The position numbers and the translations under genes were made by a program. From Arthrobacter cryoconiti (GTDB taxonomy: Bacteria > Actinomycetota > Actinomycetes > Actinomycetales > Micrococcaceae), in contig NZ_JAJJBU010000003.1 in assembly GCF_020905375.1 (NCBI RefSeq), forward strand, positions 434,001-498,000: a stretch of DNA of 64,000 nt. Reading direction: 5' to 3'. Shown here in pieces: positions 1 to 64,000 of this stretch (position 1 is its first letter; each line of letters starts with the position of its first letter). The notes beneath the pieces were generated by a model. That model saw nothing but the letters and a program-made list of their open reading frames with translations. It made no database searches and was not told the DNA's origin.

Positions 1-1
1 C

Positions 2-904
2 TCTTGGGGGAGCGCCCCGGTGTGTTCGCAGAAGCTGACAACCCCAAACGGGGACGGGGAAGGCGAAGAGGCACTCTTTGGTCCCGGCGTCTTTGACATG
101 AAGGGCGGATTGGTCCAAGCCATGCATGCGTTATCGCTTCTGGCTCAGCAGGGAACTGCCCTGGATGGCGTCAGCATCCTTGTCACGGGAGATGAAGAGA
201 CGGGATCGGTAAGTTCCCGTACCCTCATTGAATCCGAGGCTGCACTGTGCAATGCCGTTTTGGTGCTGGAAGCCGCGGCACCGGGAGGGGCGCTGAAGAC
301 ATCCCGCAAGGGCGTGGGCTCATACCGGCTGGACGTGCACGGCCTGGCAGCACATGCCGGGTTGGAACCGGAAAACGGCATCAATGCAGCAGTCGAGCTG
401 GCTCACCAAGTGCTCGCCGTCGCTTCTTTGAGTGGTCCCGGAACCACCGTGACTCCAACCGTCATGACGGCAGGGACCACCATGAACACTGTGCCCGCCA
501 AGGGTTCTTTGACCATAGATGTTCGGGCGTGGACTGCGGCAGAACTTGAGCGGGTGGACGCAGGGCTTCGCAGCCTCGCTGCCGTGCTGCCCGGCGCAAC
601 CCTGGAGCTCCACGGCGGAATCAATAGGCCCCCGCTTGAAGAGTCATCGTCGGCGTCACTCTACGAACGGGCCCGCACGACGGCGCAAAAACTCGGGCTG
701 CCGGAGCTAACTTGCGTCGCCGTTGGAGGGGCCTCAGACGGGAATATCACGGCTGGGCTAGGTGTGCCGACTCTTGACGGTCTAGGAGCAGTCGGCGGGG
801 GAGCCCACGCCGTGGGTGAACACGCTCTGCTTGCGCCAATCGCCGGACGGACGGCGCTGCTGGCGGCCCTGATCGAGTCACTGCTCTGTGGGGAAGAACC
901 ATGA
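2..904 (+). CDS. M20 family metallopeptidase/deacylase, 5' end cut by the window
   Basis: Zinc-dependent amidohydrolase of the M20 (carboxypeptidase G2/ArgE/DapE) family. The frame is open to the left edge, so the N-terminus, including the first metal-binding His, is outside the window. Visible motifs are the bridging Asp in GVFDMKGG near the left edge, the catalytic Glu pair in VTGDEETGS, and a late metal His in GGGAHAVGEH. A dimerisation domain lies between them. The stop overlaps the next gene by 4 bp (ATGA), and that gene overlaps a racemase in the same way. This order matches the N-succinylamino-acid racemase pathway, in which an M20 enzyme hydrolyses the N-acyl-L-amino acid. A di- or tripeptidase role is the alternative. 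Confidence 0.85.
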   Translation, partial: SWGSAPVCSQKLTTPNGDGEGEEALFGPGVFDMKGGLVQAMHALSLLAQQGTALDGVSILVTGDEETGSVSSRTLIESEAALCNAVLVLEAAAPGGALKTSRKGVGSYRLDVHGLAAHAGLEPENGINAAVELAHQVLAVASLSGPGTTVTPTVMTAGTTMNTVPAKGSLTIDVRAWTAAELERVDAGLRSLAAVLPGATLELHGGINRPPLEESSSASLYERARTTAQKLGLPELTCVAVGGASDGNITAGLGVPTLDGLGAVGGGAHAVGEHALLAPIAGRTALLAALIESLLCGEEP

Positions 905-1689
905 CCGAGGTTTTAGGGACGATTGCCGTGGCTGCTGAATTCCGGGAACTGCACACCATGGCGGAGATGATCCAAGCCAACCAGCTGCTGGATTCCATCT
1001 GGCAGGGCGACGCTAGCAGCAGATTCGATCCGGCTCTGTTGGTGGCTATGGCCCACGCCGGAAATTACGTGGTGGGAGTCTTCCGTGATGATGAGATGGT
1101 CGGTACCTGTGTGGGCTTCTTTGCTGCCCCGGCGGGAGGGACACTGCATTCCCACATCGCCGGTGTCCGGTCCGATCAGGTGGGACAAGGGGTGGGACGT
1201 GAGCTGAAGGAACACCAGCGTCTTTGGTGTATGGCGCGTGGAATCTCCACCATCACGTGGACGTTCGATCCATTGGTGGCCCGCAACGCCTATTTCAATA
1301 TTTCCCGGCTAGGTGCTGCGGCCACCGAATACGTTGTGAACTTCTACGGAGCCATGTCGGATAACGTCAACGTCGGTCAGGCCAGTGACAGGATGCTCGC
1401 ATCATGGTCGGTGAACAGTCCCCGCCTAGGTCCATTTAGCGCCCAGGGTCTGCCGCTTGTCCTGGATCGTGGACCTGACGGTGAACCTGTAGAGGAGAGT
1501 GCCGACGCCGGCAAGATAGCTTTGCGCGTCCCTTCAGATATCGAACACTTGCGCACTACTGACCCGGAGCAGGCCATTCGATGGCGCCTGGCCCTGCGCA
1601 GGCAGCTAGGTGACCGCATGTCCGCAGGCTGGCATGTCACCGGCTTCGACAAATCAGGTATATACATTATGGAGGCATTGGAAACGTGA
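901..1689 (+). CDS. GNAT acyltransferase (COG3375-like), probable amino-acid N-acyltransferase
   Basis: A 262-residue GNAT-superfamily protein. The acyl-CoA-binding region is visible around HSHIAGVRSDQVGQGVGREL (about residues 80-100), followed by a hydrophobic strand with ITWTFDPLVARNAYFNISRLG, typical of the COG3375 group. It starts at ATG 901, overlapping the M20 stop by 4 bp, and its stop overlaps the racemase GTG start by 4 bp, so the three are probably translationally coupled. In Geobacillus a GNAT enzyme encoded beside an enolase-superfamily racemase transfers succinyl from succinyl-CoA to D-amino acids; the same role is inferred here. The acyl donor cannot be read from the sequence. 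Confidence 0.75.
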   Translation: MTEVLGTIAVAAEFRELHTMAEMIQANQLLDSIWQGDASSRFDPALLVAMAHAGNYVVGVFRDDEMVGTCVGFFAAPAGGTLHSHIAGVRSDQVGQGVGRELKEHQRLWCMARGISTITWTFDPLVARNAYFNISRLGAAATEYVVNFYGAMSDNVNVGQASDRMLASWSVNSPRLGPFSAQGLPLVLDRGPDGEPVEESADAGKIALRVPSDIEHLRTTDPEQAIRWRLALRRQLGDRMSAGWHVTGFDKSGIYIMEALET

Positions 1690-2834
1690 AAATAGAGTCA
1701 GTTGAATTGTTGCGAGTGGACTTGCCCCTCGTGGCACCCTTCACGACATCGTTCGGTACCCAGACCATACGCCGGGCACTGCTGCTGCGCGTCGTTGGTA
1801 AGGCACCGGATGCTGCCGGAGAGCTGGTTCCGGTCGTCGGCTGGGGCGAATGCGTTTGTCTGTCGGATCCTTACTATTCACCAGAGTATCTGGACGGCTG
1901 CGCCGAGCTGATGCGGCGCTATTTACTTCCGGCACTGTTTGCCGCTCAGGCGGACGGCCACGAGATCACAGCCGAGACAACAGCCCATTTTCTACGCCGC
2001 GTGATTGGTAACCCGATCGCCAAAGCAGCCGTAGAAATGGCCATTCTGGACGCACAATTGCGCGGCCGGAGTCAATCGTTGGCCAACTACTTCGGGGTCA
2101 CCCGCACCATGGTGCCCTCGGGAGTGTCCGTGGGCATCATGGATACGATTCCCGAATTGCTGGACACGGTTGCCGGTTACGTGGATCAGGGATATGTGCG
2201 GATCAAACTCAAAATCAAGCCCGGCTGGGATCTGGCCCCTGTGCGGGCAGTCCGGGAACGGTTCGGCGAGGAACTACTACTTCAAGTTGACGCAAATGCT
2301 GCTTATTCCTTGGTTGATGCGCCGCTGTTGCGCCGACTCGACGATTACGGCCTGCTACTCATTGAGCAGCCACTGGCCGATGATGACCTGTACCAGCACG
2401 CCCAACTAGCTCGCATGTTGCGCACACCCATCTGCCTGGATGAATCCATAGTTTCGGCCAAGTCAGCTGCCGATGCTATTGCCCTGGGCGCCGTGGAAAT
2501 CATCAACATTAAGCCAGCGCGTGTGGGAGGTTATCTGGAAGCACGCAAGATCCATGATCTAGCCCAGGCTCACGGAAAAGCTGTCTGGTGCGGCGGGATG
2601 CTGGAAACCGGTCTTGGACGTGCTGCCAATGCAGCGTTGGCCGGGCTCAGCGGTTTTACACTGCCGGGGGACATTTCCGCCTCGGACCGCTTCTACACCG
2701 AGGACATCACAGAGCCCTTCAAGCTTGAGGATGGGCAGATTCGCATCCCAACAGGCCCGGGCCTGGGCGTGGAGCCGATCCCGGAAATGCTAGCCAAATA
2801 CTCGCAAGGATCGGTAACTGTAGAAGCTAACTAG
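1686..2834 (+). CDS. Enolase-superfamily N-acylamino acid racemase / o-succinylbenzoate synthase-like
   Basis: A 382-residue member of the MenC/NAAAR branch of the muconate-lactonising subgroup. The N-terminal capping domain is followed by the barrel with catalytic Lys in IKLKIK (K174 and K176), metal ligands Asp202 (DANAAY), Glu227 (IEQPL) and Asp252 (LDES), and the second base Lys276 in NIKPARVGG. All catalytic residues are present. It starts at GTG 1686, overlapping the GNAT stop by 4 bp. No other men gene is in view and the neighbours are M20 and GNAT, which favours N-acylamino-acid racemase over menaquinone OSBS. Some members of this family do both, so an OSBS role is not excluded. Confidence 0.85.
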   Translation: MKIESVELLRVDLPLVAPFTTSFGTQTIRRALLLRVVGKAPDAAGELVPVVGWGECVCLSDPYYSPEYLDGCAELMRRYLLPALFAAQADGHEITAETTAHFLRRVIGNPIAKAAVEMAILDAQLRGRSQSLANYFGVTRTMVPSGVSVGIMDTIPELLDTVAGYVDQGYVRIKLKIKPGWDLAPVRAVRERFGEELLLQVDANAAYSLVDAPLLRRLDDYGLLLIEQPLADDDLYQHAQLARMLRTPICLDESIVSAKSAADAIALGAVEIINIKPARVGGYLEARKIHDLAQAHGKAVWCGGMLETGLGRAANAALAGLSGFTLPGDISASDRFYTEDITEPFKLEDGQIRIPTGPGLGVEPIPEMLAKYSQGSVTVEAN

Positions 2835-2872
2835 AACAGGCCGGCTAGAACAAGCTGGCTAGAACAGGCCCA
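2831..2872 (+). repeat. 14-bp tandem repeat, three copies, at the racemase stop codon
   Basis: Three imperfect 14-bp units (ctagaacaggccgg, ctagaacaagctgg, ctagaacaggccca) lie head to tail. The stop codon of the racemase lies inside the first unit. No stem-loop or promoter is evident in it. The rest of the spacer up to 3018 holds only the ribosome-binding site of the next gene. Confidence 0.8.
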
Positions 2873-3018
2873 CCGAAACAGACCCCATGGTGCGGGCCAA
2901 CGCAGCGCCTGATTAAGTATTTCACCCCGGCATCTGCATTCCAACTATCACCCGCCAGCACTGCACGGGTCCGTCAACTGTGGTCCATAAAACTGTGGCC
3001 AATAGCGAGGAGTAAGTC

Positions 3019-3846
3019 GTGAAGGTTTATATTTCCGTAGATATGGAAGGTATTGCAGGGGTGGCAACCTTCGATCAGATTTTTCGTGGTGGCACCGGCT
3101 ATCCCCGCGCTCAGGAACTGATGACGCAGGAAACCAACGCAGCGATCGAAGGCGCCTTTGAAGGCGGCGCCACGGAGGTCTTGGTCAACGATAGCCACGG
3201 AACCATGGACAACCTTCTCCATGAGCGCTTAGACCCCCGCGCCCGGCTCATTTTTGGTTCACCCAAAGCATTTTGCATGGCGGAGGGTCTCACCTCTGAT
3301 TTTGATGTAGCCCTGTACGTCGGCTACCACGCCCCCGCAGGTTCCGAAGGCGTATTGGCCCACACTTTTTCGAGCTACTTCACCAGTTTTTTGGTCAATG
3401 GGGAGATTGCTTCGGAGGCGGCCGTGAATGCATTGTTTGCGGCAACGAGGGGCGTACCCGTCGGGTTGGTCACCGGCGACGACGTCATCTGCGGTATCGC
3501 AGAACGTTCCTTCCCGGGAGTACGGACGGTTGAGGTCAAGGTAGCCCACGGAGTGATGGCTGCGAACAGTCTTTCCCCGACCTTGGCCCGGGCAGCTGTG
3601 CGTGCAGGCGCCAAAGCGGCGGTCCGGGGTGTGGACAAGACCCGGTTGCTGGTGGTGCCGGATCGTCTCCGGCTCGAGATCGGTTTCCAAAATGCCATCG
3701 CCGCTGAGCTCGTAGAAGCCGTTCCAGGAGTCAAACGGATCGGGGCGCTGACAATCGCCCGGGATGTTGACTCTACGGAAGACCTTCTAGGAATGATTAT
3801 GACTAGCTACAGCCTCGCCGGGGTTGCTGCCGCAGTGCGGCGCTAA
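3019..3846 (+). CDS. dppA: M55 family D-aminopeptidase (DppA-like)
   Basis: A 275-residue protein with the zinc-binding N-terminus MKVYISVDMEGIAG, the NDSHG motif (about residues 57-61) and the VGYHA segment (about residues 95-99) characteristic of M55 D-aminopeptidases. This family releases N-terminal D-amino acids from D-Ala-D-Ala and similar peptides, typically during recycling of peptidoglycan fragments. GTG 3019 is preceded by a gaggag ribosome-binding site. It follows the racemase operon after about 180 bp on the same strand. Its product, a free D-amino acid, would be the substrate for the upstream GNAT-racemase-M20 group. Confidence 0.9.
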   Translation: MKVYISVDMEGIAGVATFDQIFRGGTGYPRAQELMTQETNAAIEGAFEGGATEVLVNDSHGTMDNLLHERLDPRARLIFGSPKAFCMAEGLTSDFDVALYVGYHAPAGSEGVLAHTFSSYFTSFLVNGEIASEAAVNALFAATRGVPVGLVTGDDVICGIAERSFPGVRTVEVKVAHGVMAANSLSPTLARAAVRAGAKAAVRGVDKTRLLVVPDRLRLEIGFQNAIAAELVEAVPGVKRIGALTIARDVDSTEDLLGMIMTSYSLAGVAAAVRR

Positions 3847-3919
3847 ACCAAGCACCATGAAAGGCCCGAGTGAGCGCAACCCGAACTGTGGCTGGTGTTC
3901 AAGCCTGGCCCGCTGGTGG

Positions 3920-4579
3920 TCAGCTGGTGGCGCCGGATGCCATGACACCGGCACCCAAAACCGCCAAGATGGCGCTGCTGCTGCGCTCAATGACCTTGTT
4001 CACCTTGGGCTTGCGAAGCCACTTCATCGTCTTGTAGGCGAGCATGGCAATACTGAAAAGATACAAGGTTCCAATGATTCCCAGCGTCAGGCCCAGCATC
4101 ATCGCCATGGCCAGTGTGTTCCCGCCGTGCGGGATGAACTGGGGAACCACGGCTAGAAAAAATAGGCCAACCTTGGGATTTAGGAGCGTGGATACTAATC
4201 CGGATGCGTAAGCACTGCGTTTGGAATAGCGAAGGGGCTCTTGGTTGCCATCGCTGGGCGCACCCTCTTTAGCTGCCTTGCGTGCTTTCATGAACGATGA
4301 GATGCCCAAATACAGTAAGTACAGGCCGCCGGCGATCTTAATCCAGCGGAAGGCTTGCGCGGATTGCTCTAAAACGGCTGCCAGACCAAAGCCTACAAGG
4401 GCCGCCCAGATCAGCGTCCCGGAACCGGAACCTGCGGCGGCAGCCATACCTGAGCGGACATTGCTCAGTGATATCCGCAGGACCAAAAACGTGTCTGGGC
4501 CAGGGATGAGGGCCAGCATCAAACACAGGCCTGCGAAGGCAAGCAGTGAAACAAGAGTCATGGTCTTATTCTCCGGCAT
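3920..4579 (-). CDS. LysE/RhtB family amino-acid exporter
   Basis: A 219-residue membrane protein with the LysE signature near the N-terminus (LALIPGPDTFLVLR), about six hydrophobic helices and the glycine-rich GLYLLYLG segment near residue 87. The family exports amino acids such as lysine, arginine, threonine or homoserine. It converges with dppA, leaving about 70 bp between the stops, so it is not in that operon, but placement beside amino-acid salvage genes is suggestive. The substrate cannot be told from sequence. Confidence 0.85.
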   Translation of the reverse strand: MPENKTMTLVSLLAFAGLCLMLALIPGPDTFLVLRISLSNVRSGMAAAAGSGSGTLIWAALVGFGLAAVLEQSAQAFRWIKIAGGLYLLYLGISSFMKARKAAKEGAPSDGNQEPLRYSKRSAYASGLVSTLLNPKVGLFFLAVVPQFIPHGGNTLAMAMMLGLTLGIIGTLYLFSIAMLAYKTMKWLRKPKVNKVIERSSSAILAVLGAGVMASGATS

Positions 4580-4654
4580 CGTCGGCGCCGCTTCCCCCCA
4601 TCACCTAAATAAACGGAAATATTACTTATCTGCCATCCCAGACGGAGGGCTCGG

Positions 4655-5902
4655 ATGACTGCCCAAGCCTCCCGCCCGGCGTCGTACGCTGGAATCATGA
4701 GCGAACTGATCACCAACATCGGTGAATTGATGACCCAAAACCTAGAAGTCGGCACCGTGCATAATGCCGCCGTCGTGCTGGACGGGGAACGTATTGCGTG
4801 GATTGGTGATGGCGCAAAAGCGCCTGCCGCGGACACCGTCACCGATGCGGGTGGCCGGGCTCTCCTGCCGGGGTGGGTTGACTCGCACTCCCACCTAATT
4901 TTTGCCGGGGACAGGACGGCGGAATTCGAGGCCCGAATGGCGGGAGAAAGCTATAGCGCCGGCGGGATTGCCGTGTCCATGAATGCCACCCGCGCCGCCA
5001 GTGATTACGAGCTGACGCGGCTTGCTCTGGGCCGGGCGGCCGAGGCCCTTTCGCAGGGAACCACCTATCTTGAGACGAAGACGGGGTACGGACTGGACGT
5101 GGAGAATGAGGCTCGCAGCGCTCGGATCGCCGCCTCCATGGCCGACGAGGTCACTTATTTGGGGGCACATTTGGTTCCAGCCGGCTCTGACCCGGAAGAC
5201 TACACGGACTTGGTGTGTGGGCAAATGCTGCGGGCTGTGCGCCCCTATGTGAAGTGGGCCGACGTCTTTTGTGAGACCGGTGCCTTCACGCCGGCGCAGT
5301 CTCGCCGTGTGCTGCAGGCGTGTGCCGATGCCGGATTGGGGCTTCGCGTGCACGGGAACCAGCTGGGGCGAGGTGCCGGGGTGGCGCTGGCCGTTGAATT
5401 TGGGGCTGCGAGCGTGGATCACGTGAACTACCTTTCGGACGACGACGTTGCTCTCCTCGCCGGGTCTTGGTCGGCTTGGGATGGGGGAGCAGGAACTAGA
5501 GGCACCGTCGCCACAGTGCTGCCAGCCTGTGACTTGTCCACGCGCCAGCCCTTGGCCCCTGCCCGGCGCTTGCTTGACGCAGGCGTCCAGCTAGCGATTG
5601 CTTCCAATTGCAATCCGGGCACGTCCTACACATCGTCCATGGCTTATTGCGTGACGACGGCGGTCCTCCAGATGCACCTGAGCGTGCAGGAAGCTGTCCG
5701 CGCAGCTACTTGGGGCGGCGCCTTGGCGTTGGGCCGGGAGACGGGAGTGGACCTGGATGGTCGACGTGCCGTTGGGTCCATCGCGGTGGGGCACCGCGCG
5801 GATCTGCACATGCTCAATGCGCCGTCGGCGACCCATCTGGCCTACCGGCCGGGTATTCCACTGACACACGCCGTGTGGCGTGCTGGACTACGCGAACGCT
5901 GA
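4655..5902 (+). CDS. hutI: Imidazolonepropionase
   Basis: Amidohydrolase that opens 4-imidazolone-5-propionate to N-formimino-L-glutamate in histidine degradation. It shows the metal-binding DSHSHLIFAGDR motif near residue 78, the FAGDRTAEFEARMAGESY region that binds substrate, the ETKTGYGLD segment, a HGNQLG strand and SNCNPGTSY late in the barrel. The length of 415 residues suits the family. ATG 4655 has a ggaggg site 5 bp upstream. An in-frame ATG at 4697 (MSELITNIGELMTQ) matches where I expect homologues to begin, so the first 14 residues are uncertain. hutH and hutU are not in the window. Confidence 0.93.
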   Translation: MTAQASRPASYAGIMSELITNIGELMTQNLEVGTVHNAAVVLDGERIAWIGDGAKAPAADTVTDAGGRALLPGWVDSHSHLIFAGDRTAEFEARMAGESYSAGGIAVSMNATRAASDYELTRLALGRAAEALSQGTTYLETKTGYGLDVENEARSARIAASMADEVTYLGAHLVPAGSDPEDYTDLVCGQMLRAVRPYVKWADVFCETGAFTPAQSRRVLQACADAGLGLRVHGNQLGRGAGVALAVEFGAASVDHVNYLSDDDVALLAGSWSAWDGGAGTRGTVATVLPACDLSTRQPLAPARRLLDAGVQLAIASNCNPGTSYTSSMAYCVTTAVLQMHLSVQEAVRAATWGGALALGRETGVDLDGRRAVGSIAVGHRADLHMLNAPSATHLAYRPGIPLTHAVWRAGLRER

Positions 5903-6094
5903 GGACTGTTCGCGAGACGTAGGGATTGGCCGGACGATGGAAGATGGGCGGCATCCAAACCGAATATAGTGATTGATGATGACGTTTTCATATCTCTTGC
6001 AATCATCTTGTGCTAAAGTTGGCATAAATTAGCCAGCACGTGTCGCCTGCAGAAAATTGCGCCGACGCCGTTTTTCCAGAGGAGAACCCACACG

Positions 6095-7009
6095 ATGAGT
6101 GAAAACACCGTTAGCGAACTTGGCCCCTTCATGGAAGCCGAGCTCACGAGCCAACCTCAGGTTTGGACCACAGCAATTGCCCAGGCTAAGAGCGAATCGC
6201 TCTTGCCAGCTGACGGCCTCCGGGTTGCGGTCATCGGCTGCGGTACGTCCTGGTTCATGGCCCAGAGCTACGCAGCCGCCCGTGAAACGGCGGGCAAGGG
6301 AGTCACAGATGCGTTCGCCGCGTCCGAGGCTTTCTTGGGCGCGCAGCGCGGTTATGACGCCGTTGTCGCTATCACCCGTTCCGGGACCACCACCGAAGTT
6401 TTGGAAATCCTCACGGCCCTTAAAGGTACTGTGCACACGGTCGCGCTGGTGGGCGATCTTTCTTCGTCAATCAGGACCCTCGCTGACGCCGTCGTCGAAC
6501 TTCCCTATGCGGATGAAAAGTCCGTCGTTCAAACACGCTTTGCCACGACCGCCTTGGCATACCTCCTAACCAGCGTGGGCATGGATCTTCTCGGAGCCGT
6601 CGAAGAGGCCAAAGATGCGGTCAGCGCCCCGGTTGAGCAAGAGCTAATTGACGCCGAGCAGTTCACGTTCCTAGGCACGGGCTGGACAGTTGGCCTGGCG
6701 AACGAGGCCGGACTGAAAATGCGCGAGGCAGTGCAGGGCTGGACAGAGTCTTACCCCGCGAAGGAATACCGTCACGGCCCCATCTCCATCGCCGCCCCGA
6801 ACCGTGTTACTTGGATGTTTGGTGATCAGCCCGAGGGACTGGATAAGGACGTTGCCAAGACCGGCGCGCTGTACATCAACACCACCATGCACCCGCTGGC
6901 TGAGCTGGCCCGCGTCCACCGCGTCACACTTGAACGTGCCCGCGCTCGCGGCATGAACCCGGATTTGCCCCGCAACCTCACCCGCTCCGTGATTCTGACC
7001 GACTCATAA
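6095..7009 (+). CDS. SIS-domain sugar-phosphate isomerase/deaminase
   Basis: A 304-residue protein with two SIS (sugar isomerase) domains. The first carries VIGCGTSWFMAQSYAAA (about residues 46-62) and the phospho-sugar-binding ITRSGTTTEVLE. The second carries FLGTGWTVGLANEAGLKMRE with the glutamate used by GlmS/NagB-II/AgaS-type enzymes, then EYRHGP. First gene of a five-gene run with two kinases, a class II aldolase and a DeoR regulator, which suggests deamination of galactosamine-6-phosphate (or glucosamine-6-phosphate) to the ketose phosphate. The ribosome-binding site is agaggag. The 190-bp AT-rich spacer upstream is the likely promoter region. The exact substrate is inferred from context only. 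Confidence 0.8.
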   Translation: MSENTVSELGPFMEAELTSQPQVWTTAIAQAKSESLLPADGLRVAVIGCGTSWFMAQSYAAARETAGKGVTDAFAASEAFLGAQRGYDAVVAITRSGTTTEVLEILTALKGTVHTVALVGDLSSSIRTLADAVVELPYADEKSVVQTRFATTALAYLLTSVGMDLLGAVEEAKDAVSAPVEQELIDAEQFTFLGTGWTVGLANEAGLKMREAVQGWTESYPAKEYRHGPISIAAPNRVTWMFGDQPEGLDKDVAKTGALYINTTMHPLAELARVHRVTLERARARGMNPDLPRNLTRSVILTDS

Positions 7010-7203
7010 GTGCTGGCAGGCTGGCCTCTGCTGGCTGGCATGCTGCCAAGTTTTCTCGCTCGCCTGCCGATGAGCTAACCTGCCGGCTGGATCACGTCTG
7101 CGCGCGAACGTGAGCCGCCGGGTTGGTCTTCGGTTGGCTCCGGCAACATACCCTAGGAAATGACCGTGGCATTTCTCCTGTTTCCTGCGAAAGTTACGTA
7201 TTG

Positions 7204-8199
7204 ATGAACTCTTTGACGCACAATTCACAGATGATGCCCAGCGTCCCCGTCTCTTCGGATGCTGGGGTCGTTCTAGCCTTTGACGTCGGTGGGACTGATA
7301 TGAAGGTCGGGTTGGTGGTCGGGGATCTTGGCGTCGCCAGCCATGAGGTCTTGGACCTCCAACGTCACCGCACACCGTTGGATGGCGCCCGTTCAGGAGA
7401 TACTGTCTGCGCGCGAATCGTGGAACTGTTCCACGAGTACGCACAGGCGCACCCGCAGCAAAAGATCGCGGCCGTGGGCGTGACAGTCCCGGGGATCGTC
7501 GATGAGATCAACGGGGTGGGCATCTATTCCGCTAATTTGGGGTGGCAGAATTATCCCTTTACTGCCACCTTGACCGCCGCATTAGGGGTGCCGGTAGCTT
7601 TCGGCCACGATGTGGCGATGGCCGGAGAAGCGGAGTTTAACTTAGGGGCTGCCACCGGGAAATCAGATGTCGCCGTGCTGGTGATTGGAACCGGAATTGC
7701 GGGAGCTTTCTTTGCTGATGGACACCGGATCCAGGGTGCCGGATATGCAGGGGAGGTAGGTCATGCGCTGGTGCCGGGGCCCGACGGGAAGCTCGTCATT
7801 TTAGAGTCGTTGGCCTCCGCTGGTGGTATTGCACGGCGCTATGGGGAAGCATGTGGCACGGTGGTTGGCGGTGCGCGGCAGGTCCTTGAGCGTGCCCGCG
7901 CTGGCGACGTCACAGCAGTGCGTATTTGGGCGGAGGCGGTGGATGCACTGGCGTTCAGTGTTGCCCAATGTGTAGCGATGCTGGGAACAAATACAGTAGT
8001 GCTCGGCGGCGGCCTGTCAATGGCAGGAAGCGACTTATTTGTTCCACTCGCACGGCGCGTCGATGAACTTCTGACCTTCCAGCGCCGGCCTGATTACGTG
8101 CCCGCTTCACTGGGGGAAAATGCTGGCCTCATCGGATCCGCGTTGAAAGCCCGCTCCCTGCTGACTGGAGGCACCTTGCTGACTGGAGGCACCTTGTGA
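7204..8199 (+). CDS. ROK family sugar kinase
   Basis: ROK-family kinase with the N-terminal ATP-phosphate motif LAFDVGGTDMKVGLVVGD, the GVTVPGIVD segment, the ROK active-site region GHDVAMAGEAEFNLGAA (general-base Asp in GHD) and IGTGIAGAFFADG, then EVGHALV. The CxCGxxGC zinc motif seen in many ROK kinases is replaced by a stretch without cysteines, which is known in glucokinase-like and allokinase-like members. An in-frame GTG at 7123 would extend it by 27 residues unlike any family N-terminus, so ATG 7204 is preferred, though no strong ribosome-binding site is seen. The C-terminus ends in a duplicated LLTGGT encoded by an 18-bp tandem repeat. Likely phosphorylates the hexose or hexosamine entering the pathway. 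Confidence 0.85.
   Translation: MNSLTHNSQMMPSVPVSSDAGVVLAFDVGGTDMKVGLVVGDLGVASHEVLDLQRHRTPLDGARSGDTVCARIVELFHEYAQAHPQQKIAAVGVTVPGIVDEINGVGIYSANLGWQNYPFTATLTAALGVPVAFGHDVAMAGEAEFNLGAATGKSDVAVLVIGTGIAGAFFADGHRIQGAGYAGEVGHALVPGPDGKLVILESLASAGGIARRYGEACGTVVGGARQVLERARAGDVTAVRIWAEAVDALAFSVAQCVAMLGTNTVVLGGGLSMAGSDLFVPLARRVDELLTFQRRPDYVPASLGENAGLIGSALKARSLLTGGTLLTGGTL
8161..8196 (+). repeat. 18-bp tandem duplication carrying the pfkB-type gene's ribosome-binding site
   Basis: Two identical 18-bp units (ctgactggaggcaccttg) form the last codons of the ROK kinase gene. Each contains GGAGG. The second GGAGG (8185-8189) sits 6 bp before the GTG start at 8196; the first lies 18 bp further upstream. The duplication is in frame and adds six residues to the kinase tail. 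Confidence 0.9.
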
Positions 8200-9158
8200 A
8201 GGAAAGAAATTTAGTCCTGACGGTAACGCCCAATCCGGCCGTTGACGTCACGTACACCGTCGACGGGATTGAGTTGGGCACCTCCCACCGAGTTCCCACA
8301 CCGCTCTACCGTGCCGGCGGGAAAGGGCTCAACGTCTCCCGCGTTGCCCACCAGTTGGGGCACCCCACCTTCGCTCTTGCCACGGCGGGGGGCCTCTCTG
8401 GAGTGCAGCTCAGAGATGACTTGGTGGCTTCCGGAATAGAGCACCACCTGATTCCCGTGGCGGTATCAACTCGGCGCAGCATCGCCATGGTGGACACTCG
8501 CAACAACGCCACCAGCATTTTCAATGAAATCGGTCCCGCACTTCAAAGCTCCGAATGGCAGGCTTTAGTCACCGCGATCATTGACCAGCTATCAGGGCAG
8601 CAAATGGCCGACGGCGTCAGGGTGCCAGGCGTGTTGGTCGGCTCAGGTTCCCTGCCGGAGGGAGCCCCCGCGGACTTCTATCCGGGCCTCGTTACGCTGG
8701 CTCACCATGCGGGTGTGCCCGCCATCATCGACACCTCCGGCAGTGGCATACTCGCCGCGGCGCGGGCCGGGGCGGACTTGCTCAAGCCCAACAATCACGA
8801 ACTATGCGCGGCCGTGGGCGAATCTGACATTGTCACGGCTGCGCGCAAACTCATTGACTTGGGCGCCCAACGGGTCCTTGTCAGCGTGGGTGAAGAGGGC
8901 ATGCTGGCGTTTGAAGCCGGAGTGGCAGGCTACCTGAAAGCTCGACTCCCGGAACCGCTGCTCGGAAACCCCACAGGTGCCGGGGACGCGGCGGTGAGTG
9001 CGGCCGCCGTCGCACTAGCCAACGGGGTCAGCGACTTGGGGGAAATCCTTCGCCGAGCCACCGCCTGGAGCGCAGCTGCCGTACTGATGCCCGGTGCGGG
9101 GGAGATTTCCTCGCGGTATGGGGAACTGGCCGAACAACTTATTCTCACCAACCACTAA
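8196..9158 (+). CDS. PfkB family hexose-phosphate kinase (tagatose-6-P or fructose-1-P kinase type)
   Basis: A 320-residue ribokinase-like enzyme of the 1-phosphofructokinase/LacC group. It has VTPNPAVDVTY at the N-terminus, AGGKGLNVSRVAHQLG (first PfkB signature), GSLPEGAP, DTSGSGI, LLKPNNHELC, and the catalytic GAGD in NPTGAGDAAVSAA near residue 265. GTG 8196 overlaps the ROK stop (GTGA) and has GGAGG 6 bp upstream. The next gene is a class II ketose-bisphosphate aldolase, so the product is probably tagatose-1,6- or fructose-1,6-bisphosphate. Tagatose-6-phosphate and fructose-phosphate substrates cannot be separated by eye. Confidence 0.87.
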   Translation: MKERNLVLTVTPNPAVDVTYTVDGIELGTSHRVPTPLYRAGGKGLNVSRVAHQLGHPTFALATAGGLSGVQLRDDLVASGIEHHLIPVAVSTRRSIAMVDTRNNATSIFNEIGPALQSSEWQALVTAIIDQLSGQQMADGVRVPGVLVGSGSLPEGAPADFYPGLVTLAHHAGVPAIIDTSGSGILAAARAGADLLKPNNHELCAAVGESDIVTAARKLIDLGAQRVLVSVGEEGMLAFEAGVAGYLKARLPEPLLGNPTGAGDAAVSAAAVALANGVSDLGEILRRATAWSAAAVLMPGAGEISSRYGELAEQLILTNH

Positions 9159-9167
9159 GGACCTTTC

Positions 9168-10007
9168 ATGACATTGACCAACACGCGCAACATCATGGAA
9201 CTGGCCTCCAGCGCAGGCACTGGGCAGGGAGCTTTTAACGTCATCCACTTGGAGACGATCGAAGGTCTGATCGGTGGAGCACAGGCGGCCGGGCTACCCG
9301 TCATCTTGCAAATTTCAGAGAATTGCGCCACCTACCATGGAGGGTTGGAACCGGTCGCACGGGCCACTCTGGCTGCGGCACGCATGGCGTCGGTGCCCGT
9401 GGCCGTGCACTTGGACCATGCGCAGGATGAGGCCCTGGCATACCAGGCTGTGGACTTGGGGTTTGGTTCAGTTATGTTCGACGGCGCCCACTATGACTAC
9501 GATCAAAACGTGGAAGTGACAGCCCGTGTAGCCGCCTACGCTCATGAGCGTGGCGTGTATGTGGAAGCTGAGCTAGGAAAGGTGGGAGGCAAAGACGGAG
9601 CTCATGCCCCCGGAGTCCTGACAGACCCGACGGAGGCTGCAGCTTTCGTAGCTGCCACCGGCGTGGACGCCTTGGCTGTGGCCGTGGGGTCCTCCCATGC
9701 CATGACTGAACGCAGCGCAGCGTTGAACTTGGCGCGCATCGCCGAGCTTAAGGCTGCCTTGGATGTGCCGCTGGTGCTGCATGGATCCTCCGGTGTTTCC
9801 GATGCGAACATTGTGGCAGCCATCGTGGCTGGTATGACAAAGATTAACGTCTCCACCCATCTCAACGGCTTCTTCACGCGGGCGGTGCGCGAGTACCTGG
9901 CGGATAACCTGGACGTGGTAGATTCCCGCAAGTACTTAGGTGCAGGACGAGCGGCGCTGGTACCCGAAGTTGCCCGGTTGTTGGCGCTGTTCGCCAGCGC
10001 CAAATAG
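9168..10007 (+). CDS. Class II ketose-bisphosphate aldolase (KbaY/GatY/FbaA-like)
   Basis: A 279-residue zinc-dependent aldolase. It shows GAFNVIHLETIEGL at the N-terminus, the zinc ligand motif VAVHLDHAQD (about residues 79-88), FDGAHYDYDQN, the glutamate-rich VYVEAELGKVGG with a metal Glu, VGSSHAM with a second His, and LHGSSGVSD plus KINVSTHLN for phosphate binding. The length suits tagatose-bisphosphate aldolases as well as short fructose-bisphosphate aldolases. It starts 9 bp after the kinase stop, behind aaggac. It would yield DHAP and glyceraldehyde-3-phosphate as the end of the pathway encoded by this operon. Confidence 0.88.
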   Translation: MTLTNTRNIMELASSAGTGQGAFNVIHLETIEGLIGGAQAAGLPVILQISENCATYHGGLEPVARATLAAARMASVPVAVHLDHAQDEALAYQAVDLGFGSVMFDGAHYDYDQNVEVTARVAAYAHERGVYVEAELGKVGGKDGAHAPGVLTDPTEAAAFVAATGVDALAVAVGSSHAMTERSAALNLARIAELKAALDVPLVLHGSSGVSDANIVAAIVAGMTKINVSTHLNGFFTRAVREYLADNLDVVDSRKYLGAGRAALVPEVARLLALFASAK

Positions 10008-10075
10008 TCCACGCCTGCAAGTTTTCTGTGGACCGGTCCTGTGCGATCACCATCATATTCTAGGGAAGTAGCGTC

Positions 10076-10867
10076 ATGAATCGGACCGAACGCTTGGCGG
10101 CAATTTTGGACCTACTGGCGGCAGATGGCCAGGTCGAAGTTGAGGGGATCGTAGAGACGTTGGGAGTTTCTCCGGCCACCGCTCGCAGAGATCTGGACTC
10201 CTTAGCCAATGAAAGGCTACTGACCCGTACACGCGGAGGTGCCACCTCCGGTTCGGTCTCCTACGAGCTACCGGGCCGGTATAACCGGGATGATCATTCT
10301 GCCCAAAAGCACGCCATTGCTTTGGCAGCCAGCGCCTTAGTTCTCAAAGGCGCTGTGATCGGGCTCTGCGGGGGTACTACCAGCACGGCACTGGCCCAGG
10401 TGCTCTCCACCCGGGAGGATCTGATGGAACAATCCAACCGGCCAACCTTGACGGTGGTCACCAACGCCATCAACATCGCAGCGCAGCTTGCTATCCGGCC
10501 CAACTTTAAGATTATGGTCACGGGCGGGATCCTCAACCCGCGTTCCTACGAACTGGTGGGTCCGTATGCTGATTCCATTTTGCAAAAGGTGGCACTGGAC
10601 ATTGCGTTCATCGGGGTCAACGGCATCGAGGCCAGAACGGGTCCGACGATCAACGACGAAGGTGAGGCGCTAGTGAACTCGCGCATGGCCCGCCGAGCAT
10701 CTGAAACTTACATGCTGGCGGATTCCTCCAAGATTGGTCAGCGCGCGTTTGCCACTATGGAAGATCATCGATTCCACAAGCTCATCACGGATTCCGGTAT
10801 CACGGAGGAACAATTAGCCGCGTTCCAAGAAGCCGGTACCGAGGTCACTGTGGCCCCCACCGCTTAA
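10076..10867 (+). CDS. DeoR/GlpR family transcriptional regulator
   Basis: A 263-residue DeoR-type repressor: N-terminal winged helix with MNRTERLAAILDLLAADG and the recognition helix VSPATARRDLDSLANE (residues about 31-46), then the DeoRC sugar-phosphate sensor domain with LCGGTTSTALAQVL and NALNIA-like NAINIAAQ. It ends the SIS-ROK-PfkB-aldolase run on the same strand after 68 bp and is the obvious candidate to control it, with a phosphorylated sugar intermediate as inducer. AgaR, LacR and FruR are relatives; the effector is unknown. Confidence 0.9.
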   Translation: MNRTERLAAILDLLAADGQVEVEGIVETLGVSPATARRDLDSLANERLLTRTRGGATSGSVSYELPGRYNRDDHSAQKHAIALAASALVLKGAVIGLCGGTTSTALAQVLSTREDLMEQSNRPTLTVVTNAINIAAQLAIRPNFKIMVTGGILNPRSYELVGPYADSILQKVALDIAFIGVNGIEARTGPTINDEGEALVNSRMARRASETYMLADSSKIGQRAFATMEDHRFHKLITDSGITEEQLAAFQEAGTEVTVAPTA

Positions 10868-10884
10868 GTTTCGCATCGCCCAGG

Positions 10885-10912
10885 TTTCAGCGCCTGCATT
10901 TCAGCGCCTGGA
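10885..10912 (+). repeat. 14-bp tandem duplication between deoR-type gene and efeB
   Basis: Two 14-bp units differing by one base (tttcagcgcctgca, tttcagcgcctgga) lie in the 49-bp gap between two convergent gene ends. No clear terminator stem is formed. Confidence 0.75.
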
Positions 10913-10916
10913 AGCC

Positions 10917-12245
10917 TCAGCGGAAGAACTCTTTGCCGTAGTAGTTACCGGCCTCGGGCAGCCCGGCAGGCACTGCGAACACCGCAGAACCCACGTGTCG
11001 GATGTATTCATTGAGCCTGTCGGAAAGGCCCAGCTTCCTTTGCAACTTCACAAACTGCTCAGGATCCTTTTGGAAGCACAGGAACATCAGACCAGCATCG
11101 AGGCGGCCCACAGAATCCAGCCCATCGGTGAAGTTATAACTGCGTCGCAGAACCTTTGTCCCGCCATTGTTCTCGTGTGCGACTAATGACATGTGCGCGT
11201 CGGCCGGAATCAGTGGATCGTTCCCTTCCGTTGCGTGGAAGTTGGGCACGTCGTGCTCGAGCTTTCCGGAGAGCGGGGCGCCTTCTTGTTTGGTGCGGCC
11301 AAAGATGGATTGCTGATCGCCGATCGTGTCCTCGTCCCACGTCTCGATGAGCATGTGGATTTTACGGGCCACTAAGTACGTTCCGCCTTCCATCCATGGC
11401 TGCCCGGCCTCCTTTCCGGTCCATACGTGCTGGGCGAAGTCGTCCGGCGTGCTGACATTGCGGGTGCCGTCCTTGAAACCGAGTAGGTTCCGAGGTGTTT
11501 TCTGTGCGGGCCCAGCGGAAGCCCGGCCGAATCCCAAGACGGTCCATTTGGTACTGACTTGGGTGCGTGCCATTCGGGCCAGGTTCCGCACCGCGTGGTA
11601 GGCCACCTGGGGATCATTCGCGCAGGCCTGAATACACAGGTCTCCGCCCGTGTAAGCGGGATTCAACGATTCCCCGGCCATTGCCGGCAGGTCGTCGAAA
11701 TTAAGGGGTTTGAACTTTTCCAGCCCGAACCGGCCGTCAAATAATGATGGGCCAAAGCCCAGCGTCAGGGTCAGCCCCTGGGGTCCTGTGTCAAACACTT
11801 CACCGGTGTCCACCGGGATGCCGTGTTCACGTGTTGGCTCGACTTTGCCTACGGGCCGCCCGGCCGTCATTTCTGCCATGGCTGCGGACCACTTTGCCAA
11901 CACCAGCTGCAACTCCACCGCACTGGTGGCTCTCACATCGAAGGACGTGAAAACCAAGTGGTTCTGTGGTGGGGTGGCAATTCCGCCTTGATGCTCTCCA
12001 TAGTAGGGATAGCTGAGGAGATCGTTTGCAGCCTCCCCTCGTGTCAGTAAAGCGGCTGGTGAGGTGTCCTCGCCAGACGCCGTCGTTGCAGTGGCCGCAA
12101 GCACGCCACCGGCACCAAGGACGAAGCCACCCGCGGTGGCCGCGGTTGCCGTGCCGGCGCCTCCGAGGAAGCGTCGACGGCTTACGCCCCCAACCGGTCT
12201 GGGTGGCGCAGAGTCGGGTGACTCGTGGCGGTCTTGAGCGCTCAT
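10917..12245 (-). CDS. efeB: EfeB, Tat-exported DyP-type haem peroxidase / deferrochelatase
   Basis: A 442-residue secreted DyP peroxidase. The N-terminus carries a twin-arginine signal (VSRRRFLGGAG near residue 22, then an Ala-rich stretch). The DyP motif GFKDGTRN (GxxDG) and GGTYLVARKIHMLIETWD, which supplies the haem region, are present. In EfeUOB systems EfeB oxidises ferrous iron or takes iron from haem outside the membrane and passes it to EfeO and the permease EfeU. It is the last gene of the minus-strand operon; its ATG overlaps the efeO stop by 1 bp (TAATG). Confidence 0.93.
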   Translation of the reverse strand: MSAQDRHESPDSAPPRPVGGVSRRRFLGGAGTATAATAGGFVLGAGGVLAATATTASGEDTSPAALLTRGEAANDLLSYPYYGEHQGGIATPPQNHLVFTSFDVRATSAVELQLVLAKWSAAMAEMTAGRPVGKVEPTREHGIPVDTGEVFDTGPQGLTLTLGFGPSLFDGRFGLEKFKPLNFDDLPAMAGESLNPAYTGGDLCIQACANDPQVAYHAVRNLARMARTQVSTKWTVLGFGRASAGPAQKTPRNLLGFKDGTRNVSTPDDFAQHVWTGKEAGQPWMEGGTYLVARKIHMLIETWDEDTIGDQQSIFGRTKQEGAPLSGKLEHDVPNFHATEGNDPLIPADAHMSLVAHENNGGTKVLRRSYNFTDGLDSVGRLDAGLMFLCFQKDPEQFVKLQRKLGLSDRLNEYIRHVGSAVFAVPAGLPEAGNYYGKEFFR

Positions 12246-13474
12246 TAGACGGTAGCTACCTTTTCGGCAATCTTGGCCAATGGGGCCTGGAGAGCTTGGA
12301 TGAGCCCAGTGAGTTTCGCGGCATCGGATTGCTTGAGTTCATCGGTGTATGACTTGTATCCGCCCAGTGCGTTGGCGTCCTTATAGCTTTCCATGGCTGT
12401 GTTGACGGTATCGAACTGTGCTGAAATCTGCGTTGTCAGGTCCGGATCAATCTTGGTGAGAGCCGGCTTGAGATATTCGAAGGCTTGCTGGGAGCCTTCG
12501 ATGTTGGCCACAAAATCAACAAGATCCAGCTTGGAATATGCTTCTTCCTCTCCGGTGATCTTGGCGGATTGCACTTCCTCCAACAATCCACTGGCTCCAT
12601 TGGCCAGTTCTTCTGGTTGATAGTTGAGCCCGTCGGTCAGCGTCTTGAGTTTAGCGATGTTAGTGACGATGCCAGCAGCCAACGCTTTAGTGTCAGCTGT
12701 GATGGTTTTAGCCGTGAAGAGGTCTTTTTCCAGAGGGTGGAAGCCTGTCCATGGTGTACCTGGTTCGACGTCGGCCACACGCAGATCGAGTGCCGGGTCA
12801 AGATCCGGGAAGCTCTCTGCCACCGGTTCTATCCGCTCGAAAAACGGCCGTGCAGCCGCATAGGCCTTTTGGCTCGCCTCCACGTCTCCGGAATCAACGG
12901 CAACTTTGAGGGCCGCTACGGCCGTCACCAGGCTTTCCACCTGTCCGGAAACATATTTCGCATAGCCGTCAGTGCCTTCTTTGAGGAGGTCAGCGGTGCC
13001 TCCAGCGGCCGCGGTGGAACTTCCGCCCGTGACGGTGAAGGGTACTGTTTCGGTGCCAGCGCCAGGACAGTAGATCTGGTAGCTGCCACCGGCAAGAGTG
13101 AGCGTGAAGGTGACTGGCTTGAGTCCCGGGATTACGTTCTCCCGTTCGCCAAGAATTCTCTTCTCACTGAGCAATTCCACTTCGCTGATGCCAGAGGCGT
13201 CCTTATTAGTGATGGTGAATGTGACGGGACCGGCTGCCGCGCTGGTGAAGCTGGGAACACATTGGTCGGTGCCGTTGACTCTTTCAACACTGATCGCAAC
13301 CTGAGCCGCTCCGTTGCTAGCTGGAGCGGCACCCGCCCCTCCTGACGCCGTCGGCACCCCCGGGGCTGCTGTCCCGCCACAGGCTGCCAGAGAAAGGGCC
13401 AGGACGGCGGAACCTGCCAACACTGCGGGAGTTAGTGCACGGAAACGGATGATGGATGAAGTGGCCGTAGGCAT
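12245..13474 (-). CDS. efeO: EfeO, iron-binding lipoprotein of the EfeUOB system
   Basis: A 409-residue extracytoplasmic protein. A signal peptide ends in the lipobox LSLAACGG, so Cys is probably lipidated. An N-terminal cupredoxin-like domain (about residues 70-150, lacking obvious copper Cys) precedes the M75 imelysin-like domain with GFHPLEKDLF, which holds the HxxE-type metal motif. The frame is open further upstream to 13633, but ATG 13474 has AAGGA before it and is followed directly by the signal peptide. It lies 207 bp downstream of efeU and is coupled to efeB. Confidence 0.92.
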   Translation of the reverse strand: MPTATSSIIRFRALTPAVLAGSAVLALSLAACGGTAAPGVPTASGGAGAAPASNGAAQVAISVERVNGTDQCVPSFTSAAAGPVTFTITNKDASGISEVELLSEKRILGERENVIPGLKPVTFTLTLAGGSYQIYCPGAGTETVPFTVTGGSSTAAAGGTADLLKEGTDGYAKYVSGQVESLVTAVAALKVAVDSGDVEASQKAYAAARPFFERIEPVAESFPDLDPALDLRVADVEPGTPWTGFHPLEKDLFTAKTITADTKALAAGIVTNIAKLKTLTDGLNYQPEELANGASGLLEEVQSAKITGEEEAYSKLDLVDFVANIEGSQQAFEYLKPALTKIDPDLTTQISAQFDTVNTAMESYKDANALGGYKSYTDELKQSDAAKLTGLIQALQAPLAKIAEKVATV

Positions 13475-13681
13475 GAAGCGGTCCTTAGAATCGGTGGAAC
13501 AGGAAACGGTCAGAGAAAACGTGCGTATAGAGCTATGACGATAAAACTGTGTCGATATAAAGCAGTGGGAGATGGCGTTCTGGAGCGGTGGTGGATGTAA
13601 TTGTTGTGCGGTTCGTGAGTAGATAGGGAACATGGGTTCATGCGGCGAGCGGCAACGTTTCCTTGCGTTCGAACAGGATTT

Positions 13682-15232
13682 TTACGTTTGCATGTCACGT
13701 TGCCGGGCGCGGCGGTGGCTCTTGCGGCCCAACCGGAGCAGGAACAGGGCTGAGATGAAAATGACGATCGGCAGGTAGACGCTCCAGAGTGAGATCTCCG
13801 AAACGGCCGATTCGTGGGCAGTAAGCTCCTTGGCTGACGCGCTGACAAGATCCTCTGGCACATGCCATTGTCCGACTGCGGCCACCGCGATGGTCCGCGA
13901 AGCAGCGAGCCCACCTCCTCGAAGCGTCAGCGTTGCCGCAGCGTCATTGACGGCATCAAGGACTACCCCGTTGACAAGCCAGACGGTGAGCTTGCCTTTG
14001 TGGTTCCAGTCGGCGTCGAAGGGGCCAGGGTTTTGCTGAGCACTGATTCCGACTGGCATCCTGCCCCCGTTCAGGCCTGCTAGATCGGCAGAACTGACCT
14101 TTTCTGGGTCCGCCGTTTCGCCCTGTACGGCCTCCGCAGTGAATACCTCTGCAGTGCGGCCTGCATGTGACTCGGTGCCATGGCCGGTCAAAGCGAATGT
14201 TGAGGATGGACCCTCAACGGGGTTCATGGACAGTTCTATGCCACTCTTTGCCTTGGCCACGGTGACGCGGATGGTTCCTGCCGGCTGCCCGCTCGCGGTG
14301 AGAACCGGCGTCGAAGCTAAAGGAGAGGGGGCTGGTGCAAGGGCGAGAGGCGCACAAATAGCCAATGTCAGCGCCGCAACGCCAAAGGAGCCAGCAGCGG
14401 CGAACTGGAAGCGGGGGAGTGAGCCAACGCTTGGACGCCACGTGCGAGGCCACAGCACAAAAGCGAGCATTGGGAGTAGATACAAGGCCCAGCCAAGGAC
14501 CTCAACGAGGCGGGGATCGTTGGGGATTCCGAAAACGCCGGTGAGGATGGCGGCCCTAGCGCTGCCATTGGGGGCCAGCCGGGCCAAGCTGAGGGTGGCG
14601 TCTTGGCCGATGTTCAGCCAGCCAGCCTCGTGCGCGGTGCGCAGCGACTTCATGACCAGCCCAGCAGCCACGAAAACAAGAAATGCGCCGGTGACAGCGA
14701 AGAATCTAGTGAGGTTGATTTTGATAGCGCCGCGGAAAAGCAACAAACCAATTCCCGATGCAATGACCAGACCGAGAACGGCGCCAGTCCCGGCCGAGAC
14801 AGGACTGAGTGAGGATTGGAAGGCTGCCACCATGAACACAGCCGTCTCAATACCTTCGCGTAAGACCGCTAAAAAAGCCATGCCAGCCAAAGCGAACACT
14901 GAGCCAGCTTTTAGTGCGGCCCCGGCATGCGTCTCCAGGGCGGACTTCATGGAGCGCGCGTTTTTGCTCATCCACAAAATCATTAACGTCACGATCGCCA
15001 CAGCTGCTGCGCCAATGAGGGTCTCCATGGCTTCTTGCTGCTGCTGAGGGAGTGCTGCTGCGAGCAACTCCAAGACAATCCCGATGCCGGCACTAATTAG
15101 CACTGCAGCGCCGACTCCCAGCCACATGGGTTTAAGTGAGGAGCCATTCCGGCGCAAGAACGCCGCGATCATTCCGACGATCAGTGCCGCTTCGAGCCCC
15201 TCCCGCAGGCCTATTATCAAGGTCGCCAGCAC
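13682..15232 (-). CDS. efeU: EfeU/FTR1-type iron permease with C-terminal extension
   Basis: A 516-residue permease. Seven hydrophobic helices in the first ~280 residues include the two FTR1 iron-translocation motifs REGLE (residues 10-14) and REGIE (about residue 125). After the permease core comes a ~200-residue extracytoplasmic-looking region (Pro/Ala/Thr-rich, with a VTGHGTESHAG segment), then a final transmembrane helix and an Arg-rich end. Classic EfeU is about 280 residues, so this extension is notable; fused forms are known in actinobacteria. GTG 15232 is preceded by GGAG at 8 bp. An IdeR/DtxR-like box lies about 50 bp upstream. Confidence 0.92.
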   Translation of the reverse strand: MLATLIIGLREGLEAALIVGMIAAFLRRNGSSLKPMWLGVGAAVLISAGIGIVLELLAAALPQQQQEAMETLIGAAAVAIVTLMILWMSKNARSMKSALETHAGAALKAGSVFALAGMAFLAVLREGIETAVFMVAAFQSSLSPVSAGTGAVLGLVIASGIGLLLFRGAIKINLTRFFAVTGAFLVFVAAGLVMKSLRTAHEAGWLNIGQDATLSLARLAPNGSARAAILTGVFGIPNDPRLVEVLGWALYLLPMLAFVLWPRTWRPSVGSLPRFQFAAAGSFGVAALTLAICAPLALAPAPSPLASTPVLTASGQPAGTIRVTVAKAKSGIELSMNPVEGPSSTFALTGHGTESHAGRTAEVFTAEAVQGETADPEKVSSADLAGLNGGRMPVGISAQQNPGPFDADWNHKGKLTVWLVNGVVLDAVNDAAATLTLRGGGLAASRTIAVAAVGQWHVPEDLVSASAKELTAHESAVSEISLWSVYLPIVIFISALFLLRLGRKSHRRARQRDMQT

Positions 15233-15279
15233 CTAAAACTCCATACGTCGTCTCGTCGTTGACAATGGAATCCCAGCGC

Positions 15280-15298
15280 CTAGGCTAGGCTACCCTTA
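15280..15298 (-). promoter_or_regulatory. IdeR/DtxR-type iron box in front of efeUOB
   Basis: The 19 bases at this site match the DtxR/IdeR consensus TTAGGTTAGSCTAACCTAA at 15 of 19 positions (ctaggctaggctaccctta on the plus strand). It lies about 48 bp upstream of the efeU GTG. Iron-loaded IdeR would repress efeUOB. The match is by eye. Confidence 0.7.
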
Positions 15299-15354
15299 CC
15301 TTTCCTAAAATCCCTAATTAGGACAGTGAACTCTTACGTATTGGGTTTCCGCCG

Positions 15355-15422
15355 CGAGTCAGACGGAGCGCTGCGAGAGCGACGGAGAGCTCCGCCGCTC
15401 TCGCAGCGCTCCGTCTGACTCG
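15355..15422 (-). terminator. Perfect 27-bp inverted repeat downstream of the phosphatase gene
   Basis: Arms at 15355-15381 and 15396-15422 are exactly complementary over 27 bp around a 14-bp loop that is itself partly palindromic. It lies 22 bp beyond the stop of the minus-strand phosphatase gene and upstream of the efeU control region. A run of T follows in neither direction, so it could be a factor-assisted terminator or a dispersed palindromic element rather than a classic intrinsic terminator. Confidence 0.7.
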
Positions 15423-15443
15423 GCGATTGCTCACCGGATCCCG

Positions 15444-16121
15444 CTACCAAAGATGAGTGGGCGCATCCATAACGGTGGTCCCAGGATGCGCATAAGTCCA
15501 TTGTTCAAACGGGGTGTCGAGTCGGTAACGGCCAGAATCGGCCAGTAATGAGCGGATTTGTGCATTGCCCGGGTTGTTCAGCGATTCAAAGTACTCCACG
15601 GACCAGTGGAACCAGCGCATGCAAAATAGCCGCATGGTCAGTCCGTGGGTGACCAGTAGCGTGTTGGGCGCATAATCCGGTTTGGACCAATGACGGTAGA
15701 GGGTCTCCATGAACGAGGACACACGATCGAACACGTCTGAGCCGGACTCGCCCTCCCTGAATCGATAGAAGAAGTGCCCGTACGCGTTGCGTAACTCCTT
15801 CTGATCCGCAATTTCGGCCGGGTTTTGAAAGTTTGCCCAATCCTGCTCGCGCAGACGTGGCTCCTCTATGGTCCGCTCTACCAGGTCACCCAAATTCAGG
15901 GCTTCTAGGGTTTGGTAAGCGCGTAAGTAGGGCGAGACGTAAACGCACACCTTCTGCCCGTCCAGTTGCCGGCGGATCGACTCTCCGGCCACTTTGGCCT
16001 GGGCCACGCCGCTTTCCGTGAGCGGAATCCGGTAATCCGGAATCCGGTTGTAAATACTCTGGTCAAAATTGGCGGCCGACTGTCCGTGGCGGACCATGAT
16101 GATCTGGCGTGGAGCGCTCAT
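15444..16121 (-). CDS. Histidine phosphatase family protein
   Basis: A 225-residue protein of the phosphoglycerate-mutase-like superfamily. The catalytic RHG is in IIMVRHGQSAANFD at the N-terminus, followed by TESGVAQAK, a VSPYLRAYQT strand supplying the second phosphate-pocket Arg, the acid residue in RLREQDWANFQ, and the second catalytic His in LLVTHGLTMRLF. Substrate unknown; members act on phosphorylated sugars, nucleotides or proteins. Transcribed alone on the minus strand, divergent from the CPBP gene. Confidence 0.88.
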   Translation of the reverse strand: MSAPRQIIMVRHGQSAANFDQSIYNRIPDYRIPLTESGVAQAKVAGESIRRQLDGQKVCVYVSPYLRAYQTLEALNLGDLVERTIEEPRLREQDWANFQNPAEIADQKELRNAYGHFFYRFREGESGSDVFDRVSSFMETLYRHWSKPDYAPNTLLVTHGLTMRLFCMRWFHWSVEYFESLNNPGNAQIRSLLADSGRYRLDTPFEQWTYAHPGTTVMDAPTHLW

Positions 16122-16180
16122 GGGACGAGCCTAATACGTCCACTCACCCAAAATGGGCTGCGGCGGGGCATGATGTATTT

Positions 16181-17038
16181 ATGACTGTGGAGCCGACCGC
16201 TAATCCCGCGCACGACGCCGGCCTTGTCCCCTTGGGTAAAAATGGTTCTGTTGACGCGGTGCCTGACACCCCAGCAGGTTCCGGTATGGCGATCCAAGGC
16301 TGGGGGAAACGGGGGCGGCGCAGACTTATTTTTGAAGTGTTGCTGGTCTTGGGGCTCTCACTGGGGCAATCGGCCGTGTATTCGGTGGTGCAGTTGGCGG
16401 AAAAGATGTCCAAGGCGCCCATTTCAGCAGGTACATCAACGCTGAATGTGGTGCGCAACAATCGCGAAATCTTCGATCTGACGTATCAGCTTCTGGGGAT
16501 CTTCTTCGCGATCGTCCCGGTCTTGTTGGTGTTCTTCCTCTTGGCAGAACCCGGAAAGTCAGTGTTTCGACGCCTGGGTTTGGACTTAGCTCAGCCCTGG
16601 AAGGATGGGCTCAGCGCTCTGGGGCTTCTGGTGGTCATTGGGGTGCCGTCGCTAGGCCTATACGCTGCGGGACGAGCCCTTGGCATCACTACCGAGATCA
16701 TTCCCAGCGCCCTGAACCAATACTGGTGGACCATTCCGGTTCTGGTGCTCTCCGCCATCCATAACGGGCTTCTTGAGGAAGTCATCATGGTTGGCTATTT
16801 GCTGGGGCGGTTAGAGAAAATTGGTATGTCGGCAGTGGCCGCAGCGGTGCTGAGCTCTGCTATCCGCGGCAGTTACCATCTCTATCAGGGCTTTGGACCG
16901 TTCTTCGGCAATTTCCTTATGGGCTTATTGTTCTGCTGGTTGTACAAAAAGTATGGGCGCCTCATGCCGCTCGTTGTGGCGCACTCGCTCGTGGACATCG
17001 CCGCGTTCACCATGGGACCGGCCCTCGGCTTCGGCTAA
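16181..17038 (+). CDS. CPBP family intramembrane metalloprotease-like protein
   Basis: A 285-residue protein with about seven hydrophobic helices and the CPBP (CAAX protease/bacteriocin-processing) signature: GLLEEVIMVGYLLGRLEKIG near residue 205 and, later, SAIRGSYHLYQGFGPFFGNFLMGLL. The Glu pair and the downstream His are present, but the Arg of the canonical EExxxR is a hydrophobic residue here. The frame is open from 16109, but ATG 16181 begins a more plausible N-terminus; the longer form would overlap the divergent phosphatase. CPBP proteins are often linked to stress or immunity to bacteriocins; no partner gene is nearby. Confidence 0.82.
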   Translation: MTVEPTANPAHDAGLVPLGKNGSVDAVPDTPAGSGMAIQGWGKRGRRRLIFEVLLVLGLSLGQSAVYSVVQLAEKMSKAPISAGTSTLNVVRNNREIFDLTYQLLGIFFAIVPVLLVFFLLAEPGKSVFRRLGLDLAQPWKDGLSALGLLVVIGVPSLGLYAAGRALGITTEIIPSALNQYWWTIPVLVLSAIHNGLLEEVIMVGYLLGRLEKIGMSAVAAAVLSSAIRGSYHLYQGFGPFFGNFLMGLLFCWLYKKYGRLMPLVVAHSLVDIAAFTMGPALGFG

Positions 17039-17100
17039 GACGTAGGAAAGCGAGCCGGTGTAAGCAGAGTGCAAGGACTCCGTCGTCGGGGCCCGGGCCG

Positions 17101-17130
17101 CATAAAGCCGGGTGGCATAAAGCCGGGCGG
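17101..17130 (+). repeat. 15-bp tandem duplication
   Basis: Two 15-bp units (cataaagccgggtgg and cataaagccgggcgg) differ by one base and lie in the intergenic region between the convergent CPBP and VOC genes. Confidence 0.8.
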
Positions 17131-17139
17131 CAAACAAAA

Positions 17140-17166
17140 GGGCGCTGCCGCAGTGCGGCAACGCCC
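17140..17166 (-). terminator. Intrinsic terminator for the VOC gene
   Basis: A GC-rich hairpin of two 13-base arms with one G-U pair. On the minus strand it is followed by a T-rich run (cccttttgtttg). It lies about 60 bp beyond the stop of the minus-strand VOC gene. Confidence 0.7.
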
Positions 17167-17226
17167 ATTGATCTCGCGTAGTGAAACTCGATCCCACGGG
17201 TCTGCCCCATGGAGTCTTTAGAAAAT

Positions 17227-17865
17227 CTAGATCGTGACGGGCCCTTTTGCTGTCTCAAAGGTCACGCTCATGATGCCGGGGGTTCCGCGGGGGGCGATCC
17301 ATTCAACGGAGACGTCCTCCAGCGGGCATTCAACGGGCTGCCCCAGCCATTCAGTGACGCGCTCGGCGCTGCCCGCTATGGTCAGGGAGGCAAGTCGAAC
17401 CTCGGAGGGGCGCGCCTGGGAGGGGTGAAGGGCGGGGTCGCCCTCCCATTTAAGCATGTAGGGAACCTGTGGATCGGCGATCAAGCCCTTGATGCCAATC
17501 TGCTGCCAGACAAGTTCTTGTCCGTCAGGGAACTTTCGGTTACCGGGAACTGCGCTGCGTCCTAGGCGTTCCTCGAACGGGGCAAGGTCTTCCACGGCAA
17601 CACACCAGCCCATCCAGCCCCCTCCTGCTGCGGATCGGGCGCGCACGGCTTGGCCGAACGGTGCCTTGTCCGATGCAGGGTGGTCCAGCACCTCAACCAC
17701 TTCGAGATAGTGGTGATCGGTGAGGGGGATGATCATATTGCGGGTGCCGAAGCGGGGGTGGACTCCGCCACGCACTGCATCGATTCCCAGGGCGGAAGAG
17801 ATTCGCTCCGTGGTGGCAGCCAATCCATCTGATTCACAGGCGTAAGAAACATGATCCATTCGCAT
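17227..17865 (-). CDS. VOC (glyoxalase-like) domain protein
   Basis: A 212-residue protein beginning MRMDHVSYAC, with GVHPRFGTRNMIIPLTDHHYLEVVEV, the pattern of the Glyoxalase-like domain (PF13468 type). The first metal-type His is in MDHVSY and a Glu is in YLEVVEV. The second half repeats the fold loosely. The function is unknown; VOC proteins include isomerases, dioxygenases and resistance proteins. A DtxR-like box 37 bp upstream of its start suggests iron control of either this gene or tex. Confidence 0.8.
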   Translation of the reverse strand: MRMDHVSYACESDGLAATTERISSALGIDAVRGGVHPRFGTRNMIIPLTDHHYLEVVEVLDHPASDKAPFGQAVRARSAAGGGWMGWCVAVEDLAPFEERLGRSAVPGNRKFPDGQELVWQQIGIKGLIADPQVPYMLKWEGDPALHPSQARPSEVRLASLTIAGSAERVTEWLGQPVECPLEDVSVEWIAPRGTPGIMSVTFETAKGPVTI

Positions 17866-17901
17866 GCGTTCATCTTGGCACTTTGTGATGAGCCTCTCGA
17901 G

Positions 17902-17920
17902 TTAGGCTTACCTAAGCTAG
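17902..17920. promoter_or_regulatory. Second candidate IdeR/DtxR box
   Basis: Bases ttaggcttacctaagctag match the DtxR/IdeR consensus at 14 of 19 positions and include the near-palindromic core TTAGGcttaCCTAA. The site lies between the VOC gene (start 37 bp away) and tex (start 60 bp away), which diverge. Confidence 0.5.
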
Positions 17921-17979
17921 GTGGGGCATGGAATGAGACTGTGCGTGCTAGTTGCTCTTCGGTGGGGCAGAATTGAGGT

Positions 17980-20535
17980 GTGACTGATTCCTGCGCGCCA
18001 GCAAATATCCCAATCCAACCTGCTTTAGTTCTGCCCGATGCGGCCGCGGTTGAGGCTCGCATTAGCGCTACCATCGCCGCTGAATTGGGGGTGCGTGCAG
18101 GCCAGATTCGTGCCGCTGTTGGGTTGCTGGACGACGGCGCCAGCGTCCCGTTTATTGCGCGGTACAGGAAAGAAGCGACCGACACACTCGATGACGCGCA
18201 ACTGCGCGAGCTCGAGGAGCGGTTACGCTACCTTCGTGAGTTGGAGGCCCGCCGGCGCGGTGTATTGGAAACCATCCATGGTCTCGGGAAGCTGAGTCGT
18301 GAACTGCGGGTAGCTATTGATGCTGCCGCCACTAAGTCTGACCTTGAAGACCTGTATCTGCCATACAAGTCGACACGTAAAACGAAAGCCGACGCTGCCC
18401 GCGAAGCTGGGCTTGAGCCCTTGTTGGATCTGCTTTTGAGAGACCCGTCCACGGCGCCATCCGTCGCGGCGGAGAGATTCGTTTCGGGGGAGCACGGCAT
18501 TGCCATCGGTGACGATGCACTGGCAGGAGCCCGTTCGATCCTCATTGAGCGCGCTGGTCAGGACGCCGTCTTGCTAGGTACTTTGCGGGAGCGACTGTGG
18601 ACCACAGGACGTTTGCGCTCATCCGTGAAAACTGGGAAGGACGCCGCGGGAGAGAAATTCAAAGACTACTTCGACTTTGCCCAGCCATTGCATACGCTGC
18701 CGAGTCACCGAGTATTGGCTCTGCTTCGCGGTGAAAAAGAGGGTGTACTTGCCCTGGATCTGGCCGAGGCCGATACCCGCGATGCGGATGCCCAGACGCA
18801 GGCCAGAGCCCGCTATGAAAACGCCGTGGCTCATTCGTTGGGTATTTCCGAAGGCGGTCGAGCCGCTGACAGCTGGCTGATGACAGGCGCCAAGCTGGCG
18901 TGGCGTACGCGTATTTTGACGCGACTCTCGATCGATCTACGCGTGCGTTTGTTCGCGTCCGCGGAGGAGGAATCGGTGCGCGTTTTTGGCGCCAATTTGC
19001 GTGACGTATTACTTGCAGCTCCCGCTGGGAACCGTTGCACGCTGGGCCTGGACCCAGGACTTCGGACGGGCACCAAGGTCGCCGTGGTGGATGGTACCGG
19101 CAAAGTGCAAGCCACTGACACTATTTATCCGCATGCGCCCGCAAAACGGTGGAACGAGGCCTTGGCAAGCTTGGTGATCTTGTGCCGGAAATACAACGTG
19201 GAGCTTGTTGCCATCGGAAACGGCACTGCCAGCCGCGAAAGCGATAAGTTAGCCGGCGAACTACTTGCCGAACTAAAGCGTGTGGACCCACAGCGCTCTG
19301 TGGTCAAAATGGTGGTGTCGGAAGCGGGTGCATCCGTGTACTCCGCCTCTGCTTTGGCCGGCGCCGAGCTGCCCGGTATGGACGTCTCGCTACGGGGCGC
19401 CGTCTCGATCGCCCGTCGTCTCCAGGATCCCCTGGCGGAACTAGTCAAGATCGATCCAAAATCGATTGGTGTGGGTCAATATCAACACGATCTCACCCCG
19501 GCCAAATTGGAACGCTCCCTTGACGCCGTGGTGGAGGACTGCGTGAATGCCGTAGGCGTAGATCTCAACATTGCCTCTCCTGCACTGCTGGCAAGGGTTG
19601 CCGGAGTGGGGCCCCTGCTCAGTGAGAACATCGTTGCCCACCGGAATGAGCACGGGCCATTTGGGAAGCGCCGGGAGTTGCTGAAAGTTCCAAGATTAGG
19701 GCCTAAAGCGTTTGAACAGTGTGCCGGATTCCTGCGGATTACAGGAGGTGCTGAGCCACTGGATGCCTCCAGTGTGCACCCTGAGGCCTATGGTGTGGCG
19801 CGAAGAATTCTCGCTGCGGCCGGTGCTCGTGGCACCGACATTTCCGGTGGCGTGCCGGCGGTGGCGTCCGTGGATCCCACCGCGTTCATCGACGGTGACT
19901 TTGGCCTCCCTACTGTGAAGGACATTGTGGCGGAGCTGCAAAAGCCTGGCCGGGACCCTCGACCCCGCTTTGAGAGCGCCACATTTGCCGAAGGGGTTGA
20001 AAAAATCACGGATCTGCGTGTGGGGATGATCATGGAAGGCATTGTCTCCAATGTGGCCGCGTTTGGTGCGTTCGTTGACATTGGGGTGCACCAGGACGGG
20101 CTGGTTCACGTCTCCGCGATGAGCAACACCTTTGTCTCCGATCCGCACTCTGTGGTCAAGTCCGGGCAAGTGGTCCGTGTCAAAATCCTGGAGGTGGAAC
20201 CGGAACGCAAACGCATCTCCCTGACCCTGCGCCTCGATGACAATGCCCCGGCGGGGCGCGGGAACGACGCCGGATCCAGAGGTGCGCGGGGAGGTTCGCC
20301 CCGGGTGCTGGCTGGCTCGGGCGACGGCAAAAACTCTCCTCAGTCCAGTGGAACGGGACGGCCAATCAACCGGTCACGACCAGCCAATCAGGGACGGTCC
20401 GTCAGCCAGGGACGGTCCGTCAACCCGGAACGAGCAGTCAACCCGGAACGAGCCGCAAAAACTGAAGGCCGCAGCGCCCCGGCCGCTGACACTGCCATGG
20501 CGGAAGCGCTGCGCAGAGCGGGACTCAAACCGTAG
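17980..20535 (+). CDS. tex: Tex family RNA-binding transcription accessory protein
   Basis: An 851-residue Tex protein. The N-terminal helical region includes VPFIARYRKEATDTLDD and DLYLPYKSTRKTKA. The YqgF/RNase H-like domain (LGLDPGLRTGTKVAVVDGTG) is near residue 353. Helix-hairpin-helix segments (VGPLLSENIVAHR, FGKRRELLKVPRLG) follow, then an S1 RNA-binding domain (GMIMEGIVSNVAAFGAFVDI) near residue 685. The C-terminal tail is Gly/Arg/Ser-rich with six-residue repeats. Tex helps RNA polymerase recycling and tolerance of stalled transcription. Start GTG 17980 is weakly supported by a nearby gagg. Single gene, divergent from the VOC gene across a possible iron box. Confidence 0.93.
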   Translation: MTDSCAPANIPIQPALVLPDAAAVEARISATIAAELGVRAGQIRAAVGLLDDGASVPFIARYRKEATDTLDDAQLRELEERLRYLRELEARRRGVLETIHGLGKLSRELRVAIDAAATKSDLEDLYLPYKSTRKTKADAAREAGLEPLLDLLLRDPSTAPSVAAERFVSGEHGIAIGDDALAGARSILIERAGQDAVLLGTLRERLWTTGRLRSSVKTGKDAAGEKFKDYFDFAQPLHTLPSHRVLALLRGEKEGVLALDLAEADTRDADAQTQARARYENAVAHSLGISEGGRAADSWLMTGAKLAWRTRILTRLSIDLRVRLFASAEEESVRVFGANLRDVLLAAPAGNRCTLGLDPGLRTGTKVAVVDGTGKVQATDTIYPHAPAKRWNEALASLVILCRKYNVELVAIGNGTASRESDKLAGELLAELKRVDPQRSVVKMVVSEAGASVYSASALAGAELPGMDVSLRGAVSIARRLQDPLAELVKIDPKSIGVGQYQHDLTPAKLERSLDAVVEDCVNAVGVDLNIASPALLARVAGVGPLLSENIVAHRNEHGPFGKRRELLKVPRLGPKAFEQCAGFLRITGGAEPLDASSVHPEAYGVARRILAAAGARGTDISGGVPAVASVDPTAFIDGDFGLPTVKDIVAELQKPGRDPRPRFESATFAEGVEKITDLRVGMIMEGIVSNVAAFGAFVDIGVHQDGLVHVSAMSNTFVSDPHSVVKSGQVVRVKILEVEPERKRISLTLRLDDNAPAGRGNDAGSRGARGGSPRVLAGSGDGKNSPQSSGTGRPINRSRPANQGRSVSQGRSVNPERAVNPERAAKTEGRSAPAADTAMAEALRRAGLKP
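20389..20454 (+). repeat. In-frame 18-bp tandem duplications in the tex tail
   Basis: Two 18-bp units at 20389-20424, then another overlapping pair at 20419-20454, encode GRSVSQ-GRSVNP and ERAVNP-ERA in the basic tail of Tex. All are multiples of three and keep the frame. Confidence 0.85.
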
Positions 20536-20712
20536 AGAACCCAGGAAGCTCCGGCGTCGTGCTTTAAGTATAATGAGTCCAGAAAACGATTTTTGGATGC
20601 ATTTATTCGGCCCAAGCGACTAAAAACAAGAAAAGTCCAGCATTAATTCGACAAGAGTCATATAGCCGTCATATTGTTGCATTGCGTGCGGATTCTCTCG
20701 CACACTAGATAT

Positions 20713-20820
20713 AGGTCATGAGTGCCAGCGACAAGCCCCGGCTCGCTGGTCGGCAACCCTCCACCGCGGTGGGGTGCCCCGGGTGAAGACCTGGCACCGA
20801 ACCGCCCGGTTTCGGTGCAA
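20713..20820 (+). ncRNA. SAM-IV riboswitch
   Basis: The segment has the conserved core of the actinobacterial SAM-I/IV riboswitch clan: catgagtgccagcg, then ccccggctcgctgg, ggcaaccctcc, gcggtggggtgccccgggtga. P1 pairs AGGTC (20713-20717) with GACCT (20788-20792). A downstream hairpin with 8-bp arms (gcaccgaa / ttcggtgc, 20794-20818) matches the extra helix that separates SAM-IV from SAM-I. It sits about 90 bp before metY, as in Mycobacterium tuberculosis upstream of Rv3340. S-adenosylmethionine binding would switch off metY and metX. Confidence 0.92.
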
Positions 20821-20912
20821 GCGCGGACACACTGCACTTTCGAGCTCAATCCTGCCGTCATTACGGTCTGGGTCGAACTTTTGGTGGGTCCATAGTGTCA
20901 AAGGAGCTCACA

Positions 20913-22229
20913 GTGAGCAACGGTTGGTCATTTGAAACCCGTCAGATTCATGTAGGTCAAGAACCGGATGCCACTACTGGCGCCCGGGCACTTCCGATCT
21001 ACCAGACAACGTCGTTTGTCTTCCCCTCCACGGAAAGTGCGGCGGCACGCTTTTCACTCGCGGAGCTGGAACCGATTTACACGCGCATCGGTAACCCGAC
21101 CACTGACGCCGTCGAGCAACGCATTGCCAGCTTGGAAGGTGGCGTTGGTGCGCTCCTGCTCGCGTCTGGGCAGGCCGCCACGACCTTCGCGATCTTGAAC
21201 TTGGCGCAGGCCGGGGACCACATCGTCTCCAGCCCCAGCGTTTACGGTGGCACTTTCAATCTGCTGGCGCATACGCTCAAGCGCCTAGGTATTGATGTCA
21301 CGTTCGTCTCCGACCCGGACAACCTGGATGAATGGCGGGATGCCGTCCGCCCGAACACCAAGGCCTTCTTTGGGGAGACGGTCTCCAACCCGCGCCAGGA
21401 CGTGCTCAACCTTGAGGACATCAGCGAGATCGCGCACGAATCCGGTGTACCGCTGATTGTGGACAACACCCTGGCTACCCCGTACCTGATCCGTCCGCTG
21501 GAATGGGGCGCAGACTTCGTGATCCATTCCGCCACGAAGTACTTGGGCGGGCATGGGACGGCCATAGGTGGGGTGATCGTCGACGGCGGCAAATTCGACT
21601 TCGCCGCCGAACCAGCAAGATTCCCCGGCTTCAACACCCCGGATGAGTCCTACAACAGTCTGGTTTACGCGCGAGATCTAGGTGTTGGTAGCGCCCTGGG
21701 TGCAAATCTGGCCTACATTCTCAAGGCTCGCGTGCAGTTGCTGCGCGATCTCGGCTCCGCAATTTCTCCATTCAACGCCTTCCTCATTGCCCAAGGGATA
21801 GAAACGTTGAGCTTGCGCGTGGAACGCCACGTGAGTAACGCTGTCACCGTGGCAAAATGGCTAGAAAGCAATGAAAACGTCGAAGCCGTAGCCTATGCGG
21901 GAATCCCTTCCAGCCCATGGTTTGAGCGTGGCCGCAAGTACGGGCAGAAGGGCGTCGGTGCCATCGTCTCCTTTGACATTGTTGGCGGATTAGAAGCTGG
22001 AAAGCGCTTCGTGGACTCTCTGGAATTGCACTCCCATGTAGCAAATCTGGGAGATGTTCGATCACTTGTGATCCATCCGGCGTCAACCACGCACGCCCAA
22101 CTCTCCGAAGAGCAGCGACTCGCTGCTGGCGTACGTCCTGGCCTTGTCCGCCTCTCCGTGGGTCTGGAAGGCGTAGAGGACATCATTGCCGATCTTGAAG
22201 CCGGATTCCGCGGCGCAAAATCTGTGTGA
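20913..22229 (+). CDS. metY: O-acetylhomoserine sulfhydrylase
   Basis: A 438-residue PLP enzyme of the Cys/Met metabolism family that makes homocysteine from O-acetylhomoserine and sulfide. Visible are YTRIGNPTTDAVEQRIA, the cofactor Asp region (PLIVDNTLATPYLIRP) and the PLP lysine in HSATKYLGGHGTAIGG (about residue 207). A GTG at 20895 is in frame, but GTG 20913 has AAGGAG 6 bp upstream and gives MSNGWSFETRQIH, so it is preferred. It is controlled by the SAM-IV riboswitch in its leader and is followed after 43 bp by metX, which makes its substrate. Confidence 0.95.
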   Translation: MSNGWSFETRQIHVGQEPDATTGARALPIYQTTSFVFPSTESAAARFSLAELEPIYTRIGNPTTDAVEQRIASLEGGVGALLLASGQAATTFAILNLAQAGDHIVSSPSVYGGTFNLLAHTLKRLGIDVTFVSDPDNLDEWRDAVRPNTKAFFGETVSNPRQDVLNLEDISEIAHESGVPLIVDNTLATPYLIRPLEWGADFVIHSATKYLGGHGTAIGGVIVDGGKFDFAAEPARFPGFNTPDESYNSLVYARDLGVGSALGANLAYILKARVQLLRDLGSAISPFNAFLIAQGIETLSLRVERHVSNAVTVAKWLESNENVEAVAYAGIPSSPWFERGRKYGQKGVGAIVSFDIVGGLEAGKRFVDSLELHSHVANLGDVRSLVIHPASTTHAQLSEEQRLAAGVRPGLVRLSVGLEGVEDIIADLEAGFRGAKSV

Positions 22230-22272
22230 ACTTTTGCCACAACACGTGCGATCGAGCGTAGGAGAGGCGAAC

Positions 22273-23472
22273 ATGGCGACGCCGAAGATTGACATGGGCG
22301 CCCCGGCAACGGATGGGTGCGAGCCCGTGACGGCAGAGAGCTCGTGGTCGGCCGCCGTCGGCCAGGGTGGGGGTGTCTTGCGTTCGGTACAGATCGGGGC
22401 GTTGGAGCTCGAAACGGGGGGATTGCTCACCTCGGTGACGGTGGCCTTTGAATGTTGGGGAACACTGAACGCGGCCGGCACGAACGCAGTGCTCATCCAG
22501 CATGCTCTCACGGGGAGCACGCACGTTAGTCGCGGCGACTCCGAGGAAGATGGCTGGTGGGAAGGTTTGGTTGGCCCGGGGGAGGTTATCGATACCAACA
22601 AGTACTTCGTTCTCTGTGCAAATATGCTCGGTGGTTGCTACGGTTCCACCGGCCCGTCCAGCATTGGAGACGACGGCGTCCCGTACGGCTCGCGCTTCCC
22701 GTTCGTCACAATCCGCGACTCGGTTAATGCCGAAGCGAAGATGGCTGACAGATTAGGAATTACCTCATGGCACGCCGTCATTGGCGGCTCCATGGGTGGG
22801 GCACGCGCGCTTGAATGGGCCATTACGTTCCCGGAGCGTGTACACCGGTGCGCCGTGGTGGCTGCTTGCGCGGCCAGCACCGCTGAACAAATTGCTTTTG
22901 CTCAAGCCCAAGTGCTTGCGATTCGTCAGGATCCCAACTTTGCCGGAGGCGACTACTACGACGACGTGGCACCGACAGCAGGCTTGGGTCTTGCCCGGCG
23001 GATCGCGCACATCACGTACAGATCCGAGGCTGAGATGGGTCAGCGTTTTGGCCGGGCTGCACAAGATGGCGAGAACCCTGTAAGCGGAAAGCGACTGCCG
23101 TCAAAACCTGGAAGATCGCGAACTGAGCGCTACCGGGTCGAAAGTTATCTTGACCATCAAGCTCACAAACTCGTGGGCCGTTTTGACGCTAACAGTTACA
23201 TTGTCATCACCGAGGCTCTGATGAGCCATGACGTCACGCGCGGACGTGGAACCCTCAAGGAAGCACTATATCGGGCCCAGGACGTTGAGTTTCTCGTGGC
23301 GGCCGTTAACAGCGATCGACTATATTTTCCGGCGCAGTCCGAAGAACTGGCCGCTGCACTGCCCGGGGAGAACACGGTGCGTCGGATCGATTCGCCCATA
23401 GGCCACGACGGCTTTCTGACCGAGGTGGAAGCTGTGGGTAATCTCTTGAAGGCATCGTTCTTCCCGGTTTAG
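22273..23472 (+). CDS. metX: Homoserine O-acetyltransferase
   Basis: A 399-residue alpha/beta hydrolase-fold acyltransferase. The early GTLNAAGTNAVLIQHALTGS strand, the LGGCYGSTGPSS loop, the nucleophile Ser in VIGGSMGGARALEW (about residue 172), and the catalytic Asp/His region ending in SPIGHDGFLTE match MetX. It transfers acetyl from acetyl-CoA to homoserine for methionine synthesis. The frame is open back to 22186, inside metY; ATG 22273 with a ggagagg site is the likelier start. Co-transcribed with metY under the SAM-IV riboswitch. Confidence 0.95.
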   Translation: MATPKIDMGAPATDGCEPVTAESSWSAAVGQGGGVLRSVQIGALELETGGLLTSVTVAFECWGTLNAAGTNAVLIQHALTGSTHVSRGDSEEDGWWEGLVGPGEVIDTNKYFVLCANMLGGCYGSTGPSSIGDDGVPYGSRFPFVTIRDSVNAEAKMADRLGITSWHAVIGGSMGGARALEWAITFPERVHRCAVVAACAASTAEQIAFAQAQVLAIRQDPNFAGGDYYDDVAPTAGLGLARRIAHITYRSEAEMGQRFGRAAQDGENPVSGKRLPSKPGRSRTERYRVESYLDHQAHKLVGRFDANSYIVITEALMSHDVTRGRGTLKEALYRAQDVEFLVAAVNSDRLYFPAQSEELAAALPGENTVRRIDSPIGHDGFLTEVEAVGNLLKASFFPV

Positions 23473-23529
23473 CTGCGGGCCCCGTGATCTGTGGTTTGCC
23501 CAGCTAACGGCGGGGTGGCGCGTCGGCGT

Positions 23530-24021
23530 CTAGAAATTCTTGAAAATTGCCTCGCGGTGCATGGCGTATTGCTCCGCAGTGACCTGGCCCGCGCGTCGTG
23601 CAGTGTCCAGAGCATCGAGCTGGCGCTTGAGTTCGGCTTCAGCCTTCATGCGCTCGTTGGCGAACCCAGCACCCATCTGATTGGGATCGGAGCCGTAGCC
23701 CTTGATAGGGATTCCGTTCAGGAGCGTTCCCTGGTAGGGAACGGCAGTGTTGCGTGCAACAGTGCCCTGAAGACCGCCAGCGTGCTGGCCGCTCACAGTG
23801 GAGTCCCGCGAGAGAGAAGCCGCCACTATGCTCCGGCCAGAGGACGGGTAGCCGTTACGGGACTGCTCTGCGGCTCGCTTCTTGCGGTTAGCGGCTCTTA
23901 GGACGCTGGATAACATCGCAATGCCGACAATGACAAAGACAAACCACGGCTGAAAAAACGAACTGGTCGAAGCTGACGACGCCACATCAACGCCTGCCAG
24001 GGGGTTCAAAACTCCAAGCAC
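23530..24021 (-). CDS. Small membrane protein with SHOCT-like C-terminus
   Basis: A 163-residue protein. One hydrophobic helix near residues 24-42 (FFQPWFVFVIVGIAMLSSVL) is followed by a basic KKRAAEQSR stretch, a Gly/Pro-rich middle and a C-terminal helix pair (LKRQLDALDTARRAGQ, VTAEQYAMHREAIF) resembling the short SHOCT domain that ends many actinobacterial membrane proteins. Function unknown. It converges with metX with a gap of 57 bp. Confidence 0.7.
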   Translation of the reverse strand: MLGVLNPLAGVDVASSASTSSFFQPWFVFVIVGIAMLSSVLRAANRKKRAAEQSRNGYPSSGRSIVAASLSRDSTVSGQHAGGLQGTVARNTAVPYQGTLLNGIPIKGYGSDPNQMGAGFANERMKAEAELKRQLDALDTARRAGQVTAEQYAMHREAIFKNF

Positions 24022-24179
24022 AACGAACCTCTTCCATAAGCCGGTACGAAAACACCGGGGCGCCGACCTTCACGCCTTACTCCATCCTAGTCGCCCGGAC
24101 ATCACTTCGACGGTCCGCAGGCGTGGCATAGTAACCAATCTTGGTGGGCTTTTATGGCATGCTCTGGGGCGCTGTGCTC

Positions 24180-25046
24180 TTACCCTGCCGTTCCGCCGTC
24201 GGCTTCCTGTTCCAGCCCCGAGGTAAAAGCGGCACCAAAGACGGGTCCTGGGGTAGGGCGTTTGGCCAAAATGCCATCACCTGAGGACTGGTGGCGGAGC
24301 CGTCGAAGCACCCACGGCATGAGGAACTCGCGCGCCCAGACTAGGTCCTCGGACCGAGCAGCCTGCCACTTCTGTGCTGGCAGTGGCTTGGGCAGTGCGG
24401 GCACCAGCGAATGTGGGACGTTCAAGGCGTTGAGCGCCATGATGGCAATGGTGTGGTGGCCCAGCGGAGCAAAGTGCAGCCGATCGTCCGCCCACATTTG
24501 TGAGCCCGTCAGTTCGCGCAGCGACCACATATCTGCCACGACGGCGTCGTGGCGGGCAGCGATGGTCCGCAAGTTTTCGTTATAGATGGCCACGCGTCCG
24601 CGGACCATGCCTAGCACGGGGGTATCGCGGATGTCCGGGCCGTTGAACAGGAGGACTGTTGCGCCAGCTGCGCTCATGCGGCCCACCGCTACATCCAGTC
24701 TTTCCGCCAAGGCATCGGGATCGGAACCTGGCCGGATGAGATCGTTGCCGCCGGCGGAGATACTGATGAGATCCGGTTTGAGTTCCAGTGCTGGCTCCAG
24801 CTGTCCGTCCAAGATTTGGGCCAACAACCGGCCCCGAATGGCCAAGTTGGCGTAACGGAAGTCCTCGTGTCCGCGACTTAGTTCTTCCGCTAACCTGTCG
24901 GCCCAGCCGCGGTAGCCGCCCGGGCTGCTGGGCTCTGGGTCACCGATTCCTTCGGTGAAGGAATCGCCCAGGGCCACATATCTGCTCCAGGGGTGGCGAG
25001 AGGCGGGTACAGCATCTAAATTTTCAGGGTGCGTAGAAACATTCAC
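24180..25046 (-). CDS. SGNH/GDSL family hydrolase
   Basis: A 288-residue cytoplasmic SGNH esterase. Block I is YVALGDSFTEGIGDP (nucleophile Ser, about residue 30), block II is the Gly in NLAIRGRL, block III is SISAGGNDLIRP, and block V is DRLHFAPLGHHTIA with catalytic Asp and His. No signal peptide is seen, so it is probably intracellular. Substrate unknown; family members cleave acetyl or acyl esters of sugars and lipids. It diverges from the frameshifted esterase gene. Confidence 0.9.
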   Translation of the reverse strand: MNVSTHPENLDAVPASRHPWSRYVALGDSFTEGIGDPEPSSPGGYRGWADRLAEELSRGHEDFRYANLAIRGRLLAQILDGQLEPALELKPDLISISAGGNDLIRPGSDPDALAERLDVAVGRMSAAGATVLLFNGPDIRDTPVLGMVRGRVAIYNENLRTIAARHDAVVADMWSLRELTGSQMWADDRLHFAPLGHHTIAIMALNALNVPHSLVPALPKPLPAQKWQAARSEDLVWAREFLMPWVLRRLRHQSSGDGILAKRPTPGPVFGAAFTSGLEQEADGGTAG

Positions 25047-25126
25047 GTTTCCATCCTGCCCGCAGTGGGTTAGTTTGCGCCACCTCCCGTTCGTTCTGAT
25101 TGCTGGCGCGTGAAAGAATGATGGGC

Positions 25127-25767
25127 ATGAGTGAAACCCCCACAGTCCTTTGGTCCCGTCCGGAAAACGAGCGCGCAGGAAGCCCGTTGCTGGTTATGTT
25201 TCATGGCTATGGTGCCGATGAAGCTGACCTCTTTGCTTTGGCCAGCCAGCTTCCAGCAGAGTTCACAGTGGCGTGTGTCAGAGCTCCGCAGCAGGCAGGA
25301 CCTGGTTATGCCTGGTTTCCACTGCGCACGGATCTGACTTACTCTTTGGACGCCGTCATTGACACCGCCGCTAGCATCGAGGCTTGGTTGGATTCTGTCC
25401 GTGGCGCTCACAGCTCCGTCACTCTGCTTGGTTTCTCGCAGGGCATGTGCATGGCGACAACGTTGATGCGGCACCGTCCCGCGGACTATGCCGCCGTCGT
25501 CGGACTCTCGGGCTTCGTGGTCACAGCGGAGCGCAACCCGTACTTTGACGACGCAACCACAGGCACTGTTAAGCCCCCGCTTTTCTGGGCCGAGACCAGG
25601 GCGACCCCGTCATCTCTGCCGAATCAGTGGAGCTCACCAACAGCTGGTTGCGTGGCCATACAACGCTCACGAAGGTCCTCTATACCGGGATCGGGCACGG
25701 CATCAACGCCCAGGAAATGGCACACGTGAGCGAATTCTTAGCCCAGAAAGTCCTCGCAGAAGCTTAG
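25127..25767 (+). pseudogene. Alpha/beta-hydrolase (phospholipase/carboxylesterase family), frameshifted
   Basis: The first 154 codons encode a normal YpfH/carboxylesterase-type protein: VMFHGYGADEADLF oxyanion loop, APQQAGPGYAWFPL, and the nucleophile Ser104 in LGFSQGMCMA. At the TGG codon 25586-25588 the family pattern jumps to another frame. The original frame runs to a stop at 25729 with an unrelated Ser/Arg-rich tail, while the frame one base away encodes RDQGDPVISAE, LTNSWLRGHTTL and TGIGHGINAQE, ending at 25767. These carry the missing catalytic Asp and His. Loss of one G in the ggg at 25587-25589 explains it. A sequencing error is the alternative to a real mutation. Confidence 0.85.
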
Positions 25768-25776
25768 CGGGTGCAG

Positions 25777-26007
25777 CTACTTACTGGTGCTGATACGCAC
25801 GGTCTCGCCATTGACGCTCACGGTATCGCCGTCGTGAAGTTGCCGGCCGCGGCGCTCGTCAATCTCGCCGTTGACTTTGACGAGGCCAGCCTTGATGACG
25901 TCTGTGGCTTCGACTCCGTCCTCGACCAGGCTGGCAAGCTTTAGCAACTGGCCTAACCGGATCATGTCGTCGCGGATGGGGATGTCAATGATCTCGTGTG
26001 AACTCAT
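25777..26007 (-). CDS. S4-domain RNA-binding protein (YaaA/YbcJ type)
   Basis: A 76-residue protein that is essentially one S4 RNA-binding domain: IRLGQLLKLASLVEDG, ATDVIKAGLVKVNGEIDERRGRQ, then DTVSVNGETVRI. Stand-alone S4 proteins of this kind bind structured RNA, probably ribosomal. ATG 26007 (MSSHEIID) is preferred over 26025. Converges with the esterase remnant and diverges from the lactonase gene. Confidence 0.87.
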   Translation of the reverse strand: MSSHEIIDIPIRDDMIRLGQLLKLASLVEDGVEATDVIKAGLVKVNGEIDERRGRQLHDGDTVSVNGETVRISTSK

Positions 26008-26097
26008 ACTGTAATTGTGCCGCATGGGAACAGCTATCCTTGCCGCCGGGCGCTAACGTTGCAGGGAGCACATTCACGATCCGTGAGGGAAACGACC

Positions 26098-27162
26098 ATG
26101 AGTTCACCAACGCACGTATTTGTTAGCGGTTATACGCAAGCCCCTTACGGTTCGGGGCCAGGTGTGGTGCGCTACGCTCTGGCACCGGACGGCAGCATAG
26201 GCTCAGAAGAAGCGCGGGCCACGGCAGCGGTGAATCCGTCATACCTTGCCGCTGGCGGTTCGGTTTTGCTGAGCGTGGAGGAATTGCCCCAAGGGCGGAT
26301 CGTGGCACTAGACCCAGGCACCTTGGAACTGGTGGGGCGGGCATCTTCAGGCGGAGCCGACCCGTGCCATCTCACCCTGTGCGGCAGCGACGTGTGGACC
26401 GCGAACTATACGTCCGGAACAGCCTGCGTGACTGCGCTCGCCGAACTAATTGACGGTGGTTTTATGGCCAGTACGACGCCGGCCTCACCGGATCTGCTCT
26501 CTCATCCGGGAACCGGGCCAGTAATTGACCGCCAGAGCGAGTCACACGCCCATCAGGTGACGTTCACACCCTGGGGAACAGTCTTGGTCTCGGATTTGGG
26601 AGCGGACCGAATTGACGAGTACGACGCCCATTCCCACGTGCTGCGTGGCTCAGCCCAACTGCCACCGGGTTCGGGGCCCCGACACGTTGCCATCAAGGGT
26701 GCCTTCTTGTTGGTGGCAGCGGAGCTGGATGGGCATTTGCACGTGCTCCGGCGCAACGTGCTGGCAGATGGCGCCGACCACTCGTGGACGTGGCTGTTGC
26801 GGACGCCGTTGGCATACTCTTTGGCGGAACAAGAAGATGCCAAAGAGTTCTACCCGTCTCACCTTGAACTCGCAGCTGAGCAAGACCTGCTTTATGTAGC
26901 CGTCCGCGGGGCAAATACGCTGGTGGTGCTGGATGTTTCGGGTCTTTGTGGGGATAATCCGGAGGTGCCGCGGGTGCTTTCGGTTGTGGACTCCGGGGGC
27001 AACTGGCCGCGCCATCTGGCCTTGGGTGAGAACGTTGTGTACGTGGCGAATCAGCGTTCCGACACCGTGACGGTATTTTCCTTGGACCAGGATGGTCTCC
27101 CGGGAGCGGAACCGGTGCAAACCATCGGCTTTGGCAGCCCCGCCTGCGTCTTACTTGGCTAG
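26098..27162 (+). CDS. Lactonase family beta-propeller (6-phosphogluconolactonase-like)
   Basis: A 354-residue seven-bladed propeller of the YbhE/lactonase family. Typical strands are VFVSGYTQ at the N-terminus, GADPCHLTLCGSDVWTANYTSG, SHAHQVTFTPWGTVLVSDLGADRI, GSGPRHVAIKG, FYPSHLELAAEQDLLYVAVRG and GNWPRHLALGENVVYVANQRSDTV. Known members hydrolyse 6-phosphogluconolactone, which would place it in the pentose phosphate pathway, but paralogues have other roles. ATG 26098 has gaggga upstream; the longer frame to 26017 overlaps the divergent S4 gene. Confidence 0.85.
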   Translation: MSSPTHVFVSGYTQAPYGSGPGVVRYALAPDGSIGSEEARATAAVNPSYLAAGGSVLLSVEELPQGRIVALDPGTLELVGRASSGGADPCHLTLCGSDVWTANYTSGTACVTALAELIDGGFMASTTPASPDLLSHPGTGPVIDRQSESHAHQVTFTPWGTVLVSDLGADRIDEYDAHSHVLRGSAQLPPGSGPRHVAIKGAFLLVAAELDGHLHVLRRNVLADGADHSWTWLLRTPLAYSLAEQEDAKEFYPSHLELAAEQDLLYVAVRGANTLVVLDVSGLCGDNPEVPRVLSVVDSGGNWPRHLALGENVVYVANQRSDTVTVFSLDQDGLPGAEPVQTIGFGSPACVLLG

Positions 27163-27213
27163 TGGGCACCCAAGGGCGATGAAATGCGTAGGCGGAGTCC
27201 GGCGTCGTACTGC

Positions 27214-27284
27214 TGGCGCAAAACTTGCCACCAGTATTGCGCATAGTGTACCCGGCGCAATACTCGCCACCAGTATTGCGCCGG
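27214..27284 (+). repeat. Twin imperfect repeats, each an inverted repeat, before glyS
   Basis: Two related segments (27214-27243 and 27252-27284) share the core gccaccagtattgcgc. The second forms a perfect 13-bp stem (ccggcgcaatact / agtattgcgccgg) around a 7-base loop. The first is a degenerate version. They lie 52 bp beyond the lactonase stop and about 100 bp before glyS. They may be a terminator pair without T-tract or an operator. Confidence 0.7.
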
Positions 27285-27386
27285 CGGAATGGGGCAAGAC
27301 CAATTCCCGCCATCTCACCACGTCCCGGTAGGCTTATCCACGGACGGACCGCACCCAGCGGCCTCGTAAATAACAGGAGTACTACT

Positions 27387-28772
27387 TTGGCGCCCCAATC
27401 CAAGCTTGACCAGGTCATTTCCCTCGCGAAACGTCGCGGCTTTGTCTTTCAGGCCGGTGAAATTTATGGCGGTTCGCGATCAGCTTGGGACTATGGTCCC
27501 CTTGGCGTTGAGCTGAAGGAAAACATCAAGCGCGAATGGTGGCAGTCCTTCGTCCGCGGACGAGAGGACATGGTGGGTCTGGACTCCTCCATCATCTTGC
27601 CCAAGGCCGTGTGGGCAGCCTCCGGCCACGTGGCCACGTTCACCGACCCCCTCGTCGAGTGCACCCAGTGTCACAAGCGTCACCGCCAAGATCACCTCCT
27701 TGAGGCGTTCACGGCGAAGAAGAAGCGCGAGCCTGAAAACGGCATGGACGACATCGTCTGCCCAGACTGCGGCACCAAGGGCCAGTGGACCGAGCCCCAG
27801 ATGTTCTCCGGGTTGATGAAGACCTTCCTGGGCCCGGTGGACAGTGAATCCGGCATGGTGTACATGCGCCCGGAAACTGCGCAGGGCATCTTCGTGAACT
27901 TCAACAATGTGCTCACCACCAGCCGGAAAAAGCCGCCGTTCGGCATTGGCCAGATCGGCAAGGCATTCCGCAACGAGATCACACCCGGAAACTTCATTTT
28001 CCGCACCCGTGAGTTCGAGCAGATGGAAATTGAGTTCTTTGTGCCAGAAGATGAAGCTGAGAAGTGGTTCAAGGAATGGGTTGAACTCTGCTGGAACTGG
28101 TTCTTGGACTTGGGAATGAGCCCGGAGAACATGCGCCAGTTTGATGTTCCCAAGGACGAGCGAGCCCACTATTCTGCAGGGACCATTGACTTTGAATACA
28201 AGTTTGGTTTCCAAGGCAACGAATGGGGCGAGCTCATGGGCGTCGCCAACCGCACCGACTACGATCTGAACTCTCACACGAAGGGCTCCGGCACAGAGCT
28301 GAGCTACTTCAACCAGGCCACGGGGGAGCGGTACACGCCGTTCGTCATCGAGCCTTCCTTTGGCCTGACACGTTCCATGATGGCGTTTTTGGTGGACGCT
28401 TTCACCGAAGACGAGGCCCCTAACGCCAAGGGCGGGGTAGATAAACGTACCGTTTTGAAGCTGGATCCGCGACTGGCTCCCGTCAAGGCCGCAGTGCTCC
28501 CGCTCTCCCGCAATGAGGACTTGTCCCCGAAGGCCAAGGAGCTTGCCAACACGCTGCGCAAGCACTGGAACATCGACTTTGACGACGCCGGTGCCATCGG
28601 CCGCCGTTACCGTCGCCAAGATGAGATCGGGACACCGTTTTGTATCACTGTGGACTTTGAAACCCTTGAAGACAATGCTGTGACTATCCGCGAACGCGAC
28701 ACTATGAGCCAAGAGCGCGTTCCTCTCGATCAGGTACAGGCATACTTGGCTACCCGATTGCTAGGTGCCTAA
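27387..28772 (+). CDS. glyS: Glycyl-tRNA synthetase, dimeric class II type, TTG start
   Basis: A 461-residue alpha2-type GlyRS charging tRNA-Gly. It shows [20 protein letters not shown], class II motif 2 in [46 protein letters not shown] and motif 3 in [17 protein letters not shown], then the anticodon-binding domain ([13 protein letters not shown]). A CPxC-type zinc site appears in [10 protein letters not shown] and [12 protein letters not shown] 27387 has caggag 8 bp upstream and gives [19 protein letters not shown]; no in-frame ATG or GTG lies near this point, and the extension back to 27225 is unlike GlyRS. Confidence 0.95.
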
Positions 28773-28775
28773 AGC

Positions 28776-29759
28776 ATGGCTGAACTCTCCTACCGGCCTT
28801 GGCGTGATGGCGATGACCTAGCGCTGCGTGAAATTTGGGGCGACGCCGATTACGCCGCAGCCGGGCAGTTCCGCACGGCACTGGCGCCCGAGCAGGATGC
28901 GAAGCCGTGGCGGCGGACCATAGTGGCGATGGACCAAGGTATTCCGGTCGCAGCCGGCGTGGTCTATTCCACCACGCTGCACCCACAACGGCTCTGGGCT
29001 TATGTGGAGGTCACGCGGGATCATCGCCGGGCAGGTGTGGGAGCTACCTTGCTGACTATGCTGCGCCGCGAGGCTGACGGCGCGCTTGCCGCCGGCCTGC
29101 TCAGTACGACGGCGTTGCGCAGCAAAGTTGCCCCCGGCACCCCAGGCGCTGAATTTGCGCAGGCAATGGGACTCTTTGTCCTCCAGCGTAACCGCGTGGT
29201 CGAGGTACGGCCCAGTGCGCTGAATTTGCCAGTTTTTGGTGAGGGAACCGAGGCAGAAGCTGAGGCTCGCGTTCAGGATCTGGCCACCGGTTCAGTTGAG
29301 CTTAGTGATGTTGTGGGCCGCTATTACGAAGCGGTGAATCGGTGGGATCCCACCGGCGTTCTCACGCCCGGGATGGTCCAGCGCATGTTCTTGGATGAGC
29401 TCACCGGAGCCCATGGGGCACTTGTGCTGCGCGCCGAAGCTGCAAGTGCGTTTGGCAACACCGTGGCGGCCAGCAAGAAGGGGCGCATCGAGGCCTTTGC
29501 GGTGAGCTATTCACAAGGTTCCCTCACCCCGGACGCCGCAGAGTCAGCGTCGGAAGTGTTCTTGGGAGTTGAACCAAAGCTAGAACATGACACCGCAGTG
29601 CAGGCAGTGTACGACCTTCTAGCTTTGATTACGCACCAGTATCCCGTGCTTCTTGAACTTGATGATTCCATGGAAGCCGTGGCCGCTGTCGTCAATCCCA
29701 TGATTGAAGTTGGTGCGGCAGTTCTTCGCGGCGGTGAGACGCTGGTAGTTGGCGAGTAA
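28776..29759 (+). CDS. GNAT family N-acetyltransferase
   Basis: A 327-residue protein with an N-terminal GNAT domain: LSYRPWRDGDDLALREIW, VAAGVVYSTTLHPQRLWAYVEVT, and the acetyl-CoA loop in RDHRRAGVGATLLTMLRREA. The C-terminal half (about residues 150-327) is less conserved and may be a second degenerate GNAT fold. It starts 3 bp after the glyS stop, so the two are very likely co-transcribed. Substrate unknown. Confidence 0.85.
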   Translation: MAELSYRPWRDGDDLALREIWGDADYAAAGQFRTALAPEQDAKPWRRTIVAMDQGIPVAAGVVYSTTLHPQRLWAYVEVTRDHRRAGVGATLLTMLRREADGALAAGLLSTTALRSKVAPGTPGAEFAQAMGLFVLQRNRVVEVRPSALNLPVFGEGTEAEAEARVQDLATGSVELSDVVGRYYEAVNRWDPTGVLTPGMVQRMFLDELTGAHGALVLRAEAASAFGNTVAASKKGRIEAFAVSYSQGSLTPDAAESASEVFLGVEPKLEHDTAVQAVYDLLALITHQYPVLLELDDSMEAVAAVVNPMIEVGAAVLRGGETLVVGE

Positions 29760-29808
29760 CCCGTCCACGACTGAGCGTGAGAACAACCATTGAAAGGCTG
29801 TCTCCAAC

Positions 29809-31056
29809 GTGAGCCACTCGCATTTACCCGTCGATGACTCCTCTTTAGGACGCAGTGAACTGAGGCGGCGCACAGCTGTGCGCCGCCGCGCCGTCGTCCT
29901 ACTGAGTTGGATACTTGCCCCGTTGGCCGCGCTGACGCTAGTGGGCATGCTCCTGCTGTGGCCGGGGGATTCTTCGTCAAGCCCGATCGCTGGAAACCCG
30001 TACACGGCAGCGCCTGGAGCCGCCATTTTGACGGGGACAGTCCAGCGAACCTCCACTGAAAACTGTCCGGGCAGTGCCCAGAAGTCGCAGAGCTGCTTCA
30101 TTGCACACACCTCGGTGCAAGGTGGGGGCGAAGTTCCCGTGGTGGTTACTCCGGACATTGTCCAAACTCGTGGCGTGAAGGTGGGCGAAGGCATCCGGTA
30201 CTTGAAACTACCGGCAATGCCCGCCGGCTTGGAGGCCATGGGGCCGCAGTTTGTGTTCATGGATTTCGTTCGCACAGTGCCACTGGGACTCTTGGCGGTG
30301 CTGTATGCAGTGGTGGTCATCGCTGTGGCCAGGTGGCGCGGGTTGCGAGCTATGGTGGGGCTCGGCGGCGCATTTGCCGTACTAGCGTGGTTCATCCTGC
30401 CAGCCTTGGCACAGGGGAAACCGCCGTTACTGGTGGCCGTGGTAGGTTCCTCTGCCATTATGTTTGGGGTGTTGTATTTTGCCCATGGATTCTCGGCACG
30501 GACCTCCACAGCTCTTCTTGGCACACTCTTTGGACTGGCGGCTACGGCGGGGCTGGCGGCATGGGCCGTGGACGCGGCAGCTCTGACCGGGAGCACGGGA
30601 GATAACGCCTACCAGTTACTTAATCTCACGCAAGGGATGTCTTTGTCCGGCATGATCTTGTGCGGCCTGATCATTTCAGGACTGGGTGTGCTCAACGATG
30701 TCACCATCACCCAGTCATCGGCCGTCTGGGAGCTCTACGAGCTTGCACCGCAGACCAGTGCCCTGACGCTTTTTCGTTCGGCCATGCGCATAGGGCGTGA
30801 TCACATTGCCTCAACCGTTTACACGATCGCGTTCGCCTACGCCGGCAGTGCGTTACCGGTACTTCTTTTGGTCTCACTCTATGATCGTCCACTTTTGGAT
30901 GCGCTGACCAGTTCTGAATTGGCAGAGGAAGTGGTGCGGATTCTAGTCGGTTCCATCGGACTGGTTCTGGCCATTCCGGTCACGACGGCGGTTGCGGTGG
31001 CCGTTGTGAAGGCCACGGGAAAACAGGAGGCTGCGGCTCCGGCGCTCGCCAACTAG
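29809..31056 (+). CDS. YibE/F-like multi-helix membrane protein
   Basis: A 415-residue YibE/F family protein. One helix near residue 30 (VVLLSWILAPLAALTLVGMLLLW) precedes an extracytoplasmic domain (about residues 60-150), followed by about seven more helices with the family-typical GLSLSGMILCGLIISGLGVLNDVTITQ-like region and AMRIGRDHIASTVYTIAFAYAGS. Function unknown; in lactococci a related protein has been named but not assigned a clear transport role. GTG 29809 is chosen. Its end is close to the convergent FAD-hydroxylase gene, with a 16-bp triple repeat between. Confidence 0.8.
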   Translation: MSHSHLPVDDSSLGRSELRRRTAVRRRAVVLLSWILAPLAALTLVGMLLLWPGDSSSSPIAGNPYTAAPGAAILTGTVQRTSTENCPGSAQKSQSCFIAHTSVQGGGEVPVVVTPDIVQTRGVKVGEGIRYLKLPAMPAGLEAMGPQFVFMDFVRTVPLGLLAVLYAVVVIAVARWRGLRAMVGLGGAFAVLAWFILPALAQGKPPLLVAVVGSSAIMFGVLYFAHGFSARTSTALLGTLFGLAATAGLAAWAVDAAALTGSTGDNAYQLLNLTQGMSLSGMILCGLIISGLGVLNDVTITQSSAVWELYELAPQTSALTLFRSAMRIGRDHIASTVYTIAFAYAGSALPVLLLVSLYDRPLLDALTSSELAEEVVRILVGSIGLVLAIPVTTAVAVAVVKATGKQEAAAPALAN

Positions 31057-31074
31057 CAGGGTGCAGTGCTCACT

Positions 31075-31122
31075 GGACTCTAACCGGTCTGGGCTCTAAC
31101 CGGACTGGACTCTAACCGGTCT
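31075..31122 (+). repeat. 16-bp tandem repeat, three copies, spanning the end of the FAD-hydroxylase gene
   Basis: Units ggactctaaccggtct (31075-31090), gggctctaaccggact (31091-31106) and ggactctaaccggtct (31107-31122). The second and third units overlap the last codons of the minus-strand FAD-hydroxylase gene, which ends at 31096; the first lies outside. Confidence 0.85.
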
Positions 31123-32325
31123 GGGAGATTGCATCGTGAACCTGCGTGCTACGGCGTCTGCCAGCCACGGCACCCGAATAACCCCACCAAGGACGGCGTT
31201 ACGACGTCGCAGCAATGTGCGTGGCAAGGGACGTCCAAGCGCCATATTTATCGACGCTTGCCGGGATGCTCGGGTAGCTGCGGCCATCCGAACTTGTTCG
31301 AATTCCTTCAAGCGCAGTGCCGTCTCTTCTCCCCTGAGCGCAGCCACAATGATCGGGGCCAGCGCGGCTGCGTCGAGCCAGCCCAAGGTCAAGCCTTGGC
31401 CGCCGATCGGGCTGATCTGGTGTGCGGCGTCTCCGATTAAAGCCGTCCGCCCCTGTACCATCCGCAGTGCCAGACGGGCACTGACCGGAAAAGCGCTGAG
31501 CATACTATTTGCCTCCGCTGCCACGCTGACGCCTGTGCGCGTATGAATGAGCGCCGCCAAATCGGCGGCGCTAGCTGAGGACAGCAGTGTGTCGGTGTGA
31601 ACCACCCAGCGGCGCAGTTGCCCGGGCATGGGGAAAGACTCCACGATCCCGCCCGGTTCCAGATGCAGCACAGCAGTGGGTCCGTCGTCACCGGCGTCGG
31701 GAAAATCCCCCATCAGGTATGTATCGGGGTAATTACGGCCACGTGTGGGAATTCCGAGTTCTCGGCGCACAGTGGAATAGGCGCCGTCGGCTCCAATCAG
31801 CAGGCTGGCCGAAAAGACCATTGGGTTCTCCCCGGCGTCCGTATCCCCGGCGTTCAGAACGCTAGGGACCGGAACCATGCCACCCGTATCCCCGGCGTTC
31901 AGGGAGGCCCTGAGCGTGACCTGAGTACCGTCGTCGTGCAGGGAATGTACGGTAACCCCGCGCAGGAGGGCCTGCGGGTCGAGTGCGTGAACCCGCGCCT
32001 CCAAGAATTCCTCGGTCCTGGCTTGAGGAATGGAGAGAATAAAGGGCGGGCCGTTCGTAATGCCAGAGAAACGTAGCCCTGCCACCAATTTTCCGCCGCT
32101 GCGAGCCGCACCGTTGCTGATGTGCAGTCCCTCCGCGGCCAGCGCTTCGCTTACGCCTGCGAGATCAAGTGCGCTCAGCCCGGGTGGATGGATGCCGATC
32201 GCGCGTGAATGAGTGCGGGGTGAGTTCCTTTTTTCGAGGATTTTGACGGTGAGTCCGGCTTGGAGAAGCAGGACGCCCAGATACAGGCCCGCCGGTCCCG
32301 CCCCGACGATCAGGACATCATCCAT
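31096..32325 (-). CDS. FAD-dependent aromatic hydroxylase/monooxygenase
   Basis: A 409-residue group A flavoprotein monooxygenase. The N-terminal dinucleotide fold is VLIVGAGPAGLYLGVLLLQAG with EKR after it, then a LIGADGAYSTVRRELG (DG motif) near residue 180, and LIGDAAHQISPIGGQGLTLGWLDAAAL (GD motif) near residue 295. It hydroxylates an aromatic ring using NAD(P)H and O2. Its start overlaps the methyltransferase by 8 bp; the set with the type III PKS suggests it hydroxylates the polyketide product, as SrsC does in the Streptomyces phenolic-lipid operon. Confidence 0.88.
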   Translation of the reverse strand: MDDVLIVGAGPAGLYLGVLLLQAGLTVKILEKRNSPRTHSRAIGIHPPGLSALDLAGVSEALAAEGLHISNGAARSGGKLVAGLRFSGITNGPPFILSIPQARTEEFLEARVHALDPQALLRGVTVHSLHDDGTQVTLRASLNAGDTGGMVPVPSVLNAGDTDAGENPMVFSASLLIGADGAYSTVRRELGIPTRGRNYPDTYLMGDFPDAGDDGPTAVLHLEPGGIVESFPMPGQLRRWVVHTDTLLSSASAADLAALIHTRTGVSVAAEANSMLSAFPVSARLALRMVQGRTALIGDAAHQISPIGGQGLTLGWLDAAALAPIIVAALRGEETALRLKEFEQVRMAAATRASRQASINMALGRPLPRTLLRRRNAVLGGVIRVPWLADAVARRFTMQSPRPVRVQSG

Positions 32326-33040
32326 GGCCGGCCCCCATGGTAAGTATCAGCCTAAATGGCCGGCCTTCCTCCACTCGCCAGGGGGGCGGGACAGCCGCGG
32401 CCAGCTCGTCTCTGGTATAGCTGCGGCGAATGGAAGTGAGTCCGTCACGGCGGATGAACGACCCCGGGAAAAATGGCAGAGTTGAGGCAGAAAACAAGGC
32501 GTAGCCGACTCTGTGGCGGGCGATGTCGGCATGCAACGCCAGCTTTGGGGACAACGCTCCGGTGTCCACAAGCAGGCCCTGAAGTTCCGGAGCGCTCAAG
32601 TGGTGCAGGACATGGTTGGAGACAATAATGTCGAAGGTGGCCCCTTCTGCTACGAGCACGTTGCTGTGCGCGGACCGATACGTCACACCTGGCACGGATG
32701 GTTGCGCGCAGGCGAAGGTGAAGGCTCGTTCATCCGGGTCCAATCCCGTTGCGAGCAAAGCGAACCCATCGCGTGCCGCCCAGCGGGCTAAGCTTCGCAC
32801 CACGTCACCGCCGCCGGAGCCTATGTCCAGCAACGTCACAGGTCCGTCGGATGCTTTTTGTGCTGCCAGTATCGGTCTGATTCGTTCCTTGTACATGTTC
32901 CGCCAGCCAGACACCACCGCATTGATGAGCGGAAACTGGGCGTAGGTGCGTTCTAGCATTGCGGCGTCGCATCCTGGCCGGTCCATCTCCTCCACAGCGC
33001 ACTGGTCCCGCTCGCGCAGAAATTCCCTGCGCTCAGGCAC
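32318..33040 (-). CDS. Class I SAM-dependent methyltransferase
   Basis: A 240-residue methyltransferase with the SAM-binding motif LLDIGSGGGDVVRSLARWAA near residue 70, the acidic residue in ATGLDPDERA, and the FDIIVSNHVLHHLSAPELQ strand typical of UbiE/UbiG-like O- or C-methyltransferases. It overlaps the PKS by 8 bp on one side and the hydroxylase by 8 bp on the other. Likely methylates the product of the adjacent type III PKS. Confidence 0.87.
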   Translation of the reverse strand: MPERREFLRERDQCAVEEMDRPGCDAAMLERTYAQFPLINAVVSGWRNMYKERIRPILAAQKASDGPVTLLDIGSGGGDVVRSLARWAARDGFALLATGLDPDERAFTFACAQPSVPGVTYRSAHSNVLVAEGATFDIIVSNHVLHHLSAPELQGLLVDTGALSPKLALHADIARHRVGYALFSASTLPFFPGSFIRRDGLTSIRRSYTRDELAAAVPPPWRVEEGRPFRLILTMGAGHG

Positions 33041-34214
33041 GACCGACGGTTTCCAACTCCACTACGTTCCGGCCGGTGGGCAGGCCTGGGGAAAGCTTTG
33101 TGAAGAGACCCGTCTCCACCGTCAGGCCAGGGCCGAACGCCATAGCGCAGATGCTCTCCTGCGCCGCCGTGGCCTGCTGGTTGAGAATGTGTTTGAGGAC
33201 GAACATCACTGTTGCGCTGCTCATGTTCCCGAAGTCACGCAAGGTTTCACGGGCGGGAAGCAGCTGCTCTGCTGTGAGTTCAAGCTTGGCCTCGACCTTG
33301 TCCAGAATGCTGCGCCCGCCGGGGTGGATGGCCCAATGCCGGATGTCACCATAAGGAAGCGCCGCAATGGCCGGTTCGTGTGCCAGCAGGGGTGCCAGCG
33401 CATCCACGATGTGCTCGTCAATAATGCGGGGTACGTAACTATCGAGCACCATTTCAAAGCCTTCATCGCCAATGTTCCAGGCCATCGAGTCTTCGCCCAC
33501 GGGCGTGAGCACGGTTTCAAAATGATCCAGAGAAATGACAGGGTTCGACGACGGCAGTTCGCGTGCGCTCACCACGGCAGCGGCCGCCCCGTCGCCGAAC
33601 AAGGAGGAGCCCATGATGGTGTCCGGGTTATTTGATGTGCGCACATGTAAAGAACACAACTCGGCTGTGACTACCAGCACCACAGCTTCTGGATCGGCCT
33701 CACAAAAGGCTTTAGCCGCACGCAATGCGGGGAAAGCGGCGTAGCAACCCATGAAACCCAGGTGGTAGCGCTGCACTGAGGCATTCAGACCCAGTGCACG
33801 CACCACTTTATAGTCGGGGCCGGGGTTGAAAAAACCAGTACAGGAAACGGTGATGACGTGCGTGACGTCGCCTGGCCCAACGCCGTCGCACGCCTCTAAC
33901 GCCTTTTCAGCGGCTTCGATGAACAGTTTTGTGGCCTCCGTCGTGAAGAGGTCGTTGCGCACTTTGGTGCTGGGGGAAAGTAACAGGCCGGATGCGCCAT
34001 CGAAAAAGACTGGATTTTCGCTCTGAGAACCGGTAGACATCTCCGCCACTGCGGTATGGCGGGTGTCTATTGCGGCCGAATCAAAACAGGTACGCACTAA
34101 CCGTTGACCCAAACGGGTAAGGCCAGGTTGGGAGGCAAAAACATCGCGGGCCTCGGATTGGATCAAGAGGGTGGGCGGAACTGCGGTTTCTAGGGATCTC
34201 AGTGTGACCGTCAT
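33033..34214 (-). CDS. Type III polyketide synthase (chalcone/stilbene synthase-like)
   Basis: A 393-residue ketosynthase homodimer type. The full triad is visible: Cys157 in GFMGCYAAFPAL, His297 in WAIHPGGRSIL and Asn330 in FGNMSSATVMF. VSCTGFFNPGPDY and SSLFGDGAAAAVV are further family landmarks. It condenses an acyl-CoA starter with malonyl-CoA to resorcinol, pyrone or related rings. The frame is open to 34400, but the extension is a hydrophobic stretch unlike the family; ATG 34214 (MTVTLRSLETAVPP) is chosen. First gene of a PKS-methyltransferase-hydroxylase operon. Confidence 0.93.
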   Translation of the reverse strand: MTVTLRSLETAVPPTLLIQSEARDVFASQPGLTRLGQRLVRTCFDSAAIDTRHTAVAEMSTGSQSENPVFFDGASGLLLSPSTKVRNDLFTTEATKLFIEAAEKALEACDGVGPGDVTHVITVSCTGFFNPGPDYKVVRALGLNASVQRYHLGFMGCYAAFPALRAAKAFCEADPEAVVLVVTAELCSLHVRTSNNPDTIMGSSLFGDGAAAAVVSARELPSSNPVISLDHFETVLTPVGEDSMAWNIGDEGFEMVLDSYVPRIIDEHIVDALAPLLAHEPAIAALPYGDIRHWAIHPGGRSILDKVEAKLELTAEQLLPARETLRDFGNMSSATVMFVLKHILNQQATAAQESICAMAFGPGLTVETGLFTKLSPGLPTGRNVVELETVGRA

Positions 34215-34546
34215 GCTCCATTGTGGTTCCTGCGCGGGGCAGAAAACAATGGCAGCCGCGGCCCATGCGGAAAGTGACTTTCTAAAACTCTTCCCAGCAT
34301 GAATTTTTGGGCCGATGGATCGTGTCCCTTTGTTGGGTAAGTGCAAAAAGTAGATGAATGCGGTGATCAGGACCAACGTGGGCAGCGCGTCAACGATCAT
34401 TGGTGCTGCGCATTTTCGCCCTGACTACCGCATGGAACCTCCGTCCAGGGGTCCGAACCCGTATTCTGGAGGGAGGTTCTGGGCCTTCCTGCGCGGATGG
34501 CCCATGCCCGTTCGGACTGGGTAGAACTCCTTGGGAAGGGACCAAC
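34215..34546. other. Intergenic region between the PKS operon and DUF421 gene
   Basis: 332 bp between divergent genes. It should hold both promoters, but I see no convincing -35/-10 pair or strong palindrome. A gggaaggg site precedes the DUF421 start. The PKS reading frame is open through about 186 bp of it. Confidence 0.5.
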
Positions 34547-35101
34547 ATGTGGAATGACTATGGATTGACGTGGGCCGATGCAGGCCGAGTAGTACTTTCA
34601 GCCGTTGGGCTTTACGTCCTTGTGCTCTTGCTGATTAGGTTCATGGGCCAGCGCACCATGGCAACACTGTCCAGCTTCGACCTCGCCGCGGCTGTGGCCC
34701 TAGGCGCGGTGGTCGGACGGGCCATCCTCGGGTACACCCCTACTTTGGTGGCTGGCGCCCTAGGGTTGCTCACTCTCCTGGTACTCCAAGCGCTCACAGG
34801 GCAGCTTCGCCGATTCCCCAAAGGCATAGCCGCCGTCAACAATAGGGCGTATCTACTCATGGCAGGCGGGGCGATTCACCCCTCCAATCTGCGCAGAACC
34901 CATGTTTCTCAAAGCGAAATTAGGGCTAAATTGCGTCAGGCTGGCATCCGCAATTATGCCGAAGTAGCCTGTGTGATCCTTGAATCAACGGGAGAGATCA
35001 GCGTGCTGCGCACGGGCGTGCCCATCCAACCGGAATTCCTAGAGGACGTCAGGGGTGCGGAGCTGGTACCGGCTTCGTTTCTGGCCATGCCACAGGATTG
35101 A
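34547..35101 (+). CDS. DUF421 membrane protein (YetF-like)
   Basis: A 184-residue protein with three N-terminal helices (VVLSAVGLYVLVLLLIRFMG, FDLAAAVALGAVVGRAILG, LVAGALGLLTLLVLQAL) and a soluble C-terminal domain containing LRRTHVSQSEIRAKLRQAGI and YAEVACVILESTGEISVL. This is the usual DUF421/YetF layout; the family is linked to spore or envelope functions in bacilli but has no firm activity. ATG 34547 is preferred for its gggaaggg site; the frame opens back to 34400. Confidence 0.85.
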   Translation: MWNDYGLTWADAGRVVLSAVGLYVLVLLLIRFMGQRTMATLSSFDLAAAVALGAVVGRAILGYTPTLVAGALGLLTLLVLQALTGQLRRFPKGIAAVNNRAYLLMAGGAIHPSNLRRTHVSQSEIRAKLRQAGIRNYAEVACVILESTGEISVLRTGVPIQPEFLEDVRGAELVPASFLAMPQD

Positions 35102-35143
35102 TATGGATTTCAGGCAAGCACAGCTTCCTGCTGGTGAGCCTGC

Positions 35144-36316
35144 TTAGATCCACTTGCGGTTCTTAAAGATGCCAAACAGCACGGCGCTGACACCAAACAT
35201 TGCCAGAATGGCCAGCGCGTAGCCATACTCCCAGTGCAACTCCGGCATAATGTCAAAGTTCATGCCATAGATGGTTCCGACCAAGGTGGGTGCGAACAGA
35301 ATGGCCGCCCAAGCGGAGATCTTCTTGACCTCTTCGTTCTGAGCGTTGCTGGCTTGCGCCAAGTGCTTCATCTCCTCGTTTTGGCGCTGCGCCACGAGGG
35401 TTGAATTGACAGTCAGGATGTCCCGAAGCATAAAGCGGAAAGAATCGATCCGCTCATTGGCCGCAGCAACGTGATCGTCCACATCGCGCAGGTACTGGCG
35501 CAGTTCCTCATCGATCCCATATTTATCGAATCCAGCCGCGAGTGAGGCGAGGATCCCTGTCATGGGCCTGGTGGAACGCTGGAACTCAATGACCTCGCGG
35601 GAGAGCTCGTAGATGCGGCGGGAAACTTGCGGATCTCCACTGAAAACTTCGGTCTCAATCTCATCAATGTCATTGGCCAAACCAGTCACCACCGGTGCGA
35701 AGCCGTCGACCACGGTGTCCAGAATCGCATAAAGTACGGCTTCAGGACCCAGGCGCAAGAGGGTCGCGTCCTGTTCCATCCGACGTCGCACAGCTGCCAG
35801 ATTAGGTGAGTTCCCATGGCGGACGGTGATGATGAAGTTGGCGCCCACGAACACGTGCAGCTCGCCAAACTCCACCTCTTCTTGGGTCTCCAGATAGCGA
35901 GCCGCACGCAGCACCACGAAGAGGGTTTTACCGTAGCGTTCCAGCTTCGAGCGTTGATGGGCCAGAACCGCGTCTTCAATGGCAAGTTCATGCAGGTCAA
36001 ACTCTTCGGCCAGCTCCTGGAGTTCACTTTCCTGCGGGGTCACCAGACCAATCCAGGCCATAGAGCCGGGCAAGGAGTTGAGCTCGCGGAAGGTATCCGG
36101 CAGGGTGCGGGGTGAGGAAATTCGGCGACCGTCATGGTAGATGCCGGCGTCGATCATGCTCGTTGCCGTGTCATGGACCATGCCCGTGCCAGGGTTGAGT
36201 ACCCCGTCTGGCCCGGCTCCGATCGCGTCCGCGGAACCAGTGGCGGGGCGACAGATAAAGGGGGAGGTGGCGTTCTTCAAAGATTGCAGACGCGTAGCAG
36301 CGCGGCGTGTGTTCAT
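35144..36316 (-). CDS. corA: CorA family magnesium/cobalt transporter
   Basis: A 390-residue CorA/MIT protein: cytoplasmic alpha/beta domain (WIGLVTPQESELQELAEEF, HELAIEDAV), long stalk helix (about residues 230-330) and two C-terminal helices with the ion-selectivity motif GMNFD in TIYGMNFDIMPEL, ending in KNRKWI. Takes up Mg2+ and possibly Co2+ or Ni2+. The first ~65 residues are an unusual extension rich in Ala and Gly; a start at the internal Met in GTGMVHDTATSM is possible. It is followed by convergent DUF421. Confidence 0.9.
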   Translation of the reverse strand: MNTRRAATRLQSLKNATSPFICRPATGSADAIGAGPDGVLNPGTGMVHDTATSMIDAGIYHDGRRISSPRTLPDTFRELNSLPGSMAWIGLVTPQESELQELAEEFDLHELAIEDAVLAHQRSKLERYGKTLFVVLRAARYLETQEEVEFGELHVFVGANFIITVRHGNSPNLAAVRRRMEQDATLLRLGPEAVLYAILDTVVDGFAPVVTGLANDIDEIETEVFSGDPQVSRRIYELSREVIEFQRSTRPMTGILASLAAGFDKYGIDEELRQYLRDVDDHVAAANERIDSFRFMLRDILTVNSTLVAQRQNEEMKHLAQASNAQNEEVKKISAWAAILFAPTLVGTIYGMNFDIMPELHWEYGYALAILAMFGVSAVLFGIFKNRKWI

Positions 36317-36685
36317 GGGTGTATCCAGTCAAGCGCAGGGAAGGATGGGCCATTATCAGGGCCGGCCCACCGTCATCGCCTGCTATGAGGCGGCTATGCG
36401 CCTAAGAATGCGCGACGGAAGGCCTGGCTAGTAGGACTCGGAGGTTCCGAACTCATGCGCCCGCCTCCCTTCAATGGCTATTGGCTTCTCTTGCTACCGG
36501 AATTGAGCATTTGATGCTGACCGGGGATCACTTTAAGCATAGCCCGGAAAGTCTGTACAGCTAGTTTTGGCAGTTTTGGCAGTTTTGGCACAGGGCGGAG
36601 GTCTGCTGCGATGCGTTCTAGCGTACGACGGCGAGCAAGGCCTCCCGGCGGTTCTAACCGAGGGTTGGGGGAAAGTGACCCGGTT
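36317..36685. other. Intergenic region with two clusters of short tandem repeats
   Basis: 369 bp upstream of corA and downstream of the TetR gene. It holds a 9-bp triplicate at 36563-36589 and most of a 24-bp duplication at 36649-36704. No gene or clear terminator is seen in the rest. Confidence 0.6.
36563..36589 (+). repeat. 9-bp tandem repeat, three perfect copies
   Basis: The unit agttttggc occurs three times without gaps in the corA-TetR intergenic region. Confidence 0.9.
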
Positions 36686-36704
36686 CTAACCGAGGGTTGG
36701 GGGA
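36649..36704 (+). repeat. 24-bp direct repeat with 32-bp period at the TetR gene end
   Basis: Two identical 24-bp copies (36649-36672 and 36681-36704) start cggttctaaccgaggg and are separated by 8 bp. The second copy contains the stop and last codons (PTPPTLG) of the minus-strand TetR gene; the first lies just beyond, so the current protein end may have been created by the duplication. Confidence 0.85.
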
Positions 36705-37282
36705 GTGGGACCGGCGTCGAGCTTTCCGGAAAGGGTGAAGAGCAGCGCGGCGGCAACATCACTTACGGGGGTCTGCGGGCTAAAGAGTAGCCACTCCAGC
36801 CCGCCCATGAGTGTGGCACCAAAGATGCCGCCAGCCATGAGCAGACGCATCGCCTCGCTGGTGCCGGCGGGCACAAGTGGAACCAGCGCTTCCTCGATTT
36901 CGGTCAAGGCCTCACGGCGCAAGGCAAAAATGGATTCTTGCCAGGCTCGGTCGGTGCGGAAAATCTCTGCGGCCATGAGTTTGGACAAGGCCCGATTTGC
37001 CTCTAGCAGGGACAGCATGGCTGTGACCATCGCTTCAACCCCGGCAAACCCGGACGCGGAGAGCCGGGCGTCGTGCAGCGTCTGGGCAAGCTTGCTCACT
37101 CCGGTGGTCAGCAACTCGCCAAACAGTTTGTCCTTGGAAGAAAAGTTGTAGTAAACGCTGCCTTTGGCCACACCAGCGCGCTCAGCCACCTGTTCCATGG
37201 TGGTGCCGGAGATCCCATGCAGTGCGCCCAGCTCCAGAGCGGCGGCCAAGATGGCCTCTTTGGTAGCCGAAACGCGCTGCAT
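36686..37282 (-). CDS. TetR/AcrR family transcriptional regulator
   Basis: A 198-residue regulator. The N-terminal HTH is clear: KEAILAAALELGALHGISGTT, then EQVAERAGVAKGSVYYNFSSKDKLFGELL (recognition helix about residues 33-45). The C-terminal ligand domain is TetR_C-like. It lies 51 bp downstream of the YhgE gene in the same direction, so it is the third gene of the ATPase-YhgE-TetR set and probably represses it through the palindrome at 40365. Confidence 0.9.
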   Translation of the reverse strand: MQRVSATKEAILAAALELGALHGISGTTMEQVAERAGVAKGSVYYNFSSKDKLFGELLTTGVSKLAQTLHDARLSASGFAGVEAMVTAMLSLLEANRALSKLMAAEIFRTDRAWQESIFALRREALTEIEEALVPLVPAGTSEAMRLLMAGGIFGATLMGGLEWLLFSPQTPVSDVAAALLFTLSGKLDAGPTPPTLG

Positions 37283-37333
37283 GGGATGTCCTTTACTTGG
37301 ATGACGACGGGGTGGAAAAGACTCTTGACTGGC

Positions 37334-39553
37334 TTACATTTCCAATTCAGGATGCAGGCGCTTGATGGAAAAAACGCGCTGGCGACCGGCACTGAATGAA
37401 CTGATGGCCACAGAAGCTACAGTCATCACGGCTAAGAATGCCACGGAAATCCACAAACGAGAGTCTATTCCACCAGTCATCAATGCTCGAAGCCCGTTGA
37501 CCACGTAGGTGGCGGGCATGAACGGGTGAAGTGCTTGAAAAAAGGCTGGGGTGGTCTCCACGGGATACGTACCACCTGAGGAACTTAGCTGGAGCATCAA
37601 TAGCACCAGACTGGCAACTCGGCCAGCCGCTGTGCCAAAGACAATGATCAGCATCTGCTGCAGTGCTAGGAAGGCCACCGTCGTTAGATAGATGAACCCC
37701 GCCATAGCGACTGGATACACAGGGTTCATGTCCAGTCCCCACAGCAGTACCGCCACCATGATCAAGACCTGTCCCAAACCAATGGCCAGGGCTGGCAACA
37801 GCCCGGTTAGGACGCTGCGGATCCCTGATACGCCTGCGGCCAAGGCCCGGGTGGGCAAGGCGCGCAAGAGGAGCCAGGAAATTAGTGCCCCGACAAACGT
37901 GGCGAGGGCAATGAAGAACGGGGCGAATCCTTCACCAAAGCTGTTCGACTGGTTGCTCCAGGTGGATTTGACGCCCACGGGGTTTGCCAGAACATGTGAC
38001 TTTTTCTCCAGCAATGTCGCGGGGTCATTGGGTACTGTTTGACCACCTTCCGTGAGTTTGTCAGTGAGCAGATGGCTGCCGGTGGAGAGTTTGTTGGCTC
38101 CATCAGCGAGCGTTGCTCCACCATCAGCCAACTTCGTGGCTCCTGTGGCCAGACTGCCGGAGCCTGAGCTGAGAGTTCCGGCTCCCGCGGCCAGCGAGGA
38201 CGCGCCATCGCGGGCGGAGTCGGCACCCGTGGACAATTTCGCTGCACCCGCTGCTACTTGTGTGGCGCCGGATGCGACGTCGGCTGATCCTGTGGCGGCT
38301 CGCCCCGCAGCTGTGGAGAGGGCCATAGCGCCTGAGTTGACGGTATCTGCCCCTGTGGACAGTGCCGAGGCTCCGGTAGCTGCCTCTGTAACCCCGCTAG
38401 TGAGTGTGCCGACCCCGCTGGCGACAGCGGTGGCTCCGGTGGAGAGTTTCGCGGCACCGTTGGCCAGAGGTGTTACGGCCTGGGACTGTAATTGCTGGAG
38501 GCTGGCTACGAGTGCGCTGGCTGGGGTGCCCGCCGGCAGAGCCTGGGCTGTGGCAATCAGCTTTTCTAGTTCTGCGGACGTCGTTGCTGCGCTCGCAGCG
38601 AGTGTGGAGGCGTTTGTGGATACATCGTTCGCACCGGACGAGAGTTTTTGAGCTTGCGGAATGGCTCCCGTGAGCTTGGTGGAGAGTTCAGCGGAGCCGT
38701 CTGCCAGCTGTGCGGTGCCGTGGGTCAAAGTGGTGGCTCCGCCGCGCAACTCGTTGAGTCCGGCGGCCAGGGAGTTCGTGCCAACGGAAAGCTGTTGCGC
38801 TCCACCGTTAAGCGTCGCGGCACCAACGGAGAGGTCTTTGACACCGTTGGAGAGTGTCCCTGCCCCATTAGCTAATGCCAAGGCGCCGTCCTTGAGCGTC
38901 ACTGAGCCATTAGCTAGATCGTTCATGCCAACGACCAACTGCCCCGCACCATTTTTAGCCGAGTCAATTCCTCCGGTGATCTGAGCCGAGCCAAGAGCAG
39001 CACTGCGGAGGCCATCGCCGGCGTCGTGCAACCCCACCAATAATGTGCTTGAGGTTTGCTGTCCCAATTGGGTGGCTACTGCGTCACGAACTTGAGCCAT
39101 CGCCTGCTTGCCCAACACCGTGGACAGGAAGTTGTTTGAGTCGTTGTACCGGACATCTAGGAGAGTCTGGGCTGGCGAATCGGTGCCTACAGAAACGGCT
39201 TGGGCGGAGAAATCGGCGGGGATAGTCAGCGCAAAATAGTACTTTCCCTCATCCACCCCGTGAGCGGCAGTTGCGGCATCGGTTTGCTCCCATTTCACGT
39301 CCATGCCGGCCATGAGTTTGCTGGCCAGATCGGTCCCGGCATGCACAGCAGTGCCAGCATTCGTAGCACCCGTGTCTTGGTTAACTAACGCCACGGGAAG
39401 CTGGTCTAGGTGTTTGTCGGGTGCTTGGAAAGCCCAGAGATAGAGCGCTCCGTAGATCAGTGGGATGAACAGCATCACGGCTACGGCTATCTTGGGTAGC
39501 TTTCCGCGCTTGAACCGGCTCAGTTCGGTACCGGTGGATAAAAAGGCAAACAT
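37334..39553 (-). CDS. YhgE/Pip family membrane protein
   Basis: A 739-residue protein of the YhgE/Pip/ABC-2 class. One N-terminal helix (AVAVMLFIPLIYGALYLWAF, about residues 23-42) is followed by a long extracytoplasmic region with many LSTGA, LATGA and LANGA repeats at about 7-residue spacing (residues 200-540), a probable rod. Five or so helices form the C-terminal permease part (residues 545-720). Relatives are the Lactococcus phage infection protein Pip and subunits of type VII secretion loci (EsaA). The adjacent ATPase gene ends one base before its start. Transport role and substrate are unknown. Confidence 0.87.
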   Translation of the reverse strand: MFAFLSTGTELSRFKRGKLPKIAVAVMLFIPLIYGALYLWAFQAPDKHLDQLPVALVNQDTGATNAGTAVHAGTDLASKLMAGMDVKWEQTDAATAAHGVDEGKYYFALTIPADFSAQAVSVGTDSPAQTLLDVRYNDSNNFLSTVLGKQAMAQVRDAVATQLGQQTSSTLLVGLHDAGDGLRSAALGSAQITGGIDSAKNGAGQLVVGMNDLANGSVTLKDGALALANGAGTLSNGVKDLSVGAATLNGGAQQLSVGTNSLAAGLNELRGGATTLTHGTAQLADGSAELSTKLTGAIPQAQKLSSGANDVSTNASTLAASAATTSAELEKLIATAQALPAGTPASALVASLQQLQSQAVTPLANGAAKLSTGATAVASGVGTLTSGVTEAATGASALSTGADTVNSGAMALSTAAGRAATGSADVASGATQVAAGAAKLSTGADSARDGASSLAAGAGTLSSGSGSLATGATKLADGGATLADGANKLSTGSHLLTDKLTEGGQTVPNDPATLLEKKSHVLANPVGVKSTWSNQSNSFGEGFAPFFIALATFVGALISWLLLRALPTRALAAGVSGIRSVLTGLLPALAIGLGQVLIMVAVLLWGLDMNPVYPVAMAGFIYLTTVAFLALQQMLIIVFGTAAGRVASLVLLMLQLSSSGGTYPVETTPAFFQALHPFMPATYVVNGLRALMTGGIDSRLWISVAFLAVMTVASVAISSFSAGRQRVFSIKRLHPELEM

Positions 39554-40291
39554 TTAGCGACTCTCTTTGATCGGTTGTGCTGCAATAGGGGCCTGGCCGG
39601 TGGCTTCCGCATCCTGCGGAGTCCGGGCAGCCGTCAATTCCACCACTGACGGGTTGATGTCCAGTGCTTCCCACAGCTGCGTATCAAGTGAGGAAGCAGA
39701 CACTACGACGGCGGTGCCCCTGGCTGCAATGTTCGCTAGCCTGCGCCACAGAGTGCTGTGTGACTCTTTTGAGGTGAGCTGCTCCAAGTCGTCAACCAAC
39801 AGGACGTCGGGGCGGTTCATCATGGCCAAGGTGATGCGCAGGAGAAATTTCGCCCGCTCATTGAGGTTCCAAATGACTGTGTCGGCATGGGGTATGGCTT
39901 CGTCTGCAAATACGTCTGCACAGCGCAGCGCTACGTCAACATCATTGAGCTTGTGGACGATTCCCCACCAAGGGCTCAGCCAAGCCTCGCGCTCACGGAG
40001 GGCAGCGCCCACGGTCACGGAATCCTCCAGTTCGTCAATGCCAGCAAAGCCGCACACTGCGGTAATTTTTTGCACGGCGCGTAGTTTGCGCGGGAGCTCA
40101 TATCCGTTGACGGTCAGCTGTCCTGTGTCAGCTTTCATCCGCCCGCCCAGTGTCAAGAGCAGGCTGGTCCGCCCGCTGCCTGGGTCACCGCGGAGCACTG
40201 TTAGCCCGTCGCCGATCTCGAACGTCAACGGGCCGTAGACGGGTCCCCGGCTGGCGGAGCATCCAAGCCCGTCTGCGTATATCTGCACCAT
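39554..40291 (-). CDS. ABC-type ATPase-like protein with degenerate catalytic motifs
   Basis: A 245-residue ABC ATPase fold. The Walker A region reads GDPGSGRTSL (residues 35-44), with Arg41 where the catalytic Lys is expected. The signature position has LNERAKFLLRITLAM instead of LSGGQ. Walker B is DVLLVDDLEQL, with Asp in place of the usual catalytic Glu. No H-loop His is seen (VVVSASSLD). It lies directly upstream of the YhgE gene on the same strand, so it probably couples with it, but ATP hydrolysis may be weak or absent. The ribosome-binding site is a gaaaggaaa stretch. Confidence 0.82.
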   Translation of the reverse strand: MVQIYADGLGCSASRGPVYGPLTFEIGDGLTVLRGDPGSGRTSLLLTLGGRMKADTGQLTVNGYELPRKLRAVQKITAVCGFAGIDELEDSVTVGAALREREAWLSPWWGIVHKLNDVDVALRCADVFADEAIPHADTVIWNLNERAKFLLRITLAMMNRPDVLLVDDLEQLTSKESHSTLWRRLANIAARGTAVVVSASSLDTQLWEALDINPSVVELTAARTPQDAEATGQAPIAAQPIKESR

Positions 40292-40364
40292 GTTTCCTTT
40301 CAGGAGATCGGGGCGGGAAGTCTTTTTCGACTTAGTTCGCTATCCGGTCATTTCAATTCTTTGT

Positions 40365-40378
40365 ACTGACCAGTCAGT
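40365..40378 (-). promoter_or_regulatory. TetR-type palindromic operator of the ATPase-YhgE-TetR operon
   Basis: ACTGAC-CA-GTCAGT is a perfect 6-2-6 palindrome 74 bp upstream of the ATPase start. On the minus strand it is followed directly by TACAAA, a possible -10. Two-fold TGAC/GTCA sites are common for TetR regulators of YhgE-type operons. Confidence 0.7.
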
Positions 40379-40559
40379 CTAGCAACATTGAGCGATTCGT
40401 AACGGATTGTTTTCCGTTTCGCGCTCCGTGACTTTCTTCACAGCGTTGGACGGCCCGGATCGGCTCGCAGGGTTTTTGAAAAAGATCAGGTGCGCGGCAT
40501 CTGTCATCACTAAGAACCCTGGGTGAGCTTAATTTGGATGGATTTGAGAGAATTGATGG

Positions 40560-41741
40560 GTGACCGTTACAGACATCCCCACCAGCGCTACCAAACTTGA
40601 CTTGCCTCCCTTGAAGCTAGGCAACATCACAGTTACGACCCCAGTGGTGCTTGCCCCCATGGCAGGTATCACCAATACGGCCTTCCGCAGGCTGTGCCGC
40701 GAGCACGGCGGAGGTGTATTTGTTTCGGAAATGGTCACTTCTAGGGCTCTCGTGGAGCGCACACCCGAGTCCATGCGGCTGATCAGCCATGACGAGGACG
40801 AGGAAATTCGCTCCGTCCAGCTCTACGGTGTTGATCCGGAGACCGTGGGCCGGGCTGTGCGCATGCTGGTTGAGGAAGACCACGCGGACCACATCGATCT
40901 GAACTTCGGCTGTCCTGTGGCGAAGGTGACGCGTCGAGGTGGCGGCGCGGCGCTTCCATGGAAGACCGATCTGTTTGCCTCGATTGTGCAGACAGCCGTG
41001 AAAGAGGCATCCAAGGGCGGCCTTCCGCTGACCATCAAGATGCGTAAAGGGATTGACGATGACCACCTGACGTACCTTGAAGCCGGACGGATCGCGCGCG
41101 ATGCCGGGGTAGCTGCCGTGGCACTGCACGGGCGCACTGCTGGCCAGTTCTACTCCGGACACGCCGACTGGGACGCCATCGCAAGGCTCCGCGAAGTGTT
41201 GCCGGACATCCCAGTCTTGGGAAACGGTGACATCTGGAGTGCTGAGGACGCCATCGCCATGGTCCGCCAAACCGGTGTTGACGGCGTTGTGGTCGGGCGG
41301 GGCTGCCAGGGCCGTCCGTGGCTCTTCGGCGATCTCAAAGCGGCCTTTGAGGGCAGCGAGGAACGCCACCGCCCTGGATTGGCAGAAGTATCCGCCGCCG
41401 TCTATCGGCACGCTGAGCTGCTCGTTGACACGTTCGACGACGAAAACAAGGCCCTGCGTGACATTCGCAAGCACATGGCCTGGTATTTCAAGGGCTACGT
41501 AGTGGGGGGAGAACTGCGCGCCCAGTTGGCCGCCGTGCCCACACTCGAGGTACTGCGTGGTCTCCTGGACCAGCTGGACATGGAATCCCCCTACCCAGGA
41601 GCCGACGCCGAAGGGCCCCGAGGCCGCGCCGGCACGCCCAAGCGCACGGCGTTGCCCGAAGGATGGTTGAAGTCCCGCAATCTCAGCGGCGAGCAGCAGG
41701 CAGATATTGGTGCCGCGGAATTGGACGTTTCCGGGGGATAG
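40560..41741 (+). CDS. dusB: tRNA-dihydrouridine synthase
   Basis: A 393-residue FMN enzyme that reduces uridine in tRNA D-loops. It has VLAPMAGITNTAFRRLCREHGGG at the N-terminus, the catalytic Cys in DLNFGCPVAKVTRRGGGAAL (about residue 122), LTIKMRKGIDDDH, VALHGRTAGQFYSG, LGNGDIWSAEDA and VVVGRGCQGRPWLF. GTG 40560 is used; ATG 40556 is out of frame. It precedes dgt and dnaG, an order I associate with actinobacteria. The repeat array begins about 10 bp after its stop. Confidence 0.95.
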   Translation: MTVTDIPTSATKLDLPPLKLGNITVTTPVVLAPMAGITNTAFRRLCREHGGGVFVSEMVTSRALVERTPESMRLISHDEDEEIRSVQLYGVDPETVGRAVRMLVEEDHADHIDLNFGCPVAKVTRRGGGAALPWKTDLFASIVQTAVKEASKGGLPLTIKMRKGIDDDHLTYLEAGRIARDAGVAAVALHGRTAGQFYSGHADWDAIARLREVLPDIPVLGNGDIWSAEDAIAMVRQTGVDGVVVGRGCQGRPWLFGDLKAAFEGSEERHRPGLAEVSAAVYRHAELLVDTFDDENKALRDIRKHMAWYFKGYVVGGELRAQLAAVPTLEVLRGLLDQLDMESPYPGADAEGPRGRAGTPKRTALPEGWLKSRNLSGEQQADIGAAELDVSGG

Positions 41742-41748
41742 TCCCCAA

Positions 41749-42303
41749 ACGCTCCCACAACTCGCACGCTCGTTGCGGGGCCCTCGCGTTTGTGGGCCCA
41801 GTACGCTGCCGACTGTGCACGCTCGTTGCGGGGCCCTCGCGTTTGTGGGCCGAGTAAGCTCCCGACTGTGCGAGCTCGTTGCGGGGCCCTCGCGTTTGTG
41901 GGCCCAGTACGCTCCCACAACTCGCACGCTCGTTGCGGGGCCCTCGCGTTTGTGGGCCCAGTACGCTGCCGACTGTGCACGCTCGTTGCGGGGCCCTCGC
42001 GTTTGTGGGCCGAGTAAGCTCCCGACTGTGCGAGCTCGTTGCGGGGCCCTCGCGTTTGTGGGCCCAGTACGCTCCCACAACTCGCACGCTCGTTGCGGGG
42101 CCCTCGCGTTTGTGGGCCCAGTACGCTGCCGACTGTGCACGCTCGTTGCGGGGCCCTCGCGTTTGTGGGCCGAGTAAGCTCCCGACTGTGCGAGCTCGTT
42201 GCGGGGCCCTCGCGTTTGTGGGCCCAGTACGCTCCCACAACTCGCACGCTCGTTGCGGGGCCCTCGCGTTTGTGGGCCCAGTACGCTCCCGACTGTGCGA
42301 GCT
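41749..42303 (+). repeat. 53/54-bp tandem repeat array with 160-bp higher-order period
   Basis: Ten copies of a 28-bp core starting cgttgcggggccctcgcgtt and ending tgtgggcc begin at 41771, 41824, 41877, 41931, 41984, 42037, 42091, 42144, 42197 and 42251. Cores are followed by one of three tails in strict order: A (25 bp), B (25 bp), C (26 bp), so A-B-C forms a 160-bp unit. The three 160-bp copies (41771-41930, 41931-42090, 42091-42250) look identical. The array starts with a bare C tail and ends with a hybrid A/B tail. Most cores contain gggccc twice, 10 bp apart, giving a small hairpin. It fills the dusB-dgt spacer. Confidence 0.95.
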
Positions 42304-42363
42304 CCGGCAACCAGCTAACTCAGGAGCCAGCTGTGGACAACGTCCATGACTGTCGCCAGCTTG

Positions 42364-42379
42364 GCCCTAAACTTAGGGC
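42364..42379. promoter_or_regulatory. Dyad abutting the dgt start codon
   Basis: gccctaa-ac-ttagggc is a perfect 7-2-7 palindrome one base before ATG 42381. The only purine run near the start (aggg) lies inside the right arm, so folding could hide the ribosome-binding site; alternatively it is an operator. Confidence 0.55.
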
Positions 42380-42380
42380 T

Positions 42381-43655
42381 ATGTCTACCAGCGCGCAGCC
42401 AGAGTATTCCGCCAGCGACGTGGAACGGTGGGTCCAGGAGGCCCACAAGAGCAGTTTCCGCACCGTTTTTGAGCGTGATCGGGCACGCGTCTTGCACTCT
42501 TCTGCGTTGCGCCGCCTCGGAGCCAAGACCCAAGTGGTGGCTCCGGACACCGACGATTTTGTCCGAACCCGCCTCACCCACAGCTTGGAAGTGGCCCAAA
42601 TAGGCCGCGAGCTGGGCCGTGTCTTGGGCTGCGACCCGGACGTGGTGGATACGGCATGCCTCTCTCACGACCTTGGACATCCCCCGTTCGGCCACAATGG
42701 CGAGTCAATTCTCAACGCCCTCTCCCATGACATTGGCGGTTTTGAAGGCAATGCCCAGACGCTGCGCCTGCTGACACGCTTGGAGCCAAAAGTCATGACG
42801 CCGGACGGCGGTTCGGCCGGTTTGAACTTGACCCGTGCCTCATTGGATGCAGCTTCCAAGTACCCGTGGTTAGCTGCCGACGCTCCTTTGCTGGATGGAC
42901 GCCGGACCAGCAAATTTGGTGCCTATGCCGACGATCTGCCCGTTTTTGAATGGTTACGCAGGGACGCCCCCACAGCGAAAACGTGCATCGAGGCTCAGGT
43001 CATGGATTTAGCTGATGACATTTCCTACTCCGTCCACGACGTGGAAGATGCGATCGTTGCAGGGCACGTTCAGCTCAAATGGCTGGCTAATGCCGACCAG
43101 CGCAGCAGAGTTTTGGGCTACACCCAACAGTGGTATCTGCCAGGTTCACAGACAGCAGAGATCGAGGCTGCACTGGCCCGGCTAGAATCCACAGACGTCT
43201 GGGTTCGGCATGCAGACGGCAGCCGAGCCTCAATGGCGGCTCTGAAGGATATGACGAGTCAGCTGATTGGACGGTTCTGCCAGAGCGCAGTCGCTGCTAC
43301 CCAAGCCCTCTACGGCACAGGAAGGCTCACCCGGTACGCCGCTGACGTCGTCGTGCCTCGAGAAACTAGTGTCGAAATCGCCGTCATGAAGGGCCTAGCC
43401 ACCACGTTCGTCATGACCACGGACCACCGCCAACCCATCTATCAGCGCCAGCAGGACGTGCTCAGCGAACTTGTTGCCGTCCTTAATGCCACAGGGGACG
43501 CGCATTTGGAGACCATGTTTGCCGCAGATTGGCAAAATGCGCAGGACGACGACGCCCGACTCCGAGTCGTGATCGATCAAATTGCCTCGTTGACTGACGT
43601 TTCGGCGCTGGCATTGCATGAACGCCTTGTCGGCATGGAGCGCACACTGCTTTAG
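42381..43655 (+). CDS. dgt: Deoxyguanosinetriphosphate triphosphohydrolase-like protein
   Basis: A 424-residue HD-domain dNTPase that removes triphosphate from dGTP and related dNTPs. The HD motif residues are in RTRLTHSLEVAQIGRELG (about residue 65) and CLSHDLGHPPFGHNGE (about residue 100), with MDLADDISYSVHDVEDA (about residue 210) supplying a further ligand. ATG 42381 (MSTSAQPEYS) is chosen; the frame is open upstream only because the repeat array contains no stops. It lies 94 bp before dnaG, so control of dNTP pools and priming may be linked. Confidence 0.93.
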   Translation: MSTSAQPEYSASDVERWVQEAHKSSFRTVFERDRARVLHSSALRRLGAKTQVVAPDTDDFVRTRLTHSLEVAQIGRELGRVLGCDPDVVDTACLSHDLGHPPFGHNGESILNALSHDIGGFEGNAQTLRLLTRLEPKVMTPDGGSAGLNLTRASLDAASKYPWLAADAPLLDGRRTSKFGAYADDLPVFEWLRRDAPTAKTCIEAQVMDLADDISYSVHDVEDAIVAGHVQLKWLANADQRSRVLGYTQQWYLPGSQTAEIEAALARLESTDVWVRHADGSRASMAALKDMTSQLIGRFCQSAVAATQALYGTGRLTRYAADVVVPRETSVEIAVMKGLATTFVMTTDHRQPIYQRQQDVLSELVAVLNATGDAHLETMFAADWQNAQDDDARLRVVIDQIASLTDVSALALHERLVGMERTLL

Positions 43656-43749
43656 GCTCCGCTTGCTACTTTTTTGAGCTTCGCGGTGTTCTCCCCAAGC
43701 GAAGAAGTACCGTGGCGTTGTGTACGGCGAATTCACGTAAACTGACCCT

Positions 43750-45807
43750 GTGGCCGGGCTGATCAAGAGGGAAGACATCGACGAGGTGCGCACGCGTACC
43801 GATCTGAAAGAGGTCGTCGACGCCTACGTCACGCTCAAATCCGCCGGGATTGGTTCCTTCAAGGGTTTATGCCCTTTCCACGACGAGCGCAGCCCCTCCT
43901 TCCACGTGCGCCCGCAGATGGGGTATTTCCACTGCTTTGGCTGCCAAGAGAGTGGCGACGTCATCTCCTTCGTCCAAAAAATGGACCACATCCCGTTTTC
44001 GGAAGCTGTAGAGAAACTCGCTGGCCGCATCGGCTTTGAGTTGCACTATGAAGACGGTGGGAGTGGACCGCGGCGCGAAGACGTGGGCCGCCGCCAGCGC
44101 TTGCTGGACGCCCACAAGATTGCAGGAGAGTTCTTCCAAGCTCAATTGTTGACACCGGGCGCTGCTACCGGACGGGCTTTTTTGCAGGAGCGCGGCTTTG
44201 AACGAAGTGCCGCTGAACACTTTGGGGTCGGCTACTCCCCGCAGGGTTGGGACGCCCTTCTCAAATACCTCTCCGGTAAAGGGTTCACCCAAGAAGAGCT
44301 GAAACTCACCGGCATGTTCTCCGAAGGTCAGCGGGGGATCTACGACCGTTTTCGGGGTCGGCTCATGTGGCCTATTCGCGATATTGCCGGAGATACGGTG
44401 GGCTTTGGTGCCCGCAAGCTCTTCGACGATGATCAGGGACCCAAATACCTCAACACCCCGGAGACCGTGCTCTACAAGAAGTCCTCGGTGCTCTATGGGA
44501 TCGATTTGGCAAAGCGGAATATCGCCTCCAAACGCCAGCTAGTGGTTGTGGAGGGTTACACCGACGTGATGGCCTGCCACTTGGCTGGTGTGGACACGGC
44601 CGTAGCCACGTGCGGTACCGCCTTCGGTGCCGATCACATCAAGGTTGCTCGCCGCCTGCTTTCAGACGACGGCACTGGTGGTGAGATCGTCTTCACGTTC
44701 GACGGCGACGCTGCCGGGCAAAAGGCGGCGCTGAAGGCCTTTGATGAGGATCAACGCTTTGTTGCGCAGACTTTCGTGGCAGTGGAACCTTCAGGGGCTG
44801 ACCCGTGCGAGCTGCGCCAACGCCGCGGGGACGAGGCCGTCCATTCTCTGATCCGCTCACGTCGACCGTTGTTTGAATTTGCCATTCGCTCCACCCTGGC
44901 CAAATTCGACCTGAGCACGGTAGAAGGGCGTGTCAGCGGACTGCGAGCCTCGGCTCCGGTGGTCGCAGCCATTCGCGATGCCTCTACACGGATGGGCTAC
45001 AGCCAAGAACTCGCTGGCTGGCTGGGTATTGCTGACCCAAACGAGGTGATGCGCGCTGTCAAGGGAGCCGAGAAACGTGCCCAAACCGCTGCCGTAAGCG
45101 GGACTACAGCTTCGCGCCAATCTCCGACGTCTGCGGGTCAGCTCAAGACAGGACAAGACACGTACGACGTCGGCAGCGGCGGACGCGCCAACACCACAAC
45201 TTTTGGGCATCAGGAACACTTTGGTGCGGCAAATCCCGAACCTGGGACCCCTCACCAGAGGCAAAGATGGCAGGACGCCGGAGCCGGTGACGGCGTCGAA
45301 CCTTCCATACAAGAACCGGCTGCACCCGTCTACGAAAGACCGGATCCGCGGGACCCGCAGGGACGGATGGAACGGGAAGCTTTGGAAGTGGTGTTGCAAC
45401 ATCCCGGCTTGCTCACGAGCGGAAACTGGCAACACTTCGCTGCCACCGACTTCGTCATTCCGGCATATAAGGCTGTTCAAACGGGTATCGCCGCGGCAGG
45501 GGAGTCGCTGGTGGCGTCCTCGCAGTGGCTAGAAGCGGTGCGAGAAAACGTGCCAGCTACTCTGGTGTCGCTGGTGGCGGAACTGGCACTTAGCCCGCTA
45601 CCAGCGACAAAGGAAGAAACGCTAAACCGGTATTGCCGGGACATTCTGCGCAGATTATTTGAGATGCAGATCACCCGCCTGAAGCAAGAACGGCTCGGCG
45701 CCCTCCAGCGGATGGATCCAAGCGTGGACCCGGAAGGCTACACGATGCTCCAGCGTGAACTCATGGAGTTGGAAAGTGCTAGACGGGCCCTGCGGGGTGA
45801 CTCTTGA
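43750..45807 (+). CDS. dnaG: DNA primase
   Basis: A 685-residue primase. The N-terminal zinc finger has Cys41, His44, Cys62 and Cys65 (CPFHDERS, CFGCQESG). The RNA polymerase domain follows (FGVGYSPQGWDALLKYL, MWPIRDIAGDTVGFGARKL), with TOPRIM motifs VVVEGYTDVMA and FTFDGDAAGQKAA near residues 263 and 317. A Gln/Gly/Thr-rich linker (about residues 445-535) leads to the helicase-binding C-terminus. GTG 43750 gives MAGLIKREDIDEVR, the usual actinobacterial N-terminus. Essential for replication primers. Confidence 0.96.
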   Translation: MAGLIKREDIDEVRTRTDLKEVVDAYVTLKSAGIGSFKGLCPFHDERSPSFHVRPQMGYFHCFGCQESGDVISFVQKMDHIPFSEAVEKLAGRIGFELHYEDGGSGPRREDVGRRQRLLDAHKIAGEFFQAQLLTPGAATGRAFLQERGFERSAAEHFGVGYSPQGWDALLKYLSGKGFTQEELKLTGMFSEGQRGIYDRFRGRLMWPIRDIAGDTVGFGARKLFDDDQGPKYLNTPETVLYKKSSVLYGIDLAKRNIASKRQLVVVEGYTDVMACHLAGVDTAVATCGTAFGADHIKVARRLLSDDGTGGEIVFTFDGDAAGQKAALKAFDEDQRFVAQTFVAVEPSGADPCELRQRRGDEAVHSLIRSRRPLFEFAIRSTLAKFDLSTVEGRVSGLRASAPVVAAIRDASTRMGYSQELAGWLGIADPNEVMRAVKGAEKRAQTAAVSGTTASRQSPTSAGQLKTGQDTYDVGSGGRANTTTFGHQEHFGAANPEPGTPHQRQRWQDAGAGDGVEPSIQEPAAPVYERPDPRDPQGRMEREALEVVLQHPGLLTSGNWQHFAATDFVIPAYKAVQTGIAAAGESLVASSQWLEAVRENVPATLVSLVAELALSPLPATKEETLNRYCRDILRRLFEMQITRLKQERLGALQRMDPSVDPEGYTMLQRELMELESARRALRGDS

Positions 45808-45868
45808 GCAGTTCACGCACAGGCGATTTCGCAACCGGGCCAGCCTTTGTTATTGTTGTTCTGCGCGA

Positions 45869-45944
45869 TCCTCTGTAGCTCAATTGGCAGAGCATTCGAC
45901 TGTTAATCGAAGGGTTACTGGTTCAAGTCCAGTCAGAGGAGCCA
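45869..45944 (+). tRNA. tRNA-Asn (GTT), copy 1
   Basis: The 7-bp acceptor stem TCCTCTG/CAGAGGA, the D-arm agctcaattggcagagc, the anticodon loop ctGTTaa (Asn) and the T-arm with ggttcaagtcc are all intact. G73 and an encoded CCA (45942-45944) follow. A short aatccca/tgggatt hairpin comes directly after it. Confidence 0.97.
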
Positions 45945-46056
45945 ATCCCATTGTTGGGATTTCCGGATGCCAATCCGGGCCACGCGCACAGCAGATTCTA
46001 ATCCTGCTTTGTTTTGTTGTTATGACACGGCACTGCTAGGGTATTGACTGCTTCAT

Positions 46057-46132
46057 TCCTCTGTAGCTCAATTGGCAGAGCATTCGACTGTTAATCGAAG
46101 GGTTACTGGTTCAAGTCCAGTCAGAGGAGCCA
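46057..46132 (+). tRNA. tRNA-Asn (GTT), copy 2
   Basis: Identical base for base to the first tRNA-Asn 188 bp upstream, including encoded CCA. The flanking sequences differ, so only the gene itself is duplicated. It is followed directly by a strong terminator. Confidence 0.97.
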
Positions 46133-46179
46133 AAGAAGAGGTCCCGCACTCATTACTGAGTGCGGGACCTCTTCTTTTC
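46132..46179 (+). terminator. Strong intrinsic terminator after tRNA-Asn copy 2
   Basis: A perfect 21-bp stem (arms 46132-46152 and 46157-46177) with a 4-base loop ttac, ending in cttcttttct. It begins at the last base of the tRNA CCA. Confidence 0.92.
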
Positions 46180-46218
46180 TAGTGTGGCTGTTAACCTTTT
46201 TAAGCCACAATTTCCGCT

Positions 46219-47259
46219 CTAGAGGGTGGCGGTGTCAATGACGAAGCGGTAGCGGACATCGGATGCCAGGACGCGCTCGTAGGCTTCGTTGATCTTGCTG
46301 GCAGGGATGACCTCGATCTCGGCACCGATGCCGTGCTCGGCGCAGAAATTGAGCATTTCCTGTGTTTCTTTGATGCCGCCGATCGCGGATCCGGCGAAGG
46401 TGCGCCGTGCCCCGATCAAGGAGAACGCCTGCACGGGCAGAGGCTCGGCAGGGGCACCCACGCTGACTAGTGCGCCGTCGAGCTTGAGCAGCTGGAGGAA
46501 GGCGTTGATGTCGATGACGGCGCTGACCGTGTTGATGATCAGGTCGAAGCTTCCGGCGAGGTCGGAGAACGTGTTCTGATCACTGGTGGCGTAGTAGTGA
46601 TCGGCGCCCAGACGCAGGCCGTCTTCCTTCTTCTTCAGCGACTGAGAAAGGACGGTGACGGTTGCGCCCATGGCGTGGGCGATCTTGACCGCCATGTGGC
46701 CGAGCCCGCCCAGGCCCACGACGGCGACGTTCTTGCCGGGACCGGCACCCCAGTGGTGCAGGGGGGAGAACGTGGTGATACCGGCGCAGAGTAGCGGGGC
46801 GGCGACGTCGAGCTCAAGTCCGTCGGGGATGTTGACCACGAAGTTTTCGGTTACGACGACGTGGGTTGAGTAGCCGCCCTGGGTGATGGTTCCGTCGCGG
46901 TCCATGGCGCCGTAGGTGCCCGTGTTTCCCTTGAGGCAGTATTGCTCTTCGCCGGCCTGGCAGTTGGCGCATTCGCCGCAGGAGTTGACCATGCAACCGA
47001 CCCCAACACGGTCGCCGACTTTGTGTCGGGAGACTTCGGAGCCCACTTCGCGCACGATGCCGGCGATCTCGTGGCCTGGCGCCAGAGGGTACTGCTGCGG
47101 GCCCCAGTCGCCGCGGACGGTGTGGATGTCCGAATGGCAGATACCGGCGAATTTGATGTCAATCAGGACATCGTGGGGGCCCACTTCCCGGCGCTCAATG
47201 GTGGTGGGTACAAGATCACCGGTGGCGGAGGGTGCTGCGTAAGCCTTGACTGTAGACAT
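46219..47259 (-). CDS. Zinc-dependent alcohol dehydrogenase (YahK/CAD-like, NADP)
   Basis: A 346-residue medium-chain dehydrogenase. Catalytic zinc ligands are Cys in [13 protein letters not shown] and His in PGHEIAG, with the later Cys in [12 protein letters not shown]. The structural zinc cysteines are in [20 protein letters not shown]. The Rossmann loop is [19 protein letters not shown]. Members reduce aldehydes with NADPH. The upstream 200 bp includes a 16-bp tandem duplication; the next gene on the strand is a regulator that may control it. Confidence 0.92.
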
Positions 47260-47347
47260 TATTTACTCCTGTAGTTGATGTGTAGGAATGGTTTTTGGGG
47301 GGAGAAGCAGTGGGGATGGCTGTATGCCATCGGTTCGGCACGGCGTC

Positions 47348-47379
47348 GTGCATGAATGTCAGAGTGCATGAATGTGAGG
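47348..47379 (+). repeat. 16-bp tandem duplication upstream of the alcohol dehydrogenase
   Basis: Units gtgcatgaatgtcaga and gtgcatgaatgtgagg lie side by side, with a weaker third match (cttgaatgtagcgtg) just after. They lie about 90-120 bp upstream of the ATG and could overlap the promoter. Confidence 0.75.
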
Positions 47380-47462
47380 GGGCTTGAATGTAGCGTGCCG
47401 TGAGGTCAGACTGCCTGCCGGCGAGCCGTCAGCTGGCACGGCGGCGGCCCAATAATGCGGGG

Positions 47463-48368
47463 TCAGTGGCGCAGGGCATCCCCGGTGGTGCTGTGTGCAT
47501 CGCTGGCGGGTTCCGCGACGAGTTCCTTAGTGGTGGCAGCCCAGCTGGCCAACAGTGCCAAACCGTCCTCCGAGGAGGACCCTGGCTCGGCTGTGTAGGC
47601 GAACATCGTCAGGCCCGGTGATGCCGACAGCTCCAAGGCGTTGAAATGTAGCACCAGATCGCCCACGGACGGGTGGCGGAGGGTCTTGACGCCGCTGCGG
47701 TGGTGGCGGACATCATGCTGCGCCCAGCGCCTGCGAAATTCTGTACTCCGGGTTGAGAGTTCCCCCACAAGGTCCGTCAGGCACCGATCGAAAGGGTCGC
47801 GGCCGGCCTCCGCATGTAGCATGGCCACCACCGTGTCGGCGGCCAGGTTCCAGTCCGCGTAAAGCGACTCTGAACCGCGGTTGAAGAAAACGAAACGCGC
47901 ATAATTTAGCCGGTGTGCCGGTTCCTTGAAGGCCTCCGAATACAGGGCGCGCCCCAGATCGTTGGCCGCGACGATGTCCAGACTCCGGTTTTGCACAAAT
48001 GCGGGGATCCCCACCATGCCGTCCAGGATCTGTTGGATGCTCGGATCGATTTCCTTGGCGGCCCGTCGCCGTGTGCGAGGTGCCGAGCTGGCCGCTTTGG
48101 CGAGATTGAACAGGTGCTGGTGCTCAGCCTCGGTGAGCCTAAGGGCACGGGCGATGGAGTCCAAGACAGAGTCGGAGACCCCGGCCAGACTGCCGCGTTC
48201 CAGCCGGGTGTAATACTCAACGCTGACCCCTGCTAGCTGTGAAACTTCTCCCCGGCGCAGACCCGGGACGCGGCGGATACCACCAAAGGTTGGCAGCCCC
48301 ACCTGCTGGGGTGTGAGCTTCGCCCGCCGGGAAGCAAGGAATTCCCGAATCTCGTTGCGGTTATTCAT
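47463..48368 (-). CDS. XRE-type regulator with MmyB-like ligand domain
   Basis: A 301-residue regulator. The N-terminal helix-turn-helix (GLRRGEVSQLAGVSVEYYTRLERGSL, about residues 36-61) has the actinobacterial MmyB-type pattern LRREEVA-x-LAGVS-xx-YYxRLE. The C-terminal domain (about residues 105-260) is MmyB-like with IPAFVQNRSLDIVAANDLGRALY and NYARFVFFN, which binds fatty-acid-like ligands in a known structure. Such regulators often control an adjacent oxidoreductase; both the alcohol dehydrogenase downstream and the divergent OYE reductase are candidates. ATG 48368 is preferred over GTG 48377. Confidence 0.9.
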   Translation of the reverse strand: MNNRNEIREFLASRRAKLTPQQVGLPTFGGIRRVPGLRRGEVSQLAGVSVEYYTRLERGSLAGVSDSVLDSIARALRLTEAEHQHLFNLAKAASSAPRTRRRAAKEIDPSIQQILDGMVGIPAFVQNRSLDIVAANDLGRALYSEAFKEPAHRLNYARFVFFNRGSESLYADWNLAADTVVAMLHAEAGRDPFDRCLTDLVGELSTRSTEFRRRWAQHDVRHHRSGVKTLRHPSVGDLVLHFNALELSASPGLTMFAYTAEPGSSSEDGLALLASWAATTKELVAEPASDAHSTTGDALRH

Positions 48369-48584
48369 ATCCACCACGTTACGTCCTGCTCCACTATGAG
48401 TGGGAGGCCCTGACAGGGTCTGTGAGGGCCACCATAGTAATTTCCACCGGAATGGCGAAGCCGTGAGTTGGCAGGGGTTGTCCGCTGCGCGGCGCGCCCG
48501 GGACCTGAGCCGGGCTGGGGAATCAGAATCGACTAAGCGGTGTTCCCCCTACAAGCGTCCACCATCAGAAGGAAGTCTTGGCCT

Positions 48585-49676
48585 ATGTCCTCTGCACTCT
48601 TTGAAGCGATCACCTTGCGCGGTGTGAGCGTCCGCAACCGGCTCTGGGTCACACCCATGTGCCAGTATTCAGCTGAACAGCAGGACGGGATGCCCAACGA
48701 CTGGCACTTGGTGCACTTGGGATCCTTCGCCAAGGGCGGGGCAGGCGCCGTGTTCACCGAGGCCACCGCGGTCCTTCCCGAAGGTCGGATTTCACCTCAG
48801 GACCTGGGCTTGTGGAACGATTCCCAGGAAGCAGCGTTCGCCCGGATTGTCAGTTTCATCCACTCACAGGGTGCCGTAGCCGGTATCCAGCTTGCGCACG
48901 CCGGACGTAAAGGGTCAACCTATAGGACTTGGGAGCAACGTCACGGCACAGTCCCCGTGGACGACGGCGGCTGGACCACACTGGCGCCCAGCACTGTGGC
49001 CTTCGGCAGCTACAAGGAGCCCGTGGCACTGACGGTGGAAGGGATCCGGGAGGTCACGGACGCCTTCGCCGCTTCCGCCCGAAGGGCCGTCGCCGCAGGG
49101 TTTGACCTCATTGAAATTCATGCCGCCCACGGCTACCTCCTGCACCAGTTTTTATCACCCTTGAGCAACACCCGCACTGACTCTTACGGCGGCTCCTTAG
49201 AAAACCGCGCTCGTGCGCTGCTGGAAACCATCGACGCTGTCCGCACCGAAGTCGGCGCTGACGTGCCAGTGGTGGTGCGCTTTTCCGCCACGGACTGGAC
49301 CGACGGGGGCTGGACCCTGGCGGACACGCAGACCGTTGCACGGTGGGCCGCGGAGCACGGTGCCGACCTGGCAGATGTTTCCTCCGGCGGTAACGTCCCT
49401 TCCGCATCGATCCCAGTCGGCCCCGGCTACCAAGTCCCATTCGCCACCGCGGTCCGCACCCATGCCGGCGTGCCGACCATCGCCGTCGGGCTCATCGAGG
49501 ATGCCCGACAGGCAGAGCAGATCGTTGCCACCGGCTTGGCCGATGTCGTCATGATGGGCCGCGAGCTCCTCCGCGATCCCAATTTCCCGCTGCGCGCCGC
49601 CGCCACGCTGGGCGTTGACGTTCCGTACGCCCCGCAGCAGTACCACCGCGCTCCAATGGAACGGACCAGGGCGTAG
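48585..49676 (+). CDS. Old-yellow-enzyme NADH:flavin oxidoreductase (YqjM-like)
   Basis: A 363-residue FMN ene-reductase. N-terminal RGVSVRNRLWVTPMCQYSAEQQDG with Cys at the YqjM redox-sensing position, then HLVHLGSFAKGGAGAVFTEATAV, GIQLAHAGRKGST, the substrate-binding HAAHGYLLHQFLSPLSNTR, and VMMGRELLRDPNFPL. It reduces activated C=C bonds of enals and enones. ATG 48585 has agaaggaag upstream; an earlier in-frame start at 48540 is less likely. It diverges from the MmyB-type regulator, its probable controller. Confidence 0.92.
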   Translation: MSSALFEAITLRGVSVRNRLWVTPMCQYSAEQQDGMPNDWHLVHLGSFAKGGAGAVFTEATAVLPEGRISPQDLGLWNDSQEAAFARIVSFIHSQGAVAGIQLAHAGRKGSTYRTWEQRHGTVPVDDGGWTTLAPSTVAFGSYKEPVALTVEGIREVTDAFAASARRAVAAGFDLIEIHAAHGYLLHQFLSPLSNTRTDSYGGSLENRARALLETIDAVRTEVGADVPVVVRFSATDWTDGGWTLADTQTVARWAAEHGADLADVSSGGNVPSASIPVGPGYQVPFATAVRTHAGVPTIAVGLIEDARQAEQIVATGLADVVMMGRELLRDPNFPLRAAATLGVDVPYAPQQYHRAPMERTRA

Positions 49677-50152
49677 CGTCATGTAACATCTCAAGTTTTC
49701 TGTCACCGGCGGCTCGCTCTGACCAGCGTCGATGTTCAACGCTGGATCTGCGGAAGTCTCAAATTCGTGTCACTCTCCTACGAGGCGCGTCATCGTTGGT
49801 GAAGACGCGCCATCCAGTTCCACGTGCGACGACCAAATCAACTGGGTCAGGCGGTATGGCGAGTAGCGGGCCAACGCTTGTCGGAGTCAGAAGACCGGAC
49901 TCGTGGAAGGCGGAAATTCTGCCCCATATAAGGTCCGCCGTCCGTTCACCGGGCACTATTGCGGGCGGGTCTTACCGGAATCGGAGGTCAGTGGATTATC
50001 GCGGATTTCAGTTTGGGAGAATTGTGGTTGTACTTGCGCCGACGAGGGACCGGCTTGGGGATACGGTTCAGCAGGTTCGACGGTAGCAGCGGTCCCTCGG
50101 CTAGCGCACTCCCAACGGATGCGTCATACTGGCCGAAAATGAAGGGACATCA
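49677..50152. other. 476-bp stretch without a confident gene
   Basis: Several short open frames (65-96 codons) occur on both strands, but none has a ribosome-binding site or a recognisable family pattern. The minus-strand frame 49759-49956 has protein-like composition and might be a remnant. A ribosome-binding site (gaaggga) for the DUF4287 gene lies at the right end. Confidence 0.5.
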
Positions 50153-50446
50153 ATGTCATTCCAGGCTTACCTCGACACCGTCGAGAAAAAGACAGGGCTT
50201 ACCCCGCGCCAGTTGATCGAAATCGCACATCAGCGCGGGTTAGGTCCCGAAACCAAGGCGGGATCCATCCTGACATGGCTGTCAGAGGAATACGGCCTTG
50301 GGCGGGGGCACGGGATGGCCATGGTTCATGTCATCACGAAGGGCGACAGCATCGGTAGCAAACACGTCGGCACGGGGAGCGCCCACAGTGACCTGAAGGA
50401 TCACCTGTGGCTGGATGGTGTTGCCACCAAGCCAGCGTGCTACTAA
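50153..50446 (+). CDS. DUF4287 domain protein
   Basis: A 97-residue protein with the DUF4287 pattern: FQAYLDTVEKKTGLTPRQLIEIA, KAGSILTWLSEEYGLGRGHGMAMVHVI. The C-terminus (residues 65-97) replaces the usual DUF5655 partner domain with a short unrecognised tail. Function unknown. gaaggga precedes ATG 50153. Stands alone. Confidence 0.85.
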   Translation: MSFQAYLDTVEKKTGLTPRQLIEIAHQRGLGPETKAGSILTWLSEEYGLGRGHGMAMVHVITKGDSIGSKHVGTGSAHSDLKDHLWLDGVATKPACY

Positions 50447-50562
50447 GGGCTGGTCAGACCCCTACGTCGTCAAACGAACCACGGATAAATGCCCGGTAGT
50501 CAATCCTCTTATGTGACGGGCTCAAGGCGGCTTTCGTGAGCAAGCTGTCGTCCAGTTGATAC

Positions 50563-50590
50563 TTGGCTCAACTCACCCTTAGAGTACAAT
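50563..50590 (+). promoter_or_regulatory. Sigma-70-type promoter for the LCP gene
   Basis: -35 TTGGCT (50563-50568) and -10 TACAAT (50585-50590) with a 16-bp spacer. The predicted transcript would begin near 50597, leaving a leader of about 145 bases before ATG 50741. Confidence 0.6.
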
Positions 50591-50740
50591 TTTTCTGTTT
50601 TCTGCGGTGCTCCCTTCTTGCTTGGGCTGCTACACGATATCTGCGTGCGGAGGATGGTATTCGGTCTGTCTTTCTAGCCGGATGAAAAACAAAGCCGAAA
50701 CTAAACCGTGCCCCACAACCGAGCAGTAGACTCGTTGTCC

Positions 50741-52030
50741 ATGGGGAAAAGGCGATCTCAGAACAAGACGGTAGCGAAGCATCCATACGTAGATCCCTCA
50801 TCGAACGGCGATACTACTGAGGCGAGCAAAGAACAGTCTCCCCGACACATGTCTGTAAAACGCAGGTTATCGATATGGTCTAAGTTGGGGATCGTCTCGT
50901 CTCTATTGCTGCTGCTGGTTTGCGGAGCAGGTGCTACCGCCTATTTAAAACTGCAGAATAATATAGCTGCTGTCGATTTGTTTCAGCCCGGAGAGCAGCC
51001 GTCATCAGAGCCTCCGGTAGACGACAATTCACCAATAGATATTTTGGTCGTCGGAACAGACACACGCGATGGTGCCGATAGCCGCTACGGCAGTGCAGAT
51101 GACTCCAACGGTGAAGGAAACGCTGACGTCATGATGGCGGTTCACATTTCGGGGGATAGACAGAGAATGTCTGTCGTCAGTATTCCCCGAGACACGATGG
51201 CCCCGTTCCCCGGATGTGTGGATGCTGCCGGCGGTCCGCCGTGGCCTGCAATGGAAACGCAAATTCTGAATGTTGCCCTGAAAATGGGGGGACCGTCCTG
51301 CTTGAGGAAAACGGTTGGCGATCTTACGGGGGTCTCATTCGAGCACTTTATGATTGCTGATTTCCATGCCGTCGTTGATCTAACTAATACTGTCGGCGGT
51401 GTTCAGGTGTGTGTCAACAAGGCGATCGATGACGCTGACTCGAGACTACATTTGCCTGCGGGAAACAGCACCATTCAGGGGGAGGACGCCTTGGCCTTTC
51501 TGAGAACCCGGAGCGCCTTCGGTGATGCTAGTGATCTTTCCCGGATAGCTGCCCAGCAAGGGTTCTTGTCGTCCCTCGTGCGCAAAATTAAAAGTGAAAA
51601 AACGCTCACAGACGTACCCAAGCTCTATTCGATCGCAGACACTGTCACTAAGAATGTCACTATCGATAAAGGGCTTGCTAATATCCCTGCGTTATTGCAG
51701 CTAGCCAGCCGACTTAAGAACATCAACCCAGCCAACGTGACGTTCGTCACCGTACCTCACGAACCATATGTGTACGATCCCAACCGAGTTCAGATACAAC
51801 AAGAACCCGCTAAGAAGCTCTTCTCCACGATTATTGCGGACCAAGATATTTCTACATCGGTAAATGACAAAGGTGCTGCGGCGCCTGGTCAAGATATATC
51901 GCCAGGTGTCGCGCCCTCAGAACTTCCGAGCGAGGGCGCCCCCATGCCAACAGCAGTGTCTGTTCCGGATCCTCTTACAGGTCAGAACGCGGATCAGCAG
52001 ACGTGCCAATCGGCATCCGGATTCAAATAA
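50741..52030 (+). CDS. LCP (LytR-CpsA-Psr) family cell-wall glycopolymer transferase
   Basis: A 429-residue membrane-anchored protein: basic N-terminus, one helix (KLGIVSSLLLLLVCGAGATAYL, about residues 48-69), then the LCP domain with IDILVVGTDTRD, MMAVHISGDRQRMSVVSIPRDT, FEHFMIADFHAVVDLTNTVGGVQVC and QGEDALAFLRTRSAF...DLSRIAAQQ, which hold the conserved Asp and Arg residues that bind the prenyl-pyrophosphate donor. A Pro/Ser/Glu-rich tail follows. LCP enzymes attach teichoic acid or arabinogalactan-type polymers to peptidoglycan. The start is uncertain: no strong ribosome-binding site precedes 50741 or the GTG at 50708. Codon use looks more AT-rich than in neighbouring genes. Confidence 0.88.
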   Translation: MGKRRSQNKTVAKHPYVDPSSNGDTTEASKEQSPRHMSVKRRLSIWSKLGIVSSLLLLLVCGAGATAYLKLQNNIAAVDLFQPGEQPSSEPPVDDNSPIDILVVGTDTRDGADSRYGSADDSNGEGNADVMMAVHISGDRQRMSVVSIPRDTMAPFPGCVDAAGGPPWPAMETQILNVALKMGGPSCLRKTVGDLTGVSFEHFMIADFHAVVDLTNTVGGVQVCVNKAIDDADSRLHLPAGNSTIQGEDALAFLRTRSAFGDASDLSRIAAQQGFLSSLVRKIKSEKTLTDVPKLYSIADTVTKNVTIDKGLANIPALLQLASRLKNINPANVTFVTVPHEPYVYDPNRVQIQQEPAKKLFSTIIADQDISTSVNDKGAAAPGQDISPGVAPSELPSEGAPMPTAVSVPDPLTGQNADQQTCQSASGFK

Positions 52031-52509
52031 ATGACCTGTTCTGCTTGCGGGTGGGCTTGTGGGTAGCTAGAAGTGGATGGGGTCCGGGGGCTTCCTGCTA
52101 TCTTGGCTGCGCCGACCAGCATAACCACAAATGATGTGAGGGAAACTGCAAGCATCGAAAATAGGAGCACGTCCACAAATTCTGTCGGCCGGCTTTGGCT
52201 TACAAGATTTCCTTCAAGCCTGAGCAGTTGCCGAGCCGCTGCGGCAGCGGAAACCCATAGGATTTCTCCTACGGCCACCACCCAGGCGAGGCGTAAATGG
52301 CCCCTTCCCCGGCCACAAAGAACCGTCAGCGAGACGACTGTCGCGAGTATGACTAAACCCAGCAATAGGGTGGACAGGTTTAGTGGCAGGCCGAAGAAGG
52401 TAGAGCCGATGCACAAAACCGCCACCACCAAGGCCGCGATCACACCAGCAACTATCGTGAATCCCCGTAACGAAAACCGTAATTTCACGGTTTCATCCCC
52501 CTCGTTCAT
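51994..52509 (-). CDS. Small four-helix membrane protein, unrecognised
   Basis: A 171-residue protein with four hydrophobic helices at about residues 16-36, 42-62, 74-94 and 112-132 (for example FTIVAGVIAALVVAVLCIG and LLFSMLAVSLTSFVVMLVGAA), then a Ser/Pro/Gln-rich cytoplasmic tail. I do not recognise a family. Its 3' end overlaps the 3' end of the convergent LCP gene by 37 bp. The hydrophobic pattern supports a real gene; the overlap lowers confidence somewhat. Confidence 0.65.
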   Translation of the reverse strand: MNEGDETVKLRFSLRGFTIVAGVIAALVVAVLCIGSTFFGLPLNLSTLLLGLVILATVVSLTVLCGRGRGHLRLAWVVAVGEILWVSAAAAARQLLRLEGNLVSQSRPTEFVDVLLFSMLAVSLTSFVVMLVGAAKIAGSPRTPSTSSYPQAHPQAEQVIYLNPDADWHVC

Positions 52510-52684
52510 TGCCGCTACTCATGAGAAGGATAGGTAGGTCATGCCAGATAAGTGGACCCATCTACCAGTCAATCAATTGGTGCGAACCATACAAGGTAGA
52601 AGCTCGAGGTGATAGGGGATCGTGTCCGCATCCCGCTCAGAGATCCTACACGTCACCGGGTCCTCGAAAAAACGGCGCTAAGAT

Positions 52685-52728
52685 AAGAAGCGGTTCCGCA
52701 CTCACTCAGGAGTGCGGAACCGCTTCTT
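52685..52728 (-). terminator. Intrinsic terminator beyond the MFS gene
   Basis: A perfect 19-bp stem (arms 52685-52703 and 52710-52728) with a 6-base loop, flanked by A-rich and T-rich ends, so it can act in both directions. It lies about 45 bp past the MFS stop. The remaining 52510-52684 shows no gene. Confidence 0.87.
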
Positions 52729-52771
52729 TCTTTGCCGGCTCACGTGGATCGGCCCGGCGTGAGCCCTGGTC

Positions 52772-54046
52772 TTAGAGTTTTGGCACCGTACGTGGCCGGA
52801 CGATTAGCCAGAGGGCGGCCATCGCCAGCAGGCTGCAAGTACCCATGATGAGGGCCATCGGACTAGCAGTCTTGACTCCCACAAGACCAACCACCGGGGT
52901 AATAAGTCCTGCAAATCCGAAGGTGGCGGCACCGAGCAAAGAGGCCGCTGTGCCAGCTTGCTTGCCGTTGCGGGCCAGACCCAAAACCTGCACGGAGGGG
53001 AACATGAATCCGGTCGCCGCAATGAAGAACCAGAGCGGGACAATCACTCCCCACAGCCCAAAGCCCAGCTGGTCAAAGACCACCATGGCGATCGCCGCCA
53101 GCACCTGGCCCACCGTGGCGCCAGCAATGACCCATTGTGGGCCAATAAAGCGCATGAGGCGAGCCGCCACCTGGACTCCTGTGACCACCCCAAGGGAATT
53201 GGCGGCAAACAGGAAACCATATTGTTGGGGCGTGAATCCGTAGGTCGTTTGAAACAGGAAGGTTGAGGCTGAGAGGTAAGTGAACAAGGCGGCGAAGTTG
53301 AGTCCGCCTACAAAGAGTGTGCCAACGAAGATTCTGTCGCTGAAAACCGCCTTGTAACGGCCGGCAACGCTCACGCCGTCGAACTTGCGTTTTTCACGGG
53401 GCAGGGTCTCGATGATAAAGACGAAGGCCGCTAGAACTACAAGCGCGCCGTAGCCGGCCAAGAACCAGAAGATGCCGGGCCAGTCCATGATGCCCAGAAG
53501 CTGGGAACCGATCACGGGCGCTAAGATCGGCGCCATACCGTTGACCAGCGACATGTAGGAGAGCATCTTGACAAGCCGGTAACCGCCGAAGAGGTCACGG
53601 ATCATGGCCATGGCCACCACGCCACCGCCGGCCGCGCCAATCCCCTGCAAGATGCGGAAGATCCCCAGCATGGTGATGTCGGTGGACATGGCAGCACCCA
53701 CAGATGCCGCCACGTGTACGGTGGTGGCCAAAATCAAGGGCAGTCTGCGGCCAAATTTGTCGCTAAACGGACCCACTACCAACTGCCCGGCCGCGAAACC
53801 GATTGTCGTGGCAGTGAGAGTTAGCTGGACGGCAGTGGCGCTAACCTTCAGTTCCTCACCGATGATGGGGAAGGCTGGCAGATACAGGTCAACGGTGAAC
53901 GGGCCTAGGGCTGTCAACAGGCCCAAGACGAGGACATAGACGAGTTTTTGTCGGCGGCTCAGGCTGTCGCCTGGGTGCGAAATGGGGGTCAAAACAGGAT
54001 TCCTCGGGATCGAAAAGCATGGCAAGCGGGCCCTTTGCGCATCCAC
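52772..54046 (-). CDS. Bcr/CflA-type multidrug MFS exporter
   Basis: A 424-residue drug:H+ antiporter of the 12-helix DHA1 group. The first helix carries VLVLGLLTALGPFTVDLYLPAFP, typical of Bcr/CflA; the loop 2-3 motif A is GPFSDKFGRRLPL and motif C-like FRILQGIGAAGGGVVAMAMIRDLF follows. It exports small toxic molecules such as bicyclomycin or chloramphenicol. A TTG at 53992 with gaggaa upstream is an alternative start that would remove an unusual 18-residue leader. Confidence 0.9.
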   Translation of the reverse strand: MDAQRARLPCFSIPRNPVLTPISHPGDSLSRRQKLVYVLVLGLLTALGPFTVDLYLPAFPIIGEELKVSATAVQLTLTATTIGFAAGQLVVGPFSDKFGRRLPLILATTVHVAASVGAAMSTDITMLGIFRILQGIGAAGGGVVAMAMIRDLFGGYRLVKMLSYMSLVNGMAPILAPVIGSQLLGIMDWPGIFWFLAGYGALVVLAAFVFIIETLPREKRKFDGVSVAGRYKAVFSDRIFVGTLFVGGLNFAALFTYLSASTFLFQTTYGFTPQQYGFLFAANSLGVVTGVQVAARLMRFIGPQWVIAGATVGQVLAAIAMVVFDQLGFGLWGVIVPLWFFIAATGFMFPSVQVLGLARNGKQAGTAASLLGAATFGFAGLITPVVGLVGVKTASPMALIMGTCSLLAMAALWLIVRPRTVPKL

Positions 54047-54297
54047 GGCACTGGGAAAGGCTTAGGTGTTAATGATATTGCTTCGGTGGGTCAGGAGTGC
54101 CCTGTTAACGCTCCGGTGTGCTCCTGCCCAGTGCCATAACGTCACAACGGCCCCAGCTATTTCCTACTACGCACGAATCGCTCCACCACGAGGGATGGTA
54201 ATTTTGTCTATGCTGGTGTGTACCAAAAACGGCGGTACACAAAGATTTCGGGCAAAAGTCGTGTGTGCCATGAAACGAATGTGATGGAGGCGGTCCC

Positions 54298-55137
54298 ATG
54301 AGCGATGCACCCAAGCGCGTGTTGGTCGAGACACTGGAGCGTCCAGAAGTTGACGGCTCGACTCTTCTTGACGCCATCAAGACGACCTCACGCCTCGTGC
54401 CGCGTCAGATCACTGACGAAATTGAACTGGCCAAGTTGGAACTTCAGCAAAAGAAGGCGCGTCTGGGCGGGGTCGGTGTCTTTGCCGGGGCCGCAGTGCT
54501 TTTCGTGATGCTCTTGGTCATTGCCCTGGTGGTTGCTGCGATTGCAGGTTTAGCGGTGGTTCTTCCACTGTGGCTCGCAGCGCTGATTATTTGTGCCGCA
54601 CTTCTGTTGGCAACGGGTATTGCGGCGCTGATCGGATACCGAAAGTTTAAGTCTCTGCTTCCCTTGATGCCTGAGCGCGCGTGGCGGGGGATCCGTCACG
54701 ATCTCGGCATCGCCAAGGAAGGTAGCGACTTTGATGCTTCTACACTCATTCAAGAGAAGCTGAGCAAAGAAGAGAAGAAGGCCAAGGCAGCAAAGGCGCA
54801 GGCCCAGCAGGAGAAAGAGAAAGCCGAGCGTGAGGCCAAGGCTGCCGAGAACGGTCCCAAAGCAAGTGCCGAAGAGTTGGTTCTGCGCACGGCAGCTCGA
54901 CGGGAACACTTGGCTGTCCTGCGCGCGGAATTAATCGAGCAGGCGGACGTCAAGAAACAGGGCGCGCATCTGCTGGACTTTGCCAAAGATAAGGCCGGGG
55001 ACTCTGTTCGCTCTTCAGCCTCCGGAGTGCTTGCCGCCGGACGGGAGAATATGCAGGGGCGATGGAAACCACTCGCCGTTTTCGCCGTGTCTGCAAGCGC
55101 CTGCGCGTTCTTACTGCGAAAGTTATTCAAGAACTAG
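54298..55137 (+). CDS. Phage-holin-like/DUF1469 membrane protein with coiled tail
   Basis: A 279-residue protein. Residues 1-55 are helical and charged; two adjacent helices (about 60-85 and 92-115: FAGAAVLFVMLLVIALVVAA and PLWLAALIICAALLLATGI) match the actinobacterial holin superfamily III / DUF1469. A Lys/Glu/Ala-rich coiled coil (about 155-190) follows, and a DUF3618-like C-terminus ends with a third helix (LAVFAVSASACAFLL). This is a chromosomal envelope protein rather than a prophage gene; no phage genes are near. atggagg precedes the start. It lies just before the lipid-synthesis genes. Confidence 0.82.
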   Translation: MSDAPKRVLVETLERPEVDGSTLLDAIKTTSRLVPRQITDEIELAKLELQQKKARLGGVGVFAGAAVLFVMLLVIALVVAAIAGLAVVLPLWLAALIICAALLLATGIAALIGYRKFKSLLPLMPERAWRGIRHDLGIAKEGSDFDASTLIQEKLSKEEKKAKAAKAQAQQEKEKAEREAKAAENGPKASAEELVLRTAARREHLAVLRAELIEQADVKKQGAHLLDFAKDKAGDSVRSSASGVLAAGRENMQGRWKPLAVFAVSASACAFLLRKLFKN

Positions 55138-55200
55138 GAGCATGAAGCGAGTGTCGGCCTTTTACGCTGATGTCAGACGTTTGTGGGAGAGGTGAGACGC

Positions 55201-55833
55201 ATGCCTGCCGGATACGACGCGCCAGCCACCCGGGAGAACGCTGTTGTGACCATCCCAAACCTCATTACTGTGGGCAGATTTTTAGGTACTCCCCTTTTTG
55301 TCTGGCTTGTGCTGGCCCGGCACGAATATGGGTGGGGTGTCTTTGTGCTGGCTGTGATGGGCTGTACTGACTGGATTGACGGCTATGTGGCCCGGAAGCT
55401 GAATCAGTCTTCCAAACTAGGCCGCATTATGGATCCCTTGGCCGACCGAGTGGCATTGGTGGCTGTCATCATCACGTTGGTGATTGCCAATATTCTCCCG
55501 CTATGGCTTTTGCTACTCATGCTCATCCCTGACATTGTCCTGCTCGCCGCCACCCTTTACCTCTTCCACGGCGACGCCGAGTTGAAAGTCACATTGTTGG
55601 GAAAGACTCGTACCGCGGTGCTGTTGATCGGCACACCCCTGCTGCTCTTGGCGAAAGCTTTGGATTCGGACGCCACAGCTGTTGCTGCCTGGATCCTCCT
55701 CATAGCCGGAATGCTCATGCACGTGGTCGCCTTCGCGTTGTACTGGCGTGCACTGCTGGCCAAATACCGGACGGTGCATCGCAATACTGGAACACCACAA
55801 GCTGACGGAGCACCACAGGCAGGCCGCCCATGA
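55201..55833 (+). CDS. CDP-alcohol phosphatidyltransferase
   Basis: A 210-residue integral membrane enzyme with the family motif D-x2-D-G-x2-A-R-x8-G-x3-D-x3-D in DWIDGYVARKLNQSSKLGRIMDPLAD (shown in two parts: DWIDGYVAR and GRIMDPLADR). About six helices. It joins a CDP-activated lipid to an alcohol, as PgsA or cardiolipin synthase does; the acceptor is unknown. ATG 55201 has gggagagg upstream. Its stop overlaps the next gene's ATG by 4 bp. Confidence 0.9.
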   Translation: MPAGYDAPATRENAVVTIPNLITVGRFLGTPLFVWLVLARHEYGWGVFVLAVMGCTDWIDGYVARKLNQSSKLGRIMDPLADRVALVAVIITLVIANILPLWLLLLMLIPDIVLLAATLYLFHGDAELKVTLLGKTRTAVLLIGTPLLLLAKALDSDATAVAAWILLIAGMLMHVVAFALYWRALLAKYRTVHRNTGTPQADGAPQAGRP

Positions 55834-56729
55834 TGTGGCTGGCAGTTGCATGCGCCGTAGCTGGTGCTTTCTTCTTGGCTTTTGGTGCCCAACGCCAGGG
55901 TAGTGCGGTGCAAAATAATACGGGTGGGCTTGCACTTGGCGGATCAGGCTTCTTGCGGTTGCTGCGCAACCCGCGGTGGGTACTGGGACTAGGGCTCCTT
56001 GGGGCTGGCATGGCCCTGAACGTGGTGGCGCTGACCCTGGGGACTTTGACCGTCATCCAGCCCATTGGTGCGATCGCGCTGGTCATCACCACCATTGTCA
56101 ACTCCCGCGATCAGGGAATCCGTTTGAACAGAGCCACGGTAGTTGCCATTACCGCGTGTGTCAGTGGTAGCGCCCTTTTTGTTCTCCTTGCGGTCAATGT
56201 GGTCAGTGAAAACACCCACGTCTTGCCCGAAGAGGAGCTCACGGTGGTGATGCTGCTGAGCATCGTCGTGGTGATTTTTGGTGGTTCCCTGGTGCTGTTC
56301 AAAAACCGTCTGAAGGCTTTCTTCTATATTCTGGGCGCGGGCGTCCTTTTTGGCTTCGTCGCGGTGCTGACCCGGATCATCTCGAAGCAATTGTTTGATC
56401 CCAATGGACTGTTCATGTTCAATGTCCAGTGGTATTCGATCATTGCGATCGCTGCGGCCGGAGGGTTGGGCAGCTGGTTTGTGCAAAGCGCATATTCCAG
56501 TGGTCCGCCGGACCTTGTTATTGCCGGGCTGACCGTGATCGATCCGATAGTTGGAATTGGAATCGGAATTACCATTTTGGGTGAGCTTCGTCCCGATGTG
56601 CCCCCCGTGATTGCGATATCCATGGCTGGGGCCGCTTTGCTTGCTATCGTTGGGGTGGTCGCGTTGTCGCGGCATCATCCGGACGTTGTCAAGCGCCGCG
56701 CTGATGCCAAGAGAGAGCAGCGCAAGTAA
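55830..56729 (+). CDS. DMT-superfamily membrane protein (NIPA/EamA-like)
   Basis: A 299-residue protein with about nine helices in the NIPA/EamA pattern: WLAVACAVAGAFFLAFGAQRQG at the N-terminus, LNVVALTLGTLTVIQPIGAIALVITT, and the second-half VQSAYSSGPPDLVIAGLTVIDPIVGIGIG, which mirrors the first. The C-terminus is basic. Overlap ATGA with the phosphatidyltransferase gene suggests coupling. It may flip a lipid-linked intermediate or carry a cation; neither is shown by the sequence. Confidence 0.85.
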   Translation: MMWLAVACAVAGAFFLAFGAQRQGSAVQNNTGGLALGGSGFLRLLRNPRWVLGLGLLGAGMALNVVALTLGTLTVIQPIGAIALVITTIVNSRDQGIRLNRATVVAITACVSGSALFVLLAVNVVSENTHVLPEEELTVVMLLSIVVVIFGGSLVLFKNRLKAFFYILGAGVLFGFVAVLTRIISKQLFDPNGLFMFNVQWYSIIAIAAAGGLGSWFVQSAYSSGPPDLVIAGLTVIDPIVGIGIGITILGELRPDVPPVIAISMAGAALLAIVGVVALSRHHPDVVKRRADAKREQRK

Positions 56730-56866
56730 TGCGCCAACGCATTACGGTCCCGTGATTGCGGGGCAGTCCATGAATCCAGCACGACGGCGTAGGTAACCCC
56801 CGTGGTTGCCTCGCGTTGGGGCGTCGGGAAGAACCGGCGGCTGACCATCCATCAGGAGCTATATCC

Positions 56867-58072
56867 GTGACATCCACACCCGGGACCGGCGAGCACAAAC
56901 CGTTGACGATTTTGATCGCCGCTGACACCTATCCGCCGCACATCAATGGCGCGGCGCAGTTCTGCTACCGGCTAGCCACAGGCATGAGTGCCCGTGGGCA
57001 TAACGTGCATGTAATGGCCGCGCGGCCTGACGGTGGTCCCATGTATACCGAAAAGCGCGACGAAGCCACGGTGCACCGTCTGCGCTCACGCCCGGTACCA
57101 ACCCACGAGTACATCAGAATCTGCCTACCGTGGGAGATTAAGAAAGACATCGCCGCGTTGTTTGATGTCATTAAGCCGGATGTGGTGCACGTGCAAAGCC
57201 ACTATATGATCGGCGAATATGTGGTGTACGAGGCCCAGCGTCGTGGTATTCGAATCGTGGCAACCAACCATTTCATGCCGGAGAACCTTAACCCGTTTTT
57301 GCCGTTCCCGAAGTGGGTCAAGAACATCATTGCCCGGGTTTCTTGGCGAGACATGGGGAAGATCATGAGCCGCGCGGACGTCGTGACCACGCCAACCCCG
57401 CTGGCCGCACAAGCCATGCACGAGCACGCATTCTTGCGTAAAGTTCTTCCGCTATCTAACGGGATTGAGGCTGGCAACTATGAGTTGGCAGAAGGGGAGA
57501 CGCTGGAGCGTAATCCTTACCTGACCGTTGCATTCGTGGGCCGTCTGGCAGAAGAAAAGCACATTGACGTGCTCATTGATGCCATTGCCAAGACGCCAGC
57601 AGAACTGGATCTGCACCTAGTGATTGTGGGTGGTGGTGAAGTGAAGAATGCGCTGAAGGCACAGGCTGAAAAAATGGGGCTGGCTTCCAGAGTTCGTTTC
57701 ACCGGCCTGATCAGTGATGCGGAATTGCGTGATGTCTACCTTAAAGCGGATCTTTTTGTTATGCCCGGAACCGCAGAATTGCAGTCCCTGGTGACGTTGG
57801 AGGCTATGAGCGCCTCGACTCCGGTGATTTTGGCCAACGCTATGGCCCTGCCTCACCTGATGGACGACGGCGTCAACGGCTACCTGTTCAAGCCTAACGA
57901 CAGTGATGACCTGGCCCAAAAGATCACCACGGTCATGTCCTTGTCGCAGGAGGACCGGGAAGCCATGGGTGCAGCCAGCCACTCCATGGTGGCCCGTCAT
58001 GGATTAACGAAGACTTTGGACACGTTTGAGGACATTTATCGTGGCGGCAGCTATGAGGATCACGCAGTTTAG
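56867..58072 (+). CDS. GT4 family glycosyltransferase
   Basis: A 401-residue retaining GT-B enzyme. The acceptor half has LIAADTYPPHINGAAQFCYRLATGMSARGHNV and VVHVQSHYMIGEYVV; the donor half has VAFVGRLAEEKHIDVLIDA, LVIVGGGE, VRFTGLISDAELRDVY and the E-x7-E motif in PGTAELQSLVTLEAMSASTPVILAN. The acceptor is probably a lipid, as in the diacylglycerol and phosphatidylinositol glycosyltransferases of this group. GTG 56867 with caggag is preferred over 56816. It lies in line with the phosphatidyltransferase and DMT genes, which supports a glycolipid role. Confidence 0.88.
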   Translation: MTSTPGTGEHKPLTILIAADTYPPHINGAAQFCYRLATGMSARGHNVHVMAARPDGGPMYTEKRDEATVHRLRSRPVPTHEYIRICLPWEIKKDIAALFDVIKPDVVHVQSHYMIGEYVVYEAQRRGIRIVATNHFMPENLNPFLPFPKWVKNIIARVSWRDMGKIMSRADVVTTPTPLAAQAMHEHAFLRKVLPLSNGIEAGNYELAEGETLERNPYLTVAFVGRLAEEKHIDVLIDAIAKTPAELDLHLVIVGGGEVKNALKAQAEKMGLASRVRFTGLISDAELRDVYLKADLFVMPGTAELQSLVTLEAMSASTPVILANAMALPHLMDDGVNGYLFKPNDSDDLAQKITTVMSLSQEDREAMGAASHSMVARHGLTKTLDTFEDIYRGGSYEDHAV

Positions 58073-58141
58073 ACTCAAATCCATTAGGATTGTAGGAGTG
58101 CTTTTTTGTCGGATGTCTTCAGCCTAAAGAAGCACAGTCTA

Positions 58142-58215
58142 GGGGCCATAGCTCAGCTGGTTAGAGCGCGGGACTCATAATCCTTAGGTCCTCGGTTCAA
58201 GTCCGAGTGGCCCTA
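58142..58215 (+). tRNA. tRNA with CAT anticodon (elongator Met, or Ile2 if lysidine-modified)
   Basis: Acceptor GGGGCCA pairs with TGGCCCT with one G-U at the end. The D-arm agctcagctggttagagc, the anticodon loop ctCATaa and a T-arm containing ggttcaagtcc are intact, and A73 follows. No CCA is encoded. The D-loop GG and the lack of initiator features rule out tRNA-fMet. Met and Ile2 both have a CAT anticodon and cannot be separated with certainty here. Confidence 0.93.
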
Positions 58216-58220
58216 CGCCT

Positions 58221-58271
58221 AAAAAGCTGCTGTTCAAAACCACACATGTGGTTTTGAACAGCAGCTTTTTT
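58221..58271 (+). terminator. Long perfect terminator after the CAT tRNA
   Basis: An almost seamless palindrome with 24-bp arms and two central bases, ending in ttttttg on the plus strand. It starts 5 bp after the tRNA. Confidence 0.93.
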
Positions 58272-58349
58272 GCGTTTTAGCGCGTGTGGGAGTTCTCGCC
58301 TGCAAGGAATGGTCCGCTGTCCTGGGTTAAGAGTTAGTTGCGGTCAGTG

Positions 58350-58392
58350 TTGCGTTGGTCACGCCCCTGAGATATGTTACTCATGAGTAACA
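58350..58392 (+). promoter_or_regulatory. Promoter with perfect 18-bp palindrome before the acyl-CoA dehydrogenase
   Basis: -35 TTGCGT (58350-58355) and -10 TATGTT (58373-58378), spacer 17 bp. The palindrome tgttactcatgagtaaca (58375-58392) covers the -10 and the expected start point, 57 bp upstream of the ATG. This is the position and symmetry expected of a TetR-type repressor of fatty-acid or acyl-CoA metabolism; no regulator gene is adjacent. Confidence 0.65.
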
Positions 58393-58449
58393 AGTTTGGG
58401 TGGCGATGAATCGTCATCTTTATAGATGAGATCAAGCAAAGGAACGCCC

Positions 58450-59640
58450 ATGTCTAAGCCTGCTGTTGACCTGAACAACCTCCCCTATGCTGATGGTGAT
58501 TTCTACGGATTCGAGCAACTGCTCACTGACTCCGAACGTGAACGGCTTCAGGTGCTTCGCGAATTTTTAGATAAGGAAGTCAAGCCCATTGCCGTGGATT
58601 GCTGGAACCGGGCAGAGTTCCCCCACGAGCTGATCCCCAAGCTGGCCGCCCTGGACATCATGAGTCCCATTCGGCGACAAGGCCATTCCAATGTGTTCGC
58701 TGGTATTTGTCATGCCGAGTTCACCCGGGCGGATGCCTCCATTGCAACGTTCCTGGGCGCCCACGACGGATTGTTCACTGGAACCATCGAAGAACTGGCA
58801 TCCGAGGAGCAAAAAGCCGCGTGGCTGCCGGACATCTACTCCTTGAAGAAGATCGGCGCCTTCGGTTTGACCGAACCACTTGGTGGTTCTGACGTCGCCG
58901 GGGGTACCCGCACCACCGCTGTCCGCGACGGCGATAACTGGATCCTCAACGGCGCCAAGCGATGGATTGGTAACGCCACTTTCTCTGATTGGGTGGTCAT
59001 CTTTGCCCGGGACCTGGCGGACAATCAAGTCAAGGCATTCTTGGTGGACACCACAACGGAGGGCTACAGCGCAACAAAGATTGAAAATAAGACCGCTCTG
59101 CGCTCGGTACAAAATGCTGACATTACGTTGGAGAACGTGGTAGTCCCCGACTTCTTCAAACTTGCCGGAGGAAACAGCTTCAAGGACGTCAACAAGGTCT
59201 TGAAAGTGACTCGACTGTCGGTGGCATGGCAGGCAGTTGGTCAGCAAATGGCTGCCTTTGACGTGGCACGACGCTACGCCGTGGAGCGCCAGCAGTTCGG
59301 CCGGCCCATTGCTTCGTTCCAGTTGGTTCAGGACCAGCTGGTGAAAATGTTGGGCAACACGGTTAGTTCCATGGGCATGATGATCCGATTGGCCCAACTG
59401 GAGGACCTGGGTGTGGCCAAGGATGAACAATCCGCGCTTGCCAAGGCCTTCACCACTGCCCGGATGCGTGAATCCGTGGCCATGGGTAGAGGGATCTTTG
59501 GTGGTAACGGAATCGTCACCGATTATGGCATGGCGAAGATCTTTGCGGATGCGGAAGCCATCTATTCCTATGAGGGCACTTACGAGATCAACACGCTCGT
59601 AACGGGAAGGGCCATCACTGGCATCTCTGCCATCGTCTAG
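58450..59640 (+). CDS. Acyl-CoA dehydrogenase (glutaryl-CoA dehydrogenase-like)
   Basis: A 396-residue flavoprotein. N-terminal helical domain, then FAD-binding IGAFGLTEPLGGSDVAGGTRTTA (about residues 135-157) and RWIGNATFSDWVVIFAR, and the C-terminal helices with RQQFGRPIASFQLVQDQLVKML and the catalytic Glu in YSYEGTYEINTLVTGRAITG. The pattern is close to glutaryl-CoA dehydrogenases, which decarboxylate glutaryl-CoA, but an ordinary acyl-CoA substrate cannot be excluded. ATG 58450 has aaaggaac upstream. Monocistronic, under a palindromic operator. Confidence 0.9.
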   Translation: MSKPAVDLNNLPYADGDFYGFEQLLTDSERERLQVLREFLDKEVKPIAVDCWNRAEFPHELIPKLAALDIMSPIRRQGHSNVFAGICHAEFTRADASIATFLGAHDGLFTGTIEELASEEQKAAWLPDIYSLKKIGAFGLTEPLGGSDVAGGTRTTAVRDGDNWILNGAKRWIGNATFSDWVVIFARDLADNQVKAFLVDTTTEGYSATKIENKTALRSVQNADITLENVVVPDFFKLAGGNSFKDVNKVLKVTRLSVAWQAVGQQMAAFDVARRYAVERQQFGRPIASFQLVQDQLVKMLGNTVSSMGMMIRLAQLEDLGVAKDEQSALAKAFTTARMRESVAMGRGIFGGNGIVTDYGMAKIFADAEAIYSYEGTYEINTLVTGRAITGISAIV

Positions 59641-59670
59641 GGCTCACTTTCAGTGTTCAGTTTCCATCGC

Positions 59671-60270
59671 TCATCCGGTGCTGGGAGAGTCGAGAGGGAG
59701 CAACACCGAGGGGCGCAGATCCAGGACAAAAATGAGCGGGTTCAGATAACTCTCGCCATTGCGGACGCCCCAGTGCAGGCAGCTATTGGTTCCTGGGGGA
59801 GCGGAGTCGCAGTGAGTGGGTGAGGCGATGTTGCCCACCGGCTCCCCACGGGAGACGCCGTCGCCGGCACTGAGGTTAGACGTTACGGGCTCAAGAGTGA
59901 TCAGCAGCCCGGCTGGGGTGGCTAACACTAAGACTGGACGATCCACCACGATGCCTGAAAAACTCACAACGGCGGACGTCGGGGCCAGGATCTGCTCGCC
60001 ATTGCTCGCAAGGAGATCCACGCCCCGATGCCCACGCCGCCAGGGTTTGTCCGGGGGATCAAAGACATGGACAACTACTGCTTTCCCCGAGAGGGGCCAA
60101 TGCCATGTGATCGAAGGCGGCAGCGAGCGGGGCGACGGGGCAAAAATCGCCAGGCCTGTACCTGCCTTAACTGTTACTGCTGGCGCTGAAGTGGTCATTA
60201 AGGCAAGCCCAGCCACGACGCATAACGCCACAGCTCGGTGCCTCTGGTTAAACGTCCGTGAAGTATCCAT
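59671..60270 (-). CDS. Secreted M23 family metallopeptidase
   Basis: A 199-residue protein with a signal peptide (VALCVVAGLALMTTSAPA, about residues 13-30) and an M23/LytM domain: WPLSGKAVVVHVFDPPDKPWRRGHRGVDLLA (first His-Asp ligands in HRGVD), VSFSGIVVDRPVL, GEPVGNIA and the final His in CLHWGVR. It probably cuts or binds peptidoglycan. A conserved His is in HWG. Diverges from rpsB across a 344-bp spacer; whether all zinc ligands are present needs alignment. Confidence 0.87.
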   Translation of the reverse strand: MDTSRTFNQRHRAVALCVVAGLALMTTSAPAVTVKAGTGLAIFAPSPRSLPPSITWHWPLSGKAVVVHVFDPPDKPWRRGHRGVDLLASNGEQILAPTSAVVSFSGIVVDRPVLVLATPAGLLITLEPVTSNLSAGDGVSRGEPVGNIASPTHCDSAPPGTNSCLHWGVRNGESYLNPLIFVLDLRPSVLLPLDSPSTG

Positions 60271-60614
60271 GAACTAATGCTTGCGCTTAGATAAGACAGC
60301 GTGCAGGTGCCCGCTGGAAAATGTGGAGAAAGTCCGGTGCCGGATGTGGTTGTGGAGGGGGCTTTTCCGTCGTGGAGTACAGCGGAAATGTAGTAGGCTT
60401 GGCACAGCAGTGTGCTCTTTTGCATCACTGACTACGCGTGCCTAACCCTGATGAGTGGCTGGAGAAATCCTCAAACTGCTGACGGATTGTGCCCATACGG
60501 TCTGTCACTTGGCAGGACATGGAAGCACGATGGGTACCAGGAGCAGGACCCGCACGGAAAATCTCGTACAGGTTATCAAGCTAAAAGAACCGTAAAATAA
60601 GAAGGAGCGCCGGC
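60271..60614. other. 344-bp spacer and leader upstream of rpsB
   Basis: No gene is convincing. It should contain the M23 promoter and the rpsB promoter plus a long leader. The rpsB ribosome-binding site is gaaggag (60601-60607). No leader RNA motif is recognised. Confidence 0.6.
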
Positions 60615-61499
60615 ATGCCCGTCGTAACTATGCGCCAGCTGCTTGACAGCGGCGTCCACTTTGGACACCAGACCCGTCGTTGGAACCCGAAGATGAAGCG
60701 ATTCATCCTCACGGAGCGCAACGGCATCTACATCATTGACCTGCAGCAGTCACTGTCTTTCATTGACCGCGCTTACGAGTTCGTGAAGGCCACCGTTGCA
60801 CACGGCGGCACCGTACTCTTCGTCGGCACCAAGAAGCAGGCTCAGGAAGCAATCGCCGAGCAAGCTACCCGCGTAGGCCAGCCTTACGTGAACCAGCGCT
60901 GGTTGGGTGGCATGCTCACCAACTTCCAGACGGTTTCAAAGCGTATCTCACGCATGAAGGAACTCGAAGAAATCGACTTCGAGGACGTAGCTTCCTCCGG
61001 TCACACCAAGAAGGAGCTCCTGCTCCTCAAGCGTGAATTGACCAAGCTGCAGACCAACCTCGGTGGTATCCGCAATCTGACCAAGGCTCCGTCCTTGCTC
61101 TGGATTGTTGACACCCCGAAAGAGCACCTCGCCATCGACGAGGCTCACAAGCTGAACATCCCTGTCGTTGCCATCTTGGACTCCAACTGCAACCCGGACG
61201 ACGTCGACTTCCCGATCCCGGGCAACGACGACGCCATCCGCTCCGTTGCGCTGTTGACCCGTGTGATCGCTGACGCTATCGCTGAGGGCTTGATCGCTCG
61301 CAACAACAAGGCGACCGGCAACGAAGAAGCACCGGCCGAGCCGCTAGCTGAATGGGAGCGTGAGCTCCTCGAAGGCGACAAGGCAGCTGCCCCGGCTGAA
61401 GCTTCTCCTGAGGCTCCTGCCGCTGACGCTGCTCCTGCCGCTGCTTCTGAGGTTCCTGCCGCTGAAGCTGCTCCGGCTGAAGCTGCAACCGAAAAGTAA
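60615..61499 (+). CDS. rpsB: 30S ribosomal protein S2
   Basis: A 294-residue S2 protein starting [31 protein letters not shown] (canonical; motif shown as [19 protein letters not shown]), with [38 protein letters not shown] and [13 protein letters not shown]. The last ~45 residues are an Ala/Glu/Pro-rich tail typical of actinobacterial S2 and absent from E. coli. First gene of the rpsB-tsf-pyrH-frr run. Confidence 0.97.
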
Positions 61500-61557
61500 G
61501 ACCCACCTTGCGCCGTTTCCTGGGCTTAGTTGGGACGCGGAACCAGGTTTACGGACA

Positions 61558-61600
61558 CTGGCAGGATCGCACCGCTCACAAGGCAAAGCGGTCCTGCCAG
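61558..61600 (+). other. Intercistronic stem-loop between rpsB and tsf
   Basis: ctggcagga pairs with tcctgccag (9 bp) around an inner ccgct/agcgg pairing. No T-run follows directly, so it may be a partial terminator or a processing/stability element that sets the rpsB to tsf ratio. Confidence 0.65.
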
Positions 61601-61651
61601 CTGTTCTCTAACTAGATTTATATTCTCAAACATCTACACTGAGGGGTTCAC

Positions 61652-62479
61652 ATGGCGAACTATACCGCCGCTGATATTAAGGCACTGCGCGAGCGCACGG
61701 GCGCTGGCATGATGGACGTCAAGAAGGCTCTCGACGAGGCAAATGGTGACGCCGAGAAGGCCCTAGAATTCATTCGGATCAAGGGTCTCAAGGGCGCCAC
61801 GAAGCGTGAAGGCCGCTCCACCGCTGAAGGTTTGGTTGCAGCTAAGGCGCAGAATGGCGTTGGCGTCATGGTTGAAGTCAACTGTGAAACTGACTTTGTG
61901 GCCAAGGCTGCTCCGTTCATCGAGTTTTCCAACAAGGTGCTAGCAACTGCCATTTCTTCCGGTGCGGCTGACGTTGAAACACTCCTGGCTGCCGAGGTTG
62001 ATGGCAAGCCGCTGTCTGAAGCTGTCATTGAAGCCGGCGCGCTTCTGGGCGAAAAGATTGCCATCCGCCGGATCGCTCGTGTTGAAGGTGCCACAGTTGA
62101 CGCCTACTTGCACAAGACTTCCAAGGACCTTCCAGCCCAGGTTGGTGTGCTGTTCGCGATCGACGGCGAAAACCAGGCTGTCGCTCACGATGTTGCTGTC
62201 CACATTGCCGCTATGTCTCCTAAGTTCCTTAGCCGCGACGAAGTTGCAGCTGAGACTGTCGAGACCGAGCGTCGCATTGCCGCCGAGACCGCTCAGGCAG
62301 AGGGCAAGCCCGAAGCTGCCATGAGCAAAATCGTTGAAGGTCGCCTCACCGGCTTCTTCAAGGAAATCGTTTTGGTTGATCAGTCCTTCGCCAAGGATGC
62401 TAAGAAAAGCGTTGGCTCAATTTTGGCTGAAGCTGGCGTCAAGGGCGTCGCATTTGCTCGTTTCCGTGTTGGCGCATAA
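61652..62479 (+). CDS. tsf: Elongation factor Ts
   Basis: A 275-residue EF-Ts, the nucleotide exchange factor for EF-Tu. The N-terminal UBA-like domain has IKALRERTGAGMMDVKKAL with the TGAGMMD motif, then EGLVAAKAQNGVGVMVEVNCETDFVAK and two core subdomains. Ribosome-binding site gaggggt. Follows rpsB after 152 bp and is followed by a terminator. Confidence 0.97.
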   Translation: MANYTAADIKALRERTGAGMMDVKKALDEANGDAEKALEFIRIKGLKGATKREGRSTAEGLVAAKAQNGVGVMVEVNCETDFVAKAAPFIEFSNKVLATAISSGAADVETLLAAEVDGKPLSEAVIEAGALLGEKIAIRRIARVEGATVDAYLHKTSKDLPAQVGVLFAIDGENQAVAHDVAVHIAAMSPKFLSRDEVAAETVETERRIAAETAQAEGKPEAAMSKIVEGRLTGFFKEIVLVDQSFAKDAKKSVGSILAEAGVKGVAFARFRVGA

Positions 62480-62503
62480 CGCACCAGCACCCTGATGCAC
62501 ACT

Positions 62504-62538
62504 AAAGGGGCGCCCGCCCACGCGGCCGCCCCTTTTTT
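62504..62538 (+). terminator. Intrinsic terminator after tsf
   Basis: aaaggggcg (62504-62512) pairs with cgccccttt (62527-62535), followed by T-rich ttttttg. It separates rpsB-tsf from pyrH-frr. Confidence 0.85.
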
Positions 62539-62701
62539 GTGCGCAATGTCAGCTAGAATTTGTAACGCACGTTGTCATTGTCGGCCCAAGGCGCGTCAAT
62601 GGCCCTGCATGGGTGACACCACTGCATCAGCAACTGCACCGACATCACTGCATCGGGTAAAGGGGCCTGGCTCAGGCCGCCCTGCTCCCACGGAAGGCGA
62701 A

Positions 62702-63463
62702 ATGACAACTGACACTTCAAAGACCACTCAAGATCACGGCGCCCCCCAAGCAGCAACCACCAAGCGTCGTCGGGTGCTGTTGAAGCTATCTGGAGAAGTA
62801 TTCGGTGCCGGGAAACTAGGAGTTGACCCTGACACCATCCGCAACATTGCCAAGCAGATCGCCAGCACCGTGGATACCGTGGAAGTCGCCATCGTCGTTG
62901 GTGGCGGAAACTTCTTCAGAGGAGCTGAACTCTCCGCTTCCGGAATGGACCGTTCCCGCGCGGACTATATGGGCATGTTGGGTACGGTAATGAACTGCCT
63001 GGCGCTGCAGGACTTCCTGGAACAAGCTGGCGTTGATACTCGCGTACAAAGTGCCATCACCATGGGTCAGGTGGCGGAGGCCTATATTCCACGGCGTGCC
63101 ATTCGCCACCTCGAGAAGAGTCGCGTTGTCATCTTTGGTGCCGGCGCGGGCCTTCCCTACTTCTCCACAGACACAGTGGCAGCTCAGCGCGCGCTGGAGG
63201 TCCACGCCGATGTGGTTTTGATGGCCAAGAATGGTGTGGATGGCGTCTACACGGCAGATCCGAAGAAGGACCCCACTGCCGTGAAACTCGACCACCTCAG
63301 CTATGACGAGGCAATGGCCAAGGATATTCGGGTGATGGACCAGACGGCATTTAGCCTATGCCGTGATAACAACGTCACGATGCTTGTCTTCGGGATGCAA
63401 GGAGAGGGAAACGTGGCGCGAGCCATCCGTGGTGAAGAACTGGGTACGCTGGTCACCCCCTAG
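62702..63463 (+). CDS. pyrH: Uridylate kinase
   Basis: A 253-residue UMP kinase of the amino-acid-kinase fold: [73 protein letters not shown] and [19 protein letters not shown]. It phosphorylates UMP to UDP. The frame is open to 62495, but ATG 62702 has ggaaggcg upstream. The N-terminal ~20 residues are a Thr/Ala-rich extension. Confidence 0.96.
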
Positions 63464-63583
63464 CCTTGCGCCCCAGCGAGGTACCGCGTCTGCGCGCTTG
63501 CTCACGGTAAGATAGTTCTAGGTTTGCCACGTTCGTTTGTCGTGGAAGTGTTGTTTACACCAAAATTGTTGAGGGAGACTGAC

Positions 63584-64000
63584 GTGATCGAAGAAACTTT
63601 GTTCGAGGCCGAAGAGAAGATGGGCAAGGCCATTGAGGTCGCGAAAGAGGATTTCTCCACTATTCGGACAGGCCGTGCGCACCCCGCCATGTTCTCCAAG
63701 GTTCTGGTGGAATACTACGGTGCGCCCACCCCTTTGCAGCAGTTGGCGTCCTTTGCTGTACCAGAAGCTCGCACACTGCTCATCACCCCGTTCGATAAAA
63801 CTTCCTTGCATGAGATCGAGCGGGCGCTTAGCTCGTCGGACGTGGGTGCCAATCCTTCAAATGACGGCAACGTCATCCGCATCATGATGCCTGAACTTAG
63901 TGCGGAACGGCGCCGGGAGTACGTGAAACTGGCGCGCACTAAGGGTGAAGACGCTAAAGTTTCGGTGCGGAACATCCGGCGCAAGGCCAAAGAATCGCTA
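63584..64000 (+). CDS. frr: Ribosome recycling factor, cut by the right edge
   Basis: The first 139 codons of [91 protein letters not shown] and [28 protein letters not shown]. It splits post-termination ribosomes together with EF-G. GTG 63584 has gagggag upstream. About 46 residues are missing beyond the window. Confidence 0.96.

Follow-up and report, generated by a model that had tools for sequence, protein, structure and literature searches.

Mycobacterial interspersed repetitive units (MIRUs) are actinobacterial repeats of about 50-100 bp that occur in tandem, and the attC sites of integrons are imperfect hairpins behind a gene's stop whose bottom strand is the folded, active form. IS200-like transposases include the RAYTs. 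Passages of Di Nocera et al. 2013 (PMC3733652) describe GTAG-tagged REPs, whose GTAG tags often supply TAG stops, and CGTC-tagged REPs, a palindromic family apparently without a dedicated transposase. According to parts of PMC12548453, MIRUs are thought to be mobile and fitted to gene edges; they insert at start codons, with an ORF coupled to the next gene.

In this study we analysed a tandem array between dusB and dgt of Arthrobacter cryoconiti, within a stretch of 64,000 nucleotides (the window). On balance we favour the view that the array arose by local tandem growth from a non-autonomous, REP-like and probably mobile hairpin element of the Micrococcaceae. What appears to be new here is the dispersed element together with its tie to stop codons.

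In place and shape the element resembles a GTAG REP, and its nearest known kind is the REP superfamily. Like the GTAG REPs in the passages cited (PMC3733652), it is a short palindromic stem-loop, dispersed in many copies, mostly intergenic (10 of 130 elements or arrays lie within a predicted coding frame) and downstream of genes. Unlike them (20-40 bp in that text), it is 62 nt long, has no fixed base before TAG and uses other stops as well, TAG being present at 36 of 95 starts. We found no unpaired GTAG tag at one end and no dimers in opposite orientation, since all 85 neighbour pairs within 150 bp run head-to-tail (counted over 239 units from three alignments, some places standing under two locus ids). 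The Y1_Tnp domain (PF01797, IS200-like/RAYT), with a control match in E. coli, is lacking in 21 of the 23 genus genomes. With tag, RAYT and opposite dimers all missing, we do not file the element as a GTAG REP. A RAYT partner was rejected because PF01797 occurs in only 2 of the 23 genomes and the stretches around both IS200-like genes contain no element.

The element is also like the CGTC-tagged REPs in being palindromic and in that no dedicated transposase was found, but a CGTC tag is generally missing, and 16 of the 95 starts come after CGT or CGC. Unlike a MIRU, it is anchored at a stop codon and is a hairpin, the next start lies 76 nt past the array, and no ORF of its own coupled to the next gene start was found at this locus. 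It is reminiscent of attC in its hairpin behind a stop and its better paired bottom strand, whereas the genes it follows are ordinary chromosomal ones and not cassettes. A term search of the main text of PMC3733652, figures apart, returned neither Arthrobacter nor Actinobacteria, Micrococc or Kocuria. One table of counts in RepRanger (PMC12306157) includes Arthrobacter livingstonensis, and copies of our element may have been counted there without a name. In the literature searched, mostly outside subscription journals, we found no description of the element in Arthrobacter or Micrococcaceae.

The array between dusB and dgt

The features of the region are as follows.

40560..41741, + strand: dusB, tRNA dihydrouridine synthase (NCBIfam TIGR00737, 362 bits)
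41739..41800, + strand: first and most complete 62-nt hairpin element, TAGTCCCCA...GTGGGCCCA (R1 model, 88.9 bits, E 5.8e-18; fold and covariation)
41749..42304, + strand: tandem array of 10 identical 31-bp cores, three exact 160-bp blocks and a partial fourth (TRF, repeat search)
41905..41960, + strand: second A-type unit, whole-model match (R1, 47.9 bits)
42065..42120, + strand: third A-type unit, whole-model match (R1, 47.9 bits)
42229..42269, + strand: fourth A-type unit, partial match (R1, 46.8 bits, model 11-51)
42361..42373, + strand: predicted promoter-like site TTGGCCCTAAACT, outside the array and just before dgt (conserved in genus loci)
42381..43655, + strand: dgt, dGTP triphosphohydrolase (NF002829, 598 bits)
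43750..45807, + strand: dnaG, DNA primase (TIGR01391, 383 bits)

The exact 31-mer core occurs ten times (starts 41768, 41821, 41874, 41928, 41981, 42034, 42088, 42141, 42194 and 42248; the last ends at 42278), with spacings of 53, 53 and 54 in three rounds. The stretches 41749-41908, 41909-42068 and 42069-42228 are identical 160-mers, and they are followed by the tenth core with a hybrid tail, the array ending at about 42304. TRF scores for its three periods are 848, 852 and 1093. An earlier note on this DNA had described nested 53/54-bp and 160-bp periods between the two genes, with three tails in strict A-B-C order and three identical 160-bp copies, and spacings, TRF and sequence bear this out. 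Its count of ten cores also holds, but the core is an exact 31-mer and not 28 bp long. Likewise the repeats do span 41749-42304, but the element itself begins ten bases earlier, at 41739, and takes in the dusB stop TAG (41739-41741) as its first triplet. Of the paired GGGCCC palindromes ascribed to most cores, the right-hand GGGCCC is present in 7 of 10, while cores 2, 5 and 8 read GGGCCG. Open frames run through the array, as the note had indicated, and the first element is stop-free in all six frames past its leading TAG. Since the DNA is G+C-rich, such frames are no sign of coding, and a protein-coding array was rejected because the open-frame analysis gave no support. A CRISPR array, with identical repeats and unique spacers, was dropped as well, because here the tails themselves recur every 160 bp.

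The earlier note also held that the array fills the control region of dgt, which is not the case: the 76 bases between its end and the dgt ATG (42381) hold the promoter-like site, and this site or a close variant lies 6-7 bases upstream of the dgt start in 20 of the 23 genus loci (in the other three, dgt was not found in the stretch examined). For the same reason the array was rejected as the dgt promoter. As judged from this arrangement, copy number seems unlikely to act through replacement of the dgt promoter, although it may have local effects, and such arrays should not be read as promoters of the next gene. The DusB C-terminal AELDVSGG is common to most Arthrobacter-like named loci, and among named dgt products the closest comes from Arthrobacter sp. 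E3, at 90% identity. We fetched 80 named loci with dgt; 78 of them yielded dusB and the gap, none of the gaps exceeding 152 bp, and L041 and L085 had no dusB. One record titled Vibrio cholerae strain 35D (WNZI01000039.1) carries an Arthrobacter-like dusB-dgt pair with proteins 81% and 77% identical, and looks misnamed or contaminated. Elsewhere in the window we noted a SAM-IV riboswitch (20714-20829, 113.6 bits) and two close tRNA-Asn genes (gtt; 45869-45944 and 46057-46132) with equal Rfam scores.

A dispersed family and its stop codons

The element of about 62 nt consists of a triplet that is often stop-like, then TCCCCA and CTCCC, each followed by a variable arm, then a loop, the arm partners and GTGGGCCCA. 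The array's 31-mer, with up to 3 mismatches, occurs nowhere else in its own genome; its exact 26-mer had no match in one scan of the genome contigs, and a search of plasmids and phages gave none either. A DNA search with the array (the query begins at 41749 and hence lacks TAGTCCCCAA) hit 23 of 58 genomes including its own, namely all 23 of the genus and none of the 35 others. With a covariance model built from 22 copies (R1) we found 13 matches in the own genome (E up to 0.1), including four inside the array. Every one of the 23 genus genomes has matches, from 11 to at least 102 each; up to 150 candidates per genome were scored, so that high counts may be low. Across the family Micrococcaceae, where 22 candidates per genome were scored with stricter filters, 65 of 245 genomes and 12 of 32 genera have matches. 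The earlier note had proposed a search for the core in the genome and its relatives, and had regarded the same array found widely and unchanged as the case against its reading. The search reveals the unit as a family-wide dispersed hairpin element, and that case does not apply: the family is widespread, but array and 31-mer were found only here.

Some copies differ in form. In the own genome, the inner stem of the elements at L123-L126 exceeds the genus consensus in length, and it is nearly perfect in L123 and L124. At L030 and other loci, a second dispersed repeat resembling GGTGGTCGAGCTTGTCGAGACC (starts TCTCGC|TCCCC) stands next to some elements or surrounds them. In another genus, L268 (1501-3057) holds a pair of identical elements separated by about 1.5 kb; an additional outer inverted repeat (GATTGGGGGCCG...CGGCCCCCAATC) encloses one or both of them, which perhaps represent a larger subfamily. 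As a check for a composite element, with a mobiliser carried between two copies, we listed the ORFs around and between these two copies, which we take to be urease accessory genes.

Directly after a stop triplet lie 51 of 95 element starts (TAG 36, TAA 11, TGA 4). At 40 of the 95 the stop closes a frame that stays open through 60 codons or more and outscores the other two frames for coding; 11 of the 51 triplets failed this in-frame test. No stop triplet precedes the other 44 starts, 9 of which follow CGC and 7 CGT. The starts come from 146 model matches in 89 DNA-search loci, with a model lacking the TAG columns; most internal array units were removed manually and orthologous copies retained, and the sample leaves aside about a dozen DNA-search places that already had other locus ids. 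An automatic recount placed 50 of 92 starts at offset 0, against 0-6 at any other offset from -24 to +6, and in an earlier, TAG-biased set 35 of 43 starts followed a stop. Long frames of named relatives, mostly of the same few genes, end in TGA 182, TAG 81 and TAA 40 times; with TGA the commonest stop there, TAG looks over-represented at the elements. The bases preceding TAG in the recount are C 13, A 12, G 8 and T 2. Because of this variable base, and because TGA is the commonest stop in other genera, a TAG within a fixed tetranucleotide was rejected. The loci from those genera were picked with a TAG-bearing model, and a stop precedes 11 of their 23 starts (TGA 6, TAG 4, TAA 1), 10 with frames open for at least 60 codons. 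Nine of ten upstream frames matched NCBIfam: pstB, citrate synthase, ilvC and a ugpC-like ATPase, and, below the curated cut-off and in some cases through a partial gene in the locus, dnaJ, catalase, PEP carboxylase, grpE and purL; the upstream frame of L169 had no NCBIfam match. The PstB and PEP carboxylase matches reach the last profile position, so the stop there is natural.

Judged by eye among the genus genomes, and with some decayed copies counted (G016 at dusB; G005 and G012 at dnaJ), 4 of 23 have an element behind the stop of dusB, 7 of 23 behind that of dnaJ and 7 of 22 behind that of pstB; further remnants are present in 1, 2 and 2 genomes, respectively. On a midpoint-rooted tree of four concatenated genes, this occupancy requires 4, 5 and 5 changes, or 5, 6 and 6 with the remnants. 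The arms differ among all four dusB copies; they are common to G008, G009 and G019 at dnaJ and to G001 and G022 at pstB. No element stands after dusB in the three closest relatives of the window's dusB (G018, G021 and G004; 93%). Our data show that the dusB, dnaJ and pstB ends are occupied in several separate lineages, although insertion long ago, followed by frequent loss and rapid turnover of the arms, could also account for the recurrent occupancy.

The element is probably mobile DNA that inserts, or is kept, immediately behind stops, where it would do little harm. For a genomic parasite, insertion behind a stop without gene damage would be a neat solution. Neither a target duplication nor a shared direct repeat, such as would flank the terminal inverted repeats of a MITE, was seen by eye at the element ends. 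A more specific version we put forward tentatively, as its parts are rather unlikely to hold together: an element that targets stops (TAG, TAA or TGA according to genus), folds as a hairpin of the antisense strand, is moved by a recombinase unrelated to RAYT, and has landed repeatedly on the dusB, dnaJ and pstB ends across species. How DNA machinery could find a stop codon would be testable with the present family, in which the same gene ends are empty or occupied in many species.

Position directly behind in-frame stops would also suit an RNA element of the 3'-UTR, that is, a hairpin which ends or stabilises the upstream mRNA or slows ribosomes at the stop and is held in place by selection. 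According to PMC12306157, REPs located no more than 15 nt past an ORF may have a part in translational control, which would agree with such a role. At any given gene, however, the element is missing from most genus genomes and hence is dispensable, and no terminator-like site was found in the array. Together with the strand evidence given below, this makes the 3'-UTR role improbable, although we would not call it far-fetched.

Stems and the probable folding strand

The stems of the element are real and co-varying. Pairs changed on both sides are seen at 8 of 18 predicted pairs, and at 9 of 17 in at least one copy of the 22-copy alignment. For the 17-pair structure in these 22 copies, the share of standard-paired cells is 94.4% (shuffles 76.8%), and the covariation score of 0.397 (shuffles 0.090) was attained by none of 500 shuffles; with the partner slid by 1-3 columns the score is at most 0.083. 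The number of further pair types is less striking (reached by 74 of 500 shuffles). As the alignment rows are related and the structure was derived from the same sequences, the shuffle controls overstate certainty.

Over 18 pairs, 90.1% of 395 cells are paired on the top strand, which is the sense strand of the upstream gene, and 98.5% of 396 on the bottom, antisense strand. For two stem positions, the paired fraction among 97 distinct 59-mers is 56% and 26% when the top strand is read, but 96% and 85% for the bottom strand. The eight variable pairs in the same 59-mers include 12 G.T and 34 A.C: the bottom strand pairs better because A.C, which accounts for most top-strand mismatches, turns into G.U or G.T there. 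Without the two positions, 58 diverse copies still have more A.C (31) than G.T (14), a modest excess, and the C-richness of the top strand alone would raise the share of A.C a little. That the bottom strand has the lower folding energy was dropped as evidence, because shuffled sequences differ between the strands in the same way. For a mobile element, the relevant fold would probably be that of the antisense strand of the abutted gene, most simply as single-stranded DNA for a putative recombinase or transposase. The strong co-varying stems would fit the 3'-UTR role equally, but an RNA of the sense strand would carry mostly A.C mismatches, the G.U wobbles arising only on the antisense strand.

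Better pairing of the bottom strand raises another possibility, in which this strand is transcribed and its structured RNA acts as a regulator or terminator of an opposite-strand neighbour. Here tandem G.A pairs and a CUUG loop would form from the bottom-strand loop CGAGCTTGCGAG, and some elements do lie close behind an opposite-strand gene. Yet both flanking genes in the window are on the + strand, and for the 52 elements directly behind a stop the next gene is co-directional in 34 (14 are convergent and 4 have no assigned direction). A sigma-70 type consensus scan listed no promoter-like site in 41600-42500, and within the array Rfam gave no match at gathering score, only weak ones with E of 0.1 or more. 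We therefore regard an antisense RNA as quite improbable and retain the mobile hairpin element as our preferred explanation.

Proposed growth of the array at dusB

The array is genuine, and it looks recent. In our reading of the array, the 5' arm of the inner stem, CCCACAAC, is kept by the A units only and is absent from the B and C units, which suggests an order of events for the mobile element: one insertion behind dusB would have been followed by tandem growth at this site, then by decay of two of three units, and finally by duplication of the three-unit block via slippage or unequal exchange. Copy-number change is seen elsewhere too, since behind the dnaJ stop three units stand in G008 and a single one in its close relative G009, the DnaJ proteins being 98% identical. 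Together with the three identical 160-bp copies this agrees with the recent amplification of a three-unit block that the earlier note had proposed.

The length of the array might in part be a product of assembly: the genome (3.6 Mb) is in 57 contigs, and if the reads were short, the number of exact 160-bp repeats would be difficult to establish. However, the array is interior to a 631-kb contig, and other loci, including some in genomes of one or two contigs (L012, L013), also have tandem units of this family, so that we consider this very unlikely. A plain minisatellite grown by slippage, with no family behind it, would fit the exact 160-bp copies but has practically no chance of being right, as it is refuted by the dispersed family in the genus and family genomes, the element being present in 23 of 23 genus genomes, often as a single copy, with co-varying arms.

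Other repeats were noted in dusB-dgt gaps. In L231 the gap holds two more, unrelated tandem arrays with CTAACCCCCGATCCAACGG and CGGTCCATCGTCGCTGCTGCC units. In two close relatives (L240 and L241) it contains a tandem repeat of about 32 bp whose unit begins exactly at the dusB TGA stop, of which one genome has two full copies and the other a single full copy, each followed by a partial one.
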